Positions 1-64,000 of a stretch of DNA of 64,000 bases are shown here, one piece after another. The notes under the pieces are model-generated. The model saw only the letters and a list, made by a program, of their open reading frames with translations. It was not told the origin of the DNA and ran no database searches. Each line of letters begins with the position of its first letter. Within the stretch, counting starts at the first letter, position 1. The translations under genes and the position numbers were made by a program. Source of the stretch: Calothrix brevissima NIES-22 (GTDB lineage Bacteria > Cyanobacteriota > Cyanobacteriia > Cyanobacteriales > Nostocaceae); assembly GCF_002367995.1 (NCBI RefSeq), contig NZ_AP018207.1:3595083-3659082 (forward strand), read 5' to 3'.

Positions 1-1278
1 GGCATTGAGCAAGGTGGATTTACCAGCGTTGGTATAACCAACCAAAGCTACTGAGGGGACTTCTCGGTGCTGTCGGCGTTGGCGTAACCGGGAACGATGG
101 GCTTGCAACTGGTTGACTTCTTGTTGCAATCGCGAAATCCGTCGCTGAATGGCGCGGCGTTCAGTTTCTAGTTTGGTTTCACCAGGGCCTCTAGTACCGA
201 TACCACCCCCTAATCGGGACATGGCTTGTCCTCTACCAGTTAGGCGAGGCAGCATATATTCTAGCTGTGCTAGTTCGACTTGTAATTTACCAGCACGGGA
301 CTGAGCGCGTTGGGCGAATATATCTAATATGACTTCGGTACGATCGACTACCCGAACGCCAATTTGGGCTTCTAGGTTCCGGACTTGGGCGGGTGAGAGA
401 TCGCGATCGAAGACGACGAGAGTTGCGCCTAAAGTTTGGGCTGTTAAGGCGACTTCTTGGACTTTACCTTCGCCAACGACTGTTTGAGGATGAATCCGCG
501 ATCGCTTTTGTTGTACTGTCTGTAAAACATCGCCCCCGGCTGTATCTACTAACCGTGCCAATTCCGCCAAGGTATCGTGGAATTCTAAATGACTCTTTTC
601 ATCTGTCATCACTCCCACAATTAACACGCGATCGTGGTCGATATCTACTTGCTGGGCAACAAATTCTCGCTGAAATTCAGCTTCCAGATTTTCTACTAAA
701 TCGAGAAAATCCTGCTGTGTTAATTCATCCAAACTCAGTGGTGGCGATACATTCCAGCTTGGCGATCGCACCTCACTCGACCCAACTTTAGATACATTCC
801 CACTGGCCAGCACCGCCTGAGATTCCTGGGGGGTCAGGTGCGCTAAATAAGCTTCTTTGACATACCCAGTAGCGCCGCCACCTCGACGGGTAAACCCCGT
901 GCCGGTAATATTTAGTACTACCAAGGCATCTAAACGTTGCAAAGCCATCGCTGTCAGCGCCCCGTCATTGGGTGGTTCTGACTTGAGATTAGTGGCGATA
1001 CAACGAATACCGCTAAGTCGTTCTGCACCATAACGGGGCAATTCTAGCGGTGGGATTTGCGTCTGACGAGGTGTGCCTACCCCTACACGAATCACTTGTC
1101 CGCGACGGTTGAGGTAGGCACACACAGGCTGATTGATTTCTGTACTGATTGCTGCCAGTCGCTGGGAAAACTCGGACGTACTGATGCGATCGCCCGGTAT
1201 GCGCTGGTGGTACAGCCGCTGTAGTTGCTTCAGCTGGCTGGACTTTAAACCTTGGAGATTTCCGTAGATAGTCTCTAT
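1..1278 (-). CDS. hflX: GTPase HflX (3' part outside window)
   Basis: HflX is a ribosome-associated GTPase that splits or rescues stalled ribosomes. About 426 residues are visible. The last ones contain the G1 motif GYTNAGKST (about residues 412-420), so the rest of the G domain lies past the left edge. The preceding part is the glycine-rich HflX N-terminal domain, and the reading frame is open in the stretches translated. The natural N-terminus appears to be xETIYGNLQGL, but the first codon at 1276-1278 reads ATA, with an in-frame TAA three codons upstream (1285-1287). No ATG, GTG or TTG occurs near it; the first clear alternative is an internal GTG near 1127. The start is therefore either a non-standard codon or mutated. 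Family identification is firm; the start is not. Confidence 0.9.
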   Translation of the reverse strand, partial: METIYGNLQGLKSSQLKQLQRLYHQRIPGDRISTSEFSQRLAAISTEINQPVCAYLNRRGQVIRVGVGTPRQTQIPPLELPRYGAERLSGIRCIATNLKSEPPNDGALTAMALQRLDALVVLNITGTGFTRRGGGATGYVKEAYLAHLTPQESQAVLASGNVSKVGSSEVRSPSWNVSPPLSLDELTQQDFLDLVENLEAEFQREFVAQQVDIDHDRVLIVGVMTDEKSHLEFHDTLAELARLVDTAGGDVLQTVQQKRSRIHPQTVVGEGKVQEVALTAQTLGATLVVFDRDLSPAQVRNLEAQIGVRVVDRTEVILDIFAQRAQSRAGKLQVELAQLEYMLPRLTGRGQAMSRLGGGIGTRGPGETKLETERRAIQRRISRLQQEVNQLQAHRSRLRQRRQHREVPSVALVGYTNAGKSTLLNA

Positions 1279-1402
1279 AGGCGTTTATGACCAGTTAATG
1301 GCCCTCCGAATCCTTCTATTGTTTATTTTACAACATGCCAAAAACAGCAAACTATATCTTCTGGGGTTTGTACTGTGCTTTAATAACATCTAGTTTAGGG
1401 CT

Positions 1403-1545
1403 GGGGACAAGGGAAGGGGGAAAAGGGGGACAAGGAGGACAAGGAAGAAATAAATCTTTCGAGTCAGTCAAGCACGAGAAAATTTCACAACCAAACATAA
1501 AAATTTCTCTCTTCTAGCCCCTAGCCCCTAGTCCCTAGCCCCTAT
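1403..1545. repeat. short tandem repeats (GGACAAGGA and CCCTAG types)
   Basis: The gap after the hflX 5' end holds purine-rich 9-mers of the GGACAAGGA type (about 1403-1450) and then copies of CCCTAGC (about 1511-1545). The same two families recur across the window. An apparent 60-codon reading frame here translates the repeat as a Gly/Gln-rich string and is not taken as a gene. Confidence 0.75.
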
Positions 1546-1559
1546 TACTAATTAAGCCT

Positions 1560-1751
1560 ATGACTGATTCAACGCAAGAAATTTGGTATGTTGTCAAGCG
1601 TCCTGCTGGCCATTGCGAGATCGTAGATAATTTAGATGGTGGGGAAAATAAGCCAGAAATTATTGAACAGTGGGGCCCCTTTACATCCCAAGGAGAAGCG
1701 ATCGCTCGTCGGGTAGGATTAATTAGGGCTGGCAAATGCCAACCCCAATAA
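1560..1751 (+). CDS. small conserved cyanobacterial protein (63 aa)
   Basis: A 63-residue protein with a composition typical of real coding sequence: a hydrophobic IWYVVKRPAGHCEIVDNL strand region and a C-terminal motif GEAIARRVGLIRAGKCQP. I recall small proteins of this kind in many cyanobacteria, sometimes labelled as transposase-related, but 63 residues hold no transposase catalytic domain. Function is unknown. It starts at an ATG directly after the tandem-repeat block and ends about 20 bp from the convergent protease gene. HIP1 falls inside the EAIARR coding segment. Confidence 0.65.
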   Translation: MTDSTQEIWYVVKRPAGHCEIVDNLDGGENKPEIIEQWGPFTSQGEAIARRVGLIRAGKCQPQ

Positions 1752-1770
1752 AGTATAAAATTTACAATTT

Positions 1771-3054
1771 TTAATTTTTGCCAGTTGTCGTGGTACTTTG
1801 AGCCGTAATTTGCTTACCTAAAACTTCCACTGCTTTAGCAAATTGTGGATCGTCTGGTGTAGCCAATTTAGCCCGCTCGTTGAGCCATAACTCTTGTCTT
1901 TGAGCATCGCTCAACTCTACCTTGACATCTGGATCGATACCATGCTTGTTAATATCTTTGCCACTAGGAGTATGATATTTAGCAATTGTCACCGCTAATC
2001 CTGAACCATCTTCAAGCGGACGGACTGATTGTACCAAGCCTTTACCAAATGTCTGAGTGCCTACCAAGGTAGCGCGTTTATTATCTTGCAAAGCACCAGA
2101 GAGAATTTCACTGGCACTAGCTGAACCTTTATCAACTAAAATGACCAACGGCTTATTTGTTAAGGCGCGTCCATTGGCTACTTCGCGTTCTTGCTCGCCT
2201 TGGCGGTCAATAGTCGAGACGATAGTCCCTTTATCTAGCCACATCCGGGCAATTTCGACGCTGGAGAATAATAACCCACCAGGATTACCCCGTAAATCCA
2301 AAATATAGCCAACAACTTGTTTGCTTTCTAAACTTTTGATGGCATTTTGCATTTCCTTGCCAGCATTTGCACTGAATTGGTTCAAGCGAATGTAGCCAAC
2401 ATTACCTGATGGAGTTTGTTTTTCAGAGAATTTAACCGGATGAATTTCAATCCGCGCTCGCTGGATTTCAAAGTCTTTAGTTTGTCCGCTACGACGAATA
2501 GTCAGTTTAACCTTGGTTCCTGCTTCGCCACGAATCAGGGATACAGCTTGGTTAGTATCCATCCCCTTGGTGCTTTTACCATCGATTTGGAGAATTTCAT
2601 CTTTGGCTAAAATCCCGGCTTTAAATGCGGGAGTATCCTCAATCGGGGCAATAACCACTAGCTGTTTGGTTTTTTCATCCTGACTAATTGTGATACCAAT
2701 ACCTGTGAGTTCTCCAGAGGTATCAACTTGCATATTTTTGAATTCTTCCGGGTCCATAAACCGGGTGTAGGGATCGTCCAGCTTCTTCAGCATTTCCCGG
2801 ATGGACTTATATGCTTCTTTTTTACTACTGTAATTCTTATTTAAATACTCCTTGCGTACAGCCTGCCAATCTACTTGATTAAAAGTAGCGTCTACGTATT
2901 GGCGCTGAACTACTTGCCAAACCTCATCTATCAATTCCTTGGGACTGTTATTTAAAGCCTGACCTCGCGAGTGAATGCCCAGGCTTGTAATAGCAATAGT
3001 TGAGAGCGTCACTGCAGTAGCACCCAAAACCAGCCTACTTTTTGTAATCACCAT
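1771..3054 (-). CDS. carboxyl-terminal processing protease (CtpA/B family, S41)
   Basis: A 427-residue S41 serine protease of the tail-specific type. Order: N-terminal signal/anchor (about 5-28), Ctp N-terminal helices, PDZ domain (around LTGIGITISQDE to KLTIRRSG), then the protease core with the Ser/Lys dyad in GSASASEI and TFGKGLVQ. In cyanobacteria one paralogue (CtpA) matures the photosystem II D1 protein in the lumen; CtpB and CtpC are paralogues. I cannot tell which this is, so no symbol is given. The chosen ATG at 3054 begins MVITKSRLVL with a normal leader; a GTG 22 codons upstream would add an unlikely extension. It lies downstream of ispG on the same strand with a hairpin between. 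Confidence 0.9.
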   Translation of the reverse strand: MVITKSRLVLGATAVTLSTIAITSLGIHSRGQALNNSPKELIDEVWQVVQRQYVDATFNQVDWQAVRKEYLNKNYSSKKEAYKSIREMLKKLDDPYTRFMDPEEFKNMQVDTSGELTGIGITISQDEKTKQLVVIAPIEDTPAFKAGILAKDEILQIDGKSTKGMDTNQAVSLIRGEAGTKVKLTIRRSGQTKDFEIQRARIEIHPVKFSEKQTPSGNVGYIRLNQFSANAGKEMQNAIKSLESKQVVGYILDLRGNPGGLLFSSVEIARMWLDKGTIVSTIDRQGEQEREVANGRALTNKPLVILVDKGSASASEILSGALQDNKRATLVGTQTFGKGLVQSVRPLEDGSGLAVTIAKYHTPSGKDINKHGIDPDVKVELSDAQRQELWLNERAKLATPDDPQFAKAVEVLGKQITAQSTTTTGKN

Positions 3055-3168
3055 AATGACAGCTGCGCCAGAGGAAAAATTTTGTATAGTCAGTATGCTC
3101 AATGTAACACAGGGTATCACTGTGACACAGAAACATGTATTCTTATTACAGCAAAATACTTGGCAATC

Positions 3169-3189
3169 CGGCGACCCTGATGGTCGCCG
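3169..3189 (-). terminator. hairpin after ispG
   Basis: An 8-bp perfect inverted repeat, CGGCGACC-CTGAT-GGTCGCCG, lies 12 bp beyond the ispG stop. There is no clean T-run on the minus strand, so it is a possible terminator or processing hairpin rather than a certain one. Confidence 0.45.
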
Positions 3190-3200
3190 TTGGCAAAATC

Positions 3201-4427
3201 TTAAGGTTCTACCCAGCGTCCATCAGACTTGATAAGATTAATTAATTCCTCTACACCCTTGTCTTCTGGGACTTTTTTAATTTCTTCTCTACCACGATAT
3301 AAAGAAATATAACCAGGAGTTTTACCTACATAGCCATAGTCTGCATCTGCCATTTCCCCAGGGCCATTTACAATACAACCCATAACAGCTATATCTAGCC
3401 CAGTTAAGTGCTTAGTTGCTTCTCTGACTTTGTGTAGTACTTCTTCCAGGTTAAACAAGGTGCGTCCGCAGGAAGGACAGGCGACATATTCCACCATTGT
3501 TTTACGCAATCCCAAGGCTTGGAGAATGCTATAGCAAACGGGAATTTCTTTTTCTGGTGCTTCTGTTAATGAGACGCGGATTGTGTCACCAATGCCATCA
3601 GCGAGTAAGGTAGCAATACCAGCAGTAGATTTAATTCGCCCGTATTCCCCATCTCCAGCTTCGGTGACACCTAAATGTAGGGGATATTCCATACCCAATT
3701 CATCCATGCGCTTGGCCATGAGACGATAGGCGGCTACCATGACTGGAACGCGGGAAGCTTTCATGGAAATGACTAAATTATGGAAATTTAGCGATTCACA
3801 AATGCGAATGAATTCTAAAGCTGATTCCACCATCCCCTCTGGGGTATCGCCGTAGGTAAATAACATTCTCTCAGCCAGAGAACCATGATTTACCCCGATG
3901 CGCATAGCTTTACCTTGATCTCTTAAGGAGACAACTAACGGCTCTAAGGTTTCGCGGATTTTTTCGCCAATTTCATCAAATTCGGCTTTGGTGTATTCAC
4001 TTCTATTGGCATTTGGTTTTTCAAACACATACAAACCGGGATTAATACGTACTTTTTCGATGTGTTTAGCAACTTCTAAAGCAATTTTCATCCCATTGTG
4101 ATGCACATCAGCAACGATGGGTACGTCTTGATAGGTTTGCAGGAGTTTTTGTTTAATTTCCGCTAAAGCTTTGGCATGAGCCAGACTAGGCACAGTAACA
4201 CGCACAATTTCGCAGCCAATCTCGTGCAGACGACGAATAGCTGCCACAGATCCATCGATATCTAGGGTGTCTTCATTAATCATTGACTGGACTACTACAG
4301 GGTAGCCACCGCCAATGGTGACATTTCCCACCTTTACCGGACGAGTTTTACGGCGCTTGATTGTTGTATCAAAGGTGAGTTCACTAGATGTGGTGTTTAC
4401 AGTTGTAACTGTGGGCAGAGTTTGCAT
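3201..4427 (-). CDS. ispG: 4-hydroxy-3-methylbut-2-enyl diphosphate synthase IspG/GcpE
   Basis: This is the penultimate enzyme of the plastid/bacterial MEP isoprenoid pathway; it converts MEcPP to HMBPP using a [4Fe-4S] cluster, with ferredoxin as electron donor in cyanobacteria. At 408 residues it has the usual length of the short bacterial form. The TIM-barrel part includes [11 protein letters not shown] and [11 protein letters not shown]. The cluster cysteines are in VACPSCGRT and [11 protein letters not shown] near the C-terminus. A second MEP gene, ispD, occurs at about 10 kb, and two ferredoxins lie at 36 kb. Confidence 0.97.
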
Positions 4428-4778
4428 AACCGCATTAGGTAAATTTGCTGTAGCGAAAATATCAAATTTCGATTTCTCTGTTTTTCAGATTGCCACAGTT
4501 AGGGCGATTTTAGTCAATGTGGGAGTAAAAAAATAAGAAACAGAGACAGGGTTAGAAATAAAGCAGATTTATGGGCTTTGATCTCGACGGAAAATAGAGG
4601 ATTTACCAAGCTTTGTGATGAGTTGGCGATCGCTCTGTTACTGAGTTATTAATGTTATCATCAAAGCCAATTATTTTAGGAAATCAACTTGCATCAGCTT
4701 TGTCTATGAAATAGATAAAGGCGCAGCTTTAATTACTACGGTAATTCAGGAGTATATAATTATCATCCCCATTCAAAT
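4428..4778. other. intergenic, divergent 5' regions of ispG and the hydrolase
   Basis: 351 bp between two divergent genes, so it must carry both promoters. One HIP1 octamer is present at 4626-4633. No RNA gene, clear hairpin or tandem repeat is seen. Confidence 0.5.
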
Positions 4779-5819
4779 ATGAATACTCAAACCAATAGCC
4801 AATTCCCAATTCCGCCACAGTTTCACCCCGATACAGTGGGTTCAGTCTGGCGCGTACCCTACCAAGAAATTGCTGCTCAAGCGGAAGCATGGGCAAAACA
4901 ATATAATATTCAACCAAGCTCTAGCGATAAAACTCGGATTTGTTTACTTTTAATTGATGTCCAAAATACTTTTTGTATTCCTGAATTTGAATTATTTGTT
5001 GGCGGAAATTCGGGTAAGGGAGCAGTAGAAGATAATCAGCGCTTGTGTGAATTTATTTATCGTCATTTAGGGGTAATTACAACCATTACCCCAACCTTGG
5101 ATACCCACACAGCGATGCAAATCTTCCATCCTATTTTTTGGATAAATCAAGATGGCGAACACCCCATACCAGCCGCGACAAATATCACCTTATCTGATAT
5201 CGAAAAAGGTATTTGGCAAGTTAATCCTGTAGTTGCTAATAGTATTACTCAGGGCGATTATCAACTATTAGAAAAACATGCCTATCACTATGTTAAACAG
5301 CTAAGTCAAGATGGTAAATATCCTCTGACTGTTTGGCCTTATCATTCCATGTTAGGTGGTATTGGTCATGCTTTAGTTTCTGCGGTAGAAGCCGCAATTT
5401 TCTTTCATTGTATTGCCCGTCATAGTCAAACCCAATTTGAAATTAAGGGCGATAATCCTTTAACTGAGAACTATTCTGTTTTACGCCCAGAAGTTTTAAT
5501 AGATTTTGCCCAAAATCCTCTAGCACAAAAGAATACGCGATTAATTCAGCAACTTTTAAACTTTGATGCTGTGATTATTGGCGGTCAAGCTAAAAGTCAT
5601 TGTGTTGCTTGGACAATTGACGATTTATTAACAGAAATTCAACAAATAGATGCAAATTTAGCGAAAAAAGTTTATCTGTTGGAAGATTGTACTTCGCCTG
5701 TGGTTGTTCCGGGGGTTGTTGACTATACGGAACAAGCTGATGCAGCTTTTAACAGGTTTGCTGCTGCTGGGATGCATGTTGTCAAATCTACCGATGTGAT
5801 GCAATTGATTTTGAATTAA
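4779..5819 (+). CDS. isochorismatase-family cysteine hydrolase
   Basis: A 346-residue protein with the isochorismatase/nicotinamidase fold: nucleophile-loop Asp in LLLIDVQNTF (about D60) and the catalytic Cys in GQAKSHCVAW near residue 280. It is much longer than the usual 180-220 residues. It has an N-terminal extension of about 50 residues and a middle insertion (about 120-200) with the segment YPLTVWPYHSMLGGIGHAL, which resembles the metal/substrate region of nicotinamidases. Substrate is unknown; a simple nicotinamidase is unlikely because of the length. It stands alone, with ispG divergent upstream. Confidence 0.8.
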   Translation: MNTQTNSQFPIPPQFHPDTVGSVWRVPYQEIAAQAEAWAKQYNIQPSSSDKTRICLLLIDVQNTFCIPEFELFVGGNSGKGAVEDNQRLCEFIYRHLGVITTITPTLDTHTAMQIFHPIFWINQDGEHPIPAATNITLSDIEKGIWQVNPVVANSITQGDYQLLEKHAYHYVKQLSQDGKYPLTVWPYHSMLGGIGHALVSAVEAAIFFHCIARHSQTQFEIKGDNPLTENYSVLRPEVLIDFAQNPLAQKNTRLIQQLLNFDAVIIGGQAKSHCVAWTIDDLLTEIQQIDANLAKKVYLLEDCTSPVVVPGVVDYTEQADAAFNRFAAAGMHVVKSTDVMQLILN

Positions 5820-6233
5820 GAATTGGTTGATATTAATTAATTCTTAATTTTAATAACGCAGAGGTATACAGAAGTTTCCTCTGCTTGATTCTGGATTTGA
5901 CAATAGACTTCTGGCATAAATATTTTGGCGTTGTTGATTAATCATTTGAAAAGCTCACGCAAAGGCGCAAAGGCGCAAAGAAGAACGCGAAAATTAGGAC
6001 TTTTGCAAGAGGTCTAATCATTGCGATTACATGAGTTATTGGGTATGAAGTCTACTGCTTATTTGTGAAGCTGCACAAAAGATAATTTTCTGGAACGCAA
6101 AGTTACGCTAAGGTTCGCGCAAAGGTATGCAGAGGTTTTTTAAGTTCTATATCTCCTGGTATGCTGGTTCAGGTTAAACACAGTAGTAAAAATAATGCTT
6201 TTATCGCTTGATTTTTGCTAATTGCTATTAGTT
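5820..6233. other. intergenic with GGCGCAAA-type short repeat
   Basis: 414 bp between convergent genes. It includes repeated GGCGCAAA units (about 5960-5982) and a related CGCAAAG/CGCAAAGG pair near 6095-6125. No gene or convincing terminator is seen. Confidence 0.4.
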
Positions 6234-7112
6234 CTATTTCTTTAAATAACCTTTGGGATCTTGAGCTACCCAACCAACGGATGAACTAGAACGCATTTCA
6301 AAATGTAGGTGAGGTTGTTTGGCGGCTGGTTGTCCAGTAGTCCCGACGGTGCCTAACAAGTCTCCTTTTTTAACTTGTTGACCAGCAGTTACCTTAATAG
6401 TATCAAGATGGGCATAGCGACTTTGAAGTCCGCCATCGTGATTGATAATGACTAATTTGCCATAACTAGCTTGTTCGCGGGCAAAGGCGACGGTTCCAGG
6501 AGCGATCGCTATTACTGGTGTGCCGATAGCTGCAAATAAGTCTACACCACTATGAAAAAAGACTTCACCGGAATTAGGATTAACTTGCCAGCCATAAGGT
6601 AAAGCTACTGTAGTCACGGCTGGTAAAGGATAGCCACTGATTTGGCTAGATGGCTGATTTGATGTCGGCGGTGCAGTGATAACGCGAGTTGAAGCACCAT
6701 TTACCCCAGGAACAAAAACAATGCGGGGGTTTTTTTGACAGCCATTAATTTCAAACATAGCATCAGCGCGCACTTTGTATTTGGCTGCTACTTGTCGCCA
6801 AGTTTGACCTTGAGGCACTTCAACCACAATTCCATTGTAGGGAGCAATCTGAAGTTCGCTACCAACAGTTACAGTGCCGTTTTTCACATTAGGATTCATA
6901 CTGATAATAGTTGCCGGACTGAGGTTATAGCGTTGGGCTATAGTCTCTAGCGTTTCGCCACGAGCAACTATATGGCGCTGGAACCGAGATAGGGCGGGAG
7001 TTGGGCAACTCTCTACACCAGCTTTAGCACTTTGCCCGCCCGAAAAGATAAATCCTAGCCCCAAAGTGCTAACTAAACCACAGAAAAACATTAGACGGTA
7101 GGGACGATTCAT
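6234..7112 (-). CDS. LysM-M23 peptidoglycan endopeptidase (NlpD/EnvC-like)
   Basis: A 292-residue secreted protein. It has a signal sequence (1-30), LysM 1 (HIVARGETLETIAQRYNLSP), LysM 2 (VPQGQTWRQVAAKYKVRAD), a Ser/Pro linker and a C-terminal M23 LytM-type domain with zinc ligands in HSGVD and HLHFEMR. It likely binds peptidoglycan and cleaves or regulates cleavage of peptide cross-links in the periplasm. The ATG at 7112 gives a proper signal peptide; a TTG eight codons upstream is less likely. A perfect AT-rich palindrome (7138-7164) lies just upstream. Confidence 0.9.
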   Translation of the reverse strand: MNRPYRLMFFCGLVSTLGLGFIFSGGQSAKAGVESCPTPALSRFQRHIVARGETLETIAQRYNLSPATIISMNPNVKNGTVTVGSELQIAPYNGIVVEVPQGQTWRQVAAKYKVRADAMFEINGCQKNPRIVFVPGVNGASTRVITAPPTSNQPSSQISGYPLPAVTTVALPYGWQVNPNSGEVFFHSGVDLFAAIGTPVIAIAPGTVAFAREQASYGKLVIINHDGGLQSRYAHLDTIKVTAGQQVKKGDLLGTVGTTGQPAAKQPHLHFEMRSSSSVGWVAQDPKGYLKK

Positions 7113-7137
7113 GTCTACCAGTAAACAGAGGGTCAAT

Positions 7138-7164
7138 ATTTAAAATCTAAATTAGATTTTAAAT
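7138..7164. promoter_or_regulatory. AT-rich 13-bp perfect palindrome upstream of the M23 peptidase
   Basis: ATTTAAAATCTAA, one A, then its exact reverse complement, 26 bp upstream of the peptidase ATG. Position suggests an operator or a 5'-leader hairpin; no known regulator is recognised. Confidence 0.4.
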
Positions 7165-7364
7165 GAGGTACTGGGGAGTAGAAGTGGATTAGGAGTTAGT
7201 AGTTCCCCGGAAATTTTTTGACAGGCCATTGAGAGAAATTAAAATTACTTAATATCTCTCTACTTTTTCTTTAATTTCCTGTGAAGTTGATCTATCCACT
7301 TGTTATTTACTTGACTAAACTTAGAAATTAGCAACTGCATTGCTGTTCTGTGAGTGAAATTATT

Positions 7365-8573
7365 ATGAAGTTATCCTTAAAGCAGCTGGCCGTATATATA
7401 TCTTTACTGTTAATTGGTGGTGGTGCAGGTTTATTAGGCAGCCGTTATTTCCTGCCAAAAAGGTACTCTTTTCAGGAATTAACAAATGTCACAGCAGCTT
7501 TACCTCCAGAAACAGCAGCACCTAGTCCGGTTACCGGGCCTATAGGCGCAACTGGAGGCGATAATGTGAATTTTATTGCCACGGCTGTGCAAAAAGTCGG
7601 CCCGGCGGTGGTAAGAATTAATGCCACCCGTAAAGTAGCTAATCCAATTTCTGATGCTTTAAAAAATCCGCTATTGCGGCGATTTTTTGGCGAAGATGAG
7701 CAACCAATGCCGGAAGAGCGAATTGAACGCGGTACAGGTTCAGGATTTATCTTAAGTGCTAACGGCGAGTTATTAACTAATGCTCACGTAGTAGCTGATA
7801 CAGACACAGTACAAGTTACCCTCAAGGATGGTCGGTCATTTGAGGGTAAGGTTTTGGGTGTCGATGCGGTGACAGATGTGGCTGTAGTGAAAATTCCCGC
7901 GAGTAAATTACCTATTGTCAAATTAGGAAATTCGCAAAACTTGATTCCCGGTCAATGGGCGATCGCAATTGGCAATCCTTTGGGTTTAGATAATACTGTG
8001 ACAATTGGCATTATCAGCGCTACCGATCGCACTAGCGCTCAAGTTGGCGTTCCCGAAAAGCGAGTTAGCTTTATTCAAACTGACGCAGCAATCAACCCCG
8101 GGAACTCTGGCGGGCCTTTGCTCAACGCCCAAGGCGAGGTGATTGGTGTGAATACGGCGATTCGGGCTGATGCTCAAGGTTTGGGCTTTGCTATCCCTAT
8201 TGAAACTGCTGCTAGGATTGCGAATGAACTTTTTACCAAAGGGCGTGTCGAACATCCTTATTTGGGAGTGGAAATGACTGATTTAACTCCCACGAAAAAG
8301 CAGCAGATTAATCAAGAAAATCAGCTTAATATTCAGCAAGATGCTGGTGTTGTCATTAAAGGTACTCTGGATGATTCCCCAGCCAAACAAGCCGGACTAC
8401 TTCCTGGCGATGTAATTCAAAAAATTAACGGCAAGCCAGTTAAAACCTCGGCGCAAGTGCAGAGGCTAGTAGAGTCAAGCTCAGTGGGCGACATTCTCGA
8501 AATCGAAGTCAACCGCAACGGCAAAAGCCAAAGATTCAAAGTGCAATCAGGGGCTTATCCTCATAAGAAGTAG
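7365..8573 (+). CDS. HtrA/Deg-type periplasmic serine protease
   Basis: A 402-residue trypsin-like S1C protease with one PDZ domain. It has an N-terminal membrane anchor/signal (about 5-25). The triad is His141 (LTNAHVV), Asp171 (AVTDVAVVKI) and Ser248 (NPGNSGGPL). A PDZ domain follows from about 285 to the end, with GVVIKGTLDDSPAKQAGLLPG. Cyanobacteria have HtrA, HhoA and HhoB paralogues that degrade damaged envelope and lumenal proteins; I cannot assign which this is. The ATG at 7365 is preferred; a GTG at 7350 would add five residues. It is divergent from the M23 gene. Confidence 0.92.
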   Translation: MKLSLKQLAVYISLLLIGGGAGLLGSRYFLPKRYSFQELTNVTAALPPETAAPSPVTGPIGATGGDNVNFIATAVQKVGPAVVRINATRKVANPISDALKNPLLRRFFGEDEQPMPEERIERGTGSGFILSANGELLTNAHVVADTDTVQVTLKDGRSFEGKVLGVDAVTDVAVVKIPASKLPIVKLGNSQNLIPGQWAIAIGNPLGLDNTVTIGIISATDRTSAQVGVPEKRVSFIQTDAAINPGNSGGPLLNAQGEVIGVNTAIRADAQGLGFAIPIETAARIANELFTKGRVEHPYLGVEMTDLTPTKKQQINQENQLNIQQDAGVVIKGTLDDSPAKQAGLLPGDVIQKINGKPVKTSAQVQRLVESSSVGDILEIEVNRNGKSQRFKVQSGAYPHKK

Positions 8574-8665
8574 TCAGGTAGAGAACAGAGGATACAACTG
8601 AGTAGTTGATTGTTAATTGTTGATTGTTGACAACTGACAACTGACAACTGACAACTAACTCTTAT

Positions 8666-9010
8666 CTATTGATTAGATAAATGATCTAACTGCATCCTCT
8701 GTTCCATCTGGCGCAGGAAATAGCCTGTCATCATTGCCGATGCTAAAAGCCCAGCTAGATTTTCCCGATCGGTTGTGATTTGCACGTTGAAATTTTCTGG
8801 GGGTAGCATTCCCACAAGTCCTTGGACGTTTTGCGAAATAATTTGCTTAATTTCGGGGCTTACGGACTGGGCAACGCGAGCTAAAACTTCAGGCGACTGA
8901 TGCTGTAGATATTTCAGCAGCTGATTGGGATTTTCCTCAAAGTAGTCGTTTAGAAGCTGGTTGGCTTGTTCTTCAGAGTTGTCATTAAGAAAGTCGGGAT
9001 TAAACTCCAT
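8666..9010 (-). CDS. DUF760 family protein
   Basis: 114 residues, acidic and helical, beginning MEFNPDFLNDNSEEQANQL. The segments YLQHQSPEVLARVAQSVSP and LLASAMMTGYFLRQMEQR match the DUF760 family of cyanobacteria and plastids as I remember it. The family is linked to chloroplast proteins of unclear role; no catalytic motif is visible. It is flanked by tandem repeats: GACAACT-type at 8625-8655 on the 3' side, and ATGCCC-type upstream. Confidence 0.75.
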   Translation of the reverse strand: MEFNPDFLNDNSEEQANQLLNDYFEENPNQLLKYLQHQSPEVLARVAQSVSPEIKQIISQNVQGLVGMLPPENFNVQITTDRENLAGLLASAMMTGYFLRQMEQRMQLDHLSNQ

Positions 9011-9149
9011 TGGCAGTGTTTTGTAGCTTAGTTGCTGATTCTACTCTAAACCATAGTACAAGGGTAGTGCATTCCCCACGGGTATAAGCCCTTGGCTCTA
9101 TCTTGGGGTAGGCTGTCTGGAGCATGAATAGAGATTAAGCCAGGAGGGA

Positions 9150-9245
9150 AGCGGGACAAGGAGGACGAGGAGGACAAGGGAGACAGGGGAGAAGAAGAAA
9201 TATTTAACCAATGCCCCATGCCCAATGCCCCATGCCCAATGCCCA
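9150..9245. repeat. tandem repeats (GGACAAGGA, then ATGCCCA/ATGCCCC)
   Basis: Purine-rich GGACAAGGA/GGACGAGGA units (9150-9190) are followed by heptamers ATGCCCC and ATGCCCA (about 9208-9245), abutting the scpB 3' end. Apparent reading frames here are repeat-derived. Confidence 0.75.
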
Positions 9246-9275
9246 TGTCAAAAATATACCTCACAACCACACAAA

Positions 9276-9818
9276 TTATTCTGCTACTGCCTCGGCTTCA
9301 AGTTCTAAATTTAGCTCTAATTGCTGTTCTTTTTGATTTGTGGCTAATATTTGAGGCAGTTGCTCGATTTGAAAATACTGATGAAATTTCGGCGTTACTT
9401 GTAACGAATAAGACCGAGAATCGCTGTCTCGGCGTTTTTTGACAAAACCAAGTTCCACTAGTTCGGGAACGTGCTGATATACTCCTGAACCGCGCAGGTT
9501 AATTAAGTCGGTTTGCAGTATGGGGCTATTGAGGGCGATCGCGGCTAAAGTCCGCAACGCTCCTAAACCCAATTCCACAGGAATGAGAGTTTGTACTAAA
9601 TCGTGAAAATCAGACCGCAATTGCAAACTATAACCATTTGCTGTCTCTACGACTTCTAAAGCGCTATCGCGGCGGGCATATTCGTCCATCAGTTCAATTA
9701 TGCCTTCCTCAACCGTAGCGCGATCGCACGCGGCATACTCGGCTATTTCACCGAGCGACAAGGGCTTACCCTTCAAATAGAGAATTGCTTCTATCTTCGT
9801 CGCTGTGGCTGTAGTCAT
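9276..9818 (-). CDS. scpB: SMC-Scp complex subunit ScpB
   Basis: ScpB is the winged-helix partner of the SMC-ScpA condensin and works in chromosome compaction and segregation. The 180 residues show the two winged-helix halves, with KIEAILYLKGKPLSLGEIAE at the start and INLRGSGVYQHVPELVELGF in the second domain, then an acidic tail. The ATG at 9818 (MTTATATKIEA) is chosen because the longer TTG start at 9839 lies inside a TCAATAG tandem repeat. It is upstream of the DUF760 gene on the same strand. Confidence 0.93.
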   Translation of the reverse strand: MTTATATKIEAILYLKGKPLSLGEIAEYAACDRATVEEGIIELMDEYARRDSALEVVETANGYSLQLRSDFHDLVQTLIPVELGLGALRTLAAIALNSPILQTDLINLRGSGVYQHVPELVELGFVKKRRDSDSRSYSLQVTPKFHQYFQIEQLPQILATNQKEQQLELNLELEAEAVAE

Positions 9819-9825
9819 TAGTCCA

Positions 9826-10016
9826 GAGTCAATAGTCAATAGTCAATAGTCAATAGCAACTGACAAGTGACCAGAGTGGAGTTACAAGTTTGAGGGATTA
9901 TATCATTGACCATAGGATTTGTCAATGGGCATGGGGCATGGGGCATTGGGCATTGGGTATTTGTCCCCCTTCCCTTGTCTTCCTTCCCTAGCCCCTAGCC
10001 CCTAGCCCCTATTCCC
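9826..10016. repeat. cluster of three short tandem repeat families
   Basis: TCAATAG heptamers (9826-9858), ATGGGGC/ATTGGGC heptamers (about 9924-9958) and AGCCCCT heptamers (about 9989-10012) fill the gap between scpB and the ispD 3' end. Confidence 0.75.
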
Positions 10017-10689
10017 TGCTTTTGAGAATAAATTCCGCGATCGCTAAATCTTGGGGAGTGGTCACTTTTAGATTAGTCTCCTCACCTGGGACTATGCGCA
10101 CTTCGATACCACACTTTTCAAATAAAGCTGCATCGTCAGTTACTTCCCAACCTTCTTGCACGCCTTTGGCATGGCATTCTTTTAATAACTTCACATCAAA
10201 TCCTTGAGGAGTTTGTGCTGCCCACAATTGGCTGCGATCGGGGGTACTTTGGATTATGCCACGTTCATCTACAACTTTGATAGTGTCTTTGACGGGGATA
10301 GCGGCAATTAAGCCCGGACAATGGCGAATAGCTTCAGCACAGGCGTTAAGTAAATCTGGCGTGGCTAGACATCTCGCGCCATCGTGAATTAAAACTTGCT
10401 CTGCGGCAACTGGTAGCGCCTGCAAGCCATTGTAAACCGACTCTTGCCTGGTAGAGCCTCCTTGGATGAATTCCACGGGTTTAGTCAGGTTTAAATCAGC
10501 GACAATTTCCCGAAAATCATCCCAATCATCAGGTTGGGAGATAATGCCAATCCAAGTGATGCTAGTTGCCGCTTCGGCGGCTTTGAGAGTCCAAGTAATT
10601 AGCGGTTGCGATCGCACTTTGAGTAGGAGTTTATTGCGATCGCTCCCCATTCTTCGTCCTATACCCGCAGCTGGAATTAGTAAATACAC
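10009..10689 (-). CDS. ispD: 2-C-methyl-D-erythritol 4-phosphate cytidylyltransferase IspD
   Basis: IspD transfers CMP from CTP to MEP, the third step of the MEP pathway. It shows the nucleotidyltransferase loop IPAAGIGRRMGSDRNKLLL at the N-terminus, then IHDGARCLATPDLL and WAAQTPQGF. About 226 residues, usual length. Family members begin just before YLLIPAAG, which favours the GTG at 10689; a TTG four codons upstream (10701) is also possible. It is divergent from the glycosyltransferase gene with a 69-bp gap that must contain both promoters. Confidence 0.95.
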   Translation of the reverse strand: MYLLIPAAGIGRRMGSDRNKLLLKVRSQPLITWTLKAAEAATSITWIGIISQPDDWDDFREIVADLNLTKPVEFIQGGSTRQESVYNGLQALPVAAEQVLIHDGARCLATPDLLNACAEAIRHCPGLIAAIPVKDTIKVVDERGIIQSTPDRSQLWAAQTPQGFDVKLLKECHAKGVQEGWEVTDDAALFEKCGIEVRIVPGEETNLKVTTPQDLAIAEFILKSRE

Positions 10690-10758
10690 AGAATTCTTCA
10701 ATCTTTTGGCTATATATTTTCCCCTAAAATAGGGAGCGAGTAAGCGTCAATAAATATT

Positions 10759-11700
10759 ATGCGAGTAGTAGCCCTTGTACCTGGCGGAATTGGCGAGCAA
10801 ATTCTTTTGTTTCCGACTTTAGACGATCTGAAGCGTTCTTATCCCAATGCGCAGATCGATGTCGTAGTGGAACCCCGGTCAAAGGCTGCCTACCGGGTTA
10901 GCAAGTCAGTTAACGAGGTACTTTCCTTTGATTTCAGAGATCGTAACAGTTTGGCAGATTGGAGTAACTTGGTGGGCATAATTCGCGATCGCGAGTACGA
11001 TGTCGCCATTACTATCGGTAGGAGCTGGTTAGTTGGTCTTTTGCTTTGGTTAACGGGAATTCCCACTAGAATTGGCTATCAAGGTAAAGGAGCAGCTTTT
11101 CTCACCAAAACTCTACCTTTCAACCCTGCTCAATATTTGCCAGCACTTTACCATAACTTGCTGCAAGGCTTTGGCATTCAGTCCTCTTGTCCAGAATTAG
11201 CTGTGAATGTGCCAAAACCAGATATTGAGTGGGCACAAAAAGAACAACAGCGCCTGGGAGTCAATGAAACCGGTTATGTGTTGATTCATCCTGGTTCTAG
11301 CCAATTGTCGCCCATCTATCCGGCAAGTAGCTGGCAGCAAATTATTCAAGAATTTCAACAAAAGCAGCCAGATTTGCCGATAGTTCTCGTGCAAACAGCT
11401 GAGGATGAGCCGATTGTGCGATCGCTTTTAGAATCTTGTCATCATCTCAAAGTGACAGCCCCAGGAAATATCGGTAAGCTAGCCGCGATCGTTGGGGGTG
11501 CAAGTTTGCTGCTGACTACTGACAGCATCGCTCTGCAACTCAGCGTTGCTGTGCAAACTTATACCATTGCCTTGTTTGGCGATACTGAGCCAGCACAGCT
11601 ATTACCTCAGAGCGAGAAATTTTTGGGGATCAAATCTGCGACAGGCAAATTAGCAGATATTCCACCTAAAGTAATTTTAGAGAAAGTTTTAGGTGGCTAA
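10759..11700 (+). CDS. glycosyltransferase family 9 protein (heptosyltransferase-like)
   Basis: A 313-residue GT-B protein of the ADP-heptose:LPS heptosyltransferase type. The N-terminal loop VPGGIGEQILLFPTL takes the place of the usual GxGD motif. The C-terminal half has VLIHPGSSQLSP and the donor-site segment LLTTDSIALQLSVAV. Family members add sugars to lipid A core or related glycans at the inner membrane; the acceptor here is not known. Many cyanobacteria lack heptose in LPS, so the sugar may differ. Confidence 0.8.
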   Translation: MRVVALVPGGIGEQILLFPTLDDLKRSYPNAQIDVVVEPRSKAAYRVSKSVNEVLSFDFRDRNSLADWSNLVGIIRDREYDVAITIGRSWLVGLLLWLTGIPTRIGYQGKGAAFLTKTLPFNPAQYLPALYHNLLQGFGIQSSCPELAVNVPKPDIEWAQKEQQRLGVNETGYVLIHPGSSQLSPIYPASSWQQIIQEFQQKQPDLPIVLVQTAEDEPIVRSLLESCHHLKVTAPGNIGKLAAIVGGASLLLTTDSIALQLSVAVQTYTIALFGDTEPAQLLPQSEKFLGIKSATGKLADIPPKVILEKVLGG

Positions 11701-11854
11701 ATCCGCATTTAAGCCCAAAACAAAAGACAAAAGACAATTATTCTTAGCTTTTGTCATGTTTGTTAAATTGGCAGTGGACTTAATTTCTTAAATGAATTTT
11801 GGGGGATCGTTACTCGCTACTGTTTGTCACCCAACAACTGATCTGTTGATATTA

Positions 11855-11883
11855 TTAAATCCGCTACATTGTAGCGGATTTAA
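11855..11883 (+). terminator. strong 12-bp stem hairpin
   Basis: TTAAATCCGCTA and its exact complement TAGCGGATTTAA are separated by the 5-nt loop CATTG, 155 bp after the glycosyltransferase stop. The flanks are AT-rich, so it may terminate in either direction. Confidence 0.6.
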
Positions 11884-12073
11884 ATTTATGTATTAACCCT
11901 GAACATATACATAAAATCTAAAATTGATGTCAATCCTGACTAGACCAGCTTTTGAGCCAAGATAAATTTATTTTTATGTATTTTCTCAAATACCGTTAGC
12001 TTCGCCAAATTTTTGGGAAATATACAAATTGGATTCATCCAATCCTCTATTGACGTTAAAGCTAAAGACTAAC

Positions 12074-12098
12074 AACCTCAATCTTGATAATTGAGGTT
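12074..12098 (+). other. 9-bp stem hairpin upstream of unknown gene
   Basis: AACCTCAAT-CTTGATA-ATTGAGGTT, 155 bp before the next ATG. It may be a leader structure or terminator; no known riboswitch is recognised. Confidence 0.4.
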
Positions 12099-12252
12099 AA
12101 TTGGCTTTTGGGCGATCGCATGTTTACTCAAGCACCGAATTTGTTCAGCATATAAGTGAATCTAACGCCCCAAATTACTCTTTAATAGTCACCCTATGGT
12201 CTTTAGATAGGTGCATGTACCGTGGATTTTGATCTATCAAAAGGAAAAATAG

Positions 12253-13014
12253 ATGGCGATTCGATTGCATGGCTTTCTTAGCAGTCCTAAGCGTTACATT
12301 CAGATTGAAAGTCAGCTATATCATATAACTGGAATTTTGCAAAGAATTCTTAACTTTCAACACTTGCATGGCTGCAAATTTGCTGACGTTCACAATGCTT
12401 ACTACGAATTAGAAGCAGAGGGAACTATAACTTTTTATCAAGCACAAACAGATAAAACTAGTGAATCAGGTATTTGGACATATCTTGTATTTGAATGTCA
12501 AGCAGGTGAAGAGAAAATATACCGCGAACCTGCGATTAATACCAGCATTAATCCTTTACAGCAACTATTAGCTGGTGTCAAACTAACTCAAGTCACCCTA
12601 GATATTAACGAATATCTCAAATATCAAGATAATGAATCTGAATATTTAGATATTCAACTGCCTGATGATTGGAATAATGAATTAGGCAAAGAAATCTCCA
12701 AGTTGCTGCTAGAAGAAGTCAAAGCCTTCAAATCCTCATCCTTATTTACAGAAAATATCGGTAAAGAATATAGACAGGCGAGTCTAGATGGATTCATTCA
12801 AGCAGCACAAGAAATTCTCGCTAAAAAGGGTACTCTCAAAGATTTTGAATCTGCCCAATATGAAGTATTAAATAAGATTCAAACTTATGATATTGCTAAT
12901 TTAATTATTGCCTATAACGATTATCGGATCTGGCAAGCTGCCTTACCTAGCAAATCTAAAGCTGTCGAATTTGCATTTAATACGGCATTAAGTTTGATAT
13001 GTCGGATTAATTAA
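12253..13014 (+). CDS. unrecognised protein (253 aa)
   Basis: I do not recognise this family. The protein is soluble, without signal peptide or membrane segment. The first about 135 residues look beta-rich (YIQIESQLYHITGIL, TITFYQAQTDKT); the remainder is helical (NELGKEISKLLLEEVKAF, FIQAAQEILAKKGTLKDFE). An AAAGGAAAAA ribosome-binding site precedes the ATG. It sits between a hairpin and a TCAATGG tandem array, with no operon partner. Confidence 0.7.
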   Translation: MAIRLHGFLSSPKRYIQIESQLYHITGILQRILNFQHLHGCKFADVHNAYYELEAEGTITFYQAQTDKTSESGIWTYLVFECQAGEEKIYREPAINTSINPLQQLLAGVKLTQVTLDINEYLKYQDNESEYLDIQLPDDWNNELGKEISKLLLEEVKAFKSSSLFTENIGKEYRQASLDGFIQAAQEILAKKGTLKDFESAQYEVLNKIQTYDIANLIIAYNDYRIWQAALPSKSKAVEFAFNTALSLICRIN

Positions 13015-13018
13015 ATAT

Positions 13019-13097
13019 GGTCAATGGTCAATGGTCAATGGTCAATGGTCAATGGTCAATGGTCAATGGTCAATGGTCAATGGTCAATGGTCAATAG
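13019..13097. repeat. TCAATGG heptamer array, about 11 copies
   Basis: Uninterrupted 7-bp units (GGTCAAT) run from 13019 to about 13095 and decay into GTCAATAGTCCATAG. The array lies immediately after the unknown gene. Confidence 0.9.
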
Positions 13098-13135
13098 TCC
13101 ATAGTCAAAATTACAGCGTATTTCAGGTAAATTTG

Positions 13136-13160
13136 TAGGGGCAAGGCACTGCCTTGCCCT
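13136..13160. repeat. dispersed hairpin repeat (GGGCAAGGCA type)
   Basis: GGGCAAGGCA and TGCCTTGCCC form an almost closed palindrome. A sister element with GGGTCATGGCA/TGCCATGCCC occurs at 33036-33058. Confidence 0.55.
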
Positions 13161-13200
13161 AATGATTATCTGTACCTAGCTAACTGGCAATTTGCTAGCT

Positions 13201-13674
13201 TTAAAAAGCTTCAAAGAAAGCATCATCTAATTCGTAACCTAGCATTTGTGCCAGAGATTTAAGTCGCGATTGGACGGGGAGATTTTGCTGTTTTAGCCAA
13301 TCACTTAAAATGAAAATTTTGTGCATCAAAAATATTTCTAAGGCTTCAGGATTATACTGAATACCTTCTTTGGCACTAAATTGGTGTGGTACAAGCATGG
13401 CAGTATAACGGGCAAACTCGCCTGCTTTCCAGTCTAATAAAAATGGTAACCAGGGATATTTAGCATCTAAACGGACAAACCACAGCCGCACCTCCGGAAT
13501 CTCGGAGATTTCTCTGGGATCTCCTGGCTCTAAATCGTATTTAATATCAAAGCGCAGTTGCTGTTCTTGGGATGCGATCGCGCCTTCTTGCAATAATTGT
13601 TCAATCAGCGTTGCGGCGGGCGACAGATCCAGACGGTTAATGGAATCAGTGTTGATTGCGATCGTGATTGTCAT
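13201..13674 (-). CDS. CRR6-like NDH-1 (NdhI) maturation factor, DUF1817
   Basis: A 157-residue protein matching the CRR6/DUF1817 family, including EVRLWFVRLDAKYPWLPFLL, KAGEFARYTAMLVPHQF and IFLMHKIFILSDWLKQ. In plants CRR6 is needed to assemble the NdhI-containing subcomplex of the photosynthetic NDH-1; cyanobacterial members are inferred to help NdhI maturation. The ATG at 13674 (MTITIAINTDSIN) fits family length; a TTG 15 codons upstream is less likely. Confidence 0.8.
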   Translation of the reverse strand: MTITIAINTDSINRLDLSPAATLIEQLLQEGAIASQEQQLRFDIKYDLEPGDPREISEIPEVRLWFVRLDAKYPWLPFLLDWKAGEFARYTAMLVPHQFSAKEGIQYNPEALEIFLMHKIFILSDWLKQQNLPVQSRLKSLAQMLGYELDDAFFEAF

Positions 13675-13783
13675 TGACTCAGCAGCTACTTTTTTTATAC
13701 TCAACTGTAGGCTCGACAATCCACAGTAGCAGCTTTTAGGTAGCGATGCTAGATTCGCTCTGTCATTTTCATGGATAAAATTA

Positions 13784-13819
13784 AAGACGCGATAAATATC
13801 GCGCCCTGTAACGTCTTTG
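13784..13819. other. compound hairpin
   Basis: Outer arms AAAGACG/CGTCTTT enclose an inner perfect stem CGCGAT/ATCGCG with loop AAAT. It lies 110 bp upstream of the CRR6 ATG and could end a transcript entering from either side. Confidence 0.45.
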
Positions 13820-14082
13820 TCTATTTGCCGAAATTTAAAGAAATATTCTTCGCTTAAGAGTTACTGGCATTCATTTCACCTCTAGGCAAACCTCCTGTTG
13901 AAAAGATAGGTAGTCTATAACTAAGAATTACATCTTGTTACCTTTGCGGTGTCTTCACCCGTAGAGTATGCCATTAACAATTGCGCTTTCATTATTCATA
14001 CTTCAAAGGTATAAACTTTGCGCTTTGCATACATCTGTCCGTTGTAATTTTTTTGATATAGTTATTACTCCATAAAAATTAC

Positions 14083-14152
14083 ACAGTAAATACTGAAAGC
14101 GCAGCTAACTTATACTCATAAGTTAAATCTCCTGCTTTCTGTATTTACCTGT
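14083..14152. ncRNA. long two-stem hairpin, candidate structured RNA or mini-element
   Basis: Arms at 14083-14104 and 14132-14152 pair over about 19 bp with few mismatches (ACAG.TAAATAC.GAAAGC against GCTTTC.GTATTTAC.TGT). They enclose a second stem TAACTTA/TAAGTTA (14106-14112 with 14119-14125). It is in a gene-free gap; strand and expression are unknown. Confidence 0.35.
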
Positions 14153-15046
14153 TAGACATTATGTAAATATGCGGAAGTTATGTTAATACGTGAATATGCT
14201 GAAATTTTGCTGATTTTCCCAATGGTTTCCGTGTTAATTACATTACGATTTTCGGTTGGTGATGCTATGCCGAAAAGATTATTTTCTTTACTCAGAGTAA
14301 TTATCTTATTTTAAAGAGAGTATCATGCAATTTGAATTTTAGGAAACCAATCTTACAAGGTTTAATGCTACTACATGGTTAATAGCCAATGGTCAATAGT
14401 CAATGTTTAAGAAATTCTAGATAGTCAACTCTTGTACGGTGAAGTTTAATTTTATAATAAGTATCTAAAATAACTCGCTAATAATAATCGCCGTATTTAT
14501 ATTTAACACAATGTTATTTTTGTAACTAAAACAATTGTCTGATCTTATTAGACTAATATTCAGGTTAGAGAATAATCCGGCACAAAGGATATTACTTTAA
14601 CCCTCAAAGCAATATCGCTAAATCGGCTGAAGCGAAATTATTTTTGATTTTTTTTGTGACACTTGCATTAGTTCTCATGCAAAGCTAGCTTTGTACTGGT
14701 ATCGGATGTTTCCTCTACTCTCTCTGTTTTATGTCAGCTAATCATGAGAAAGTCTCTCTCAGCTAGCCCAACTCTAGAGTATTTACTCCGCACAAGTGAC
14801 ACATCAGGCCTGAGGTGGACATTACCAACCAATTTAAGCTAAAGTTGTAATGAGTTTGTTTTAGATTAGTAAGAGTAAAACGACCTCAACAAATAAACAA
14901 TCTTTAGCTTGACTTGTAATTTCCCCAGCGATTAACAGCAACTACACACTCAAGGTAAAAAGTAGTAACGTCTTCGCATATAAGTAAGAATAATCAATTT
15001 ACCTTAAATGGGGAAAACTACCCCAACTGTTAACAAAGTTAAAAAT

Positions 15047-15493
15047 ATGCCAAAACAAGCAGTAACTACAAAACCCATTCGTTCTTTAGAAGATGCTCTT
15101 GAGCAGTGTCAGTTGTTAGGAATGCGTGTGAGCCGCCAGCGTCGCTTTATTCTAGAATTACTTTGGCAAGCTAACGAGCATCTTTCTGCTAGAGAAATTT
15201 ATGATCGCCTGAACCAGCAAGGTAAAGATATCGGTCATACTTCGGTCTACCAAAACCTAGAAGCTTTATCTAGTCAAGGTATCATCGAGTGTATTGAACG
15301 TTGTGACGGGCGTTTATACGGCAATATCAGTGATTCTCATAGCCATGTTAACTGTGTAGATACGAATCAAATTTTGGATGTTCATATAGAACTACCAGAA
15401 GAATTTATTCGTCAAGTTGAACAGCAAACGGGAGTAAAGATTACTGATTACAGCATTAATTTTTATGGTTATCGCAATTCACAAGCAAGTTGA
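15047..15493 (+). CDS. Fur-family regulator, FurC/PerR-like
   Basis: 148 residues from the ATG at 15047 (161 if the in-frame ATG at 15008 is used). The winged-helix DNA-binding half has GMRVSRQRRFILELLWQANE and GHTSVYQNLEALSSQGI. The dimerisation half has the regulatory-metal segment DSHSHVNC. The sequence closely resembles what I remember of Anabaena FurC, a PerR-like peroxide sensor. The second CXXC-type structural zinc site is largely missing: only one Cys follows HSHVN, in CVDTNQ. The long upstream region suggests complex regulation. Exact paralogue assignment is an inference. Confidence 0.85.
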   Translation: MPKQAVTTKPIRSLEDALEQCQLLGMRVSRQRRFILELLWQANEHLSAREIYDRLNQQGKDIGHTSVYQNLEALSSQGIIECIERCDGRLYGNISDSHSHVNCVDTNQILDVHIELPEEFIRQVEQQTGVKITDYSINFYGYRNSQAS

Positions 15494-15736
15494 TTGGCTG
15501 GATTCAGGTAAATAGGATCTTGAATTTTGGATGCTTTATTGCTCAAGCGCTTGAGCATCGCACAACGCTAGTTTGCATCAGTCAACATCTCCAAGCTGAG
15601 AAATATTTCTCGCGCGGCGTTTCTCTAAAGAATTACCTCTAAAATTCGGGAAATCTGCCTATACGAGTTGCTTCTTTATATTTAACTACCATGTTTTAAA
15701 TATCGTACCTTTTGTAAATTCCATAAAAATTAGATA

Positions 15737-15776
15737 GACGCTTGTGTTCGTAAATAAAATTTACGGACTAAGCGTC
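15737..15776 (+). terminator. intrinsic terminator downstream of the Fur-family gene
   Basis: Two stacked stems, GACGCTT/AAGCGTC (15737-15743 with 15770-15776) and CGTAAAT/ATTTACG (15749-15755 with 15759-15765), are followed by ATTTATTTTTT. Confidence 0.7.
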
Positions 15777-15934
15777 ATTTATTTTTTCTGACCCGATTTT
15801 AGGTTTAAGATTGATCCTTGAATTCGATATATATGAGGTGAATCAAGGCTTTTAGAATTTCCTACTGAATATCGAAAATTGCCAATTTGGTAACAATGAG
15901 GAATATCAAGGTTGTTGTCTAGCTGGGGAACAGG

Positions 15935-17722
15935 ATGAGCGATCGCCCTCTAAGATTATTATTAGTTGACCAAGACCCGATTTTTCGTTTAGGGCTAAGG
16001 GTAGCATTGGTAGAAATTCCCAATTTGCTCATAGTCGCAGAGGTAGAAACGGATACAGCTGCTTTACAAGTTTTAGCAGAACTAGCCAAACAAGACCCCA
16101 ACCAAGTAAATTTAGTGGTTTTAGAATTAGCTAATCATCGTTTATCCAAGCAGCCACAACAAGGTTTACAACTGTGCGGACAACTCAAAACTTTATATCC
16201 TCATTTGCCTATATTACTTTTAAGTTCTGTTACAGAACCAGGGTTACTGTTAGCAGCAAAGGCTAATGGCGTAGATGGTTACTGTCCTAAAGGTACTCCT
16301 ATTGCAGAATTGGTGGTGATGATGCGAGAAGTAGCGCAAGGTGGTTCTGCTTGGTTTGCGGAAATCGAAATTCAAGATTCAACAATCAATAATCACAACT
16401 TAGTAATCAGCAATCAGCCATCAGCAATTCCTTTCGCTAGACTGCGAAATAAATTGCGTTTATCAGGAATTGGTTATATTGAAACCACACTTAACTCGGT
16501 AACAGCAAAACTGCAAGTTCCTGGATTACCCCTGATGGAACAAGCAATTCTGGCTGGAAGGCGACGAGAATTATTAGCAGCACGTTGGCTACTAAATCAG
16601 ATATCCACTTCAGAAGCAGAAAGGGAAGAGGAACAACAGCAATTTATTCGCTCTTCTGTGCAATTACCATCAGCAATTAATTCTGCAATTACTCCATCAG
16701 ATTTACAACAGTTACAAACTGTACCACCTTTACTGAGTCCTAGAGCATTGCAATCTAATTTATTTGCAGATTGTATTAGTAAATTGCAACTGCCTTTAGT
16801 AAATGTCTCAGAGATTCCTTTAGAAATAGATATATTACGCGAATATAAAAAGCGAGAACTACTTTATCTAATTTTGCAAAAGCTAGCACAACAATTAGAT
16901 GAGTTAAGGGCGGCGCAAATTTCCCGCGATAAATTAAATGATTTACAGGAAACAATATTAGGTGATTTATGGCAGGTAAGCCTGACAGATTTTTTTGGTA
17001 AATTTACGCGAGTGCAAATAGGCGATCGCTCTTTGGAAGTTGTGAATTTTTTACTACAGAATATTGAAATTATTCAAAGAGAAATTCTGAATAAAATTCC
17101 TTTAACTGTAGAGTTATTTGCGCATTTGCTATTTCAAAGTGATTTGCAAATTGATAATACTTTTTACTCAGCAGTTAGCCCAGAAGCGCAATCACAAGCA
17201 TTAATGATTTTAGAAAACTTGTTAATTCAGGTAGCTAATGGAGTAGTACAACCACTACTCAATTCTTTAGCAGATTTAGAAGTAGTTAAGCAAGAATATT
17301 ATGACCGCAAATTAATTTCTACACGAGAAATTGAAAAATTTAGAAACAATTTATCTTGGAAATATAGATTGAATAATTATATAAATGAGCCAAGAGCGAT
17401 TTTTGAAAGTCGTTATGAGATATTTGTCTTTGCACCACGAGGAATTGCCAAAACTTCAATTTATGCACCTCGCGGACAAGAATTAGCCGAATTAGCAAAT
17501 GTACCTTTGGTGGTAACTTTGATATTAGAATTTCGGGATGCGATCGCACCTCGGATACAATCGCTATTAGCAATTTTTGGTAGCGGGATTGTCTTTATTC
17601 TCACGCAAATTATCGGGCGAGGTTTAGGTTTAATTGGTAGGGGAATTCTCCAAGGAATTGGGAGTGTTTCGTTAACAGAAAAAAGCTTTAAGCGTAAAAG
17701 CGATAAAGGTAATAGGGGATGA
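15935..17722 (+). CDS. receiver-like domain plus DUF3685 protein
   Basis: 595 residues. Residues about 6-130 form a response-regulator receiver: acidic pair D12/D14 (LLLVDQDP), Ser97/98 and Lys119 (YCPKGT). The phospho-acceptor position is Glu64 (VVLELANH) instead of Asp, so it may be locked in an active-like state or unable to be phosphorylated. The remainder is a long helical region matching cyanobacterial DUF3685, ending in hydrophobic, glycine-rich segments (about 525-580) that may contact membrane. Output function is unknown. It lies 40 bp upstream of the phytol-kinase-like gene on the same strand. Confidence 0.8.
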   Translation: MSDRPLRLLLVDQDPIFRLGLRVALVEIPNLLIVAEVETDTAALQVLAELAKQDPNQVNLVVLELANHRLSKQPQQGLQLCGQLKTLYPHLPILLLSSVTEPGLLLAAKANGVDGYCPKGTPIAELVVMMREVAQGGSAWFAEIEIQDSTINNHNLVISNQPSAIPFARLRNKLRLSGIGYIETTLNSVTAKLQVPGLPLMEQAILAGRRRELLAARWLLNQISTSEAEREEEQQQFIRSSVQLPSAINSAITPSDLQQLQTVPPLLSPRALQSNLFADCISKLQLPLVNVSEIPLEIDILREYKKRELLYLILQKLAQQLDELRAAQISRDKLNDLQETILGDLWQVSLTDFFGKFTRVQIGDRSLEVVNFLLQNIEIIQREILNKIPLTVELFAHLLFQSDLQIDNTFYSAVSPEAQSQALMILENLLIQVANGVVQPLLNSLADLEVVKQEYYDRKLISTREIEKFRNNLSWKYRLNNYINEPRAIFESRYEIFVFAPRGIAKTSIYAPRGQELAELANVPLVVTLILEFRDAIAPRIQSLLAIFGSGIVFILTQIIGRGLGLIGRGILQGIGSVSLTEKSFKRKSDKGNRG

Positions 17723-17762
17723 AAGCGATTGGTTAGCACAAGAAGCAAAGGGAGATAGGGAC

Positions 17763-18470
17763 ATGGGTAATGATTTTATAGGATTAACAGCATCTTACAG
17801 TTATGCGATCGCACTACTGTTATTTGGTGAAGCATTAAGTAGATTGTTGCATATCCCGCCAAATCTCACTCGTAAAATTATCCATATTGGTGCAGGAATG
17901 TGGGTATTTGGCGTGCTTTTGCTGTTTAATCGCTGGGAAATCGGAATTGTACCCTTTGCTAGCTTTATCGCTGTCAATTACTTACTTTACCGTTATCGTA
18001 TCATCCGGGCTATGGATACTGATGATAGTTCACCAGGTACGGTATATTTTGCACTTTCTGTAACATTGCTCTTTGCACTACTGTGGCGACCTAATGGCCC
18101 TGTAGATTATGTCCCGATTGCTGTAGCTGGAGTTATGGCGATGACTTGGGGCGATGCATTAGCCGCATTAATTGGGAGACGTTTCGGTAAACATAAATAC
18201 CAAATACTAAATTCGGTTCGTTCTTGGGAAGGTTCATTAACAATGTTTCTCGCCAGTACAACAGCAATTTTTTTGGTATTAATCTTACTCCCAGGTTCAT
18301 CGCTCAGTCCTTTAGCAGTAGCTTATGGAGTTGATAAAGCAGTATTGGCGGCGTTGGTTAGCGGTACTTTAGCTACATTAGCTGAAGGTGTTTCACCGCA
18401 TGGTACAGATAACTTGAGTGTTCCTTTAGTCACAGCAGGCGTAATATGGATTGTAATTAATAATTCGTAA
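17763..18470 (+). CDS. phytol kinase-like membrane protein (VTE5/SEC59 family)
   Basis: A 235-residue polytopic protein with about six to seven membrane segments. Family signatures: NLTRKIIHIGAGMWVFG, AVAGVMAMTWGDALAALIG, VRSWEGSLTMF and the C-terminal TLAEGVSPHGTDNLSVPL. Relatives are CTP-dependent phytol, farnesol or dolichol kinases; in cyanobacteria the phytol kinase salvages phytol from chlorophyll for tocopherol. Substrate here is inferred only from family. A GGGAGATAGGGAC ribosome-binding region precedes the ATG. Confidence 0.82.
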   Translation: MGNDFIGLTASYSYAIALLLFGEALSRLLHIPPNLTRKIIHIGAGMWVFGVLLLFNRWEIGIVPFASFIAVNYLLYRYRIIRAMDTDDSSPGTVYFALSVTLLFALLWRPNGPVDYVPIAVAGVMAMTWGDALAALIGRRFGKHKYQILNSVRSWEGSLTMFLASTTAIFLVLILLPGSSLSPLAVAYGVDKAVLAALVSGTLATLAEGVSPHGTDNLSVPLVTAGVIWIVINNS

Positions 18471-18504
18471 TGCTTAATAGCAATTCTATGTGATGCTGCA
18501 CATT

Positions 18505-18765
18505 AACGCCCTCACCCTCAAGGGTGGGACTATACAAACAAAGCCTGCCTTTGCAGGCTGTATTATATAGCAATCCTAAATCATTTGTGAAATTTACAAA
18601 CTATCGGGAGCATCCCAATTTTGACGCAATACCCTTGAGGGTATTGCTATACCAACAAAGCCTGCCTTCGCAGGCTAAAAGTTTGATAGCCTGCGAAGGC
18701 AGGCTTCGTATTTCTAGCCCCACCCTTATAGGGTGAGGGCGTTTTTGCACATTTGGGATGCTCCC
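18505..18765. repeat. compound inverted-repeat element
   Basis: Arms AACGCCCTCACCCT (18505-18518) and the exact complement (18730-18743) flank several GCCTGC...GCAGGC hairpins. A second nested/overlapping pair is GGGAGCATCCCA (18606-18617) and its complement TGGGATGCTCCC (18754-18765). No coding sequence with credible composition lies inside. It looks like nested small palindromic elements. Confidence 0.7.
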
Positions 18766-18862
18766 CAAACTATCAGTTTTGTTTTCTTATTCACCCTTGA
18801 TTGAGTGCGATCGCTAAAATATCATTGAAAAATCTACCTATAAGCCTTAAAAACTATACCTC

Positions 18863-18995
18863 AATACGGTTCAGTTAGTGTCAAAAAACTGATTTGGCGT
18901 AGGTTGGGTTGACGTAAGGAAACCCAACACCAGCATCTATGTTGAGTTTTTGAAATTCAGGTTGGGTTGAGGCTTTGCGAAACCCAACCTACATT
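18863..18995. repeat. 135-bp dispersed inverted-repeat element, copy A (degenerate)
   Basis: It begins AATACGGTTCAGTTA and carries the internal arms GTAGGTTGGGTT / AACCCAACCTAC, as in copies at 28678 and 33098. The right terminal arm is lost (the sequence continues TTTAATGCAC). Confidence 0.8.
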
Positions 18996-19041
18996 TAATG
19001 CACTTATTTCTCTGTGAACTCTGCGTTCTCTGCGGTTTATT

Positions 19042-19602
19042 TTAACCTTTGCTTTGGGTAATTCCTGTAGAAGGTTTTTCGAGGAAATTCACCTGAGATA
19101 TAACCTGTGCGCGGATTGAATTAGCAGCCTGATTTGCAATTTCTTCTTTATCTGCATCAGTCAGCAAAACAGCAACTAAAAATTTGAGAACTTCTCGGTT
19201 AGAAATAAACTCTTCACCGTATAAATCATCTTGCAATAAAGTAGCTTCTAAATAAGGGATGAGTTCAGGAGAAGGCGATAGCAAATGCTGTTTAATGCAA
19301 GTTATTGCAGCTTCAGTTGCAGCTGTTGTAGCTACGCCTAAATTCCATGTTTCAACTATCAGTTTGATTTCACGGTTGAGTGATATACGCAGGGTTGATA
19401 AGCGCTCAAATAAAGATAGATTGAGGATTAGAGGTGGTAATCTATTCAACCAATCTAAACCAGCGCTAATAATAGAGTTTCCTTCATCTTCAATCCGAAC
19501 CGCATCATTCAACCATCCTTCCCCAAAAAGTAAATTTACAGCTTCTTGAGTCGTAATTAATTTACCTATGTCAGAATTTTTATTTTGTGGTTGCTGATTC
19601 AT
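19042..19602 (-). CDS. unrecognised protein downstream of the oxidoreductase
   Basis: 186 residues, soluble and mostly helical, with no signal peptide. Segments such as LITTQEAVNLLFGEGWL and ISNREVLKFLVAVLLTDAD show nothing diagnostic. It begins 16 bp after the stop of the FAD oxidoreductase on the same strand, so the two are very likely co-transcribed, which suggests a shared but unknown role. Confidence 0.65.
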   Translation of the reverse strand: MNQQPQNKNSDIGKLITTQEAVNLLFGEGWLNDAVRIEDEGNSIISAGLDWLNRLPPLILNLSLFERLSTLRISLNREIKLIVETWNLGVATTAATEAAITCIKQHLLSPSPELIPYLEATLLQDDLYGEEFISNREVLKFLVAVLLTDADKEEIANQAANSIRAQVISQVNFLEKPSTGITQSKG

Positions 19603-19618
19603 AAATTTATTATCTTTT

Positions 19619-21127
19619 TTAAATATTCCAATCGCGGCGGAAATGTAAGAAATTTTCGATAAATTCTATACGGGAAATATCAGTATTTAACTGTTGCTTG
19701 TGCCACTCTTGTACAGACTTTTCGATAATCTCGGCAAAACTAGGATAGATAGGCGATAAATTTTCTAACTGGTGAATTTTAAAATTTTGAGACATTGCCA
19801 AAGCAATTATATTAATTAATTCTCCTGCGGCTGCACCAAAAATTTCGGCTCCTAAAATTTTGCCGTTGCGTAATAATATTAATTTACAAATACCTGTGGT
19901 TTCGTTATGAATTTGGGCTGCGGCTACTGTTTTAAAATATTGTCTTACAACTAAAACTTCTTGCTGATGATATTGCTGCTTTGCTTTTTTCTCTGTCAAG
20001 CCTACTTGGGTTAACATCGGCTGAGAAAATACCGCTACAGGGATGCAACGATAATTAACCTGTGAGTTTGGCAAAAATAAGGCATTATTTAACGCTATTC
20101 TCGCTTCATATTTAGCAACATTGATAAAATCATAACCACCAATTACATCACCACAAGCGTAAATACGATGATTGGTAGTTTGCAGTTTTTTATTGACTGC
20201 TAAACGATGCTGATACCATTTCACGTTGACTGCTGCTAAATTGAGAGATTCAACATTTGGTTGTTGTCCAGTTGCTACTAAAATTTCATCAGTTTCAATA
20301 GCTTTATCTCCGGCTTGAACCCACTTTTTATCATCAATTCGCCTTACCTGGGTTACTTCAGTATTCGTAAAAATACGCACGCCATCCACTTGTAATTGTG
20401 CCTGAACTAACTGTGATATTTCTGGATCGATATTCGGTAAAATCTGGGAACGCTTGACGATAAAAGTTACATTACAACCTAATCTGGCTAAGGTTTGCGC
20501 AATTTCTATACTTTGGGGTACACCACCGAGAATCACCCAATCTTTTGGTGGTGTGGATGCGTGAGAATTAGAGACAGGAAGACTCCGCCCGTACATTAGG
20601 AATTGCCAAATATTCGAGAGGGTAAAGTAGCCTGTAGCCGATAATCCATCAATCTCTGGAATTGCGGGACGGGAACCAGTTGCTAGTAAATAGGTACGGG
20701 ATCTGAGAAGGCGTTGACCTATACCAGCGCTAGCATCGCCAATAGCAAATGCAAGATGGGGTGAAGATTGAAATTGACCATTATCAACAATTACATCCAC
20801 TCCCAGGGCGGCTAGGTTAGCGATAGAATGCTGCGCTTCTATATTGGAAACAACGCCTTGGGCATATAACATTGCCTCTGGTAAAACTACAGATATTGGC
20901 GATTTTTCTGGTGTTTCTAACTCACAGTTAGGAATACTTAAACCCACTGATTCACTCACATGCTGGGTTAGATTGGCAATTTCGCTAATTGCTTGGTGAT
21001 AAAAAAACCCGTAGTTGAGTTTAGGTTCTACCAAGGCGACTTTAGCGTGTAGTTGTTTAGCAACTAACGCCGCATAACGTGCAGTCAGACTGCCGCCAAT
21101 AATTACAATATCGTAGTCAATGGGCAT
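19619..21127 (-). CDS. FAD/NAD(P)-dependent oxidoreductase, lipoamide-dehydrogenase-like without redox disulfide
   Basis: 502 residues with the fold of pyridine-nucleotide disulfide reductases: FAD loop YDIVIIGGSLTARYAA, NAD loop WVILGGVPQSIEIAQTLARLG, second FAD motif IYACGDVIGG and a C-terminal dimerisation domain. The CxxxxC active-site pair that should follow the first FAD motif is absent (VEPKLNYGFFYHQAISEI), so it cannot be the glycine-cleavage L protein or a mercuric reductase. The ATG at 21127 is inside an ATGCCC heptamer repeat, which supplies the start codon; a TTG at 21175 would translate the repeat itself. Confidence 0.82.
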   Translation of the reverse strand: MPIDYDIVIIGGSLTARYAALVAKQLHAKVALVEPKLNYGFFYHQAISEIANLTQHVSESVGLSIPNCELETPEKSPISVVLPEAMLYAQGVVSNIEAQHSIANLAALGVDVIVDNGQFQSSPHLAFAIGDASAGIGQRLLRSRTYLLATGSRPAIPEIDGLSATGYFTLSNIWQFLMYGRSLPVSNSHASTPPKDWVILGGVPQSIEIAQTLARLGCNVTFIVKRSQILPNIDPEISQLVQAQLQVDGVRIFTNTEVTQVRRIDDKKWVQAGDKAIETDEILVATGQQPNVESLNLAAVNVKWYQHRLAVNKKLQTTNHRIYACGDVIGGYDFINVAKYEARIALNNALFLPNSQVNYRCIPVAVFSQPMLTQVGLTEKKAKQQYHQQEVLVVRQYFKTVAAAQIHNETTGICKLILLRNGKILGAEIFGAAAGELINIIALAMSQNFKIHQLENLSPIYPSFAEIIEKSVQEWHKQQLNTDISRIEFIENFLHFRRDWNI

Positions 21128-21215
21128 GGGGCATGGGGCATTGGGCATTGGGCATTGGGTATTTTTCTCCCTCAATTAATTACGAATTACAAATTACAAA
21201 TTACGAATTATTTAG
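21119..21215. repeat. ATGGGGC/ATTGGGC heptamers and ATTACAA repeats
   Basis: Heptamers on the minus strand read ATGCCCC/ATGCCCA (about 21121-21160). TACGAATTACAAATTAC units follow (about 21178-21212). The block overlaps the start of the oxidoreductase. Confidence 0.75.
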
Positions 21216-21276
21216 TTAGTGGCCAGTTGATAGTTAGAGGTAACTGGCCATTAACTGTTGATAACCGACACAAAAC

Positions 21277-22356
21277 TCAACACTCAGCAGTTATTACTGA
21301 GTTTAACGCTGTGAGTAGGCGTTGGTTATCGGTTTGAGTACGTACAGCTGTGCGGAAAAAGCGATCGCCTAGTTCTTTAAAACTCAAGCAATCGCGAATT
21401 AAAATTTGGTGATACGTCAGTAATTGCTGCTGCAACTGCGTAATTGACCGATTTGACTCGATCAGTAAAAAGTTGGCAGCACTGTTGTATGGTTTTAATC
21501 CTGGAATTGCCGCTAAACCCTGAAGGAGTTGAGTTCTTGCAGGTGGAAGCCATAACCAGGTCTGTTGTTGAAATTCCCTATCTTGAATTGCAGCAATGGC
21601 CGCTGCTGCTGCCAATGTGTTGACAGGCCAGGGATCGCGCCAATTCTGCCATTTTGATAGGCGGTCGGGATGAGCGATCGCATATCCCAGTCTGAGACCG
21701 GGCAGACTGTAGAATTTTGTAAGCGATCGCAACACTACTAAATTTTCATATTCCTGTACTAGCGCTATGAGACTTTGTTCCTCATCGGGCGACAAAAAGT
21801 CCATGAACGCTTCATCTACCACTACTAAGGCAAATCGCTCCAGGTAGGGAAGAATCGCTTCCCTGAAAAACAGCTTTCCCGTTGGATTATGGGGATTGTT
21901 TAAAAGTAGTCCCATGTCCTGAAAATTTTTGCTGCCTTTGTCAAGAAAAGCTGACAAATCAGCTGTCGATTCCCAGTTAACGGGAAACTCCAGTACTTGA
22001 GCGTTATATGCCGACAGAGTCCGGTAGTAGTCGCCAAAGGCTGGAGTTATGACAACGGTTGCGGCTAGCTGGGCTAATTCGCGACCAACTAAAGTAAGTA
22101 ATTCTGCAGAGCCATTACCCGGCAGAATCCACTCAAAAGGTAGTTGATGGAAGTGACTGAGAGCGAGCCTCAGGTCACTGTAACTAGGGTCTGGATAGTG
22201 CCGAAGATTACCTATGTGGGATTGAATAGCTGCGATCGCGCTATTTGGAGGCCCCAACGGGCTAATACTGGCAGAAAAATCCAGAATAGCAGCAGGGGGA
22301 CAGCCAGCTAGTGCTGCTGCCCAAGCTAAATTGCCCCCGTGTGCAGGTTGCCGCAT
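21277..22356 (-). CDS. cobD: threonine-phosphate decarboxylase CobD-like aminotransferase
   Basis: A 359-residue fold-type I PLP enzyme. It starts with HGGNLAWAAALAGCPPAAILDFSASISPLG, typical of CobD. Further motifs are NNPHNPTGKLF, VVVDEAFMDF and the PLP-lysine region LRSLTKFYSLPGLRLGY. CobD makes aminopropanol phosphate for the lower ligand arm of cobamides. HisC is the close relative, but the N-terminal motif favours CobD. In cyanobacteria it would serve pseudocobalamin synthesis. Confidence 0.85.
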   Translation of the reverse strand: MRQPAHGGNLAWAAALAGCPPAAILDFSASISPLGPPNSAIAAIQSHIGNLRHYPDPSYSDLRLALSHFHQLPFEWILPGNGSAELLTLVGRELAQLAATVVITPAFGDYYRTLSAYNAQVLEFPVNWESTADLSAFLDKGSKNFQDMGLLLNNPHNPTGKLFFREAILPYLERFALVVVDEAFMDFLSPDEEQSLIALVQEYENLVVLRSLTKFYSLPGLRLGYAIAHPDRLSKWQNWRDPWPVNTLAAAAAIAAIQDREFQQQTWLWLPPARTQLLQGLAAIPGLKPYNSAANFLLIESNRSITQLQQQLLTYHQILIRDCLSFKELGDRFFRTAVRTQTDNQRLLTALNSVITAEC

Positions 22357-22382
22357 TAAATCAAAGTTCCTAAAAAAAGAAC

Positions 22383-22667
22383 CTAAGCTTTTGGGGGTGC
22401 AACCTTTTCTCTAAACAACTTACCAGCAGAGAAAGCAGGAACCTTGGTAGCAGGAATTTCCATCTTTTCGTTGGTTTTGGGGTTACGACCTTCACGGGCT
22501 TTGCGTTCCCGTGATTCAAAAGAACCGAAGCCTACCAGGGTTACCTTATCGCCAGAGGATACAGCTTCAATGATGGTTTCCAAAGCCGCAGTCAGAACTG
22601 CATCTGCTTGCTTCTTGGTTACGCTAGCCTTTTCAGCTACTGCATCAACTAATTCACCTTTATTCAT
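22383..22667 (-). CDS. hup: HU-type nucleoid DNA-binding protein
   Basis: A 94-residue HU protein: MNKGELVDAVAEKASVTKKQ helical dimer region, GFGSFESRERKAREGRNPKT and the DNA-contacting arm, ending FREKVAPPKA. It bends DNA and organises the nucleoid; the Anabaena homologue is called HanA. The start is set by AAGGAG six bases before the ATG at 22667; the longer TTG start has no such site. It is immediately upstream of cobD on the same strand (26 bp gap). Confidence 0.95.
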   Translation of the reverse strand: MNKGELVDAVAEKASVTKKQADAVLTAALETIIEAVSSGDKVTLVGFGSFESRERKAREGRNPKTNEKMEIPATKVPAFSAGKLFREKVAPPKA

Positions 22668-22969
22668 ATCAAACTCCTTGAGGTTTATTTGAGATTCAGC
22701 ATAGACACAACCTGATGCATCCTTACGCAAATCTCTGTCTGTACTAATACAAAAGTCATCCTTTGGGAGCAGTTTTACTCAAAATGGCTGCAAATCCCAT
22801 CGGCTCGACTTTTCAATGAATCATTCTAAGGTGTAGTCGCCTGATGTGGATATATGAAACCGTTAATTTATATAGATTTCAGGATTTTTTGTGTTTTTAG
22901 GGTGATTGTTGCCCTCGAAACCACCCATTTTGTAGGAATAAATACTTAGTGAAAACCCTTGTGTCGAGG

Positions 22970-23125
22970 GTAGGGGGCAGGGAAGGGGGACAAGGAGGAG
23001 CCACTGCGTTGCGCGGGTTCCCCGCGTTGTAGCAAGTGGCGTTGACAAGGAGGATAAGGGAAGGGGGACAGGGGAAGAGAAAAATAATCAATGCCCCATG
23101 CCCCATGCCCCATGCCCCATGCCCT
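22970..23125. repeat. tandem-repeat block with inserted hairpin element
   Basis: GGACAAGGA-type units (about 22985-23070) are interrupted at about 22999-23041 by a hairpin element with arms GCCACT...AGTGGC. ATGCCCC heptamers follow (23090-23124), reaching the stop codon of the pentapeptide gene. Confidence 0.75.
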
Positions 23126-23618
23126 ACCTACAACCTAACGAGTCGCGAGTATCTACGCCAGTTTTAGAATTAACGCCGCTAGCTTTAGCGCAAAGTTTCT
23201 TAACTTGGATTCCATCTAAGACTGCATTAGTAAAATCTGCGCCTGTGATGTTAACTTCGTCAAAGGTTGAACGTAACATCATGGCTTCTGCAAAAATTCC
23301 ATCGCTTAAATCAGCATTTTTGAACTTGGCTAGATAGGCGATACCATTACTAAAATCAACGCCATGAAAGTTGACTCCCTGCAAAACCGTACCGTTAAAT
23401 ACGCCGCCGCGTAGGTCAGCATTGGTAAAATTGGCGTTTTCTAAATTGATATTGGTAAACTCTGAGCCAATGAGGGTTTGTCCAGAATAATCCTTACCTT
23501 TAAGTTCGTCGCCAGCAGAACGGGTAATACTGGAAGAACTTGCAGCTTGTGCTGATAGAGGAAATAAAAAAAGAACCATAGCTAAGACCAAGCTAGCTAG
23601 TACTCGCCTATACTTCAT
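23124..23618 (-). CDS. thylakoid-lumen-type pentapeptide repeat protein
   Basis: 164 residues: a signal peptide (1-26, ending SAQAA), then pentapeptide A(D/N)LXX repeats from about 50 to 135 (LENANFTNADLRGGVF, FKNADLSDGIF, ITGADFTNAVL). A conserved C-terminal tail has two Cys (KKLCAKASG, DSLGCR). It resembles plant lumenal TL15/TL17 pentapeptide proteins. Function is unknown; export to the lumen or periplasm is inferred from the leader. Confidence 0.85.
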   Translation of the reverse strand: MKYRRVLASLVLAMVLFLFPLSAQAASSSSITRSAGDELKGKDYSGQTLIGSEFTNINLENANFTNADLRGGVFNGTVLQGVNFHGVDFSNGIAYLAKFKNADLSDGIFAEAMMLRSTFDEVNITGADFTNAVLDGIQVKKLCAKASGVNSKTGVDTRDSLGCR

Positions 23619-23799
23619 AACTTTTGCTTAATAAATCTCAACAATTCTGCCATTAACTATTAAAGCCTACTGGAATGAAGTATGAAAAACTCCAGTTTGT
23701 TACTGACGTAATTTTGCTCAATGCCCAGTGCCCCATGCCCCATGCCCATCTCTTAGGATAGATAGATGTTGAAGTGCGATCGCAAACACAAAAAGATCT

Positions 23800-24939
23800 G
23801 TGGCTAATCAAGAATCAGAAATCGCCTCTTCTTTGGCGAGAACTCCTTTATATCAACTGGGTGTGCAACTAAAAGCACGCCTCACCAGCTTTGGTGGTTG
23901 GGAAATGCCGGTACAGTTTGCGGGGATTACCAGCGAACATGAAGCGGTGAGAAATGCTGCCGGCATGTTTGATATTTCCCACATGGGTAAATTTACTCTC
24001 GTCGGTGACAATCCAATTTCTCAACTACAGGCTTTAGTTCCCTCAGACTTAAACCGTCTCAAACCAGGTCAAGCACAATACACAGTATTGTTAAATCCTC
24101 AAGGCGGAATTATTGACGACATTATTGTTTATTACCAAGGTGAAGACAGCGCTGGTAAGCAACAAGTAGCAATTATTGTCAATGCGGCAACCACAGATAA
24201 AGATAAAGCATGGCTATTGCAACATCTAGACTTGAAAACAGCAGAATTTCAAGACCTGTCAAAAGATAAAGTGTTACTAGCTGTACAAGGGCCAAAAGCT
24301 ATTAATTATCTTCAGCCCCTTGTAGAAGCAGATTTACACCCCATCAAAGCATTTGGACACCTGCAAGCACCCATACTTGGCAAAACAGGCTTCCTCGCCC
24401 GTACAGGCTACACTGGCGAAGATGGATTTGAGGTCATGGTCGATCCTGAAGTGGGTATAGAATTGTGGCAAAGTCTTTATGATGCTGGTGTCATTCCTTG
24501 CGGTTTGGGTGCTAGAGATACCCTGAGACTAGAAGCGGCAATGGCACTTTATGGGCAAGATATCGATGACAACACTACACCCTTAGAAGCAGGTTTAGCT
24601 TGGCTGGTACACTTAGATACCAAAGGTGATTTTATTGGTCGTGCCGTTTTAGAACAGCAAAAAGCAGCAGGCTTGCAGCGTCGCTTGGTGGGTTTGCGGA
24701 TGTCTGGCAGGAATATTGCCCGTCATGGTTACCAAGTATTATCTTCAGGTACAGTAGTAGGGGAAGTTACTAGCGGTACAATCTCACCTACACTTGGTTA
24801 TCCTGTTGCCTTAGCCTATGTCCCTTCCAAGCTAGCCTCTGTTGGTCAGCAACTAGAAGTGGAAATTCGCGGTAAAACTTACCCCACATCTGTGGTTAAA
24901 CGACCTTTTTACCGTTCCCAAAATCGCGTGACTAACTAA
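23800..24939 (+). CDS. gcvT: glycine cleavage system T protein
   Basis: A 379-residue aminomethyltransferase that releases ammonia and passes the methylene group to tetrahydrofolate. Motifs: [46 protein letters not shown] and [21 protein letters not shown] start at 23800, 22 bp after a HIP1 site. It is followed by gcvH and gcvP on the same strand. No glycine riboswitch was recognised upstream. Confidence 0.97.
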
Positions 24940-25080
24940 GCTAACGCACCTAAGCCAAATTCAAAAATTTTAAATTGGCAATCTACTATCTAAAAATTGC
25001 CAGTCAAAGTATGGTTAATTACCAGATATGCCTGGGATTTATCTTGAGGCAATAATTTTTTGATGTGATGAGGGAAATCT

Positions 25081-25464
25081 ATGGACTATCCTGAAGATTT
25101 AAAATACCTGGATACTCATGAATACGTGCGGTTAGAAGGGGAAATTGCTACCATTGGCATTACCGAATTTGCCGTAGATCAATTAGGCGATATCGTGTTC
25201 TTGGAATTACCTGAGGTTAGCGATGCAATTTCTAAGGGAGATAACATTGGCACGATTGAATCAGTAAAAGCCGTTGAATCCCTGAATGCGCCTGTTAGCG
25301 GTACGGTTATCGAACGCAATGACGAATTAATTGATAATCCAGAAATACTTGTAGACGATCCCTACGGTGAGGGGTGGTTTCTCAAGGTGCGCGTCAACGA
25401 TCCCGATGAAATCAATGACGCCTTGAGTGCAGAAGAGTATAACGCCTTGGTGGCAGGGGAATAG
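25081..25464 (+). CDS. gcvH: glycine cleavage system H protein
   Basis: A 127-residue lipoyl carrier that shuttles the aminomethyl group between P, T and L proteins. The lipoylated Lys is in [26 protein letters not shown] precedes the ATG. It is 141 bp after gcvT. Confidence 0.97.
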
Positions 25465-25473
25465 TGGCAGGGG

Positions 25474-25640
25474 GTAGGGGACAAGGAGGACAAGGAGGAC
25501 AAGGAGGACAAGGAGGACAAGGAGGACAAGGAATTTTAGATTTTAGATTTGCGATTTTAGATTGGAATCCAAAATCTAAAATCCAAAATCCAAAATTGTT
25601 TCAATGCCCCATGCCCAATGCCCCATGCCCAATTTCCTCA
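25474..25640. repeat. GGACAAGGA nonamer array and ATGCCCC heptamers between gcvH and gcvP
   Basis: About six uninterrupted 9-bp units (25478-25531) follow the gcvH stop. Then come AAAATC-type repeats (25535-25598) and ATGCCCC/ATGCCCA heptamers (25604-25633). A 66-codon frame here is repeat translation. Confidence 0.88.
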
Positions 25641-25684
25641 TATTTATTGCAAAATATTAAATAGTTCCATCGGGAGAGCAATTT

Positions 25685-28609
25685 GTGGTAAAAGCCCCTA
25701 TTCCCAAGTCTAGCGATCGCCAAATCTTAGACCAAAGGAAGCAAAAGTTAGATAATTTTATACAAAGGCATATTGGGCCGAACGCTGATGACATCAAGCA
25801 TATGCTCGATGTATTGGGTATTTCCAGCCTGGATGCATTAATCGAGCAAACTGTACCTCAAGGAATTCGCCTCAAGGGAGGATTAAAATTACCAGAGGCT
25901 CAATCTGAGTACGTAGCCTTGAGTCAATTAAAAAAAATTGCTGAGAAAAATCAAATTTTCCGTTCCTTTATTGGTATGGGTTATTACGACTGCATCACTC
26001 CACCAGTGATTGGGCGCAATATCCTAGAAAATCCCGGTTGGTATACGGCTTACACTCCTTATCAGCCAGAAATCGCTCAAGGACGCTTGGAAGCGCTGTT
26101 AAATTTCCAGACGCTAATTATAGATTTAACGGGTTTGGAAATTGCTAATGCTTCATTACTCGATGAAGGGACAGCCGCCGCCGAAGCTATGAGTTTGAGT
26201 TACGGTGTTTGTAAAAATAAAGCAAACGCCTATTTTGTTTCTCGTGATTGTCATCCCCAAACCATTGATGTACTGCAAACCAGGGCTAAACCTCTGGGGA
26301 TAAATATAATTATTGGCGAGCATCAAACCTTTGATTTTGAGCAACCAATATTTGGCGCAGTTCTGCAATACCCTGCTAGTGATGGCACAGTTTATGACTA
26401 CCGCGCTTTTATCGAAAAAGCCCATGCTAAGGGTGCATTGGTGACGGTAGCAGCAGATCCTCTAAGCTTAACTTTACTCACCCCTCCTGGTGAATTTGGG
26501 GCTGATATTGCCATTGGCAGTACCCAGCGTTTCGGTATTCCTTTGGGGTTTGGCGGACCTCATGCAGCATACTTTGCTACCAAGGAAGAGTATAAGCGGC
26601 AAGTTCCCGGGCGCATTGTTGGTGTATCCAAAGATGCCCAAGGTAAACCTGCATTACGTTTAGCTTTACAAACCCGCGAACAACATATTCGCCGGGAAAA
26701 AGCTACAAGTAATATTTGTACTGCTCAAGTTTTGTTGGCTGTGATGGCGAGTATGTACGCTGTTTATCACGGCCCAGATGGATTGAAGAATATTGCAGAG
26801 AATATCCATCAGCTAACTTTAATTTTGGCGGCTGGATTAAAGCGTTTAGGTTACAGCATCAGTTCTGAACCGTTTTTTGATACTTTGCGGGTAGAACTGG
26901 GAAGACGCAATTTAGAGACAATTCTCGCAGATTGCCAAGCACGTAATATTAATTTACGCATTTTTGCTGAGACTGCGGTGGGTATTTCTTTAGATGAGAC
27001 AACCACAGTCGATGATGTGATAGAACTATGGCAGATTTTTGCTAATAGCGATCGCCTAGATTTTGATTTTGCCGAAATAGCAGATGCGATCGCCACACAG
27101 CGATTATCGCCTTTACAAAACTCAACTTTTGCCCGTACCAGCAATTACCTAACTCACCCTGTATTTAACCGCTATCACTCGGAAACCGAGTTACTGCGTT
27201 ACCTACATCAGCTAGAAACTAAGGACTTATCTTTAACGACATCGATGATTCCCTTAGGATCTTGCACGATGAAGTTAAACGCCACTGCGGAGATGATACC
27301 CGTTACTTGGGCGGAATTTGGCAAGATTCATCCCTTTGCACCGCCATCTCAAACCCTGGGTTATCAAATCCTGTTTCAGCAACTAGAATCATGGTTAGCT
27401 GAAATTACAGGATTTGCGGGAATTTCTCTGCAACCAAACGCCGGTTCTCAAGGTGAATACGCCGGGTTGTTGGTGATTCACGAATATCATCAAAGCCGAG
27501 GCGAAGCACACCGCAACGTCTGTTTGATTCCTACCTCAGCACATGGAACCAACCCAGCGAGCGCGGTGATGTGTGGGATGAAAGTTGTTGCCGTCGCCTG
27601 TGATTCACAAGGTAATATTGACGTTAATGACCTCAAAGCTAAAGCCGAAAAACACAGTCACGAACTAGCAGCGTTAATGGTGACATATCCCTCAACTCAT
27701 GGCGTGTTTGAGGAAGCAATTCAAGAAATCTGTGCTGTGATTCACGAACATGGCGGACAAGTTTACATGGATGGGGCGAATATGAACGCCCAAGTGGGAA
27801 TTTGTCGCCCCGGCGATATTGGTGCGGATGTTTGTCACCTCAACTTACACAAAACTTTCTGTATCCCGCATGGCGGCGGTGGCCCTGGTATGGGGCCGAT
27901 TGGCGTGGCTTCCCATCTGGTAGAATTTCTCCCAGGACACCCATTAATCAAAACAGGCGGTACATTAGGGGCGGTAGCAGCTGCGCCTTGGGGTAGTGCT
28001 AGCATCCTGGTAATTTCTTGGATGTATATTGCCATGATGGGTGCAGATGGTTTAACCCAAGCCACTAAAGTCGCAATCCTCAACGCTAACTATATCGCCA
28101 AGCGACTTGAACAGTATTATCCCGTGTTATATCAAGGGAAAAATGGACTAGTTGCCCATGAATGTATTTTAGATTTGCGATCGCTCAAAAAATCCGCAGG
28201 TATCGAAATCGATGATGTCGCCAAACGGCTGATGGATTACGGCTTTCACGCGCCAACCGTCTCCTGGCCTGTGGCTGGTACAATCATGGTAGAACCCACA
28301 GAAAGCGAATCTCAAGAAGAATTAGATCGTTTTTGCGACGCTTTAATTGCTATTCGCCAAGAAATCGCCGAAATTGAATCAGGTAAAGTGGATGCGCAGG
28401 ATAACGTTTTGAAAAATGCGCCCCACACCGCCGAAAGCTTAATTACTGGCGAATGGAATCATCCCTATTCTCGCGAACAAGCAGCCTACCCCGCACCTTG
28501 GACTCGTCAACATAAATTCTGGCCGACTGTTGGTAGAATTGATGCAGCTTTTGGCGATAGGAATTTCGTCTGTTCTTGTTTACCAATGGAAGCTTATTCA
28601 CAGCAATAG
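25685..28609 (+). CDS. gcvP: glycine dehydrogenase (decarboxylating), P protein
   Basis: A 974-residue PLP enzyme that decarboxylates glycine and loads the H protein. The PLP lysine is in [20 protein letters not shown] (C-terminal half). [20 protein letters not shown] and the N-terminal [12 protein letters not shown] are typical. It is full length and homodimer type. GTG start with GGGAGAG 7 bp upstream. A strong terminator follows. Confidence 0.97.
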
Positions 28610-28631
28610 GTACTGGTAATACATAACTATT

Positions 28632-28670
28632 AAAAATCACGCAAGGACAAAACCTTTGCGTGATTTTATT
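28632..28670 (+). terminator. intrinsic terminator of gcvP
   Basis: A 12-bp perfect stem AAAATCACGCAA / TTGCGTGATTTT (28633-28644 with 28656-28667) is followed by ATTT, 23 bp after the gcvP stop. Confidence 0.85.
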
Positions 28671-28677
28671 TATATAG

Positions 28678-28812
28678 CAATACGGTTCAGTTAGCGTCAA
28701 AAAACTGATTGGTGTAGGTTGGGTTGAGGGACGAAACCCAACATTTTCGACGCTTTGTTGGGTTTCACTTCGTTCAACCCAACCTACATTTATCCTTAAC
28801 TGAACCGTATTG
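28678..28812. mobile_element. 135-bp MITE-like inverted-repeat element, copy B (intact)
   Basis: The terminal arms CAATACGGTTCAGTTA (28678-28693) and the exact complement (28797-28812) are 16 bp and perfect. Internal arms are GTAGGTTGGGTT and AACCCAACCTAC. No coding capacity. Copies lie at 18863 and 33098. Confidence 0.8.
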
Positions 28813-28944
28813 ATTTATATAGTTTTTGTGGCACATCAATATATTACTTGTATTTCTTCTTCTCTCTACGTCCTTGGCGTCTTCTCTGCGAGACGCTTCT
28901 CTGCGAGAGGCTTTGCCAACGCGAAGGCGGTTCGTTATCTAAAA

Positions 28945-29820
28945 TTATAGTCTGTTAACTAATGCTGCTAATTCTTCTTTTATAGATAAGGGCTTATATC
29001 CTAACGCAAAGGCTTTAGAACTATTTAAAGAAACATCTGCCGGTCTTGGTGCTGCCATTTTTACATCTTTTTGATAACAGCCTTTAATTTTCGCATCGCT
29101 AATTTGAAATACTTCTACTAATAACTGACCAAAATCGTAACGCGAAATTCTTTCTTTACCGCCTAAATGAATTAATCCTTGCACCTTTTCTAAGGCTAAT
29201 AACAAACCTTTAGCAGCAGTTGTACCACTGGCTGGTGTACGAAATTCATCGATAAATAAATTAAGTTCTTTCCCAGCTTTTAATGTTTCTATAAATGGTT
29301 GCATAAAGCTATTTGCAGTTGGCGTACCTGTGCCAAACATTAATGGCATCCGACAGACTGCTGTATGAGGATATCTTGCCAACATACCTAATTCAGCTTG
29401 AACTTTTTGCTCTCCATAAATATTTACAGGACATACTGTATCTGTTTCTTTATAGGGAGCATTTAAGCCATTAAAAACTAAGTCTGTTGATGTAAATGCA
29501 CAAGGAATTTTATAATCAGCACAAAGTCCAGCAATATTACATGATGCTGTGACATTAATTTTATAGGATTCTTCAGGATGATTTTGACAAAAGTTAGGTT
29601 GTGAAAGTGCTGCTGTATGAATAACTGCGGTAGGATTAATTTTATTAAATATATCTTTTAATTCTACAAATTCTGTCAAGTTAACTTTTAACATCTTGAC
29701 ATCAGGTATTTCTAAAGCATGGGAGAAATAAGTACCATAAACTTCCCATTCTTTTTTAGCTAATTGACAAATATGCCATCCTAAAAAACCACTAGCACCA
29801 GTAATCAATAATTTTTTCAT
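28945..29820 (-). CDS. dTDP-4-dehydrorhamnose reductase-like (RmlD family) SDR
   Basis: A 291-residue extended short-chain dehydrogenase: NAD(P) loop LLITGASGFLGWHI, TSTDLVFNG, catalytic YGEQK (Tyr-x-x-x-Lys), CRMPLMFG and the RmlD-type DEFRTPASGTTAAKGLL. It probably reduces a nucleotide-4-keto sugar or a related substrate. No other rhamnose genes are adjacent, so the substrate is uncertain. Confidence 0.85.
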   Translation of the reverse strand: MKKLLITGASGFLGWHICQLAKKEWEVYGTYFSHALEIPDVKMLKVNLTEFVELKDIFNKINPTAVIHTAALSQPNFCQNHPEESYKINVTASCNIAGLCADYKIPCAFTSTDLVFNGLNAPYKETDTVCPVNIYGEQKVQAELGMLARYPHTAVCRMPLMFGTGTPTANSFMQPFIETLKAGKELNLFIDEFRTPASGTTAAKGLLLALEKVQGLIHLGGKERISRYDFGQLLVEVFQISDAKIKGCYQKDVKMAAPRPADVSLNSSKAFALGYKPLSIKEELAALVNRL

Positions 29821-30273
29821 ATTTTTGGGAAAATAATCTAACTATAGATAAGCTGAACAGAGTCAATAATTAAAGGTTTATCGTGAGTACTTCAGTCCTC
29901 ACTACGGAATTAATACCAATCTTTTGAAATTGCTGAAGATAGTTCTGTTTATTCTTAATTTCTTACTTATAGAACTTACGCAATAAATCTCTAAAACTCT
30001 TATTCCTCTGTGTCCTCTGTGTTCTCTGCGGTTCAATTTTCCGTAACTTATGCGTAAGTCCTTACTTAGTTGAAACAATATCCTATTTTATAGGCAATCG
30101 AAGTAAGTTTTAAAAAATTCTCAGTAGGGTGTGTTGTCGCGTAGCGCAACGCACCAATGTTTATAGTAAATCACCAATGCTGATACTACATATAAAAATA
30201 AGGGCACAACAATGTTGTACCCTACGATTTATCTATGTTATTTAGATTTCCAAAAAATAAGGATTTTAGATAT
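29821..30273. other. intergenic with inverted-repeat element
   Basis: 453 bp. It contains a small hairpin near 29883-29903 (GTGAG...CTCAC) and the 112-bp inverted-repeat element at 30124-30235. The rest shows nothing recognisable. Confidence 0.45.
30124..30235. repeat. 112-bp inverted-repeat element (GTAGGGT ends)
   Basis: Ends GTAGGGT...ACCCTAC are followed inward by imperfect GTGTTGT/ACAACA pairing. It contains a small palindrome, GCGTAGCGCAACGC. Noncoding and MITE-like. Confidence 0.55.
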
Positions 30274-31017
30274 TTACTGAATCAATCTTAGCAATCTTTG
30301 ATCGCTACGTATTTTATTGAAATCTGGATCGGTTTTCACCAATTGTTTATATTTAGCAGGAGCCAGTTTAATGGCTTTCTCTAAATTAGTAACTGCTAAT
30401 TCTACATTGGATTGTAAAGCATAGGAACAAGCCTTATTGTAATAGGCTTCATGCTTATCTGGCTTAATTGCGATCGCTTTATCGTAAGATTGTAATGCTT
30501 CTGGGTATCTTTGCAGTTTTGTCAGCGCAATCCCTCGGTTAATCCATGCTTCGGCTTTTTTGGGGTTGAGAGCGATCGCTTTATCATAAGCAGTGATCGC
30601 TTCTTTATAGCTTTTTAAAGCTGTTAACGCATTCCCGCTATTAAACCAAGTTATATCTTTGTTAGGCTTGATGCTAATTGCTTGATTGTAGGAGGCGATC
30701 GCTTCTTTGTAGCGCTGTAAAGATGTCAAAGCATTACCTCTGTTAATCCAAGCTTCAGCTTTTTTGGGGTTGAGAGCGATCGCTTTATCGTATGTGGCGA
30801 TCGCTTGTTGATAGCGTTGGTTATCTAACAGGTTATTAGCTTGATTTAAAAAATCCTCTGCTGTGGGTGCAGATTTAGCTTTGATTAGCAGTTGGGAAAC
30901 ATTACTTTCCTGTACAACTTGCTTAGTATTGTTTGCCGTTGAATTTGCCCAATCACTACAGCCAACTGTTGAGAAAGTGATAAAGCTAGAGGCAATCAAG
31001 CAGCGCCGTAAGACCAT
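30274..31017 (-). CDS. TPR-repeat lipoprotein
   Basis: 247 residues. A signal peptide with lipobox (FSTVGC, Cys at about 20) predicts a lipid-anchored envelope protein. From about 53 it has four to five TPR units (YQQAIATYDKAIALNPKKAE and repeats), two of them with identical ALNPKKAEAWINRG segments. HIP1 octamers recur inside the repeats because GCGATCGC encodes part of the KAIAL motif. It likely acts as a protein-protein scaffold; partners are unknown. Confidence 0.82.
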   Translation of the reverse strand: MVLRRCLIASSFITFSTVGCSDWANSTANNTKQVVQESNVSQLLIKAKSAPTAEDFLNQANNLLDNQRYQQAIATYDKAIALNPKKAEAWINRGNALTSLQRYKEAIASYNQAISIKPNKDITWFNSGNALTALKSYKEAITAYDKAIALNPKKAEAWINRGIALTKLQRYPEALQSYDKAIAIKPDKHEAYYNKACSYALQSNVELAVTNLEKAIKLAPAKYKQLVKTDPDFNKIRSDQRLLRLIQ

Positions 31018-31617
31018 GCTGTACCTACAGAACTCATAGTTATGATGCTAGGACTTGTTTATCTCAAAATATCGTATCAAAATACACGATTTTTCTCAAA
31101 AATTGTTTTTATTTTATAAATGGAAATTTTCGCATTTATATATAAAAAATATAGCATATTTATGTTATTAGAAGCAAGATATTCATCAAAAAAATATCTC
31201 TTCTTTATCAATGCTAAATATTCTGAGTTTTCGCAATATCTAAGTTGTTTAATCATCGCTTTATAGGCATGAATGTAATTCTACTTAGAGAATAAATACA
31301 GATATATCTAATGATAATAAAGAATATTATGCAGCTTGATTTACTTAAATCAAGTCAAAATAAACTAAATTTTAGTTACTAATACAGTTTCTGAATTGGG
31401 AAATTAAAAATTTTCTCTACTGCAAATCAGTCCCCATTTTTGGCAACAGAATCGCCACAGGACAAGGTCAGGAATTACGAATTACGAATTACGTAGACAC
31501 CGGAGGTGACTTCCCGAAGGGTATTACAAATTAGCTGACTAATATTGCCCTAACCTACCCCGCAGCAGTTAATATAAAACAGCTGTGATTTGAGAATGCT
31601 GGGGCACAATAGAAAGA
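31018..31617. other. AT-rich divergent intergenic region
   Basis: 600 bp between divergent genes, strongly AT-rich, so it carries both promoters. At 31478-31531 a TACGAATTAC repeat is interrupted by GTAGACACCGGAGGTGACTT and about 15 more bases; the same insert is at 33368. No gene is seen. Confidence 0.5.
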
Positions 31618-32970
31618 ATGACGATTGAATCCAACTCCAACAATTCACCAACCCCAGATCCCATTTCCGAACACGACTTACAACCCGATGATTTTGATGG
31701 TGGGACAGGTGAGCATAACCTTACACCAGATGGCTTGGCGACACAACAAGCCTTAGCGGCGATCGCGTCTTTGCAATCTCCACAGAATAAAGCAGCTTTA
31801 CAGCAAGCCCGTTCTTGGTTTAAGCCAGAGACAAGCAATGTATTTACAGTTAAGCCTAGAGCCTTGCTAATTACTTTACTAGCGATCGCCATTACCATCA
31901 TCGGGCTAGCTGTAAATAACAAGCTCATTGGCATTTTTGGTACTCTTGTGACTTTAATGCTGTCTGTGGCAATCTTACTACCTTGGGTGCAAAACGCCAT
32001 CAAGCAATGGTTTTCACCCCAAGACAGAACCCTGTTTATCGCTTTTTTAGGGCTAGTAGTAGCAATTATCGGCTTAGTCAAATTCTCTGGCTTAGGCGAT
32101 CGCTTATTAGCTTGGGGAATAAAGATTAATTGGGAAGCTTCTGGAACTTTGGCGGAGTGGTTTGGTGCTTTGGGACAAATTCTCATCGCCATCATCGCTG
32201 TTTATGTAGCTTGGCGACAATATATTATTTCTAAAGACTTGACTATTCAGCAAAACCTGCTGACAGTGCAACAAAATATTATTACCCAACAGCAAACGAT
32301 AGATTCCTATTTTCAAGGCATTTCTGACTTAGTATTAGATGAAGAAGGATTATTAGAAGACTGGCCCCAAGAAAGGTCAATTGCAGAAGGACGCACAGCC
32401 GCAATTTTAAGTAGTGTTGATGGTAGCGGGAAAGCCAAAATTCTCCGGTTTCTGTCTCGTTCTAAATTACTCACACCCCTAAAACGCGATCGCCGTTTGG
32501 GAAGAGCTATCCTCAATGGTGTCGGTGGTTATGCTGAAGACAGAATTGAAGGTGTACGTGTCATTGATTTAGGCGTAATGCTAGCTGGCGCAGACTTAGC
32601 GGGTACAGACTTGCGGTGGACAGATCTCAGCGAAGCTAATCTTGTCCGCGCCGATCTCAGTGGTTGCGATTTAGTCAAAGCCAACCTTTCCCGCGCCATT
32701 CTCTATGATGCCAAACTCTGCAACGCTGATTTCAATGGCGTGCGTTTATTTTATGGTTCTGTAGAAAACGCATCACCCCGTAGCCGCACTGTACCCCCAA
32801 ATTATCAAACGGGAGAACATACTGGTGCTGTGATTGAAAATGCTGATTTTACTAACGCCCAAAGAATGTCAGATGCAGCGCGTTATTACTGTTGCGCTTG
32901 GGGTGGAGAACAAACCAGAGGTACTATCCCAGGCGGTTGTGAAGGTATTCCTAATAAATTAGAGCGGTAA
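31618..32970 (+). CDS. membrane-anchored pentapeptide repeat protein
   Basis: 450 residues. After an acidic N-terminus come four hydrophobic segments (about 83-101, 104-122, 141-160, 182-200) and a short Gln-rich coil (205-235). A C-terminal pentapeptide region (LAGADLAGTDLRWTDLSEAN, ADLSGCDLVKANLSRAIL) follows. The pentapeptide helix is probably cytosolic and tethered to the membrane. Function is not known; the N-terminal part is seen in several cyanobacterial pentapeptide proteins. Confidence 0.8.
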   Translation: MTIESNSNNSPTPDPISEHDLQPDDFDGGTGEHNLTPDGLATQQALAAIASLQSPQNKAALQQARSWFKPETSNVFTVKPRALLITLLAIAITIIGLAVNNKLIGIFGTLVTLMLSVAILLPWVQNAIKQWFSPQDRTLFIAFLGLVVAIIGLVKFSGLGDRLLAWGIKINWEASGTLAEWFGALGQILIAIIAVYVAWRQYIISKDLTIQQNLLTVQQNIITQQQTIDSYFQGISDLVLDEEGLLEDWPQERSIAEGRTAAILSSVDGSGKAKILRFLSRSKLLTPLKRDRRLGRAILNGVGGYAEDRIEGVRVIDLGVMLAGADLAGTDLRWTDLSEANLVRADLSGCDLVKANLSRAILYDAKLCNADFNGVRLFYGSVENASPRSRTVPPNYQTGEHTGAVIENADFTNAQRMSDAARYYCCAWGGEQTRGTIPGGCEGIPNKLER

Positions 32971-33406
32971 TCAATTTTAGATTTTGGATTTTAGATTTTG
33001 GATTCTAGAATTATAAAAACAATGCAACAAATGCTAGGGTCATGGCATTGCCATGCCCTCTAGAATATATTGATATGCTGTAAATACTATTTAAATTCAA
33101 TACGGTTCAGTTAAGGATAATTGTAGGTTGGGTTGAACGAAGTGAAACCCAACAAAACCCCGGAAACGTTGGGTTTCGTTCCTCAAGCCAACCTACACAG
33201 TTTAAGGTTTTCAACGCTAACTGAACTATATTGTATTTAAATTGGTATTAGTCCTAATTTTTTTTGATAACAGCCAGAACAAGAAACAAACTATTTTGTG
33301 AAAATGCATAAAAATACCCACCAAAATCTAGATTTGATGGGCATTGAGCAATTTTAATTACGAATTACGTAGACACCGGAGGTGGCTTCCCGAAGGGTAT
33401 TACGAA
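32971..33406. other. repeat-filled convergent gap
   Basis: 436 bp. It holds TTTTAGATTTTGGA repeats (32976-33004), a GGGTCATGGCA hairpin (33036-33058), copy C of the 135-bp element (33098-33233) and TACGAATTAC repeats with an inserted GTAGACACCGGAGG element (33358-33414). No gene. Confidence 0.6.
33098..33233. mobile_element. 135-bp MITE-like element, copy C (inverted relative to copy B)
   Basis: Left arm CAATACGGTTCAGTTA is perfect; right arm TAACTGAACTATATTG carries two changes. The interior matches the reverse complement of copy B, including GAACGAAGTGAAACCCAACA. Confidence 0.8.
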
Positions 33407-34180
33407 TTACGAATTATCTTCTGCTTGGGTGAGGATTTCTACCCCATCTTCAGTCACAACTATAGTATGTTCAAATTGCGCCGAAAGTTTGCGATCGCGT
33501 GTCACCGCAGTCCACTTATCGCTGAGAACTTCTACTTCCCAAGTTCCTTCGTTAATCATTGGCTCAATTGTAAATACCATCCCCGGACGGAGACGCTTAC
33601 CTTTACCGCGCGTACCGTAGTGGGGGATATCTGGTGCAGTATGGAAAATATTGCTGATTCCATGTCCAACAAAGTCACGGACTACGGAAAAACCTTGAGC
33701 TTCCGCATATTCTTGAATAGCTGCACCAATATCGCCAATTTTCGCTCCTGGTTTCACTTCCGCAATACCCAAGCGCAGACATTCCTCGGTTACCTCTACC
33801 AATTTTTTTGCTTTGGGTGAAGGGTTACCGACTAAAAATGTTTTGGATGTATCACCGTGATAACCATCAAGTATCGGCGTAACATCAATATTAATAATGT
33901 CTCCATCCTTGAGAATTTGTTTCGGATTAGGGATACCGTGACAAATCACCTCATTGACACTGGTGCAAATTGATTTGGGAAAGCCTTTGTAACCCAGTGG
34001 TGCGCTTTTAGCACCATGCGCCTGTGTCCAACGTTCGGCTTCATCATTGAGTTGCTGAGTAGTTACCCCTGGCTTAACCATTGGTTCTAGATGCTTGAGG
34101 AGTTGGGCGGCTAAATGTCCTGCCCGGCGCATCTTGTCTATTTCTCGTTGGGATAAAATAACAATCGTTTCGGTTTTCAT
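33407..34180 (-). CDS. map: methionine aminopeptidase type I
   Basis: A 257-residue dimetal enzyme that removes N-terminal Met. Metal ligands lie in INIDVTPILDGYHGDTSKTF, GHGISNIFH and FTIEPM; the start is ILSQREIDKMRRAG. The ATG at 34180 is used; a TTG immediately before it adds one Met. The bvdR stop is 18 bp upstream on the same strand, suggesting co-transcription. Confidence 0.96.
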   Translation of the reverse strand: MKTETIVILSQREIDKMRRAGHLAAQLLKHLEPMVKPGVTTQQLNDEAERWTQAHGAKSAPLGYKGFPKSICTSVNEVICHGIPNPKQILKDGDIINIDVTPILDGYHGDTSKTFLVGNPSPKAKKLVEVTEECLRLGIAEVKPGAKIGDIGAAIQEYAEAQGFSVVRDFVGHGISNIFHTAPDIPHYGTRGKGKRLRPGMVFTIEPMINEGTWEVEVLSDKWTAVTRDRKLSAQFEHTIVVTEDGVEILTQAEDNS

Positions 34181-34197
34181 CAACTGTAATTTCTCTG

Positions 34198-35250
34198 TTA
34201 AATATCTTTCATAAATATAGTTAAGCCTGTTTCTGCTGCCCTTTGTGCCGCTTCGGCAACCTTTAATGTATATAAACTAGCTTCTGGGGTGACATAGAGA
34301 GGTTTACCATCAAAGATTCGGTCTAACACCATAGTAGTGTCTTTCGCAAATAAACCGCGACGAGTCCCGACTTCTATCGGTGTTGATTCGCCATTGTGGA
34401 TAAAAAATCCGCGATCGCCATCAAACACTAAACCGCCTTCATGTCCGTGAACTTCAAACTTCCGTTCTGGTTGCCACAGGGTTTCACCTTTACCGTATAC
34501 TACCTGTGCTAACAGCCCACTAGTAAAGCAAAGTTGCGTCATACAAAAGCAAGCTTGATAGTAGTCTTGTTCAACTTGCCAAAATCGCTGATGACAATTA
34601 ACAGTAAAAACTGCACCAAATAAATCAGTCAGACGATGTAATCGCGAAAGCGCACCGATGAAAGGAAAGCCGAACAATTCATGATTATAAGTCCATTTGC
34701 GGGGTGCAGGATGTATCGGTGAAATCGTACTGTAGCGAACATAAAAAATTTCACCTACTTTTTCTATATGCTGCTTTAACGCTTGATGCAATCCGCCCAA
34801 GAGTTCAATATGTTCCACATGTAGGAGTTTATTTTGAGCTTTCGCTAAAGCAATAATTTCTTGTGCTTCTACCACATCCAAAGCCAGGGGATATTCAACG
34901 ATCGCATGTTTACCGTGTGTGAGTGCAGCACGGGCGATCGCCCCATGATCGCGGTTAATTGTCGAAATAACTACTAAATCTATATCTTCTTGCCCTACTA
35001 ACTCTTCCCAAGAACTTACAGCCTCAGCTTGGTACTCTTGGGCGAAGGCTTGGGTATTTTCTAATTTATGCCCAGCGATCGCGACTAAATGCGATCGCTC
35101 ATCTTGCAGCAATGCTTCCGCCCGCAACTTTGCCGCATATCCAGTACCAACCAACCCCACTCGCACTTTTGCTGTTGTTAAATAGGCCTCGGAATTATAC
35201 ATGACAGTTCCTAGTTCTGTTTGTAGGTTTTCTGTATCGGCAAAGCTCAT
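34198..35250 (-). CDS. bvdR: biliverdin reductase BvdR (Gfo/Idh/MocA family)
   Basis: 350 residues: Rossmann loop VRVGLVGTGYAAKLRAE, then LLHVEHIELLGG, YSTISPIHPAPRKWTYNHE and FGFPFIGALSRLHRLTDLFG. These segments align by eye with Synechocystis BvdR as I remember it, far more closely than with other Gfo/Idh proteins. The enzyme reduces biliverdin to bilirubin with NADPH and affects phycobilisome pigments, fitting a genome with the apc operon. Upstream of map in a likely two-gene operon. Confidence 0.87.
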   Translation of the reverse strand: MSFADTENLQTELGTVMYNSEAYLTTAKVRVGLVGTGYAAKLRAEALLQDERSHLVAIAGHKLENTQAFAQEYQAEAVSSWEELVGQEDIDLVVISTINRDHGAIARAALTHGKHAIVEYPLALDVVEAQEIIALAKAQNKLLHVEHIELLGGLHQALKQHIEKVGEIFYVRYSTISPIHPAPRKWTYNHELFGFPFIGALSRLHRLTDLFGAVFTVNCHQRFWQVEQDYYQACFCMTQLCFTSGLLAQVVYGKGETLWQPERKFEVHGHEGGLVFDGDRGFFIHNGESTPIEVGTRRGLFAKDTTMVLDRIFDGKPLYVTPEASLYTLKVAEAAQRAAETGLTIFMKDI

Positions 35251-36050
<800 letters not shown>

Positions 36051-36080
36051 GAATTAGGCACTTCAATTATCCATCTCTGA

Positions 36081-36476
<396 letters not shown>

Positions 36477-36583
36477 GAATTAGGCACCTCAATTCTCAAT
36501 TTCTGAAGAGAGTTATTGATGGTGCAAAAAAGAAAGTAGCACAGTTAAGGGCAATTATTTTCCTTTACTGTCTACTCTTTGAA

Positions 36584-36640
36584 GTTCGTAGTAAGGACTT
36601 TAGTCCTTATTTACTCAGCACTGAAGTGCTTACTACGTTC
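36584..36640. repeat. double hairpin (AAGGACTTTAGTCCTT, AGCACTGAAGTGCT)
   Basis: Two adjacent palindromes, AAGGACT-TT-AGTCCTT and AGCACT-GA-AGTGCT, are framed by GTAGTAAG and CTTACTAC. They lie between convergent petF and the SpoIID gene, so may also serve as terminator. Confidence 0.55.
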
Positions 36641-36672
36641 AAATAAAATTACTAATTCCCTAAGTCTCCTGC

Positions 36673-38340
36673 TTAAAACTGAATCTCGTTACTCAAAATT
36701 TTAATTTGAGTCCCAGGATAGTAAAATTGCAAAATTTGTGGATTTGACCAACCGAGTTTAGCTAAATTTTGCGCCCCTGTTTGACTTAAACCTACTCCAT
36801 GTCCGAATCCCCCACCAACAAAGGCGTACCCCCACAAATTAGATTGACCTTTGTTTAGAGGTTGGATGTAAAATAGCGTGCTAATGGGAGCTGCAAAGGC
36901 GCTGCGAACTTCGTCTTTGTGTAAGGTAAACAAGCCAATATCGGTTTTCACAGCTAGTTCGAGAATGCGCCCGCTATCAGATCGCTTAGTTACGGACATA
37001 GCTTGAATAGTTTTAAATTTACTGTAGGGGCTTTTTTTCACTGTTAAAAATTTCTGTAAGCCCTTGGTAATATCTTCTAGCTTCGTTTCCCTCCGCCAAC
37101 GAAACAGATCCCATTCGCTTTCGTTAAAACCTGTTTTTAAATTAATAAACTGCTGAAAGTTTTTTTCATCGGCTAAATTCTGTCTAGACAAGTCCCAGAT
37201 ATTAATTGGCGCATCAACTATCGGTTTGAGATAGGGACGATCTTCACCATTCCAGATATCGCTAAAAGAAGCAGTGACACCGCCAGTTGTAGAGGAATAA
37301 AGGGCATCTACTAGCTGGTTTTGATAAGTTAATACCATACCTCTAGTCGCGGCGATCGCTTTATCTGTACTTGGAGCCACGCCATTGAGTCCATAATAAA
37401 CTTGGCAATGAGTATCAGCACATAACTGATAGTCATCTATGGCAAATCTCCGTAAATTACGCAGTACATAGGTACGTGCGAGTATCGCTTGCGCCTCTAC
37501 AGCCGCCGTTGGTGCATTTGCCCCAATTTCATTAGGTACTACCCCCCGTAAATAAGTTTCTAATGGGACTTCATTGACTAGACTGTATGTGCCATAAGCA
37601 TTTGGCTGTAATTGCATCTGACCAGAGTAAAGACGGGCATTTTCTGCTTTAGCAGTTTTATTCACCCGAATCAAATTTTTATCAGTGCTAATTCTGACAT
37701 TATTTCGACTATAGCGTGTACCATTAATTACCCAACTCAATAATGGTACTTTTGGTAAAACTTTGGTATCTAGATATGTAGTATTTTGGCTAGAATCTGG
37801 CAAACTCTGCAATAACAATCTTCTTAATAATGGAGTGTTGTAAACATCTCGTTTCGCCCAAATTTGCCAGCGTTCTGGTTGAGCTATTTCTACCTCAATT
37901 CCGCGATCGCGCCATTGTTTGGCACCGTCTTCCGCAGTTTCAAAGGTGCGGTAGGTACCTAAAACGACTACCTCATTCACTTTAGCTTCAGATAAAGGCT
38001 GCATTACCGTTTCTACCTGAACGGGGTTCTGAGTAACGAGAATTTGTTCTTTGTTACCTGTCTGAAATCTCAGCTTGAGGCGATCGCCTTTGGTTGGTTG
38101 CAATTGTAGTTTGGCTGTGGGTTCTTCCCCAAATCTTTGGACAATCCCTATTTTCAACACCACATCATTAGTCTTGCTTCCGGTACTTGATGCCGCAGTT
38201 AGTCCTAATAAACAAAATGCTATCAGTAGAGTACGGGAAACATTCCAGTACGACTTTTTCTTTCTAGCTTGATTTTGCCCCTCTGCGTTGCTTGGGGGGA
38301 GATTGTCCAATTGCTTTCTAGCGTAGTGGTTTTGTCGCAT
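36673..38340 (-). CDS. SpoIID/LytB-domain protein
   Basis: 555 residues with an N-terminal membrane segment (about 34-52), a middle region with an SPOR-like or adaptor part (VVLGTYRTFETAEDGAKQW) and a SpoIID domain (YLRGVVPNEIGANAPTAAVEAQAILARTY to GFGHGVGLSQTGAQNLAKLG). SpoIID enzymes are lytic transglycosylases acting on denuded glycan. In cyanobacteria, which do not sporulate, relatives are likely cell-wall remodelling enzymes, possibly for septal junctions or division; this is inference. Confidence 0.87.
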   Translation of the reverse strand: MRQNHYARKQLDNLPPSNAEGQNQARKKKSYWNVSRTLLIAFCLLGLTAASSTGSKTNDVVLKIGIVQRFGEEPTAKLQLQPTKGDRLKLRFQTGNKEQILVTQNPVQVETVMQPLSEAKVNEVVVLGTYRTFETAEDGAKQWRDRGIEVEIAQPERWQIWAKRDVYNTPLLRRLLLQSLPDSSQNTTYLDTKVLPKVPLLSWVINGTRYSRNNVRISTDKNLIRVNKTAKAENARLYSGQMQLQPNAYGTYSLVNEVPLETYLRGVVPNEIGANAPTAAVEAQAILARTYVLRNLRRFAIDDYQLCADTHCQVYYGLNGVAPSTDKAIAATRGMVLTYQNQLVDALYSSTTGGVTASFSDIWNGEDRPYLKPIVDAPINIWDLSRQNLADEKNFQQFINLKTGFNESEWDLFRWRRETKLEDITKGLQKFLTVKKSPYSKFKTIQAMSVTKRSDSGRILELAVKTDIGLFTLHKDEVRSAFAAPISTLFYIQPLNKGQSNLWGYAFVGGGFGHGVGLSQTGAQNLAKLGWSNPQILQFYYPGTQIKILSNEIQF

Positions 38341-38450
38341 GAGCGCTCCAATGATACCATTACCAGTTTTGCCCTAATAGTTGCAAAACAAAGTCATAAC
38401 GAGTATGATTTATTTATAGTCAACGAAGGGAATTAAAGAGGAAAACCCTG

Positions 38451-38714
38451 ATGGTTAGAATCCAAGAAATTCCACTGAATCAGATTAAGCGGCCTTTGCC
38501 CCGGACAAACGATCCGCAAAAAGTACAAGCCTTAATGGAATCGATTGGGGCGATTGGGCAACAGGAACCCATAGATGTCCTAGAAGTAGATGGACGGTAT
38601 TATGGCTTTTCTGGTTGCCATCGCTATGAAGCTTGTCAACGTCTAGGCAAAGAAACAATCTTAGCTAGAGTTCGCAAAGCCCCCCGTAGCGTTCTCAAGA
38701 TGCATCTAGCGTGA
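38451..38714 (+). CDS. srx: sulfiredoxin
   Basis: 87 residues of the ParB-like fold with the sulfiredoxin signature GFSGCHRYEACQRLG (active Cys56). It uses ATP to repair over-oxidised 2-Cys peroxiredoxins. AGAGGAAAA precedes the ATG. The dps gene starts 82 bp downstream on the same strand, giving a likely oxidative-stress operon. Confidence 0.92.
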   Translation: MVRIQEIPLNQIKRPLPRTNDPQKVQALMESIGAIGQQEPIDVLEVDGRYYGFSGCHRYEACQRLGKETILARVRKAPRSVLKMHLA

Positions 38715-38795
38715 GAAATTGTCAATGATTCCGTGCAAAAAAACGCAACAATATACAACAGACAACTAAATTAAATAACCGATTAGGAGAAAATT

Positions 38796-39287
38796 ATGCC
38801 ATCCACACCAGAAACTGTAGCTTTGAATATCGGTATTGATGATGCTAGCAGAGCGAAAATTGCTGAGGGCTTATCTCGGTTATTGGCAGATACCTACACC
38901 TTGTATCTTAAAACTCATAATTTCCATTGGAATGTGACCGGGCCGATGTTCCAAACCTTGCATTTGATGTTTGAGACCCAGTATACAGAATTAGCCTTAG
39001 CAGTGGATTTAATTGCCGAACGGATTAGAGCACTAGGCTATCCCGCACCAGGAACCTACAGCGAATATGCTAAACTCAGTTCCATTCCCGAAACCCCAGG
39101 AGTACCCAAAGCCAAGGATATGATCCGCTTACTCGTGGAAGGACAAGAAGCTGTAGTTAGAACTGCGCGTTCTATTTTTCCTGTGGTAGATGAAGTCAAC
39201 GATGAACCCACTGCTGACTTGCTAACTCAACGGATGCAAGTACATGAAAAAACAGCTTGGATGTTGAGAAGTTTGTTGGAAGAATAG
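38796..39287 (+). CDS. dps: Dps-family ferritin-like protein
   Basis: 163 residues. The inter-subunit ferroxidase ligands are present: His44 (NFHWNV), His56 (FQTLHLMF), Asp71 and Glu75 (VDLIAERI). It oxidises and stores iron with peroxide and may protect DNA. AGGAGAAAATT precedes the ATG. It follows sulfiredoxin. Confidence 0.95.
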
Positions 39288-39289
39288 GG

Positions 39290-39472
39290 GCATAGGGGGA
39301 CAAGGAGGACAAGGGGGACAAGGAAGACAAGGGGGAGAAATGACAATTGTCAGGGCGGGTTCACCAATATCCTCATTGATTCACAAAAACCCAAATAAAC
39401 CCGCCCCTACTGACAAATGACCAATGACCAATGACCAATGACTAATGACTATTGACTATTGACCAATGACAA
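39290..39472. repeat. GGACAAGGA units and CCAATGA/ACTATTG heptamers
   Basis: Purine nonamers (39297-39338), then TGACCAATGACC heptamers (about 39415-39470). The last heptamer contains the ATG of the next gene. Confidence 0.8.
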
Positions 39473-40158
39473 CCGACACTTTCACCCATTTGTTGCAAAA
39501 TTTAATGCAGCAAGTGGGTATTTCCAGTTTTAAAGCGCTGAGTCGTGCTGCGGGTGTTTCTGAGCGGCAAATTTTGCGCTTGCGACAGGGTAAGGTGGCG
39601 CAAATGCGCGTAGATATACTATTAAAGATGTCGCAAGTTTTACAAGTTAGCTTGGATGAATTAGTAGTAAGGTTTTCTAGATTGGCTCCTGATGGTGTTG
39701 TAAATCAGGATAATCAGGAAAGAAAGCGGCATTCTGTACCAAGCAATACTGAGCAAGAATTATTACAAAAAATTTCTGAGTTAAAAAATGAATATGAGCG
39801 ATCGCAGCTGGCGCTACAACAGCAGAGAGAGACGTTGCTCCAAGAGTTTCAACAGCAGAGTTTACAACATTTAGAATCATTGTTATTGCAATGGCCGACA
39901 GCAGCGCACAAAGCCGCAGAAAATCCCCAGCTAGCAGCGATTAAAATAGTACCTTTGGTGCAAAAGCCTTTAGACAAGCTTTTACAGCAGTGGGGAATAG
40001 AAGAGATCGCATCTGTGGGAGCAGAATTACCTTACGATCCTCAATTTCATCAATCGATGGAGGGAAATCTCCAACCAGGTGAGAGGGTAAAGGTGCGCTA
40101 TATCGGTTATCGCCAAGGAGACAGGCTACTTTATCGTGCTAAAGTGAGTCCTGTTTAA
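39466..40158 (+). CDS. HTH-GrpE fusion protein
   Basis: 230 residues. Residues about 5-70 are a Cro/C1-type helix-turn-helix (FKALSRAAGVSERQILRLRQGK). Residues 90-160 are a coiled coil. The C-terminal 45 residues (YDPQFHQSMEGNLQPGERVKVRYIGYRQGDRLLYRAKVSPV region) match the beta-domain of GrpE, the DnaK nucleotide-exchange factor. It may link a Hsp70 chaperone to transcription control. The start ATG lies at the end of a CCAATGAC tandem repeat; no Shine-Dalgarno is seen. Confidence 0.75.
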   Translation: MTTDTFTHLLQNLMQQVGISSFKALSRAAGVSERQILRLRQGKVAQMRVDILLKMSQVLQVSLDELVVRFSRLAPDGVVNQDNQERKRHSVPSNTEQELLQKISELKNEYERSQLALQQQRETLLQEFQQQSLQHLESLLLQWPTAAHKAAENPQLAAIKIVPLVQKPLDKLLQQWGIEEIASVGAELPYDPQFHQSMEGNLQPGERVKVRYIGYRQGDRLLYRAKVSPV

Positions 40159-40625
40159 ATCAAGTTCTATCAAAAGTGTGAAATAATTCCTAAGATTGGG
40201 GAAGTCTGAGAATTAGAGGCTTTTTCTGGAATTAGTGCTGCTTATTTTGTTGATCTTCTATGGGAGTTGACAAATCATCCTTCTAAGTAAATCTATGGGA
40301 GGATGTAGCTAAAGCTAAAGGCAGATTTGATGATTGAGGGGTTAGCACAAAGTTTAGTTTAAAGTTACTAATTTTAGTCCTAACTGCTAGCTGACTCACT
40401 CCAGATTGCTCTTTAGATGAAGGAAAACTGATGAATTAGTTAAGAATCGGTAATTATAGATTCAGATTTTATTGAGATCGAGCGTTCATAATTTACAATA
40501 CATCATTGAGTATTAGTGATTTATGAACTTCTCTAGCTTGGGAGTTTATTAAATAAAATATGTGTGATATATAATACTAAAATTCAACGAAGTATAAGCT
40601 TTTTTAGAAAATCAGGATAAAAATC
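40159..40625. other. intergenic, nothing recognised
   Basis: 467 bp, AT-rich, upstream of the STAS gene. No hairpin, repeat or RNA gene is convincing. Confidence 0.4.
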
Positions 40626-40955
40626 ATGACACAATCAGAAGTACAAATTATTAAGCTCAAAGGAATTATCAATTCAGCAACATCTCAAGATTTGCGTCAA
40701 CGATTGAATGAATTAATCGAAAAAGGCGCAAAAATTGTGTTAGTTGATTTTCAAGATGTAACTTTTATGGATAGTTCTGGTTTGGGAGCTTTAGTGTTAG
40801 CTTTCAAAACCTTGAGAGCCGCAAATAGACAACTTGTACTTTGTTCTATTAACGAACAAGTGAGAATCTTATTTGAATTAACTAGTATGGATAAAGTATT
40901 TGATATATTTGCCAGTCAAGATGAATTTCATCAAGCTGTACTTTCCAGAACTTAA
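40626..40955 (+). CDS. STAS-domain anti-sigma factor antagonist
   Basis: 109 residues of the SpoIIAA/RsbV type, with phosphorylatable Ser in TFMDSSGLGALVLAF (Ser50/51). In partner-switching systems, dephosphorylated STAS protein binds an anti-sigma kinase. Its stop codon directly abuts the stop of the convergent PP2C phosphatase, the expected enzyme for its dephosphorylation. Confidence 0.9.
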   Translation: MTQSEVQIIKLKGIINSATSQDLRQRLNELIEKGAKIVLVDFQDVTFMDSSGLGALVLAFKTLRAANRQLVLCSINEQVRILFELTSMDKVFDIFASQDEFHQAVLSRT

Positions 40956-42092
40956 TTAATCAAATTGAATTTCAATAATTGATAAATCATCTTCAAAAGT
41001 CTCTTGAGAATGCAAAGCCATTAAGTAATTCAAGACTTGTTCTAGATGAGGTTCAATGTTATGCCTTAAGCTACTTAGTAGCTGAATAAATCCATCTAAA
41101 CTCCAAAGTTTACCATCTATTTTGGTGATTTCATAAGCACCATCACTAAAAATATACAGAGTGCTACCTGTTTTAATTTCGCACAAATTATCAATATATT
41201 GTGCTTCAGGAAACATGCCAATTGGCATACCTGGAGTTCTCAAAAGTTCAACGTCAATGTGATTTGACTGTTCGCCAGATAATAAGATTGCTGGTGGATG
41301 TCCGGCGCTAGCATAAATTAGTTGACGCTTAACTTTATTATATACGCCATACCAAATAGTAAAGTATTTGTCATTTTGATAACTAATTTGAAAAGTATCA
41401 TTTAATGCTTTGAGAACATGGCTAGGTTGATAGTAATTTAAATTAGCAATGGAGTGCGATCGCAAAAAATTTAACACAGAAATAGAAGGGAGAGTTGCTT
41501 TTAGTCCATGTCCTGCGGTATCTAGTAGGTAAATTACTAAACAATCATTATCTAGCCAGTAGAAATCAAAACAATCGCCACCAAGTTGACGGGAGGGAAG
41601 AAAGCGGTAATTGATGCGCAGAGGTTCGGTAATGGGAAGCGGTAAAAGCGATCGCACATAGTCTGCGGCTTCGGCTAGTTCTGCTTCCAAAAGTTGCTTT
41701 TGGGTTTGTAAATCCCGGCTCAAGATATGTAACCGCAATCCGGCTCTAACTCTTGCTTGTAATTCGTTTTGTTCAATGGGTTTAGAGATAAAATCATCAG
41801 CACCAGCATCTAAACCCCTGACGCGATCGGCGACGGAATCTAAAGAAGTTAATACAATAAAAAATATTGTCGATAATTTGGGATCTGTTTTAATTTTTTG
41901 ACAGACTTCCAAACCATCTAAACCAGGCATAATCCAATCACAAATAATCAGCGCCGGATTAAAAGCAAGTACTTTTTTAATACCTTCTTCTCCATTAGTC
42001 GCTGTAATTACTTGATACCCCTGTTTTTCTAAAATGCGTTTTAATAAGATTAGAATTGAATTATCATCGTCAATTACGAGAATCTTAAACAT
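40956..42092 (-). CDS. response regulator with SpoIIE/RsbU-type PP2C phosphatase output
   Basis: 378 residues: a receiver domain (1-125) with Asp52 (LIICDWIMPG), a helical linker (125-165), then a PPM/SpoIIE phosphatase (165-378) with metal-site motifs GGDCFDFYWL, LDTAGHGLKA, SAGHPPAILL and FSDGAYEI. A phosphorelay would control dephosphorylation of a STAS protein, most simply the one encoded tail to tail next door. No anti-sigma kinase is nearby. Confidence 0.92.
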   Translation of the reverse strand: MFKILVIDDDNSILILLKRILEKQGYQVITATNGEEGIKKVLAFNPALIICDWIMPGLDGLEVCQKIKTDPKLSTIFFIVLTSLDSVADRVRGLDAGADDFISKPIEQNELQARVRAGLRLHILSRDLQTQKQLLEAELAEAADYVRSLLPLPITEPLRINYRFLPSRQLGGDCFDFYWLDNDCLVIYLLDTAGHGLKATLPSISVLNFLRSHSIANLNYYQPSHVLKALNDTFQISYQNDKYFTIWYGVYNKVKRQLIYASAGHPPAILLSGEQSNHIDVELLRTPGMPIGMFPEAQYIDNLCEIKTGSTLYIFSDGAYEITKIDGKLWSLDGFIQLLSSLRHNIEPHLEQVLNYLMALHSQETFEDDLSIIEIQFD

Positions 42093-42184
42093 AAAAATGT
42101 AATATATAAAAATGGTTCATCTTTTTCTATAAATAGGTGAAGTAACTGCTATATAGCAATCCTAAATCATTCACAAACACATAT

Positions 42185-42257
42185 CTCCCTTGTCTCCCTT
42201 GTCTCTCTTGTCTCCCTTGTCTCCCTTGTCTCCCTTGTCCCCCTTGTCCCTTTTGTT
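42185..42257. repeat. CTCCCTTGT nonamer array, about 8 copies
   Basis: The complement of the GGACAAGGA family, uninterrupted from 42185 to about 42255. It is preceded by TATAGCAATCCTAAATCATT, which also occurs near 18566. Confidence 0.88.
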
Positions 42258-42373
42258 CGCATATCAAATAAGATTGCTATATATAACTAATGGGTTAGTA
42301 AGTTTGCGCCAGCAATCCTACTAACCCATTTCTGATGTCTAGACTTAATTTCTCTGTCATATCCAGAGATGAA

Positions 42374-43141
42374 TTATGGCGGTGAAAGAGGATTCAGCCA
42401 CAAGAGCATAGCATTTTTTAGTTGGTTTAAGTCACGATATGCTTCTTGTTTAAACCATTGTCCTAAGGCATCAAAAGGCGTAAAAGATGCTCCTGTTTGC
42501 CATTTGATATCTTGTCCTAATGGTGTAGTATGAGTTCCTGGTAGAGTTTGTACTGTCACCATTTCTGGAAAGCGTTCTTGTAAAATTTGGCTTAAAGCTT
42601 TAGATTGGTCAAGGGTATCATTGCTAAATTTAATTAATAAATTGCGCCGGATATTGTAGCTTTCTTTTACTAGCTTATTAGTTTCCAGGGGCGTGGGGGT
42701 AAACTCAATTGCTAAAGCTGAGTTTAACTGCTCTACTAAGGGGATAGCATCTTTAGCGGCGTAGTTGTTAAAAGAAATGAGAATATTACCTGCACGTTCT
42801 ACATTAAAGACACTACCAGTTAGCAGGTGAAGTTTACAACCCATGCTATGTCCAATTCCGTAAATGGGAAGGTAGGCTTTACGTAATGCTGAAGAATCTT
42901 GGAGACGTTCGAGAGTGCGCTCAAAATTTAGTACTACAGATTTAGCGATCGCGATATGATCTAGGGTATTAACAAAAGGTGTGGCAATAATTACATATCC
43001 TTTAGCAGCTAATTGTTCTAGTAACCAACGGTAAGTAAGATGGGGTGCAGTTGCGACAAAAGCACCTCCTAAAAAATGGATGATACCAATAGGATTTCGG
43101 GGAATCAGCACCCAGTTACCTCGAATGTCTTTCCATTCCAT
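42374..43141 (-). CDS. DUF1350 alpha/beta-hydrolase-like protein
   Basis: 255 residues. IHFLGGAFVATAPHLTYRWL, YVIIATPFVNTLDH and the nucleophile elbow IYGIGHSMGCKLHLL (Ser) place it in DUF1350, an alpha/beta hydrolase family of cyanobacteria and plastids. Substrate unknown. The ATG at 43141 (MEWKDIRGNWVLIP) is preferred to the longer start at 43168. Directly downstream of the MurG-like gene, separated by a heptamer array. Confidence 0.8.
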   Translation of the reverse strand: MEWKDIRGNWVLIPRNPIGIIHFLGGAFVATAPHLTYRWLLEQLAAKGYVIIATPFVNTLDHIAIAKSVVLNFERTLERLQDSSALRKAYLPIYGIGHSMGCKLHLLTGSVFNVERAGNILISFNNYAAKDAIPLVEQLNSALAIEFTPTPLETNKLVKESYNIRRNLLIKFSNDTLDQSKALSQILQERFPEMVTVQTLPGTHTTPLGQDIKWQTGASFTPFDALGQWFKQEAYRDLNQLKNAMLLWLNPLSPP

Positions 43142-43220
43142 GCGGATAGGCGATCGCTCAATTAACATATCTTTATGTTAAAGCAGCGATCGCAGTGCGG
43201 GAAGAATTTACCTTAAAGTT

Positions 43221-43312
43221 GTTGACTGTTGACTGTTGACTGTTGACTGTTGACTGTTGACTGTTGACTGTTGACTGTTGACTGTTGACTGTTGACTGTT
43301 GACTGTTGACTA
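43221..43312. repeat. GTTGACT heptamer array, about 13 copies
   Basis: A perfect 7-bp tandem repeat of about 92 bp between the DUF1350 gene start and the MurG-like gene stop. It would sit in the 5' leader of the DUF1350 gene, where copy number could alter expression. Confidence 0.92.
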
Positions 43313-43321
43313 GGAATTACT

Positions 43322-44341
43322 CTATTTGGTTTGCTCAATCCGATCTACAGCTTGTACAGCACCATTAATATAAAAAGGCACAGATGAATTTTTGACTGAC
43401 CTTGCTTGCTTTAAAATAAAATCAACAGTCTGTTTGATATGTAATAGCTGATTATCAAATTGCATATTCTCAATGTTGTGTATGCAATAACTGTTACAAG
43501 CTCTTTTGTCTTGGCGATCGTATAATCGCTCTAAGGCTAAGGCGACTAAAGGTACACCCACAGCAGCGCATTCATAAACTGTATTATAACCTCCACCACC
43601 AATGACAACATCAGCTGCGGCTAAACATTCAATTCCTGGATGGTGGGATATCCAAAGATTTTCTGGACATTCTTGGGGACAATTAGCAGCTAAAATTCTA
43701 ACTGCGCAATCGGGGAAGTTTTTTTGTAGGTGTAGAGCTAATTTACCAAATAAAGCTAACTCTGATGTTTTTCCAGAAGCGCAAACAACAATAGTTTTGA
43801 CAGATTTATCTACTTTGAGAATATGCGATCGCGTCGTCACTCTATCTGGTAATTCCCAAGAGTTACGAATTAACCAAGGTTCTGTATGTTCAACTATGGG
43901 TAAATCGCAAAATGCTAAATCTTTACCTTCACCGGGGACAATAACTTTATCAAAGTTGTCAATAACAAAATTCCGTAAGTTTTTAGCTGCTACATAGCGT
44001 GAGTTAATATCCCGATGAATCAAAATTCGGGGTATATGATTCAACTGGGGTAAGATATCTACTAACTCACCCCCTAATCCTCTGGGGAAGGTATCAATAA
44101 TTAAGCGATCGTAGGCGGTGTTATACAGTATTTCTCTAACTTGTAAACAAGTCTGAGAAGCACCTATGTTATCAGGAATTAGATAGATAAAACAGCCTTC
44201 ATCATCTATTTGCTTTGCATAGGGACTATTAGTAATAATTTTGACATTTATGCGATTTGTCGCTATTCGTCCCAATGATAAAGCACGATTTAGATGTCCC
44301 CAACCGCCACCCAAAGCGTAAATCAGCCAAGTCTCCGTCAA
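43322..44341 (-). CDS. MurG/UDP-glycosyltransferase-like GT-B protein
   Basis: 339 residues. N-terminal IYALGGGWGHLNRALSLG is a GT28-type glycine loop. The C-terminal donor site has CLAAADVVIGGGGYNTVYECAAVGVPLVALAL, as in MurG and glycolipid transferases. True MurG is longer and starts differently, so this is a relative with unknown acceptor. The only reasonable start is TTG at 44341, just before the glycine loop. Confidence 0.75.
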   Translation of the reverse strand: MTETWLIYALGGGWGHLNRALSLGRIATNRINVKIITNSPYAKQIDDEGCFIYLIPDNIGASQTCLQVREILYNTAYDRLIIDTFPRGLGGELVDILPQLNHIPRILIHRDINSRYVAAKNLRNFVIDNFDKVIVPGEGKDLAFCDLPIVEHTEPWLIRNSWELPDRVTTRSHILKVDKSVKTIVVCASGKTSELALFGKLALHLQKNFPDCAVRILAANCPQECPENLWISHHPGIECLAAADVVIGGGGYNTVYECAAVGVPLVALALERLYDRQDKRACNSYCIHNIENMQFDNQLLHIKQTVDFILKQARSVKNSSVPFYINGAVQAVDRIEQTK

Positions 44342-44733
44342 GATTAAGTTACCTTGTTATCGCTAAAAATCAAGATAAAAAATGATCGACATTGCAGAAA
44401 TGTAAAATGAATAAAATTCATTTCATCAACCAGCAATATCAATTTTCATACCAAGTCACAACTAGCGGTACAGGATCTACCTTTAAATATTTAATCCAGG
44501 TATATTATGTATGTCACTAACTTGACTTTAAGTTCTAAAATATAGACTTCAGATTATAGTCGATGACTTTTTTGTTGAGTAGATGCAATAGCTAAAAGCA
44601 GATAAATACAGATAAATACATATAAAACCAGATAAATAGCTATTTCCAGACAAATTTTAGTTTATAGAAAGATATAGAACAATAATCAACAACTATTGAC
44701 TATTGACTATTGACCATTGACCATTGACAAATT
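44342..44733. other. intergenic with CAGATAAATA and ATTGACC repeats
   Basis: 392 bp. CAGATAAATA occurs several times (44597-44640), and ACTATTG/ACCATTG heptamers at about 44690-44728. No gene or terminator recognised. Confidence 0.5.
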
Positions 44734-45342
44734 TCAACTTGCTCCCATATCGCTTTCAAAATCAGCATCTTGCTCTGTTTCTAAACTTATAGCATCCGCT
44801 TCTGTAAAGTCTACATCACCAGTTTCCGGATCATAAGAATAGCGATCGCGGTCTTCATAGTAATCTCTACCCCAACCGGAGCGATAATTACCATATTCGG
44901 AGTAATAGGCGTAGTCATCTGAGTAAGTTTGGTTACAATCAGGACAGCCTGTGCTATCAGTACGACCACAGCGACGCTTAAATAGAAAGCCTACCATGCG
45001 ATCGCACTCCCAAACTGACGCAGTAAAGTTTACCAAGATTTCACAAGCACCAATGGAAATGCGATCGCCATTTTTTAGAATACCACCATTCACCTGTATG
45101 CCATTAATTTTGATGCCATTGGTGGTATTTTGGTCAGTAATTACTAATTCTTGATTTTGCCAATCAATTAAAGCATGGTAATCTGCTATTAAGTCATCTT
45201 CAATAGCAATTCTTGAAACTCTTTGTTCATTGATTTGTTGTGGCATTTCTGAAAATGTTCTGCCAATAGCTACTGGAGTTTCTAATAATGGTTCTCGTTG
45301 TTCTTCGCTATTGGGATCTAGCCAAGTTAACTGAATTTGCAA
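44734..45342 (-). CDS. FHA-domain protein with Cys cluster and Tyr-rich tail
   Basis: 202 residues. Residues about 20-110 form an FHA phosphothreonine-binding domain (VAIGRTFSEM, DYHALI, NTTNGIKINGIQVNG). Then comes RRCGRTDSTGCPDCNQTY, three cysteines resembling half a zinc ribbon, then a Tyr/Asp-rich acidic tail. The TTG start at 45342 is set by AGGAGGT nine bases upstream, which overlaps the end of the lipoprotein gene. Third gene of a tight three-gene operon; it suggests Ser/Thr-kinase signalling, though no kinase is close. Confidence 0.8.
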   Translation of the reverse strand: MQIQLTWLDPNSEEQREPLLETPVAIGRTFSEMPQQINEQRVSRIAIEDDLIADYHALIDWQNQELVITDQNTTNGIKINGIQVNGGILKNGDRISIGACEILVNFTASVWECDRMVGFLFKRRCGRTDSTGCPDCNQTYSDDYAYYSEYGNYRSGWGRDYYEDRDRYSYDPETGDVDFTEADAISLETEQDADFESDMGAS

Positions 45343-45345
45343 AAT

Positions 45346-46044
45346 TTATTTACCTCCTGTTAAATTGACAGCATAAGCTAAACCAGCTTGCTGTTCGCGG
45401 GTGAGAACATCAAAGCCAAAGCAAGTAAATGCAATTGGTGATAATTGAGATTTGGTGGAAAAAATTGTTTTTGATGGTGCTTTAATTAACGAAGTTTTAT
45501 CATTTTTAACTTTTACTTGATAAACCAAATTTTTGTTAGGTGTGACTATCTCAAAACCATTATTACGCGACTGAATCAGATAAACTGCTTTCTTCGCTCC
45601 ATCTTCTAACTTATATTCGCTATCATTCTGCTTTCTCAGAATATATAAATCTTGTTTTTGATTAGCATCTTTCAGCTTCCAAGCACTTTGTTCGCTGACT
45701 ACATAACCTAATACTTTTTCTGATGCATTCTTAATTTTGATTTTACCGGATTTATCAGCTTTAATTCTGGCTAATTCTTGATTTTTAGCATCAACTAATT
45801 TCGCACCGTCTGCTTCTGGCTTCATCGTAAATAATTCTGTACCACCCTCAGTCTTAAATTTAATTTTCTCCTGAGTCGCAGCTACATTAGTAGCCACTGG
45901 TGGAGTTGGAGAACTGCTATTATTACTAATATTACTGTTATTACTATTACTCGCTACTTCATTACCAGACTTAGCACTACCACAGCTAACGATAGTAGTG
46001 ACTAATAATAATGCCAAAAAACTTCTCAAAATTATTATTTTCAT
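45346..46044 (-). CDS. lipoprotein of unknown function
   Basis: 232 residues. Signal peptide with lipobox TIVSCGSAK (Cys about 21), an Asn/Ser-rich linker, then a repetitive beta-rich region with short units (FTMKPEADGAKLVDAKNQEL, LGYVVSEQSAWKLKDANQ) that recall a beta-solenoid or propeller. Family not recognised. It starts 8 bp after the membrane-protein gene and ends 3 bp before the FHA gene. Confidence 0.75.
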   Translation of the reverse strand: MKIIILRSFLALLLVTTIVSCGSAKSGNEVASNSNNSNISNNSSSPTPPVATNVAATQEKIKFKTEGGTELFTMKPEADGAKLVDAKNQELARIKADKSGKIKIKNASEKVLGYVVSEQSAWKLKDANQKQDLYILRKQNDSEYKLEDGAKKAVYLIQSRNNGFEIVTPNKNLVYQVKVKNDKTSLIKAPSKTIFSTKSQLSPIAFTCFGFDVLTREQQAGLAYAVNLTGGK

Positions 46045-46052
46045 AATTTATC

Positions 46053-46955
46053 TTATTTAGAAAGCGCTTTCGCTAAATTTAATACTTGATAAAGACTGAG
46101 AAACATCATTGTAATTGTTTCATATATTTCTTTGCTTTTATCCGCTACTTGTGGAGCCATCCGTACACTTAAATGTACAGCTTTATCTGTCAGCTTGATA
46201 TTCCGCAGATGAGATAAGTAAGGTAGCTTTACCGCATTACTAATTTCATTTTGCAAAATTTTAACTGCTCCATAACGACGTTGGGGATAATTTAGAGTCA
46301 GAACTATATCTAACCCCATATCGGTACTTTTAGTTTTATATTTGCTTTTACCACTGCTACCACGTTTCCAACCATATTGAGTTTTTGTAGCTTCAGTAGC
46401 AGTTAACAAAAACCGAGTTTTATCTACAAACTGTCCTGTTAATTTTAACCATTCATTTTGATATTTATCTATTTTCCAGTCGCGCTTCGTTGGATGAGGT
46501 ACAGTTTCTGCTATATTTTCTTTAATTCTCGTCTTTTTAAAGGATAATTGAATTTCTAATTCGCTAGCTTTATCCATATCTCGCGCTAACATTTCCACAA
46601 GTCGCTGCGTAACTTCATAGCGAGAATTAATAATATTTAACTTCCGCAACTTGAATTTTTTAAACAATTCATAGATGATTGCACATATTAAACCAATAAT
46701 TCCTAAAAACAGCACCAATATTAATAAAGATACGGCTGGAAACTGAGCCATTAATAAAAATAATATAAACCCTAAAACAACGCAGGCAATTATTCCGTAA
46801 AAATAATGTAGCGCCCGTTTAGCATATTTACTCTGCTGTAGTTCTGCTAATTGATCTATACCTGCTATTTCTTGCAAATCAGCAATGATTGTACTAAGAT
46901 CTGCTTTTGCTGTATAAATTTGACTTTGTTTAAACTTAATAAACTCAATCGACAT
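46053..46955 (-). CDS. unknown membrane protein, first gene of the FHA operon
   Basis: 300 residues with two adjacent transmembrane helices (about 50-72 and 75-96) forming a hairpin, a basic stretch (KKFKLRKLN) and a C-terminal soluble domain of about 200 residues (SRYEVTQRLVEMLARDMDKA, DIVLTLNYPQRRYGAVKIL). Family not recognised. The 8-bp spacing to the lipoprotein gene argues for one transcript. Confidence 0.72.
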   Translation of the reverse strand: MSIEFIKFKQSQIYTAKADLSTIIADLQEIAGIDQLAELQQSKYAKRALHYFYGIIACVVLGFILFLLMAQFPAVSLLILVLFLGIIGLICAIIYELFKKFKLRKLNIINSRYEVTQRLVEMLARDMDKASELEIQLSFKKTRIKENIAETVPHPTKRDWKIDKYQNEWLKLTGQFVDKTRFLLTATEATKTQYGWKRGSSGKSKYKTKSTDMGLDIVLTLNYPQRRYGAVKILQNEISNAVKLPYLSHLRNIKLTDKAVHLSVRMAPQVADKSKEIYETITMMFLSLYQVLNLAKALSK

Positions 46956-47171
46956 TTCATCAAAACTCCATTCATTAAATTTAAAATATTTTTATTAAAT
47001 TTATTGACAAAATATATATAAAATTTTACTTTTTTAACGTTGTCCTTTGGATGTAATCAAAAAAAGTAATTTATGTAAACAACTATCATTACTATATATT
47101 AGCAATATATACAATGTGGCTGTCAGTATATCAAACAGAGAATTAAGTGTCAACGAAATTTATATACATTA

Positions 47172-48362
47172 ATGAATAGACAAAAAATTGCTTATATTGC
47201 CTTTGATACAGTTCCCGCGCCTAAAGGTGCAGCTATTCATATCCAAGCTTTTTCTATTGCTTTAGCCACAGCTTTTGAAGATATTCATTTAATCACAGTT
47301 TCTCCTACAGCAACAGGTATAGATGCTCAAGAAATTTATCCACAAGTTAGACAAACTACATTCCCTGCTATCGGAGAGACTTTAATTCATAGAGTTTTAT
47401 ATTTTCGGAATTTACTCATAAGATGGTTAGCAGAAAGGCAATTTGAATCTATACATATACGTTCAATTTACGAAGGATATCCCATTGCTAGGAATAAACA
47501 GAAATATTGCGATCGCCTAATTTTTGAAGTTAACGGTTTACCGTCAATCGAGTTAAAATATCGCTATCCAGCCGTAGCTGAAGATAGAGAACTACTGCAT
47601 AAATTGTATTCTCAAGAGCAAATTTGTCTGGAAGCCGCCGATTTAATTATTACCCCCAGTAATATTACCAGCGAATATCTACAAACTCGTGGTATTTCTG
47701 TAGATAAAATCTGCGTAATTCCCAACGGCGTAGATTTAAAAATATTTACAAATGACCAAGGACAAATGACAAATGACAAACTAGAAATTATCTACTTTGG
47801 TACACTTTCACCTTGGCAAGGTGTAAATCTAGCCGTTGAAGCATTAGCCTTAATTAACCGAGAATTTCCCGCTAATTTAAAAGTTATTGGACAAGCTAGA
47901 GAATATCAAATTAAAGTATTAAAACAGCTAGCCCTAAAACTGGGAGTAGCAGATAAATTAACTATTTTAGAACCAATTTCTCAAACTCAATTGGTGAAAC
48001 ATATTCACACCAGTGATGTAATTTTCGCTCCTTTAATGCCAAGCGATCGCAATTTAGTTCAAGGTTGTTGTCCTTTAAAGATTTTAGAAGGGATGGCTAC
48101 AGGGATACCTGTAATTGCTAGCGATTTACCCGTAGTGAGAGAATTAGGAGAAGACGGAGTACATTTTTTATTAGTTAAGCCAGGTTCCGCCAAATCTCTC
48201 AAAGATGCCGTGTTAAGCTTGCAAAATGAGCCAGAACTAGCAACACAACTAGCGATAAACGCCCGTCAGCGAATTGAGGAGTATTATACTTGGCAAATTG
48301 CTGGCGAGGCTTTGATTAATGCTTATACAGAATTGGGAATCAACCGCGCCATTAAAGTTTGA
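47172..48362 (+). CDS. family 4 glycosyltransferase
   Basis: 396-residue GT-B enzyme: PAPKGAAIHIQAFSIAL N-terminal loop, VIPNGVDLKIF, IIYFGTLSPWQGVNLAVEAL and the EX7E-type KILEGMATGIPVIASDLPVVREL. Sugar and acceptor unknown. Between VDLKIFT and LEIIYFG it carries a short DQGQMTNDK insert encoded by a GACAAATGAC repeat (47755-47780), in frame. Its last 40 bp overlap the 3' end of the convergent glycosyltransferase. Confidence 0.85.
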   Translation: MNRQKIAYIAFDTVPAPKGAAIHIQAFSIALATAFEDIHLITVSPTATGIDAQEIYPQVRQTTFPAIGETLIHRVLYFRNLLIRWLAERQFESIHIRSIYEGYPIARNKQKYCDRLIFEVNGLPSIELKYRYPAVAEDRELLHKLYSQEQICLEAADLIITPSNITSEYLQTRGISVDKICVIPNGVDLKIFTNDQGQMTNDKLEIIYFGTLSPWQGVNLAVEALALINREFPANLKVIGQAREYQIKVLKQLALKLGVADKLTILEPISQTQLVKHIHTSDVIFAPLMPSDRNLVQGCCPLKILEGMATGIPVIASDLPVVRELGEDGVHFLLVKPGSAKSLKDAVLSLQNEPELATQLAINARQRIEEYYTWQIAGEALINAYTELGINRAIKV

Positions 48363-49519
48363 AGTTGCAACTTTTCCTGAGGTAGGGAATATTCAGTTAA
48401 AATGCGATCGCGTGCAGCTTGGCTAATGTGATTTTTCTCCTCATCACTTAACGTCAAATATTCCAATACCGCCTCACCTAGCTTGTGTAACTGCGAACGA
48501 GGTAGCAAAAAACCATTTTTACCATGTGTAATCACCTCTGGAATCCCACCCGCATCGCTGGCGATACAACTACAACCACAAGCCATTGCTTCTAACAAAG
48601 CATTTGGCATACCCTCCCACAATGAAGGCTGGAGATAAACATCACACAAGCGTAGATATTCAGCCACCGCCTCCAAATTTGGTAAATGTCCTGTGATAAT
48701 TATTCTTTGGGCATTTTCTGGCTGATTAGTTTTATACAATTGCAGCACAGACTCCTGAGAAGCCCTTACCTCACCAATAATTAACAAACAAGCAGGATGT
48801 ACTTGTCGAACTGTCGTTAAAGCATTCAATAAAAACTGCTGCCCTTTTTTCTCTCGTAATTCCCCACAGAATCCCAAAATCACCTCATCTGCTGCAATTC
48901 CCAAAGACTCCCTAGTAATTCCTTCCCCCCTCCTCGCTTGCGGGGAGGGGCTGGGGGTGGGGTTGTTCTGTGGTGAAAATATTTCTGTATCAACCGCATT
49001 TTTCAACACCAACACATCACCCCGCCCGCTAAGTAGCTGAATTTTGCGCGACATATCAGCACTTACCGCCGTAATCACCTTGGCGTGTTGTAGCGTCCAT
49101 TGCAAACGGGCAAAATCCCCCGGCGGAAACATTTCGCGATCAATATCATTACCACGGGCGCTAACTGTGCTTGCTAATCCTTGCAGCGCAGCAAACCAAG
49201 TAGCCAAAAAACCACTCGGAAACAAATAATGACCCCATACAGCATCATAATTATGAGCAGAATGTAACCATTCCAAAACATTTAATGTATGAGGCATCGT
49301 CATATCCCAATGACGATATAATCCTATGCGATAAACGCGAATATTTTTTTCTATAGTTTCCGGTGGTAAAACTTCACCTGGCTGTAAATAACGACTCCAA
49401 GTCACAACATCAATTTCCATCCCCAATTGCGAGAGTGTCCCCACCAGGCGAGTTGCACTCCTAGCCAAACCACCCAAATCTGGTGCAAATCTTTCTGTAA
49501 TTAAAAGCAGACGTGTCAT
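48323..49519 (-). CDS. family 4 glycosyltransferase with repeat-coded insert
   Basis: 398 residues: FAPDLGGLARSATRLVGTLS, LVLKNAVDTEIFSPQ, EVILGFCGELREKKGQQFLL and LWEGMPNALLEAMACGCSCIASDAGGIPEV are standard GT4 motifs. Residues NPTPSPSPQARRGEG after FSPQN are encoded by a GC-rich palindromic repeat (about 48919-48967; CCCTCCTCGC-TTGCGGGGAGGGG), inserted in frame between the two Rossmann domains, where a linker would tolerate it. Confidence 0.87.
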   Translation of the reverse strand: MTRLLLITERFAPDLGGLARSATRLVGTLSQLGMEIDVVTWSRYLQPGEVLPPETIEKNIRVYRIGLYRHWDMTMPHTLNVLEWLHSAHNYDAVWGHYLFPSGFLATWFAALQGLASTVSARGNDIDREMFPPGDFARLQWTLQHAKVITAVSADMSRKIQLLSGRGDVLVLKNAVDTEIFSPQNNPTPSPSPQARRGEGITRESLGIAADEVILGFCGELREKKGQQFLLNALTTVRQVHPACLLIIGEVRASQESVLQLYKTNQPENAQRIIITGHLPNLEAVAEYLRLCDVYLQPSLWEGMPNALLEAMACGCSCIASDAGGIPEVITHGKNGFLLPRSQLHKLGEAVLEYLTLSDEEKNHISQAARDRILTEYSLPQEKLQLQTLMARLIPNSV

Positions 49520-49592
49520 TACTGTTCTCTAGCTCATTTTCGCCTTGTGAGAAGTAATTATCTCTTAACAGAATGGGAGTAAAGTTTAACTT

Positions 49593-49740
49593 GGCGATCG
49601 CACTTCTCAAAACTACCAAAATGCGATAACTTCGTTAAGCTGCGCTAACGCACTTCTCAAAACTACCAAAACGAGAACGACTTTCGTGGCGCAAGCTTCG
49701 CACAATTCCCACAATCCACTAAATGCGATAGCTATTATTA
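49593..49740. repeat. small HIP1-unit cluster with inserted 22-bp element
   Basis: One unit GCGATCGCACTTCTCAAAAC (with ACTACCAAAAT) is followed by a second whose HIP1 core is split by AACTTCGTTAAGCTGCGCTAA. The same split unit exists at 50758 in the large array. A different short palindromic piece, TTTCGTGGCGCAAGCTTCGC, is at 49682. Confidence 0.7.
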
Positions 49741-49840
49741 ACTTTTGCTCTGCGTATTAGCCAATATGCTCGCTTTATATTGAAAAGGTTTACACCAACA
49801 TTATTTAGGTAGGGCGTAAGCAAAATATAGCTTTTTTGTA

Positions 49841-50176
49841 TTAAATAAACTCAAGATGTTGCCGCATTTCTTCGGGTTCTAATAATTCCCAAATCAATAC
49901 TAAGCTACGTATAATCTCTCCTATAGAAAGGCTTCCCTGGCTACAAAAGATTATACCAGTATGACTGGCACCTTGACTGTGGAGTCTTAAAAAATCTGTA
50001 TCTTGAGTAAAAATGACTCTTGATTGAGATAAGCAAAATGCTAATTGTTCTTCATCTGATGCAGAAATTAATCCTTGCTCAGGTGTAGTAGTTACATCTA
50101 TACCACGACGACGCAAAGCTTCTGCAATAATAATAGTTACATTCTCATCAAGATGAAATCGAATTGTTGCCAACAT
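49841..50176 (-). CDS. DUF5615 PIN-like protein (putative toxin)
   Basis: 111 residues, beginning IRFHLDENVTIIIAEALRRRG with conserved Asp, and IFTQDTDFLRL further on. This is the DUF5615 PIN-like pattern, inferred to be a nuclease toxin. Its start overlaps the 3' end of the DUF433 gene by 29 bp, the normal arrangement of this toxin-antitoxin pair. Confidence 0.85.
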   Translation of the reverse strand: MLATIRFHLDENVTIIIAEALRRRGIDVTTTPEQGLISASDEEQLAFCLSQSRVIFTQDTDFLRLHSQGASHTGIIFCSQGSLSIGEIIRSLVLIWELLEPEEMRQHLEFI

Positions 50177-50480
50177 CTCGATTTCCTATCTTTTGTTGAA
50201 GCTTAGAATATGTTTGTGTTTGCATTTGCTTTGCCAAGTCTTCGTCTTCCCTTATAGAAGCCCTAATTTCTTCTAAATTATCATGGTAGTAAGCCAATGC
50301 TGCATACACATCTGCTAAACTTATGCTTGGGTGTTGTGACACTATTTCATCTGGTGCAATTCCCAACCGTTCGTGCCAAATCACTACATCCTGTACAGTT
50401 ATGCGATGTCCGGCAATACGCGGTTTACCACCACATACTCCATGCGTAACTTCAATATGTTCCGAAATTACGGGAATCAT
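50148..50480 (-). CDS. DUF433 protein (putative antitoxin)
   Basis: 110 residues from the ATG at 50480 (MIPVISEHIEVTHGVCGGKP); 118 if the ATG at 50504 is used. KPRIAGHRITVQDVVIWHER and ISLADVYAALAYYHDNLEEI are DUF433 signatures: a small HTH-like protein usually paired with DUF5615. It probably represses the pair and neutralises the toxin. Confidence 0.87.
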   Translation of the reverse strand: MIPVISEHIEVTHGVCGGKPRIAGHRITVQDVVIWHERLGIAPDEIVSQHPSISLADVYAALAYYHDNLEEIRASIREDEDLAKQMQTQTYSKLQQKIGNRDVGNNSISS

Positions 50481-50730
50481 AGGTTTTACAAAATAAAATG
50501 GCATTAAGTTACTTTGAATAATACTATTTTAGCGAAAGCTTCTGAAGTTACAAAATTACCTTTGTATTTTGACTTAACTGGAATACTTTTGAAGAATATA
50601 GGAATCCGCTTTGATTACTGAAATTATTTGGGTAGGGAGGGAACTCTTAACAGGGAACAGGTAAGAAGGAATAAAAGTGTACTGAGTTTTTTTCAGAAAT
50701 CTATATAAATAAAAAAATATTTACATCAAT

Positions 50731-51260
50731 GCGATCGCACTCTCCAACAACCAAAAGGCGATAACTTCGTTAAGCTGCGCTAACGCATTCTTCAAAACTA
50801 CCAAAAGGCGATCGCATTCTTCAAAACTACCAAAAGGCGATCGCACTTCTCAAAACTACCAAAATGCGATCGCACTTCTCAAAACTACCAAAACGCGATC
50901 GCACTCCTCAAAACTGCTATATGCGTCACACTTCTCAAAACTACCAAAATGCGATCGCACTTCTCAAAACTACTAAAATGCGATCGCACTTTCCAAGAAC
51001 CAAAACGCGATCGCACTTCTCAACAACCAAAATGCGATCGCACTTCTCAAAAACTACCAAAATGCGATCGCACTTCTCAAAAACTACCAAAATGCGATCG
51101 CACTCCTTAAAATTACCAAAATGCGATCGCACTCCTTAAAATTACCAAAACGCGATCGCATTCTTCAAAAACCAAAACGCGATCGCACTTCTCAAAACTA
51201 CCTACATGCGATCGCACTCCTTAAAACTACTAAAATGCGATCGCCACTTCCGAAAATCAC
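50731..51260. repeat. HIP1-based tandem array, about 18 units of 27-30 bp
   Basis: Units of the form GCGATCGCACTTCTCAAAAC plus TACCAAAAT are repeated head to tail, with 16 exact GCGATCGC octamers in about 530 bp. Units differ by point changes and by 1-3 bp in length. One unit (50758-50786) has its octamer split by AACTTCGTTAAGCTGCGCTAA. Reading frames across it on both strands are pure repeat translation. It is not CRISPR: unit interiors are conserved, not unique spacers. Confidence 0.92.
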
Positions 51261-51299
51261 AACCTTTAGCCATAAGGCTTTTCATAAAACTTTCTCTCC

Positions 51300-54200
51300 T
51301 CATTTATTTGGGCAAATCTGCCGACGCAATTCATCGCGGGTAGCGAGGTAATCTTTGAGATAGTTGCAACCCTGCGCTAATAAATCATCCAAATCCAAAC
51401 TCCACAATTTGATAGCCTTGTCCGAACTTGCAGAAGCTAAGGTTTTGCCATCGGGACTAAATGCCACGCTTGTGACACCACTTTGATGACCAGTCAGTGA
51501 GGTAATTTCCTTCCCCGTGGCCACATCCCACAATTTGATAGCCTTGTCCGAACTTGCAGAAGCTAAGGTTTTGCCATCAGGACTAAATGCCACGCTTGTG
51601 ACACCACTTTGATGACCAGTCAGTGAGGTAATTTCCTTCCCGGTCGCCAGATTCCACAATTTGATGGTCTTGTCCCCACTTCCAGAAGCTAAGGTTTTAC
51701 CATCGGGACTAAATGCCACGCTTGTGACACCCTTTTGATGCCCAGTCAGGGTGTTAATTTCCTTCACCGTCACTACATTCCACAATTTGATGGTCTTGTC
51801 CCCACTCGCAGAAGCTAAGGTTTTGCCATCTGGACTAAATGTCACGCTTGTGACACCCTCTTGATGCCCAGTCAGGGTGTTAATTTCCTTTCCTGTCGCC
51901 ACATTCCACAATTTGATGGTCTTGTCCCCACTCGCAGAAGCTAAGGTTTTGCCATCTGGACTAAATGCCACGCTTGTGACATACTCTTGATGCCCAGTCA
52001 GGGTGTTAATTTCCTTTCCTGTCGCCACATTCCACAATTTGATGGTTTTGTCACTTGCAGAAGCTAAGGTTTTGCCATCTGGACTAAACGCGACACTTTC
52101 AGCGACACTTTTAACGGAAGCTTTATACTTGATGAAAGTGTAAATTTCACGGTCTGCGGCCAGATTCCACAACTTGACGATGTGTTCGCCAAGCATATTT
52201 TCACTACTCGCGGAAGCTAGGGTTTTGCCATCTGGACTAAACGCAACGCTATAGTCTCCATATTGATTCTCCCGGAAAGTGGAAATTCCTTCACTTGTAC
52301 TCAGATTCCACAATTTGACGGTTTTGTCCCCACTTCCAGAAGCTAAGGTTGTGCCATCTGGACTAAATACGATGCTATTGACCTCATAATGTCCCTGGAA
52401 AGTGTAAATTTCTTTGCCTGTTAGATCCCACAACCTGATGGTTTTGTCCCAACTTGCAGAAGCTAAGGTTGTGCTATCAGGACTGAAAGCGACGCTGTAG
52501 ACCAAAGATTGATGCCCCCGGAATGTGGAAACTTCTTTGCCTGTATTTAGATTCCACAACTTGATGGTATTGTCATTACTTGCAGAAGCTAAGGCTTTAC
52601 CATCTGGACTAAACGCGACGCTGTAGACCTCATTTTTATGCCCCCTGAAAGTGGAAATACCTTCACCTGTGTTCAGATTCCACAACTTGATGGTATTGTC
52701 ATTACTTGCAGAAGCTAAAGTTTTGCCATCTGGACTAAATGCCACGCTATTGACCCAACCTTGATGTCCCCAGAAGGTGTAAATTTCTTTGCCTGTAGTC
52801 AGATTCCACAACTTGATAGTTTTGTCAGCACTTGCAGAAGCTAAGGTTTTGCCATCTGGACTAAACGCGACGCTTTTGACTAAATCTTGATGCCCCCGGA
52901 AAGTGGAAATTTCTTTGCCTGTAGTCAGATTCCACAGCTTGATGGTGCTGTCTAAACTTGCGGAAACTAAGGTTTTGCCATCTGGACTGAAAGCGATGCT
53001 ACTAACCGAAGATTGATGCCCCCTGAAAGTAGAAATTTCTTTGCCTGTAGTTAGATTCCACAACTTGATGGTTTCGTCACTACTTGCGGAAGCTAAGGTT
53101 TTGCCATCTGGACTAAAGGCGACGCTCTCAACCTCATTTGTATGCCCCTCTAACTGATTACGTTCGCGGATGTTTAATAAAATCTCTAGTAGACTAAACA
53201 CTGGACTGTAAGCTGGATAATCAGCTAAATATTTACCTTTCACCAAACCTTTCAACTCCTGTGCAGCAGCCATTATTCCTGTTAAACTCTCAATTTCTTC
53301 TCCTCGGTAAAACTGACGCAATGCTCTGATTCCCTTCTGTTCTAACCCAGTAGCTGTCAAAGCATTTTGACGCTGTTCTTCTGCTGTTAGGCGTTGCTTT
53401 TCGGCTTTTTGTGCTTGTTTTTGCGCTTCTTGTTTTTGCTGTTGTGCTTGTTGTGATTGCTGAACAGCTATTTCCCGTTCTTTCTGGGCTATTTCTTTTT
53501 CTCGTAATGCTACTTGTTGTTGTTCCTTTATTGTTTCTAATTTATTTAAAGCAATTTGACGCGCATTTTCTGCGTTTCGACGCTGTTGTTGAATTGAACG
53601 TATTTGCTGCTCTGCTTGTTGTTTGTCTCCCTGTGCTTGTGTCACTGCTTGCTTCAAATTATTTTCGCTTTGTGTCAGTTGTTGAACTTCTTTGGTTCTT
53701 AGTGCTACTTCCTGAATTTGTTGATTTAATTGTCGATCAAGATTGTTCAAATTATCTTTTGTAATCTTTTCTTTATCTTCTGCTATTTTAACATTTTGGT
53801 TTGCTGTCACAAGTTCTTGATTCGCCCAATTTGCAAAAATCAATGCTCCAATAGCCCCAATTATCGAAATAACAAGCACAATCAAACCAATGCGAATTCT
53901 TTGATTTGTCTTTTTCTCCACATCTGTCAATCGCAGCTTTGCTTTTTCTTCTTCCTTCAAAGCTTGATTTTGTTTGGTTTCCGCTTTTGCAACCCTCTGA
54001 TTTAACTCTGCTTCCACACTCGCAGATAAAAACCGATAATCAGCATCACTCAAACTTTTTCCATTAGCCCAAACACGAGCTTTTTCTAAATCTTCCGAAT
54101 GTAATAAATAAGAACTATCCTGACATTGACTTTTTAACCAAGCGTTAAAATTATCAGCATAAGGACGCAATTTATTTAACTCTGTCTCAACCCAACTTAA

Positions 54201-55310
54201 ATTAAAAACATCCCGATAAACGAGATTATAAACCTTTAACCTTTCCTGTTGCTCTACTACCAATCCAGTCAAACGCAACCTCATTTTTTCTGGACTACCA
54301 TCAACAGCAATCTCTCCCTCTTGCAAAATTTGCTGATACAAACCCAACAAACTAGCAGCAAATTTATCGTCAGTTACAATCCTTTTCCTTATAGTTCTTA
54401 AATGCTCTGGTTCATCTAAGGATTCCCAGTTATCAATAATTTGCTTTCTGACAACTTTTCCCACCCAATCTAAAGCATTTGGCTCTGGGGTGTAACATTC
54501 TGAATATACAGATAATTCTTGTAATAATAAATTACAAAGTTTCTGCGTTAAAAAAGGTTGTCCGCCAGTCCAACTTAAAACACATTTCATCACTTGTTGA
54601 ATGTTGCTGACTTTTACCTTCAATCCTTCAGCTAAGGGTGCGATTTCCTCTTCCTTAAAACCATTAAGTTGAACTGCTCGACCAATATTAAAAGGCGTTC
54701 GTTTTTTATCATCAATCAAATCACTGGGAGTCGCTACACCCAGTAAAGCAAAGGTCAAACGATTAAAATCTGGATTTAAAGCACGCTTTTCATAACAACT
54801 TCTAATCAGAGCAAAAAAATCATTTGAGTGACGAAATTTTAAATTTAAACTTAAAATACTATCGATTTCATCAATAAAAATAATAATCTTTCCCTTGACA
54901 TTTGGCAGCATTACCTCATCCAAAAATGAACCAAATCGCTGCACGGGAGGTAATTGAATACGTTTATCCCACCAAATAAATAATTCTTCAGGTGGAGATA
55001 AAACTTGTAGTTGATTTACCAAGATGTAAGCAATACCCGCATACCATTGATCGAGGTTGCTTTCCAGACTGCTTTCATCACTACCAATTTCAGTTAAATC
55101 AATCTTCGCACAAGCAAAACCTTCTGTTTGCAATCGTTTCATTGTCCGAGTCAACAAACTGGTTTTACCCATTTGTCGGGAGTTAAATACAAAACAAAAC
55201 TCCCCCGCTTTCAACCACTGATAAAATTCTGTGTCGGCTTTCCTAAATACATAACTGGGGGCATTTTCTGGTAAACTCCCACCAACCTTGTACTCATAAT
55301 CTCCCGTCAT
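51300..55310 (-). CDS. AAA-like ATPase with TM helix, coiled coil and 14 WD40 repeats
   Basis: 1336 residues. 1-380: AAA-like domain with Walker A RQMGKTS (45-51) and Walker [11 protein letters not shown] (141-150). 472-494: a transmembrane helix. 500-660: a long Gln/Glu/Lys coiled coil. 720-1305: fourteen WD40 units, enough for two seven-bladed propellers, then a C-terminal [16 protein letters not shown] motif. Units 10-14 are nearly identical ([15 protein letters not shown]), indicating recent expansion. It probably senses through the propeller and signals through the ATPase (STAND-like). No Shine-Dalgarno; an IS begins 10 bp before the start codon. Confidence 0.9.
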
Positions 55311-55319
55311 AATTTACTG

Positions 55320-56817
55320 GAGTTTAGACTAAATGGGAGAGATGAAAGAGAAAAAGGGGATGTCTGATTGAAGACAGTCCCCCTTTCGGCAGAAGCTAAG
55401 AGAGAATCACCTACTCTTATCTGCCAATATGAAACGTGCCAGACTCGAAGAATTTCGTCAAGCCGCCTATACGCATCTAGGCAAAGCACATGATGCAACA
55501 TTTGAACTAACAGATGCGATACTGTTGACCCGTAATGTCTACAGTCTGGCAGATTTATCTTTATCGCCAGTGTTTAGACGTAAATGGCCGAGTATCTATG
55601 AAGCGATACAAGATACCAAACCAGACCGTGAGAAATTAATGGAGTTATATATCAAGCAAATACCAACAGAAAAACGCATATTGTTGGCAGGAGACCATAC
55701 AGCTTGGTCACGCCCAGATGCGGTGACACTCAAAGAACGGACAATAGAACACAGTAGCACAGCGATCGCGGGAAATAAACCGATTACGATTGGGCAGGGA
55801 TATAGTACTATAGCTTGGATACCAGAGGATTCAGGAAGTTGGGCACTACCGCTGAGGCATGAACGGATTACCAGTTGGGACAATCCGATTGAGAAAGCAG
55901 TTGAACAACTCAAAAAGGTATGTGAATCAATGTCTGTTCGACCAATTTCGCTTTGGGACAGTGAATATGGTTGTGCGCCTTTCGTATTAAAGACAGCTAG
56001 TATAAAAGCCGATATCTTAGTTAGACTGCGTTCAAATCTGTGTCTATGGGGCGCACCACCTGCTTACTCTGGCAAGGGTCGTCCTCGCAAGCATGGTGCT
56101 CAATTTAAACTCAATGAACCCTCAACCTGGGGCGAAGTGGCATCTGTGCTGGAAGTAAATGACCCAAAATTGGGACGAGTTAAAGTCAGTCTGTGGGAAG
56201 ATTTGCATTTTCGCAAAGCTGCTGCACGCCCAATGATGCTACTGAAGGTGGAACGTCTTGATCTTGATGGCAATTTGAGAGTATTAAGACCCTTGTGGTT
56301 GGCTTGGGTTGGGGAACAAATGCCACCATTGGATGAAGTTTGGCGATTGTACTTGCGCCGATTCACGATTGACCATTGGTATCGTTTTCTTAAGCAACGC
56401 TTACATTGGACAGTACCAAAATTCAGTACTCCAGAACAATGTGAACATTGGAGTGACTTAATGCCGTTAATCACTTGGGAGTTATGGTTAGCTTGTGATA
56501 TCGTTGCTGATAATCCTCTTCCTTGGCAGAAGTCAATGGATAAATTGACCCCAGGACGAGTTGCTCAAGCTATGGGTGGAGTTTTCGCCGCGATTGGTAC
56601 TCCTACCTCTCCACCCAAACCTCGTGGAAAGTCCCTTGGGTGGACACCAGGTAAAGTCCGTAACCGGAAAATACGATATCCAATTGTTAAAAAGACTGCT
56701 TCTAAACCACGCAAAGAGGAACAAAAATCTGCTTAATCTCAAATATCTTCATTCTTGAAGGTTGTGTTTTATTAACTCAGCACTGCTGGGTCATTTGTTG
56801 CTGTCTAGTCTAAACTC
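55320..56817 (+). mobile_element. IS701-like insertion sequence (1498 bp)
   Basis: Terminal inverted repeats GAGTTTAGACTA (55320-55331) and TAGTCTAAACTC (56806-56817), 12 bp perfect, enclose one intact transposase gene. Pairing stops outside both ends. Flanking bases ACTG (left) and AAAA (right) do not form a target duplication. Family assigned from transposase resemblance. Confidence 0.8.
55429..56736 (+). CDS. IS701-like DDE transposase
   Basis: 435 residues, apparently intact. Likely catalytic Asp in LLAGDHTAW and LWDSEYG, and a late Y-x2-R-like motif in WYRFLKQRLHW. Basic C-terminus (KKTASKPRKEEQKSA). It resembles full-length IS701-type transposases common in cyanobacteria. It is transcribed away from the WD40 gene. 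Confidence 0.88.
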   Translation: MKRARLEEFRQAAYTHLGKAHDATFELTDAILLTRNVYSLADLSLSPVFRRKWPSIYEAIQDTKPDREKLMELYIKQIPTEKRILLAGDHTAWSRPDAVTLKERTIEHSSTAIAGNKPITIGQGYSTIAWIPEDSGSWALPLRHERITSWDNPIEKAVEQLKKVCESMSVRPISLWDSEYGCAPFVLKTASIKADILVRLRSNLCLWGAPPAYSGKGRPRKHGAQFKLNEPSTWGEVASVLEVNDPKLGRVKVSLWEDLHFRKAAARPMMLLKVERLDLDGNLRVLRPLWLAWVGEQMPPLDEVWRLYLRRFTIDHWYRFLKQRLHWTVPKFSTPEQCEHWSDLMPLITWELWLACDIVADNPLPWQKSMDKLTPGRVAQAMGGVFAAIGTPTSPPKPRGKSLGWTPGKVRNRKIRYPIVKKTASKPRKEEQKSA

Positions 56818-56865
56818 AAAAATTTATCCACAAAAATAAAAAAGATATTGAGAACTAGATCCCCT

Positions 56866-56898
56866 AGATCCCCGACTTCTTCAAGAAGTCGGGGATCT
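56866..56898. repeat. 16-bp-arm palindrome (AGATCCCCGACTTCTT)
   Basis: AGATCCCCGACTTCTT, one C, then its exact complement. It lies between the IS and the HTH-AAA gene. Could be a dispersed repeat or, as RNA, a very stable hairpin. Confidence 0.7.
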
Positions 56899-57051
56899 GA
56901 ATCGAGTGAGTTTGTATTAAACAGCTATATCACCTGAGTTAAGCCAAGAGAATATCGAGTATCGATTGACTTACCATCGACTTGTTCTTGACTTTACAAC
57001 AAAAAGCCTTTTCCTTTAAGCTAAATTGCGTAGCTGTTTTCACCATACGCC

Positions 57052-58431
57052 ATGCCTCGCTCAGTAGTACTACGCGATGAAAAATGCCAACAAAAGGTTT
57101 TAGACCGTTACCACGGGCAATACTGTAGTCAGAAAGATTTAGGCGAATATTTAGGAGGAATGGCTCAAAGTACGGTTAGTAAGTTTCTCAATATGCAACC
57201 TGTTGACCGTGAGAAATTTATCCAGATTTGTGCAGCTTTGGGTATAGAAGATTGGCGAAGCGTTGGTATCCCCTACAGAAAGCCAACAGCTAACACAGAA
57301 AATAGCAATTCTGCGGAATTAGGAGAATCAGAGGAATCAGAGAAACAAGAAAAAATTCCCACCTTATTCACCCCATTACCTATGAGCGCTCTAGAATATC
57401 CAGACGGAGAACAACTAGCACTAAATTCCAGTTTTTACGTCCAGCGTCCCCCCGTAGAACAGCAATGTTTTGAAGAAATTAGCAAACCTGCTGCACTGAT
57501 TTGTATTAAAGCTCCCCAAAAAATGGGGAAATCTTCCCTGCTAGCGCGAATTATTCAACAAGCGAAAAATCAAGGTGATGCGACGGTAATTATGAACTTT
57601 GAGCTAGGGGAAAAGGAATTTCTCAGCGACTTGAGTACATTTTTACGCTGGGTTTGCGATCGCATCATCTTAGAATTGACCAAAGATCATCTCGAATTAG
57701 CTACCGAACTACTAGAAAAATTAGACGAGCATTGGAAATTGGCTCCCCGCATTGGTAGTAAACTGGCTGTCAAATATTACCTAGAGCGATATCTACTTCC
57801 CAAAATTAATCAACCCCTCACCTTAGCACTGGAAGAAGTAGATAGATTATTTGAGTATCCAGGTATTTACAAAGACTTTTTTGGACTATTGCGTTCTCTC
57901 CATCAAGAGGGAAGACAACAAGAAATCTGGAAAAAACTCCGCTTAGTGGTAGTACATTCCACGGAAGCCTATGTACCAATGGATATCAACCAATCCCCAT
58001 TTAATGTAGGTTTACCCATAGAATTACCAGAATTTACCCCCGCACAAATCCTCGATTTAGCCCAACGTCACCAACTGGAATGGACTAATACAGAAGTTGA
58101 GCAATTGCGAGATATGATTGGCGGACATCCTTATTTAGTGCGTCTGGCTTTGTATAAAATAGCTTGTGGTGAGATAACCTTATCTCGTTTTTTGGAAACA
58201 GCATCCACCCCATCAGGGATTTTCAGCAATCATTTGCGTCATCTTAGCTTAATTTTGACAGAGCAACAGGAACTAGGCGCAGCGATGAAAGAGATTATAA
58301 ATACTAATAAACCAGGAAAATTCAGCGATGCAGTCAGGTATAAATTAATAGCGCTGGGTTTAGTAAATCTGTTAAATGACGAAGTGATCATACGTTGCAA
58401 GCTATATCGCCAATATTTTCAGAATTTTTAG
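57052..58431 (+). CDS. HTH plus AAA-like ATPase protein
   Basis: 459 residues. 1-75: helix-turn-helix (YCSQKDLGEYLGGMAQSTVSKFL). Acidic linker 80-105. 120-400: AAA-like domain with Walker A QKMGKSS (156-162) and Walker B-like LTLALEEVD (256-263), plus IGGHPYLVRLALY. The C-terminal part is a winged-helix-like segment. Same AAA-like class as the 51300-55310 protein, in divergent orientation with an IS between them. Role is unknown; signalling or regulatory function is inferred. Confidence 0.83.
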   Translation: MPRSVVLRDEKCQQKVLDRYHGQYCSQKDLGEYLGGMAQSTVSKFLNMQPVDREKFIQICAALGIEDWRSVGIPYRKPTANTENSNSAELGESEESEKQEKIPTLFTPLPMSALEYPDGEQLALNSSFYVQRPPVEQQCFEEISKPAALICIKAPQKMGKSSLLARIIQQAKNQGDATVIMNFELGEKEFLSDLSTFLRWVCDRIILELTKDHLELATELLEKLDEHWKLAPRIGSKLAVKYYLERYLLPKINQPLTLALEEVDRLFEYPGIYKDFFGLLRSLHQEGRQQEIWKKLRLVVVHSTEAYVPMDINQSPFNVGLPIELPEFTPAQILDLAQRHQLEWTNTEVEQLRDMIGGHPYLVRLALYKIACGEITLSRFLETASTPSGIFSNHLRHLSLILTEQQELGAAMKEIINTNKPGKFSDAVRYKLIALGLVNLLNDEVIIRCKLYRQYFQNF

Positions 58432-58538
58432 AAAGTTATATAGATACTCAATAAAAGTCGTTAATCGCGCGATTTTCTTTGGGTATAACTCAGATACAGC
58501 TAGGGATACTAGGATTGTCGAGTTAAACAGACAATCCC

Positions 58539-59171
58539 ATGTTACCAACAATCAGCAAATTCAACAGATTATTTCTCGCTGCTTCAATTTCACTATCAGC
58601 AGTAACATTCAATAGCCCCAAAGTAGATGCAATCATCAGCCAAAACCTCAATCTAACCGAATTATCCACATCAACTGGCATCTACACACAGACTAGCACT
58701 GAAGATATTGCAACTGCATCAGAATGGAAAGAATTCTCTCCCGATGAAGGTCAATCCTCTATTCTCATGCCAAATGGTGACATCTCAGACATGACACCAG
58801 ATAAAAGCGAGATGCATGAGGGTGTTGAGTCTACAAAAATGTATCTGAGTCTTCATGGCACAGATGTGTATATGGTTAGCTATGCCGACTTTAAAAATGA
58901 TGTGACTCAAATTTCCTCAAGTGAATTATTAAATTCTGCTCTAGAAGGAATGTTAGGGGATGAGAAACAATTACTCAGCGAGGAAAGTATTAATTTAGGT
59001 GCATATCCTGGTAAAGAAATTAAGCTGTGGGATGAAAAAGAAAAAATGACTTGGACGGGGAGAATTTTTATTGTTAACCAACGGATGTATATGCTCTTGG
59101 TTGTCAGCGATCAAAATCCACAAGTCAGTGATATTAGAAAGTTTTTTGACTCTTTCCAATTGATTCAATAG
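58539..59171 (+). CDS. exported protein of unknown function
   Basis: 210 residues. N-terminal signal-like segment (FNRLFLAASISLSAVTF). The mature part has WKEFSPDEGQSSILMPNGDI, YPGKEIKLWDEKEKMTWTGR and ends VSDIRKFFDSFQLIQ, a pattern seen in several cyanobacterial periplasmic proteins. Function not recognised. It is followed by a hairpin. Confidence 0.72.
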   Translation: MLPTISKFNRLFLAASISLSAVTFNSPKVDAIISQNLNLTELSTSTGIYTQTSTEDIATASEWKEFSPDEGQSSILMPNGDISDMTPDKSEMHEGVESTKMYLSLHGTDVYMVSYADFKNDVTQISSSELLNSALEGMLGDEKQLLSEESINLGAYPGKEIKLWDEKEKMTWTGRIFIVNQRMYMLLVVSDQNPQVSDIRKFFDSFQLIQ

Positions 59172-59201
59172 TCATCAAATTACGGAAAATTGGCGCGGGA
59201 G

Positions 59202-59224
59202 GGGACACAGCACTGCTGTGTCCC
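59202..59224 (+). terminator. 10-bp stem hairpin after the exported-protein gene
   Basis: GGGACACAGC-ACT-GCTGTGTCCC, 30 bp past the stop. No T-run follows, so it may instead be a dispersed palindrome. Confidence 0.5.
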
Positions 59225-59383
59225 TACGATATATGTAGTTTTAAAAACCATGCATATTTAGTATTTCCTGGCGTAACTCTTAAAGGCTATAAATTAGGAA
59301 GTGCGATCGCTCTACCCGCATCAATCACAAGGGAATGAGGGAACAAGGAGGATAAGAGAGAAAAATGCCCCATGCCCAATAAC

Positions 59384-59409
59384 AAAAAAGAGGCCTCACT
59401 CGACCTCTT
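59384..59409 (-). terminator. intrinsic terminator of the apc operon
   Basis: On the minus strand AAGAGG-TCGAGTGAGG-CCTCTT is followed directly by TTTT, 40 bp beyond the apcC stop. This is a textbook Rho-independent terminator. Confidence 0.82.
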
Positions 59410-59448
59410 CGCAACTCCCTACAATAATCTTCGTTATATAGATGGTAA

Positions 59449-59655
59449 TTACAGCAACCCAGTGTTAGTACCTTGCTTACCAGTTGCCAATTCAACTTTC
59501 ACGATTTTGCCACCCATTTTCATGATGCGTTGCTGTTCGCGGAACCAGTTCTCGAAGGGTACTAACTTGGTGAAGTAGGTATTTTGTAGTTCGCGTTGGG
59601 TGCGAATTCGGGTTTGACTGGGTACACAAGCAGTAACTTTAAACAACCGGGCCAT
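59449..59655 (-). CDS. apcC: phycobilisome core small linker ApcC
   Basis: 68 residues, MARLFKVTACVPSQTRIRTQ at the start. It is the 7.8 kDa cap linker (LC) at the ends of allophycocyanin cylinders. Last gene of the apc cluster, followed by the terminator. Confidence 0.97.
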   Translation of the reverse strand: MARLFKVTACVPSQTRIRTQRELQNTYFTKLVPFENWFREQQRIMKMGGKIVKVELATGKQGTNTGLL

Positions 59656-59748
59656 CTTAGATTCTCCTGTAGTAATTGTGAAAACTTTTTTATTTCAAAA
59701 AAGGGGAGCGTTTTTAAGACAAATTCTTTAAATTAATCACTGCAAAGG

Positions 59749-59850
59749 CTGGAAATCAAGCATCAATACTAGACCACTAACACTCATCATAATTGATTAT
59801 TTCAACCAAGGTAAGCGATCAACGCTCTAGCACTCACGATTGATTTCCAG
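59749..59850 (-). promoter_or_regulatory. apcB-apcC intergenic inverted repeat
   Basis: CTGGAAATCAA (59749-59759) and its exact complement (59840-59850) flank 80 nt between apcB and apcC. Such a structure could attenuate or stabilise transcripts and set the ApcC:ApcB ratio. Confidence 0.55.
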
Positions 59851-59894
59851 ACCTCAATCAAGCCGCACCTAAAATATTAAGTGCCAACTAACTC

Positions 59895-60383
59895 TTAGCT
59901 TAAGCCAGAGGAGATGTAGTCTAGGTAAACACCCATTTCTTTACCAGCATCAGAGCCTACCAAGCTAGCGGTTACTTCTTTGATAGCTTGGATAGCTTGT
60001 ACGGTAGAGCTAACGGGAACGCCCAAGGAGTTGTAGGTTTCTTTCAAACCGTTGAGTACGCGCTCGTCGAGGATGGAAGGATCGCCAGCTAGCATAGCGT
60101 AGGTAGCGTAGCGGAGGTAGTAATCCAAGTCGCGGATACAAGCAGCGTAGCGACGGGTGGTGTACATGTTACCGCCGGGACGGGTAACGTCAGAGTACAA
60201 CAAAGATTTAGCTACAGCTTCTTTAACGATCGCAGCAGCGTTAGCGCTGATGGTGCTAGCAGCACGCACGCGGAGTTCGCCACTGGAGAAGTAGTTTTTC
60301 AGCTTGTCTAAAGCAGAAGCGTCTAGATATTTACCTTGAACGTCTGCAGAGTTAATGACTGCGGTAATTGCGTCTTGAGCCAT
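59895..60383 (-). CDS. apcB: allophycocyanin beta subunit
   Basis: 162 residues. The bilin-binding Cys is in [20 protein letters not shown] and the methylated Asn region in [11 protein letters not shown]. It forms the (alpha-beta) core discs that pass energy to ApcE and chlorophyll. 65 bp downstream of apcA, with a CGGTTT/AAACCG hairpin in the gap. Confidence 0.98.
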
Positions 60384-60448
60384 GTTGTTAATTCCTTTTT
60401 TCCAACCGTATTACAATACTTCGGTTTTAGCAGCGAAACCGCTTTAAC

Positions 60449-60934
60449 CTAGGAGAGGGCACCGACTACATAGTCGAAGTAAGAACCAGCTTCAGCTGCA
60501 TCATCAGCAGACAGTAATGCAGAAGCGCCGCTCTTTAAACCACGGATACCTTCAGTAATACCTTCGATAGGAGTACCCAAGGATTTGTACATTTCACGAG
60601 CGCCGATTACACCGATTTCTTCGATGGGGGTTACGTCGCCAGAAACGATTCCGTAGGTAACTAGACGCAAGTAGTAGTCTAAGTCGCGTAAGCAGGTAGC
60701 TGTCAATTCTTGACCGTAAGCATTTCCACCAGGAGATACTACGTCAGGACGCTTTTGGAAAACTTGTTCGCCAGCTTGCTTAACTAGACGCTCGCGGTTT
60801 TCAGTTAAGATTTGTGCAATCCGCAGACGACGCTCACCACTGCTAACAAAGGACTTGATCCGATCTAACTCACCAGGGCTGAGGTAGCGGGCTTCTGCAT
60901 CAGCATTCACGATGGACTTCGTGACGATACTCAT
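60449..60934 (-). CDS. apcA: allophycocyanin alpha subunit
   Basis: 161 residues. Chromophore Cys in [20 protein letters not shown]; start [20 protein letters not shown] is characteristic of ApcA. GGAGGAAT lies 4 bp before the ATG. The transcript probably continues into apcB and apcC. Confidence 0.98.
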
Positions 60935-61390
60935 TAATGGATTCCTCCAATCTACGAATTAAACCAGAATTTTAATTAAAACTGGTGCGGCTTTAAATTT
61001 TGGATAACGGTAGCTTTTTTCTAGTTAATTCTTCAGAAAAAACACTTGACAAAAATGTCATCTGTAGTCTCAGAAGAACTGCTTGAGTCAATATCTACTA
61101 CGCAAGCGGCGAAAATTTAGTTACCTTCCGCAAAACATTCTCCGGCATTCTGTTGAGCATTTATGACTGCTCTTAACATTTTGTAATATTCTTTTTCAGA
61201 TTTAGCGAAAGTTAAAGATTCTGAAAGGAATGTTACGAAAGATTACGGGGTTACCGTCAATAGTCACGACTAAACAGTGCTGAATGATGGCTGAGTTATC
61301 AGTATTCAGCACTGAATTAGGTCAAGAGTCCAACACCTTGAACTCTTGACCTGTGACTATTGAAGATTAAGAGTTAACTGCGCTCAACGA
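60935..61390 (-). promoter_or_regulatory. apcE-apcA intergenic region with two hairpins
   Basis: Directly after the apcE stop the minus strand has AGGTCAAGAGT/ACTCTTGACCT (61319-61352, 11-bp stem), then CAGTGCTGAAT/ATTCAGCACTG (61275-61314, 11-bp stem). They probably end or attenuate the apcE transcript. The remaining about 340 bp before apcA should hold the strong apcA promoter and leader. Confidence 0.6.

Positions 61391-64000
<2,610 letters not shown>

Follow-up and report, generated by a model that had tools for sequence, protein, structure and literature searches.

Why should the octamer HIP1, whose function has long puzzled cyanobacterial genomics, be repeated head to tail at one place in the genome of Calothrix brevissima NIES-22? 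A sequence-only reading of the 64,000-nucleotide stretch analysed here (the window) had pointed to a tandem HIP1 array in its last quarter. The array proved real: 16 exact copies of GCGATCGC lie at 50731-51244 on the plus strand, which is the C-rich strand of the array, at the claimed step of 27-30 bp and with G-poor spacers between them. Of the 15 steps, all measure 27, 29 or 30 bp apart from two double steps (77 and 56 bp); inside these are a HIP1 interrupted by a 21-nt insert (50758..50786, +; SDR5-like by the description given in PMC4390886) and a degraded unit reading GCGTCAC (50923..50929, +). The claimed extent was slightly generous, its end at 51260 lying a little beyond the last HIP1 at 51244. 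For 50784-51244 Tandem Repeats Finder (TRF) reported a period of 29 bp, 16.1 copies and a score of 502; the 29-bp period, as opposed to one of 7 bp, led us to reject a heptamer repeat of the STRR type.

HIP1 occurs 82 times in the window against a mean of 0.30 in shuffles, and the 66 copies outside the array agree with the background of about one per kilobase from which the array had been said to depart. The main-array unit itself, at three or fewer mismatches, has 10 matches in the whole 9.26 Mb genome, all at the array locus, including two in a sister mini-array (49594-49679); no other place in the genome matched the unit.

Within the array, HIP1 has been kept better than what lies between its copies. 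With units located by their spacers, the 16 intact octamers hold 0 substitutions in 128 positions, against 26 substitutions, and indels besides, over some 360 positions of the 18 spacers (Fisher P = 4e-4), in a count that is biased in favour of HIP1, as the degraded and split copies stand outside the 128. This difference speaks against the reading that the array is a neutral minisatellite, grown by slippage where a plastic island tolerates long intergenic DNA and having no role of its own, in islands where toxin-antitoxin (TA) genes are also common and where illegitimate or homologous recombination of the ordinary kind joins cassettes. Other features suit such neutral growth: neighbouring units are identical in places, which points to local duplication, and neighbouring HIP1 copies can pair as 9-bp stems in single strand, a pairing that follows from a repeated palindrome and could aid slippage. 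Taken with the counts of breakpoints and neighbouring genes given below, we regard neutral growth as a doubtful account of the locus, albeit a serious one. The selfish repeat that the sequence-only reading suggested may likewise have expanded here.

The sister mini-array (49594..49679, +) comprises one exact HIP1 and one HIP1 split at 49623-49651 by a 21-nt insert as in the main array, together with main-array spacer, and is a direct repeat of 50731-50814 (87% identity over 86 columns). Between the two arrays, and so inside direct repeats, sits a DUF5615/DUF433 gene pair, with a WD40-repeat protein of 1336 aa (51300..55310, -) on the far side of the main array; these are the neighbours that the sequence-only reading had named. 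The DUF5615 protein (49841..50176, -) is a putative toxin with weak PIN-like matches, and the DUF433 protein (50148..50504, -) is a putative antitoxin whose gene overlaps that of DUF5615, the two products being of 118 and 111 aa. Both domains are of unknown function in Pfam; we treat the two genes as a putative type II toxin-antitoxin pair, which may be a working one. DNA at 49698..50531 containing the pair forms a cassette common to an island of another genus (L088 in genome G027), with 90% DNA identity. In the gap between DUF433 and the main array, about 105 bp (50596-50701) resemble stretches of Nostoc, Trichormus and Brasilonema plasmids at 73-92% identity, mostly in places that carry no annotated feature, and may be a mobile-element remnant.

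To see what this site looks like in related strains, we followed its flanks through seven congeners. The glycosyltransferase gene flanking the mini-array (48323..49519, -) is the conserved left flank of the site and is present in 7/7. In G003, G005 and G006 just 0.6-0.8 kb, containing neither a HIP1 unit nor a cassette, separates it from the next conserved gene; in C. brevissima (G000) about 9.8 kb (49520..59374) lies between the same conserved flanks and contains a DDE_5 transposase gene and the WD40 gene as well as both arrays with DUF433/DUF5615 between them. In G007 the left flank is followed by a HIP1 unit, then by HicB and HicA, and a further two HIP1 precede the conserved right flank. 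The left flank of G002 leads to two HIP1, a 69-aa ORF with no Pfam match and a PIN toxin before its contig ends, and in G001 the left flank is followed by a unit, a piece matching the HicBA edge and then other DNA; the contig of G004 stops inside the intergenic region and is uninformative. On this comparison one orthologous site carries different cassettes in different congeners, with a HIP1 unit at the edge in G007, G002, G001 and G000. The site would be a cassette hotspot because flanking units in direct orientation would permit the loss, gain and replacement of what lies between them.

The PIN toxin of G002 (L142:9288-9764) has 159 aa and that of G027 (L088:9684-10070) 129 aa; the DNA homology common to them stops near the C-terminus.

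Near-identical cassettes also sit, by alignment, in unrelated surroundings in other genera. The DUF433/DUF5615 cassette was found over its whole length (49740-50530) at 99% identity in G263, 94% in G176 and 91% in G027; the PIN cassette at 96% in G252 and G246; and HicBA at 97-98% in G233, G242 and G195. Relatives of all three lie within about 3.5 kb of one another, beside HIP1 arrays, in G027, which belongs to another genus and in which HicBA is partial. Carriage on phages was rejected, as 49590-51250 had no match in a phage collection, and so was carriage on plasmids, where matches in 10 records were all partial and fell short of 80% of the query.

Whole or split HIP1 often stands where this homology ends; examples are HicBA compared with G233 and G242, at its right edge, and the PIN cassette compared with G252, at its left edge. 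Across 52 breakpoints, taken from the 26 of 87 fetched cassette loci that passed thresholds of 84% identity and 350 bp, a HIP1 carrying no more than one mismatch lay within 60 bp in 22 cases, against 10.6% of random positions and 8.6% of random intergenic positions; for exact HIP1 the count was 15/52 against 7.7% and 6.5%. The binomial P of 4e-9 is overstated, since the breakpoints are dependent and copies carry the junctions of their source. That breakpoints lie closer to HIP1 than random intergenic positions do is a second point against a neutral minisatellite, while the 30/52 breakpoints with no HIP1 within 60 bp are what neutral growth and ordinary recombination would lead one to expect. 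A recombination hotspot had been among the functions suggested for the array; comparison supports it, as cassettes differ at the site and the ends of homology lie near HIP1 in excess of random positions.

In a related observation, L094 (G051) and L160 (G263) have a common right flank after HIP1 units, preceded by an antitoxin-/toxin-like pair in one and by DUF433/DUF5615 in the other. G051 also holds several HIP1 split by the insert found in the window arrays.

The same comparisons bear on a reading in which the array organises DNA or serves as a methylation platform, its dense GATC/CGATCG binding a protein or concentrating methylation with the TA genes as bystanders. The array does offer 16 potential CGATCG sites in 0.5 kb, and a CRISPR array of Synechocystis 6803 is reported in PMC6604393 to be densely CGATCG-methylated. 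Such a platform, however, predicts neither varied cassettes at one site nor common cassettes that end near HIP1, and we consider it improbable. That CRISPR1 array is like the present one in having HIP1-bearing repeats and many CGATCG in tandem, as described in PMC6604393, and differs in that the spacers of the window array are diverged copies of each other; with all of them aligning to one consensus and none unique, we rejected a CRISPR array.

How unusual is the array? It had been presented as an oddity, and it does mark an unusual spot, but it is one of a class of arrays that occurs throughout the order. As a DNA query, the main array matched 86/148 genomes at an E-value of 0.001, many of the matches being short, and at least one run of three close HIP1 was found in 78/98 genomes, many of these runs not being regular arrays. 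C. brevissima itself has other regular HIP1-cored arrays with different spacers (C1:5116979-5117215, 6818550-6818639 and 1888769-1890289). Of 40 stretches fetched, L093, L094, L107, L108, L109, L115 and L116 showed no chain of three exact HIP1 and were left out. Composition was counted over 52 arrays with 221 spacers, in which a period of 28 bp is the most frequent. On the C-rich strand, which was chosen before the bases were counted, 172 of 4791 bases are G, and 125 of the 221 spacers are without any G, a poverty in G that is partly selected for because the loci were picked by DNA similarity to the main array, which favours similar spacers.

Arrays within one island share a common orientation in 10 of 11 multi-array islands (L085 being entered as two arrays and L103 left out). 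Arrays in the same direction favour loss and gain over inversion, though copying of one array within an island would give the same pattern. Relative to flanking genes, the orientation of the C-rich strand is mixed in the 52 arrays. This goes against the array being a transcribed regulatory or antitoxin-like RNA of the adjacent genes, as do the variation of unit length within arrays and a sole Rfam match of 21.2 bits against a cut-off of 54 bits. In favour of an RNA, each strand forms a more stable fold than shuffled sequence does (z = -6.0 and -5.3), as repeated palindromes would. With the Rfam match so far under the cut-off and gene orientation mixed, we rejected an RNA element and consider a transcribed function very improbable.

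Several of these arrays have features of their own. In L090 (G007), L096 (G003) and L102 (G002), units of 26 bp are mixed with units of 39-40 bp; their copy numbers differ (8, 7 and 10 HIP1, respectively), they adjoin similar small genes, and no recognised toxin was found beside the arrays in these three congeners. L084 has five arrays in a single orientation alternating with small genes, among them a PIN gene at 7910-8350 and others that by eye resemble XisH/XisI and an RHH-PIN pair. At a second site of the C. brevissima genome (L105), arrays were found in G000 only; over the 1.0-1.5 kb examined in each of the seven congeners, three HIP1 in a run were never seen. That comparison shows strain specificity and no exchange, as the adjacent DNA also differs in congeners; because of that difference, L105 provides no empty site.

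We asked which genes accompany HIP1 arrays at 33 loci (28 of relatives, four of G000 and the window). A gene of a named toxin family (PIN, ParE, BrnT or PemK) lies within 1 kb of an array at 20/33, in a count of one candidate per locus, chosen by eye and then scanned. DUF5615 or DUF3368 lies within 1 kb at three further loci (L091, L106 and the window); the domains are of unknown function in Pfam, and the genes are putative TA members, with which toxin-type genes stand beside about two thirds of the loci. No toxin-type gene was found within 1 kb at the remaining 10/33 (L086, L090, L096, L100, L101, L102, L103, L104, L114 and L119), a number that may include a missed toxin since small ORFs of L096, L100, L101 and L102 entered the pooled scan only and none are listed for L104 and L114. 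L122 has a chain of three HIP1 and was left out of the neighbour counts; counting it as lacking gives 23/34. Those 10 loci without a recognised toxin are consistent with a minisatellite that grows neutrally beside whatever genes are there.

Pooled scans gave a broader view. Among 104 ORFs (70-200 aa) lying no more than 1 kb from the arrays of the 28 relatives' loci, without the four own-genome loci and the window, Pfam matches were to PIN (16), ParE (9), DUF5615 (4), BrnT (4), BrnA (3), Phd/YefM (3), XisH (2), UPF0150 (2) and PemK (2), one ORF being able to match more than one family. None of these families was among the 25 commonest of 82 in 104 control ORFs taken from 13 arbitrarily chosen stretches of these genomes, and 44 ORFs near heptamer arrays yielded one PIN, whose position identifies it as belonging to a TA island with degenerate HIP1 units (L083); the scans cover the 25 commonest of 71 (near), 82 (control) and 59 (heptamer) families, so rarer TA members are possibly hidden in the controls. 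With NCBIfam, nearly all of 19 families in the near set are TA families, and no TA family was among the 25 commonest of 273 in the control set. PIN matches number 436 in about 104 Mb of 14 genomes, from which 0.43 would be expected near the 44 arrays of the relatives' 28 loci, rising to 1.1 if the densest of the 14 is taken; these genomes overlap the 28 loci only partly and the E-value scale differs. The controls for the TA association are thus the pooled ORFs and the genome-wide PIN density, and the 20/33 locus count stands without a per-locus baseline. One PIN in 44 small ORFs near heptamer arrays against 16 in 104 near HIP1 arrays argues against a neutral minisatellite; TA genes and arrays could also both merely gather in plastic islands. 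The array, the direct repeats and the TA association are shown by DNA comparison.

Several known systems resemble the locus in part. Integron and superintegron cassettes include TA genes. The likeness lies in small cassettes, repeats between them and exchange between strains; here, by contrast, the boundary is a HIP1 minisatellite, the cassettes include whole TA pairs in either direction, and no integrase exceeded the cut-off (TIGR02249, 0/9 genomes, with weak matches in 9/9), on which ground an integron was rejected. The heptamer (STRR) tandem repeats of heterocystous cyanobacteria are likewise intergenic and occur in the same genomes, but their unit is of 7 bp and lacks a HIP1 core, and small ORFs beside them show little TA signal. 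HIP1/SDR5, compared by description only, has the HIP1 core in common with the arrays, where a 21-nt insert, perhaps SDR5-like, splits HIP1 at 50758-50786 and 49623-49651, SDR5 being reported in PMC4390886 to insert precisely inside HIP1; it differs from the present tandem arrays, with their related G-poor spacers, beside gene cassettes, and the words tandem and array are absent from the main text of PMC4390886. No paper turned up by our literature searches describes, in its title or the opening of its abstract, HIP1 arrays at TA cassettes.

HIP1 arrays look like boundaries where small gene cassettes swap, and we think it probable that the array in the window is the boundary element of an exchangeable TA-type cassette, similar to an integrase-free cassette platform. 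A HIP1-centred unit would have been amplified in tandem via slippage or unequal recombination, the spacer drifting while the HIP1 core was kept; with units in direct orientation on either side of a small cassette, recombination at or near HIP1 could then lead to its loss, gain or replacement. Exchange, whose direction we infer, would come about through recombination of one unit with another or through cuts made at HIP1, probably with an enzyme and under selection, and may benefit the host; neither an enzyme nor an excised form was seen. Counting against this reading are the 10/33 loci with no toxin-type gene, the 30/52 breakpoints with no HIP1 within 60 bp and the mixed orientation of arrays relative to genes. 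Some evidence ties HIP1 to site-specific recombination and none to homologous recombination, according to PMC4390886.

Tentatively, and as a possibility that we would not yet bet on, filamentous cyanobacteria may have an integrase-independent cassette system: HIP1-cored minisatellites, favoured by selection as recombination platforms, would capture and stack TA cassettes and pass them between strains and genera in exchange for others. If true, such a system gives HIP1 a role in genome exchange, and the link could explain how TA genes spread through these organisms without an integron integrase; were HIP1 arrays repeatably linked to the exchange of cassettes, a role in recombination could be tested directly.

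Other repeats are also present in the window: 7-bp tandem arrays are numerous and occur in many places, and 35677-36522 consists of a 426-bp unit in two tandem copies with 89% matches.
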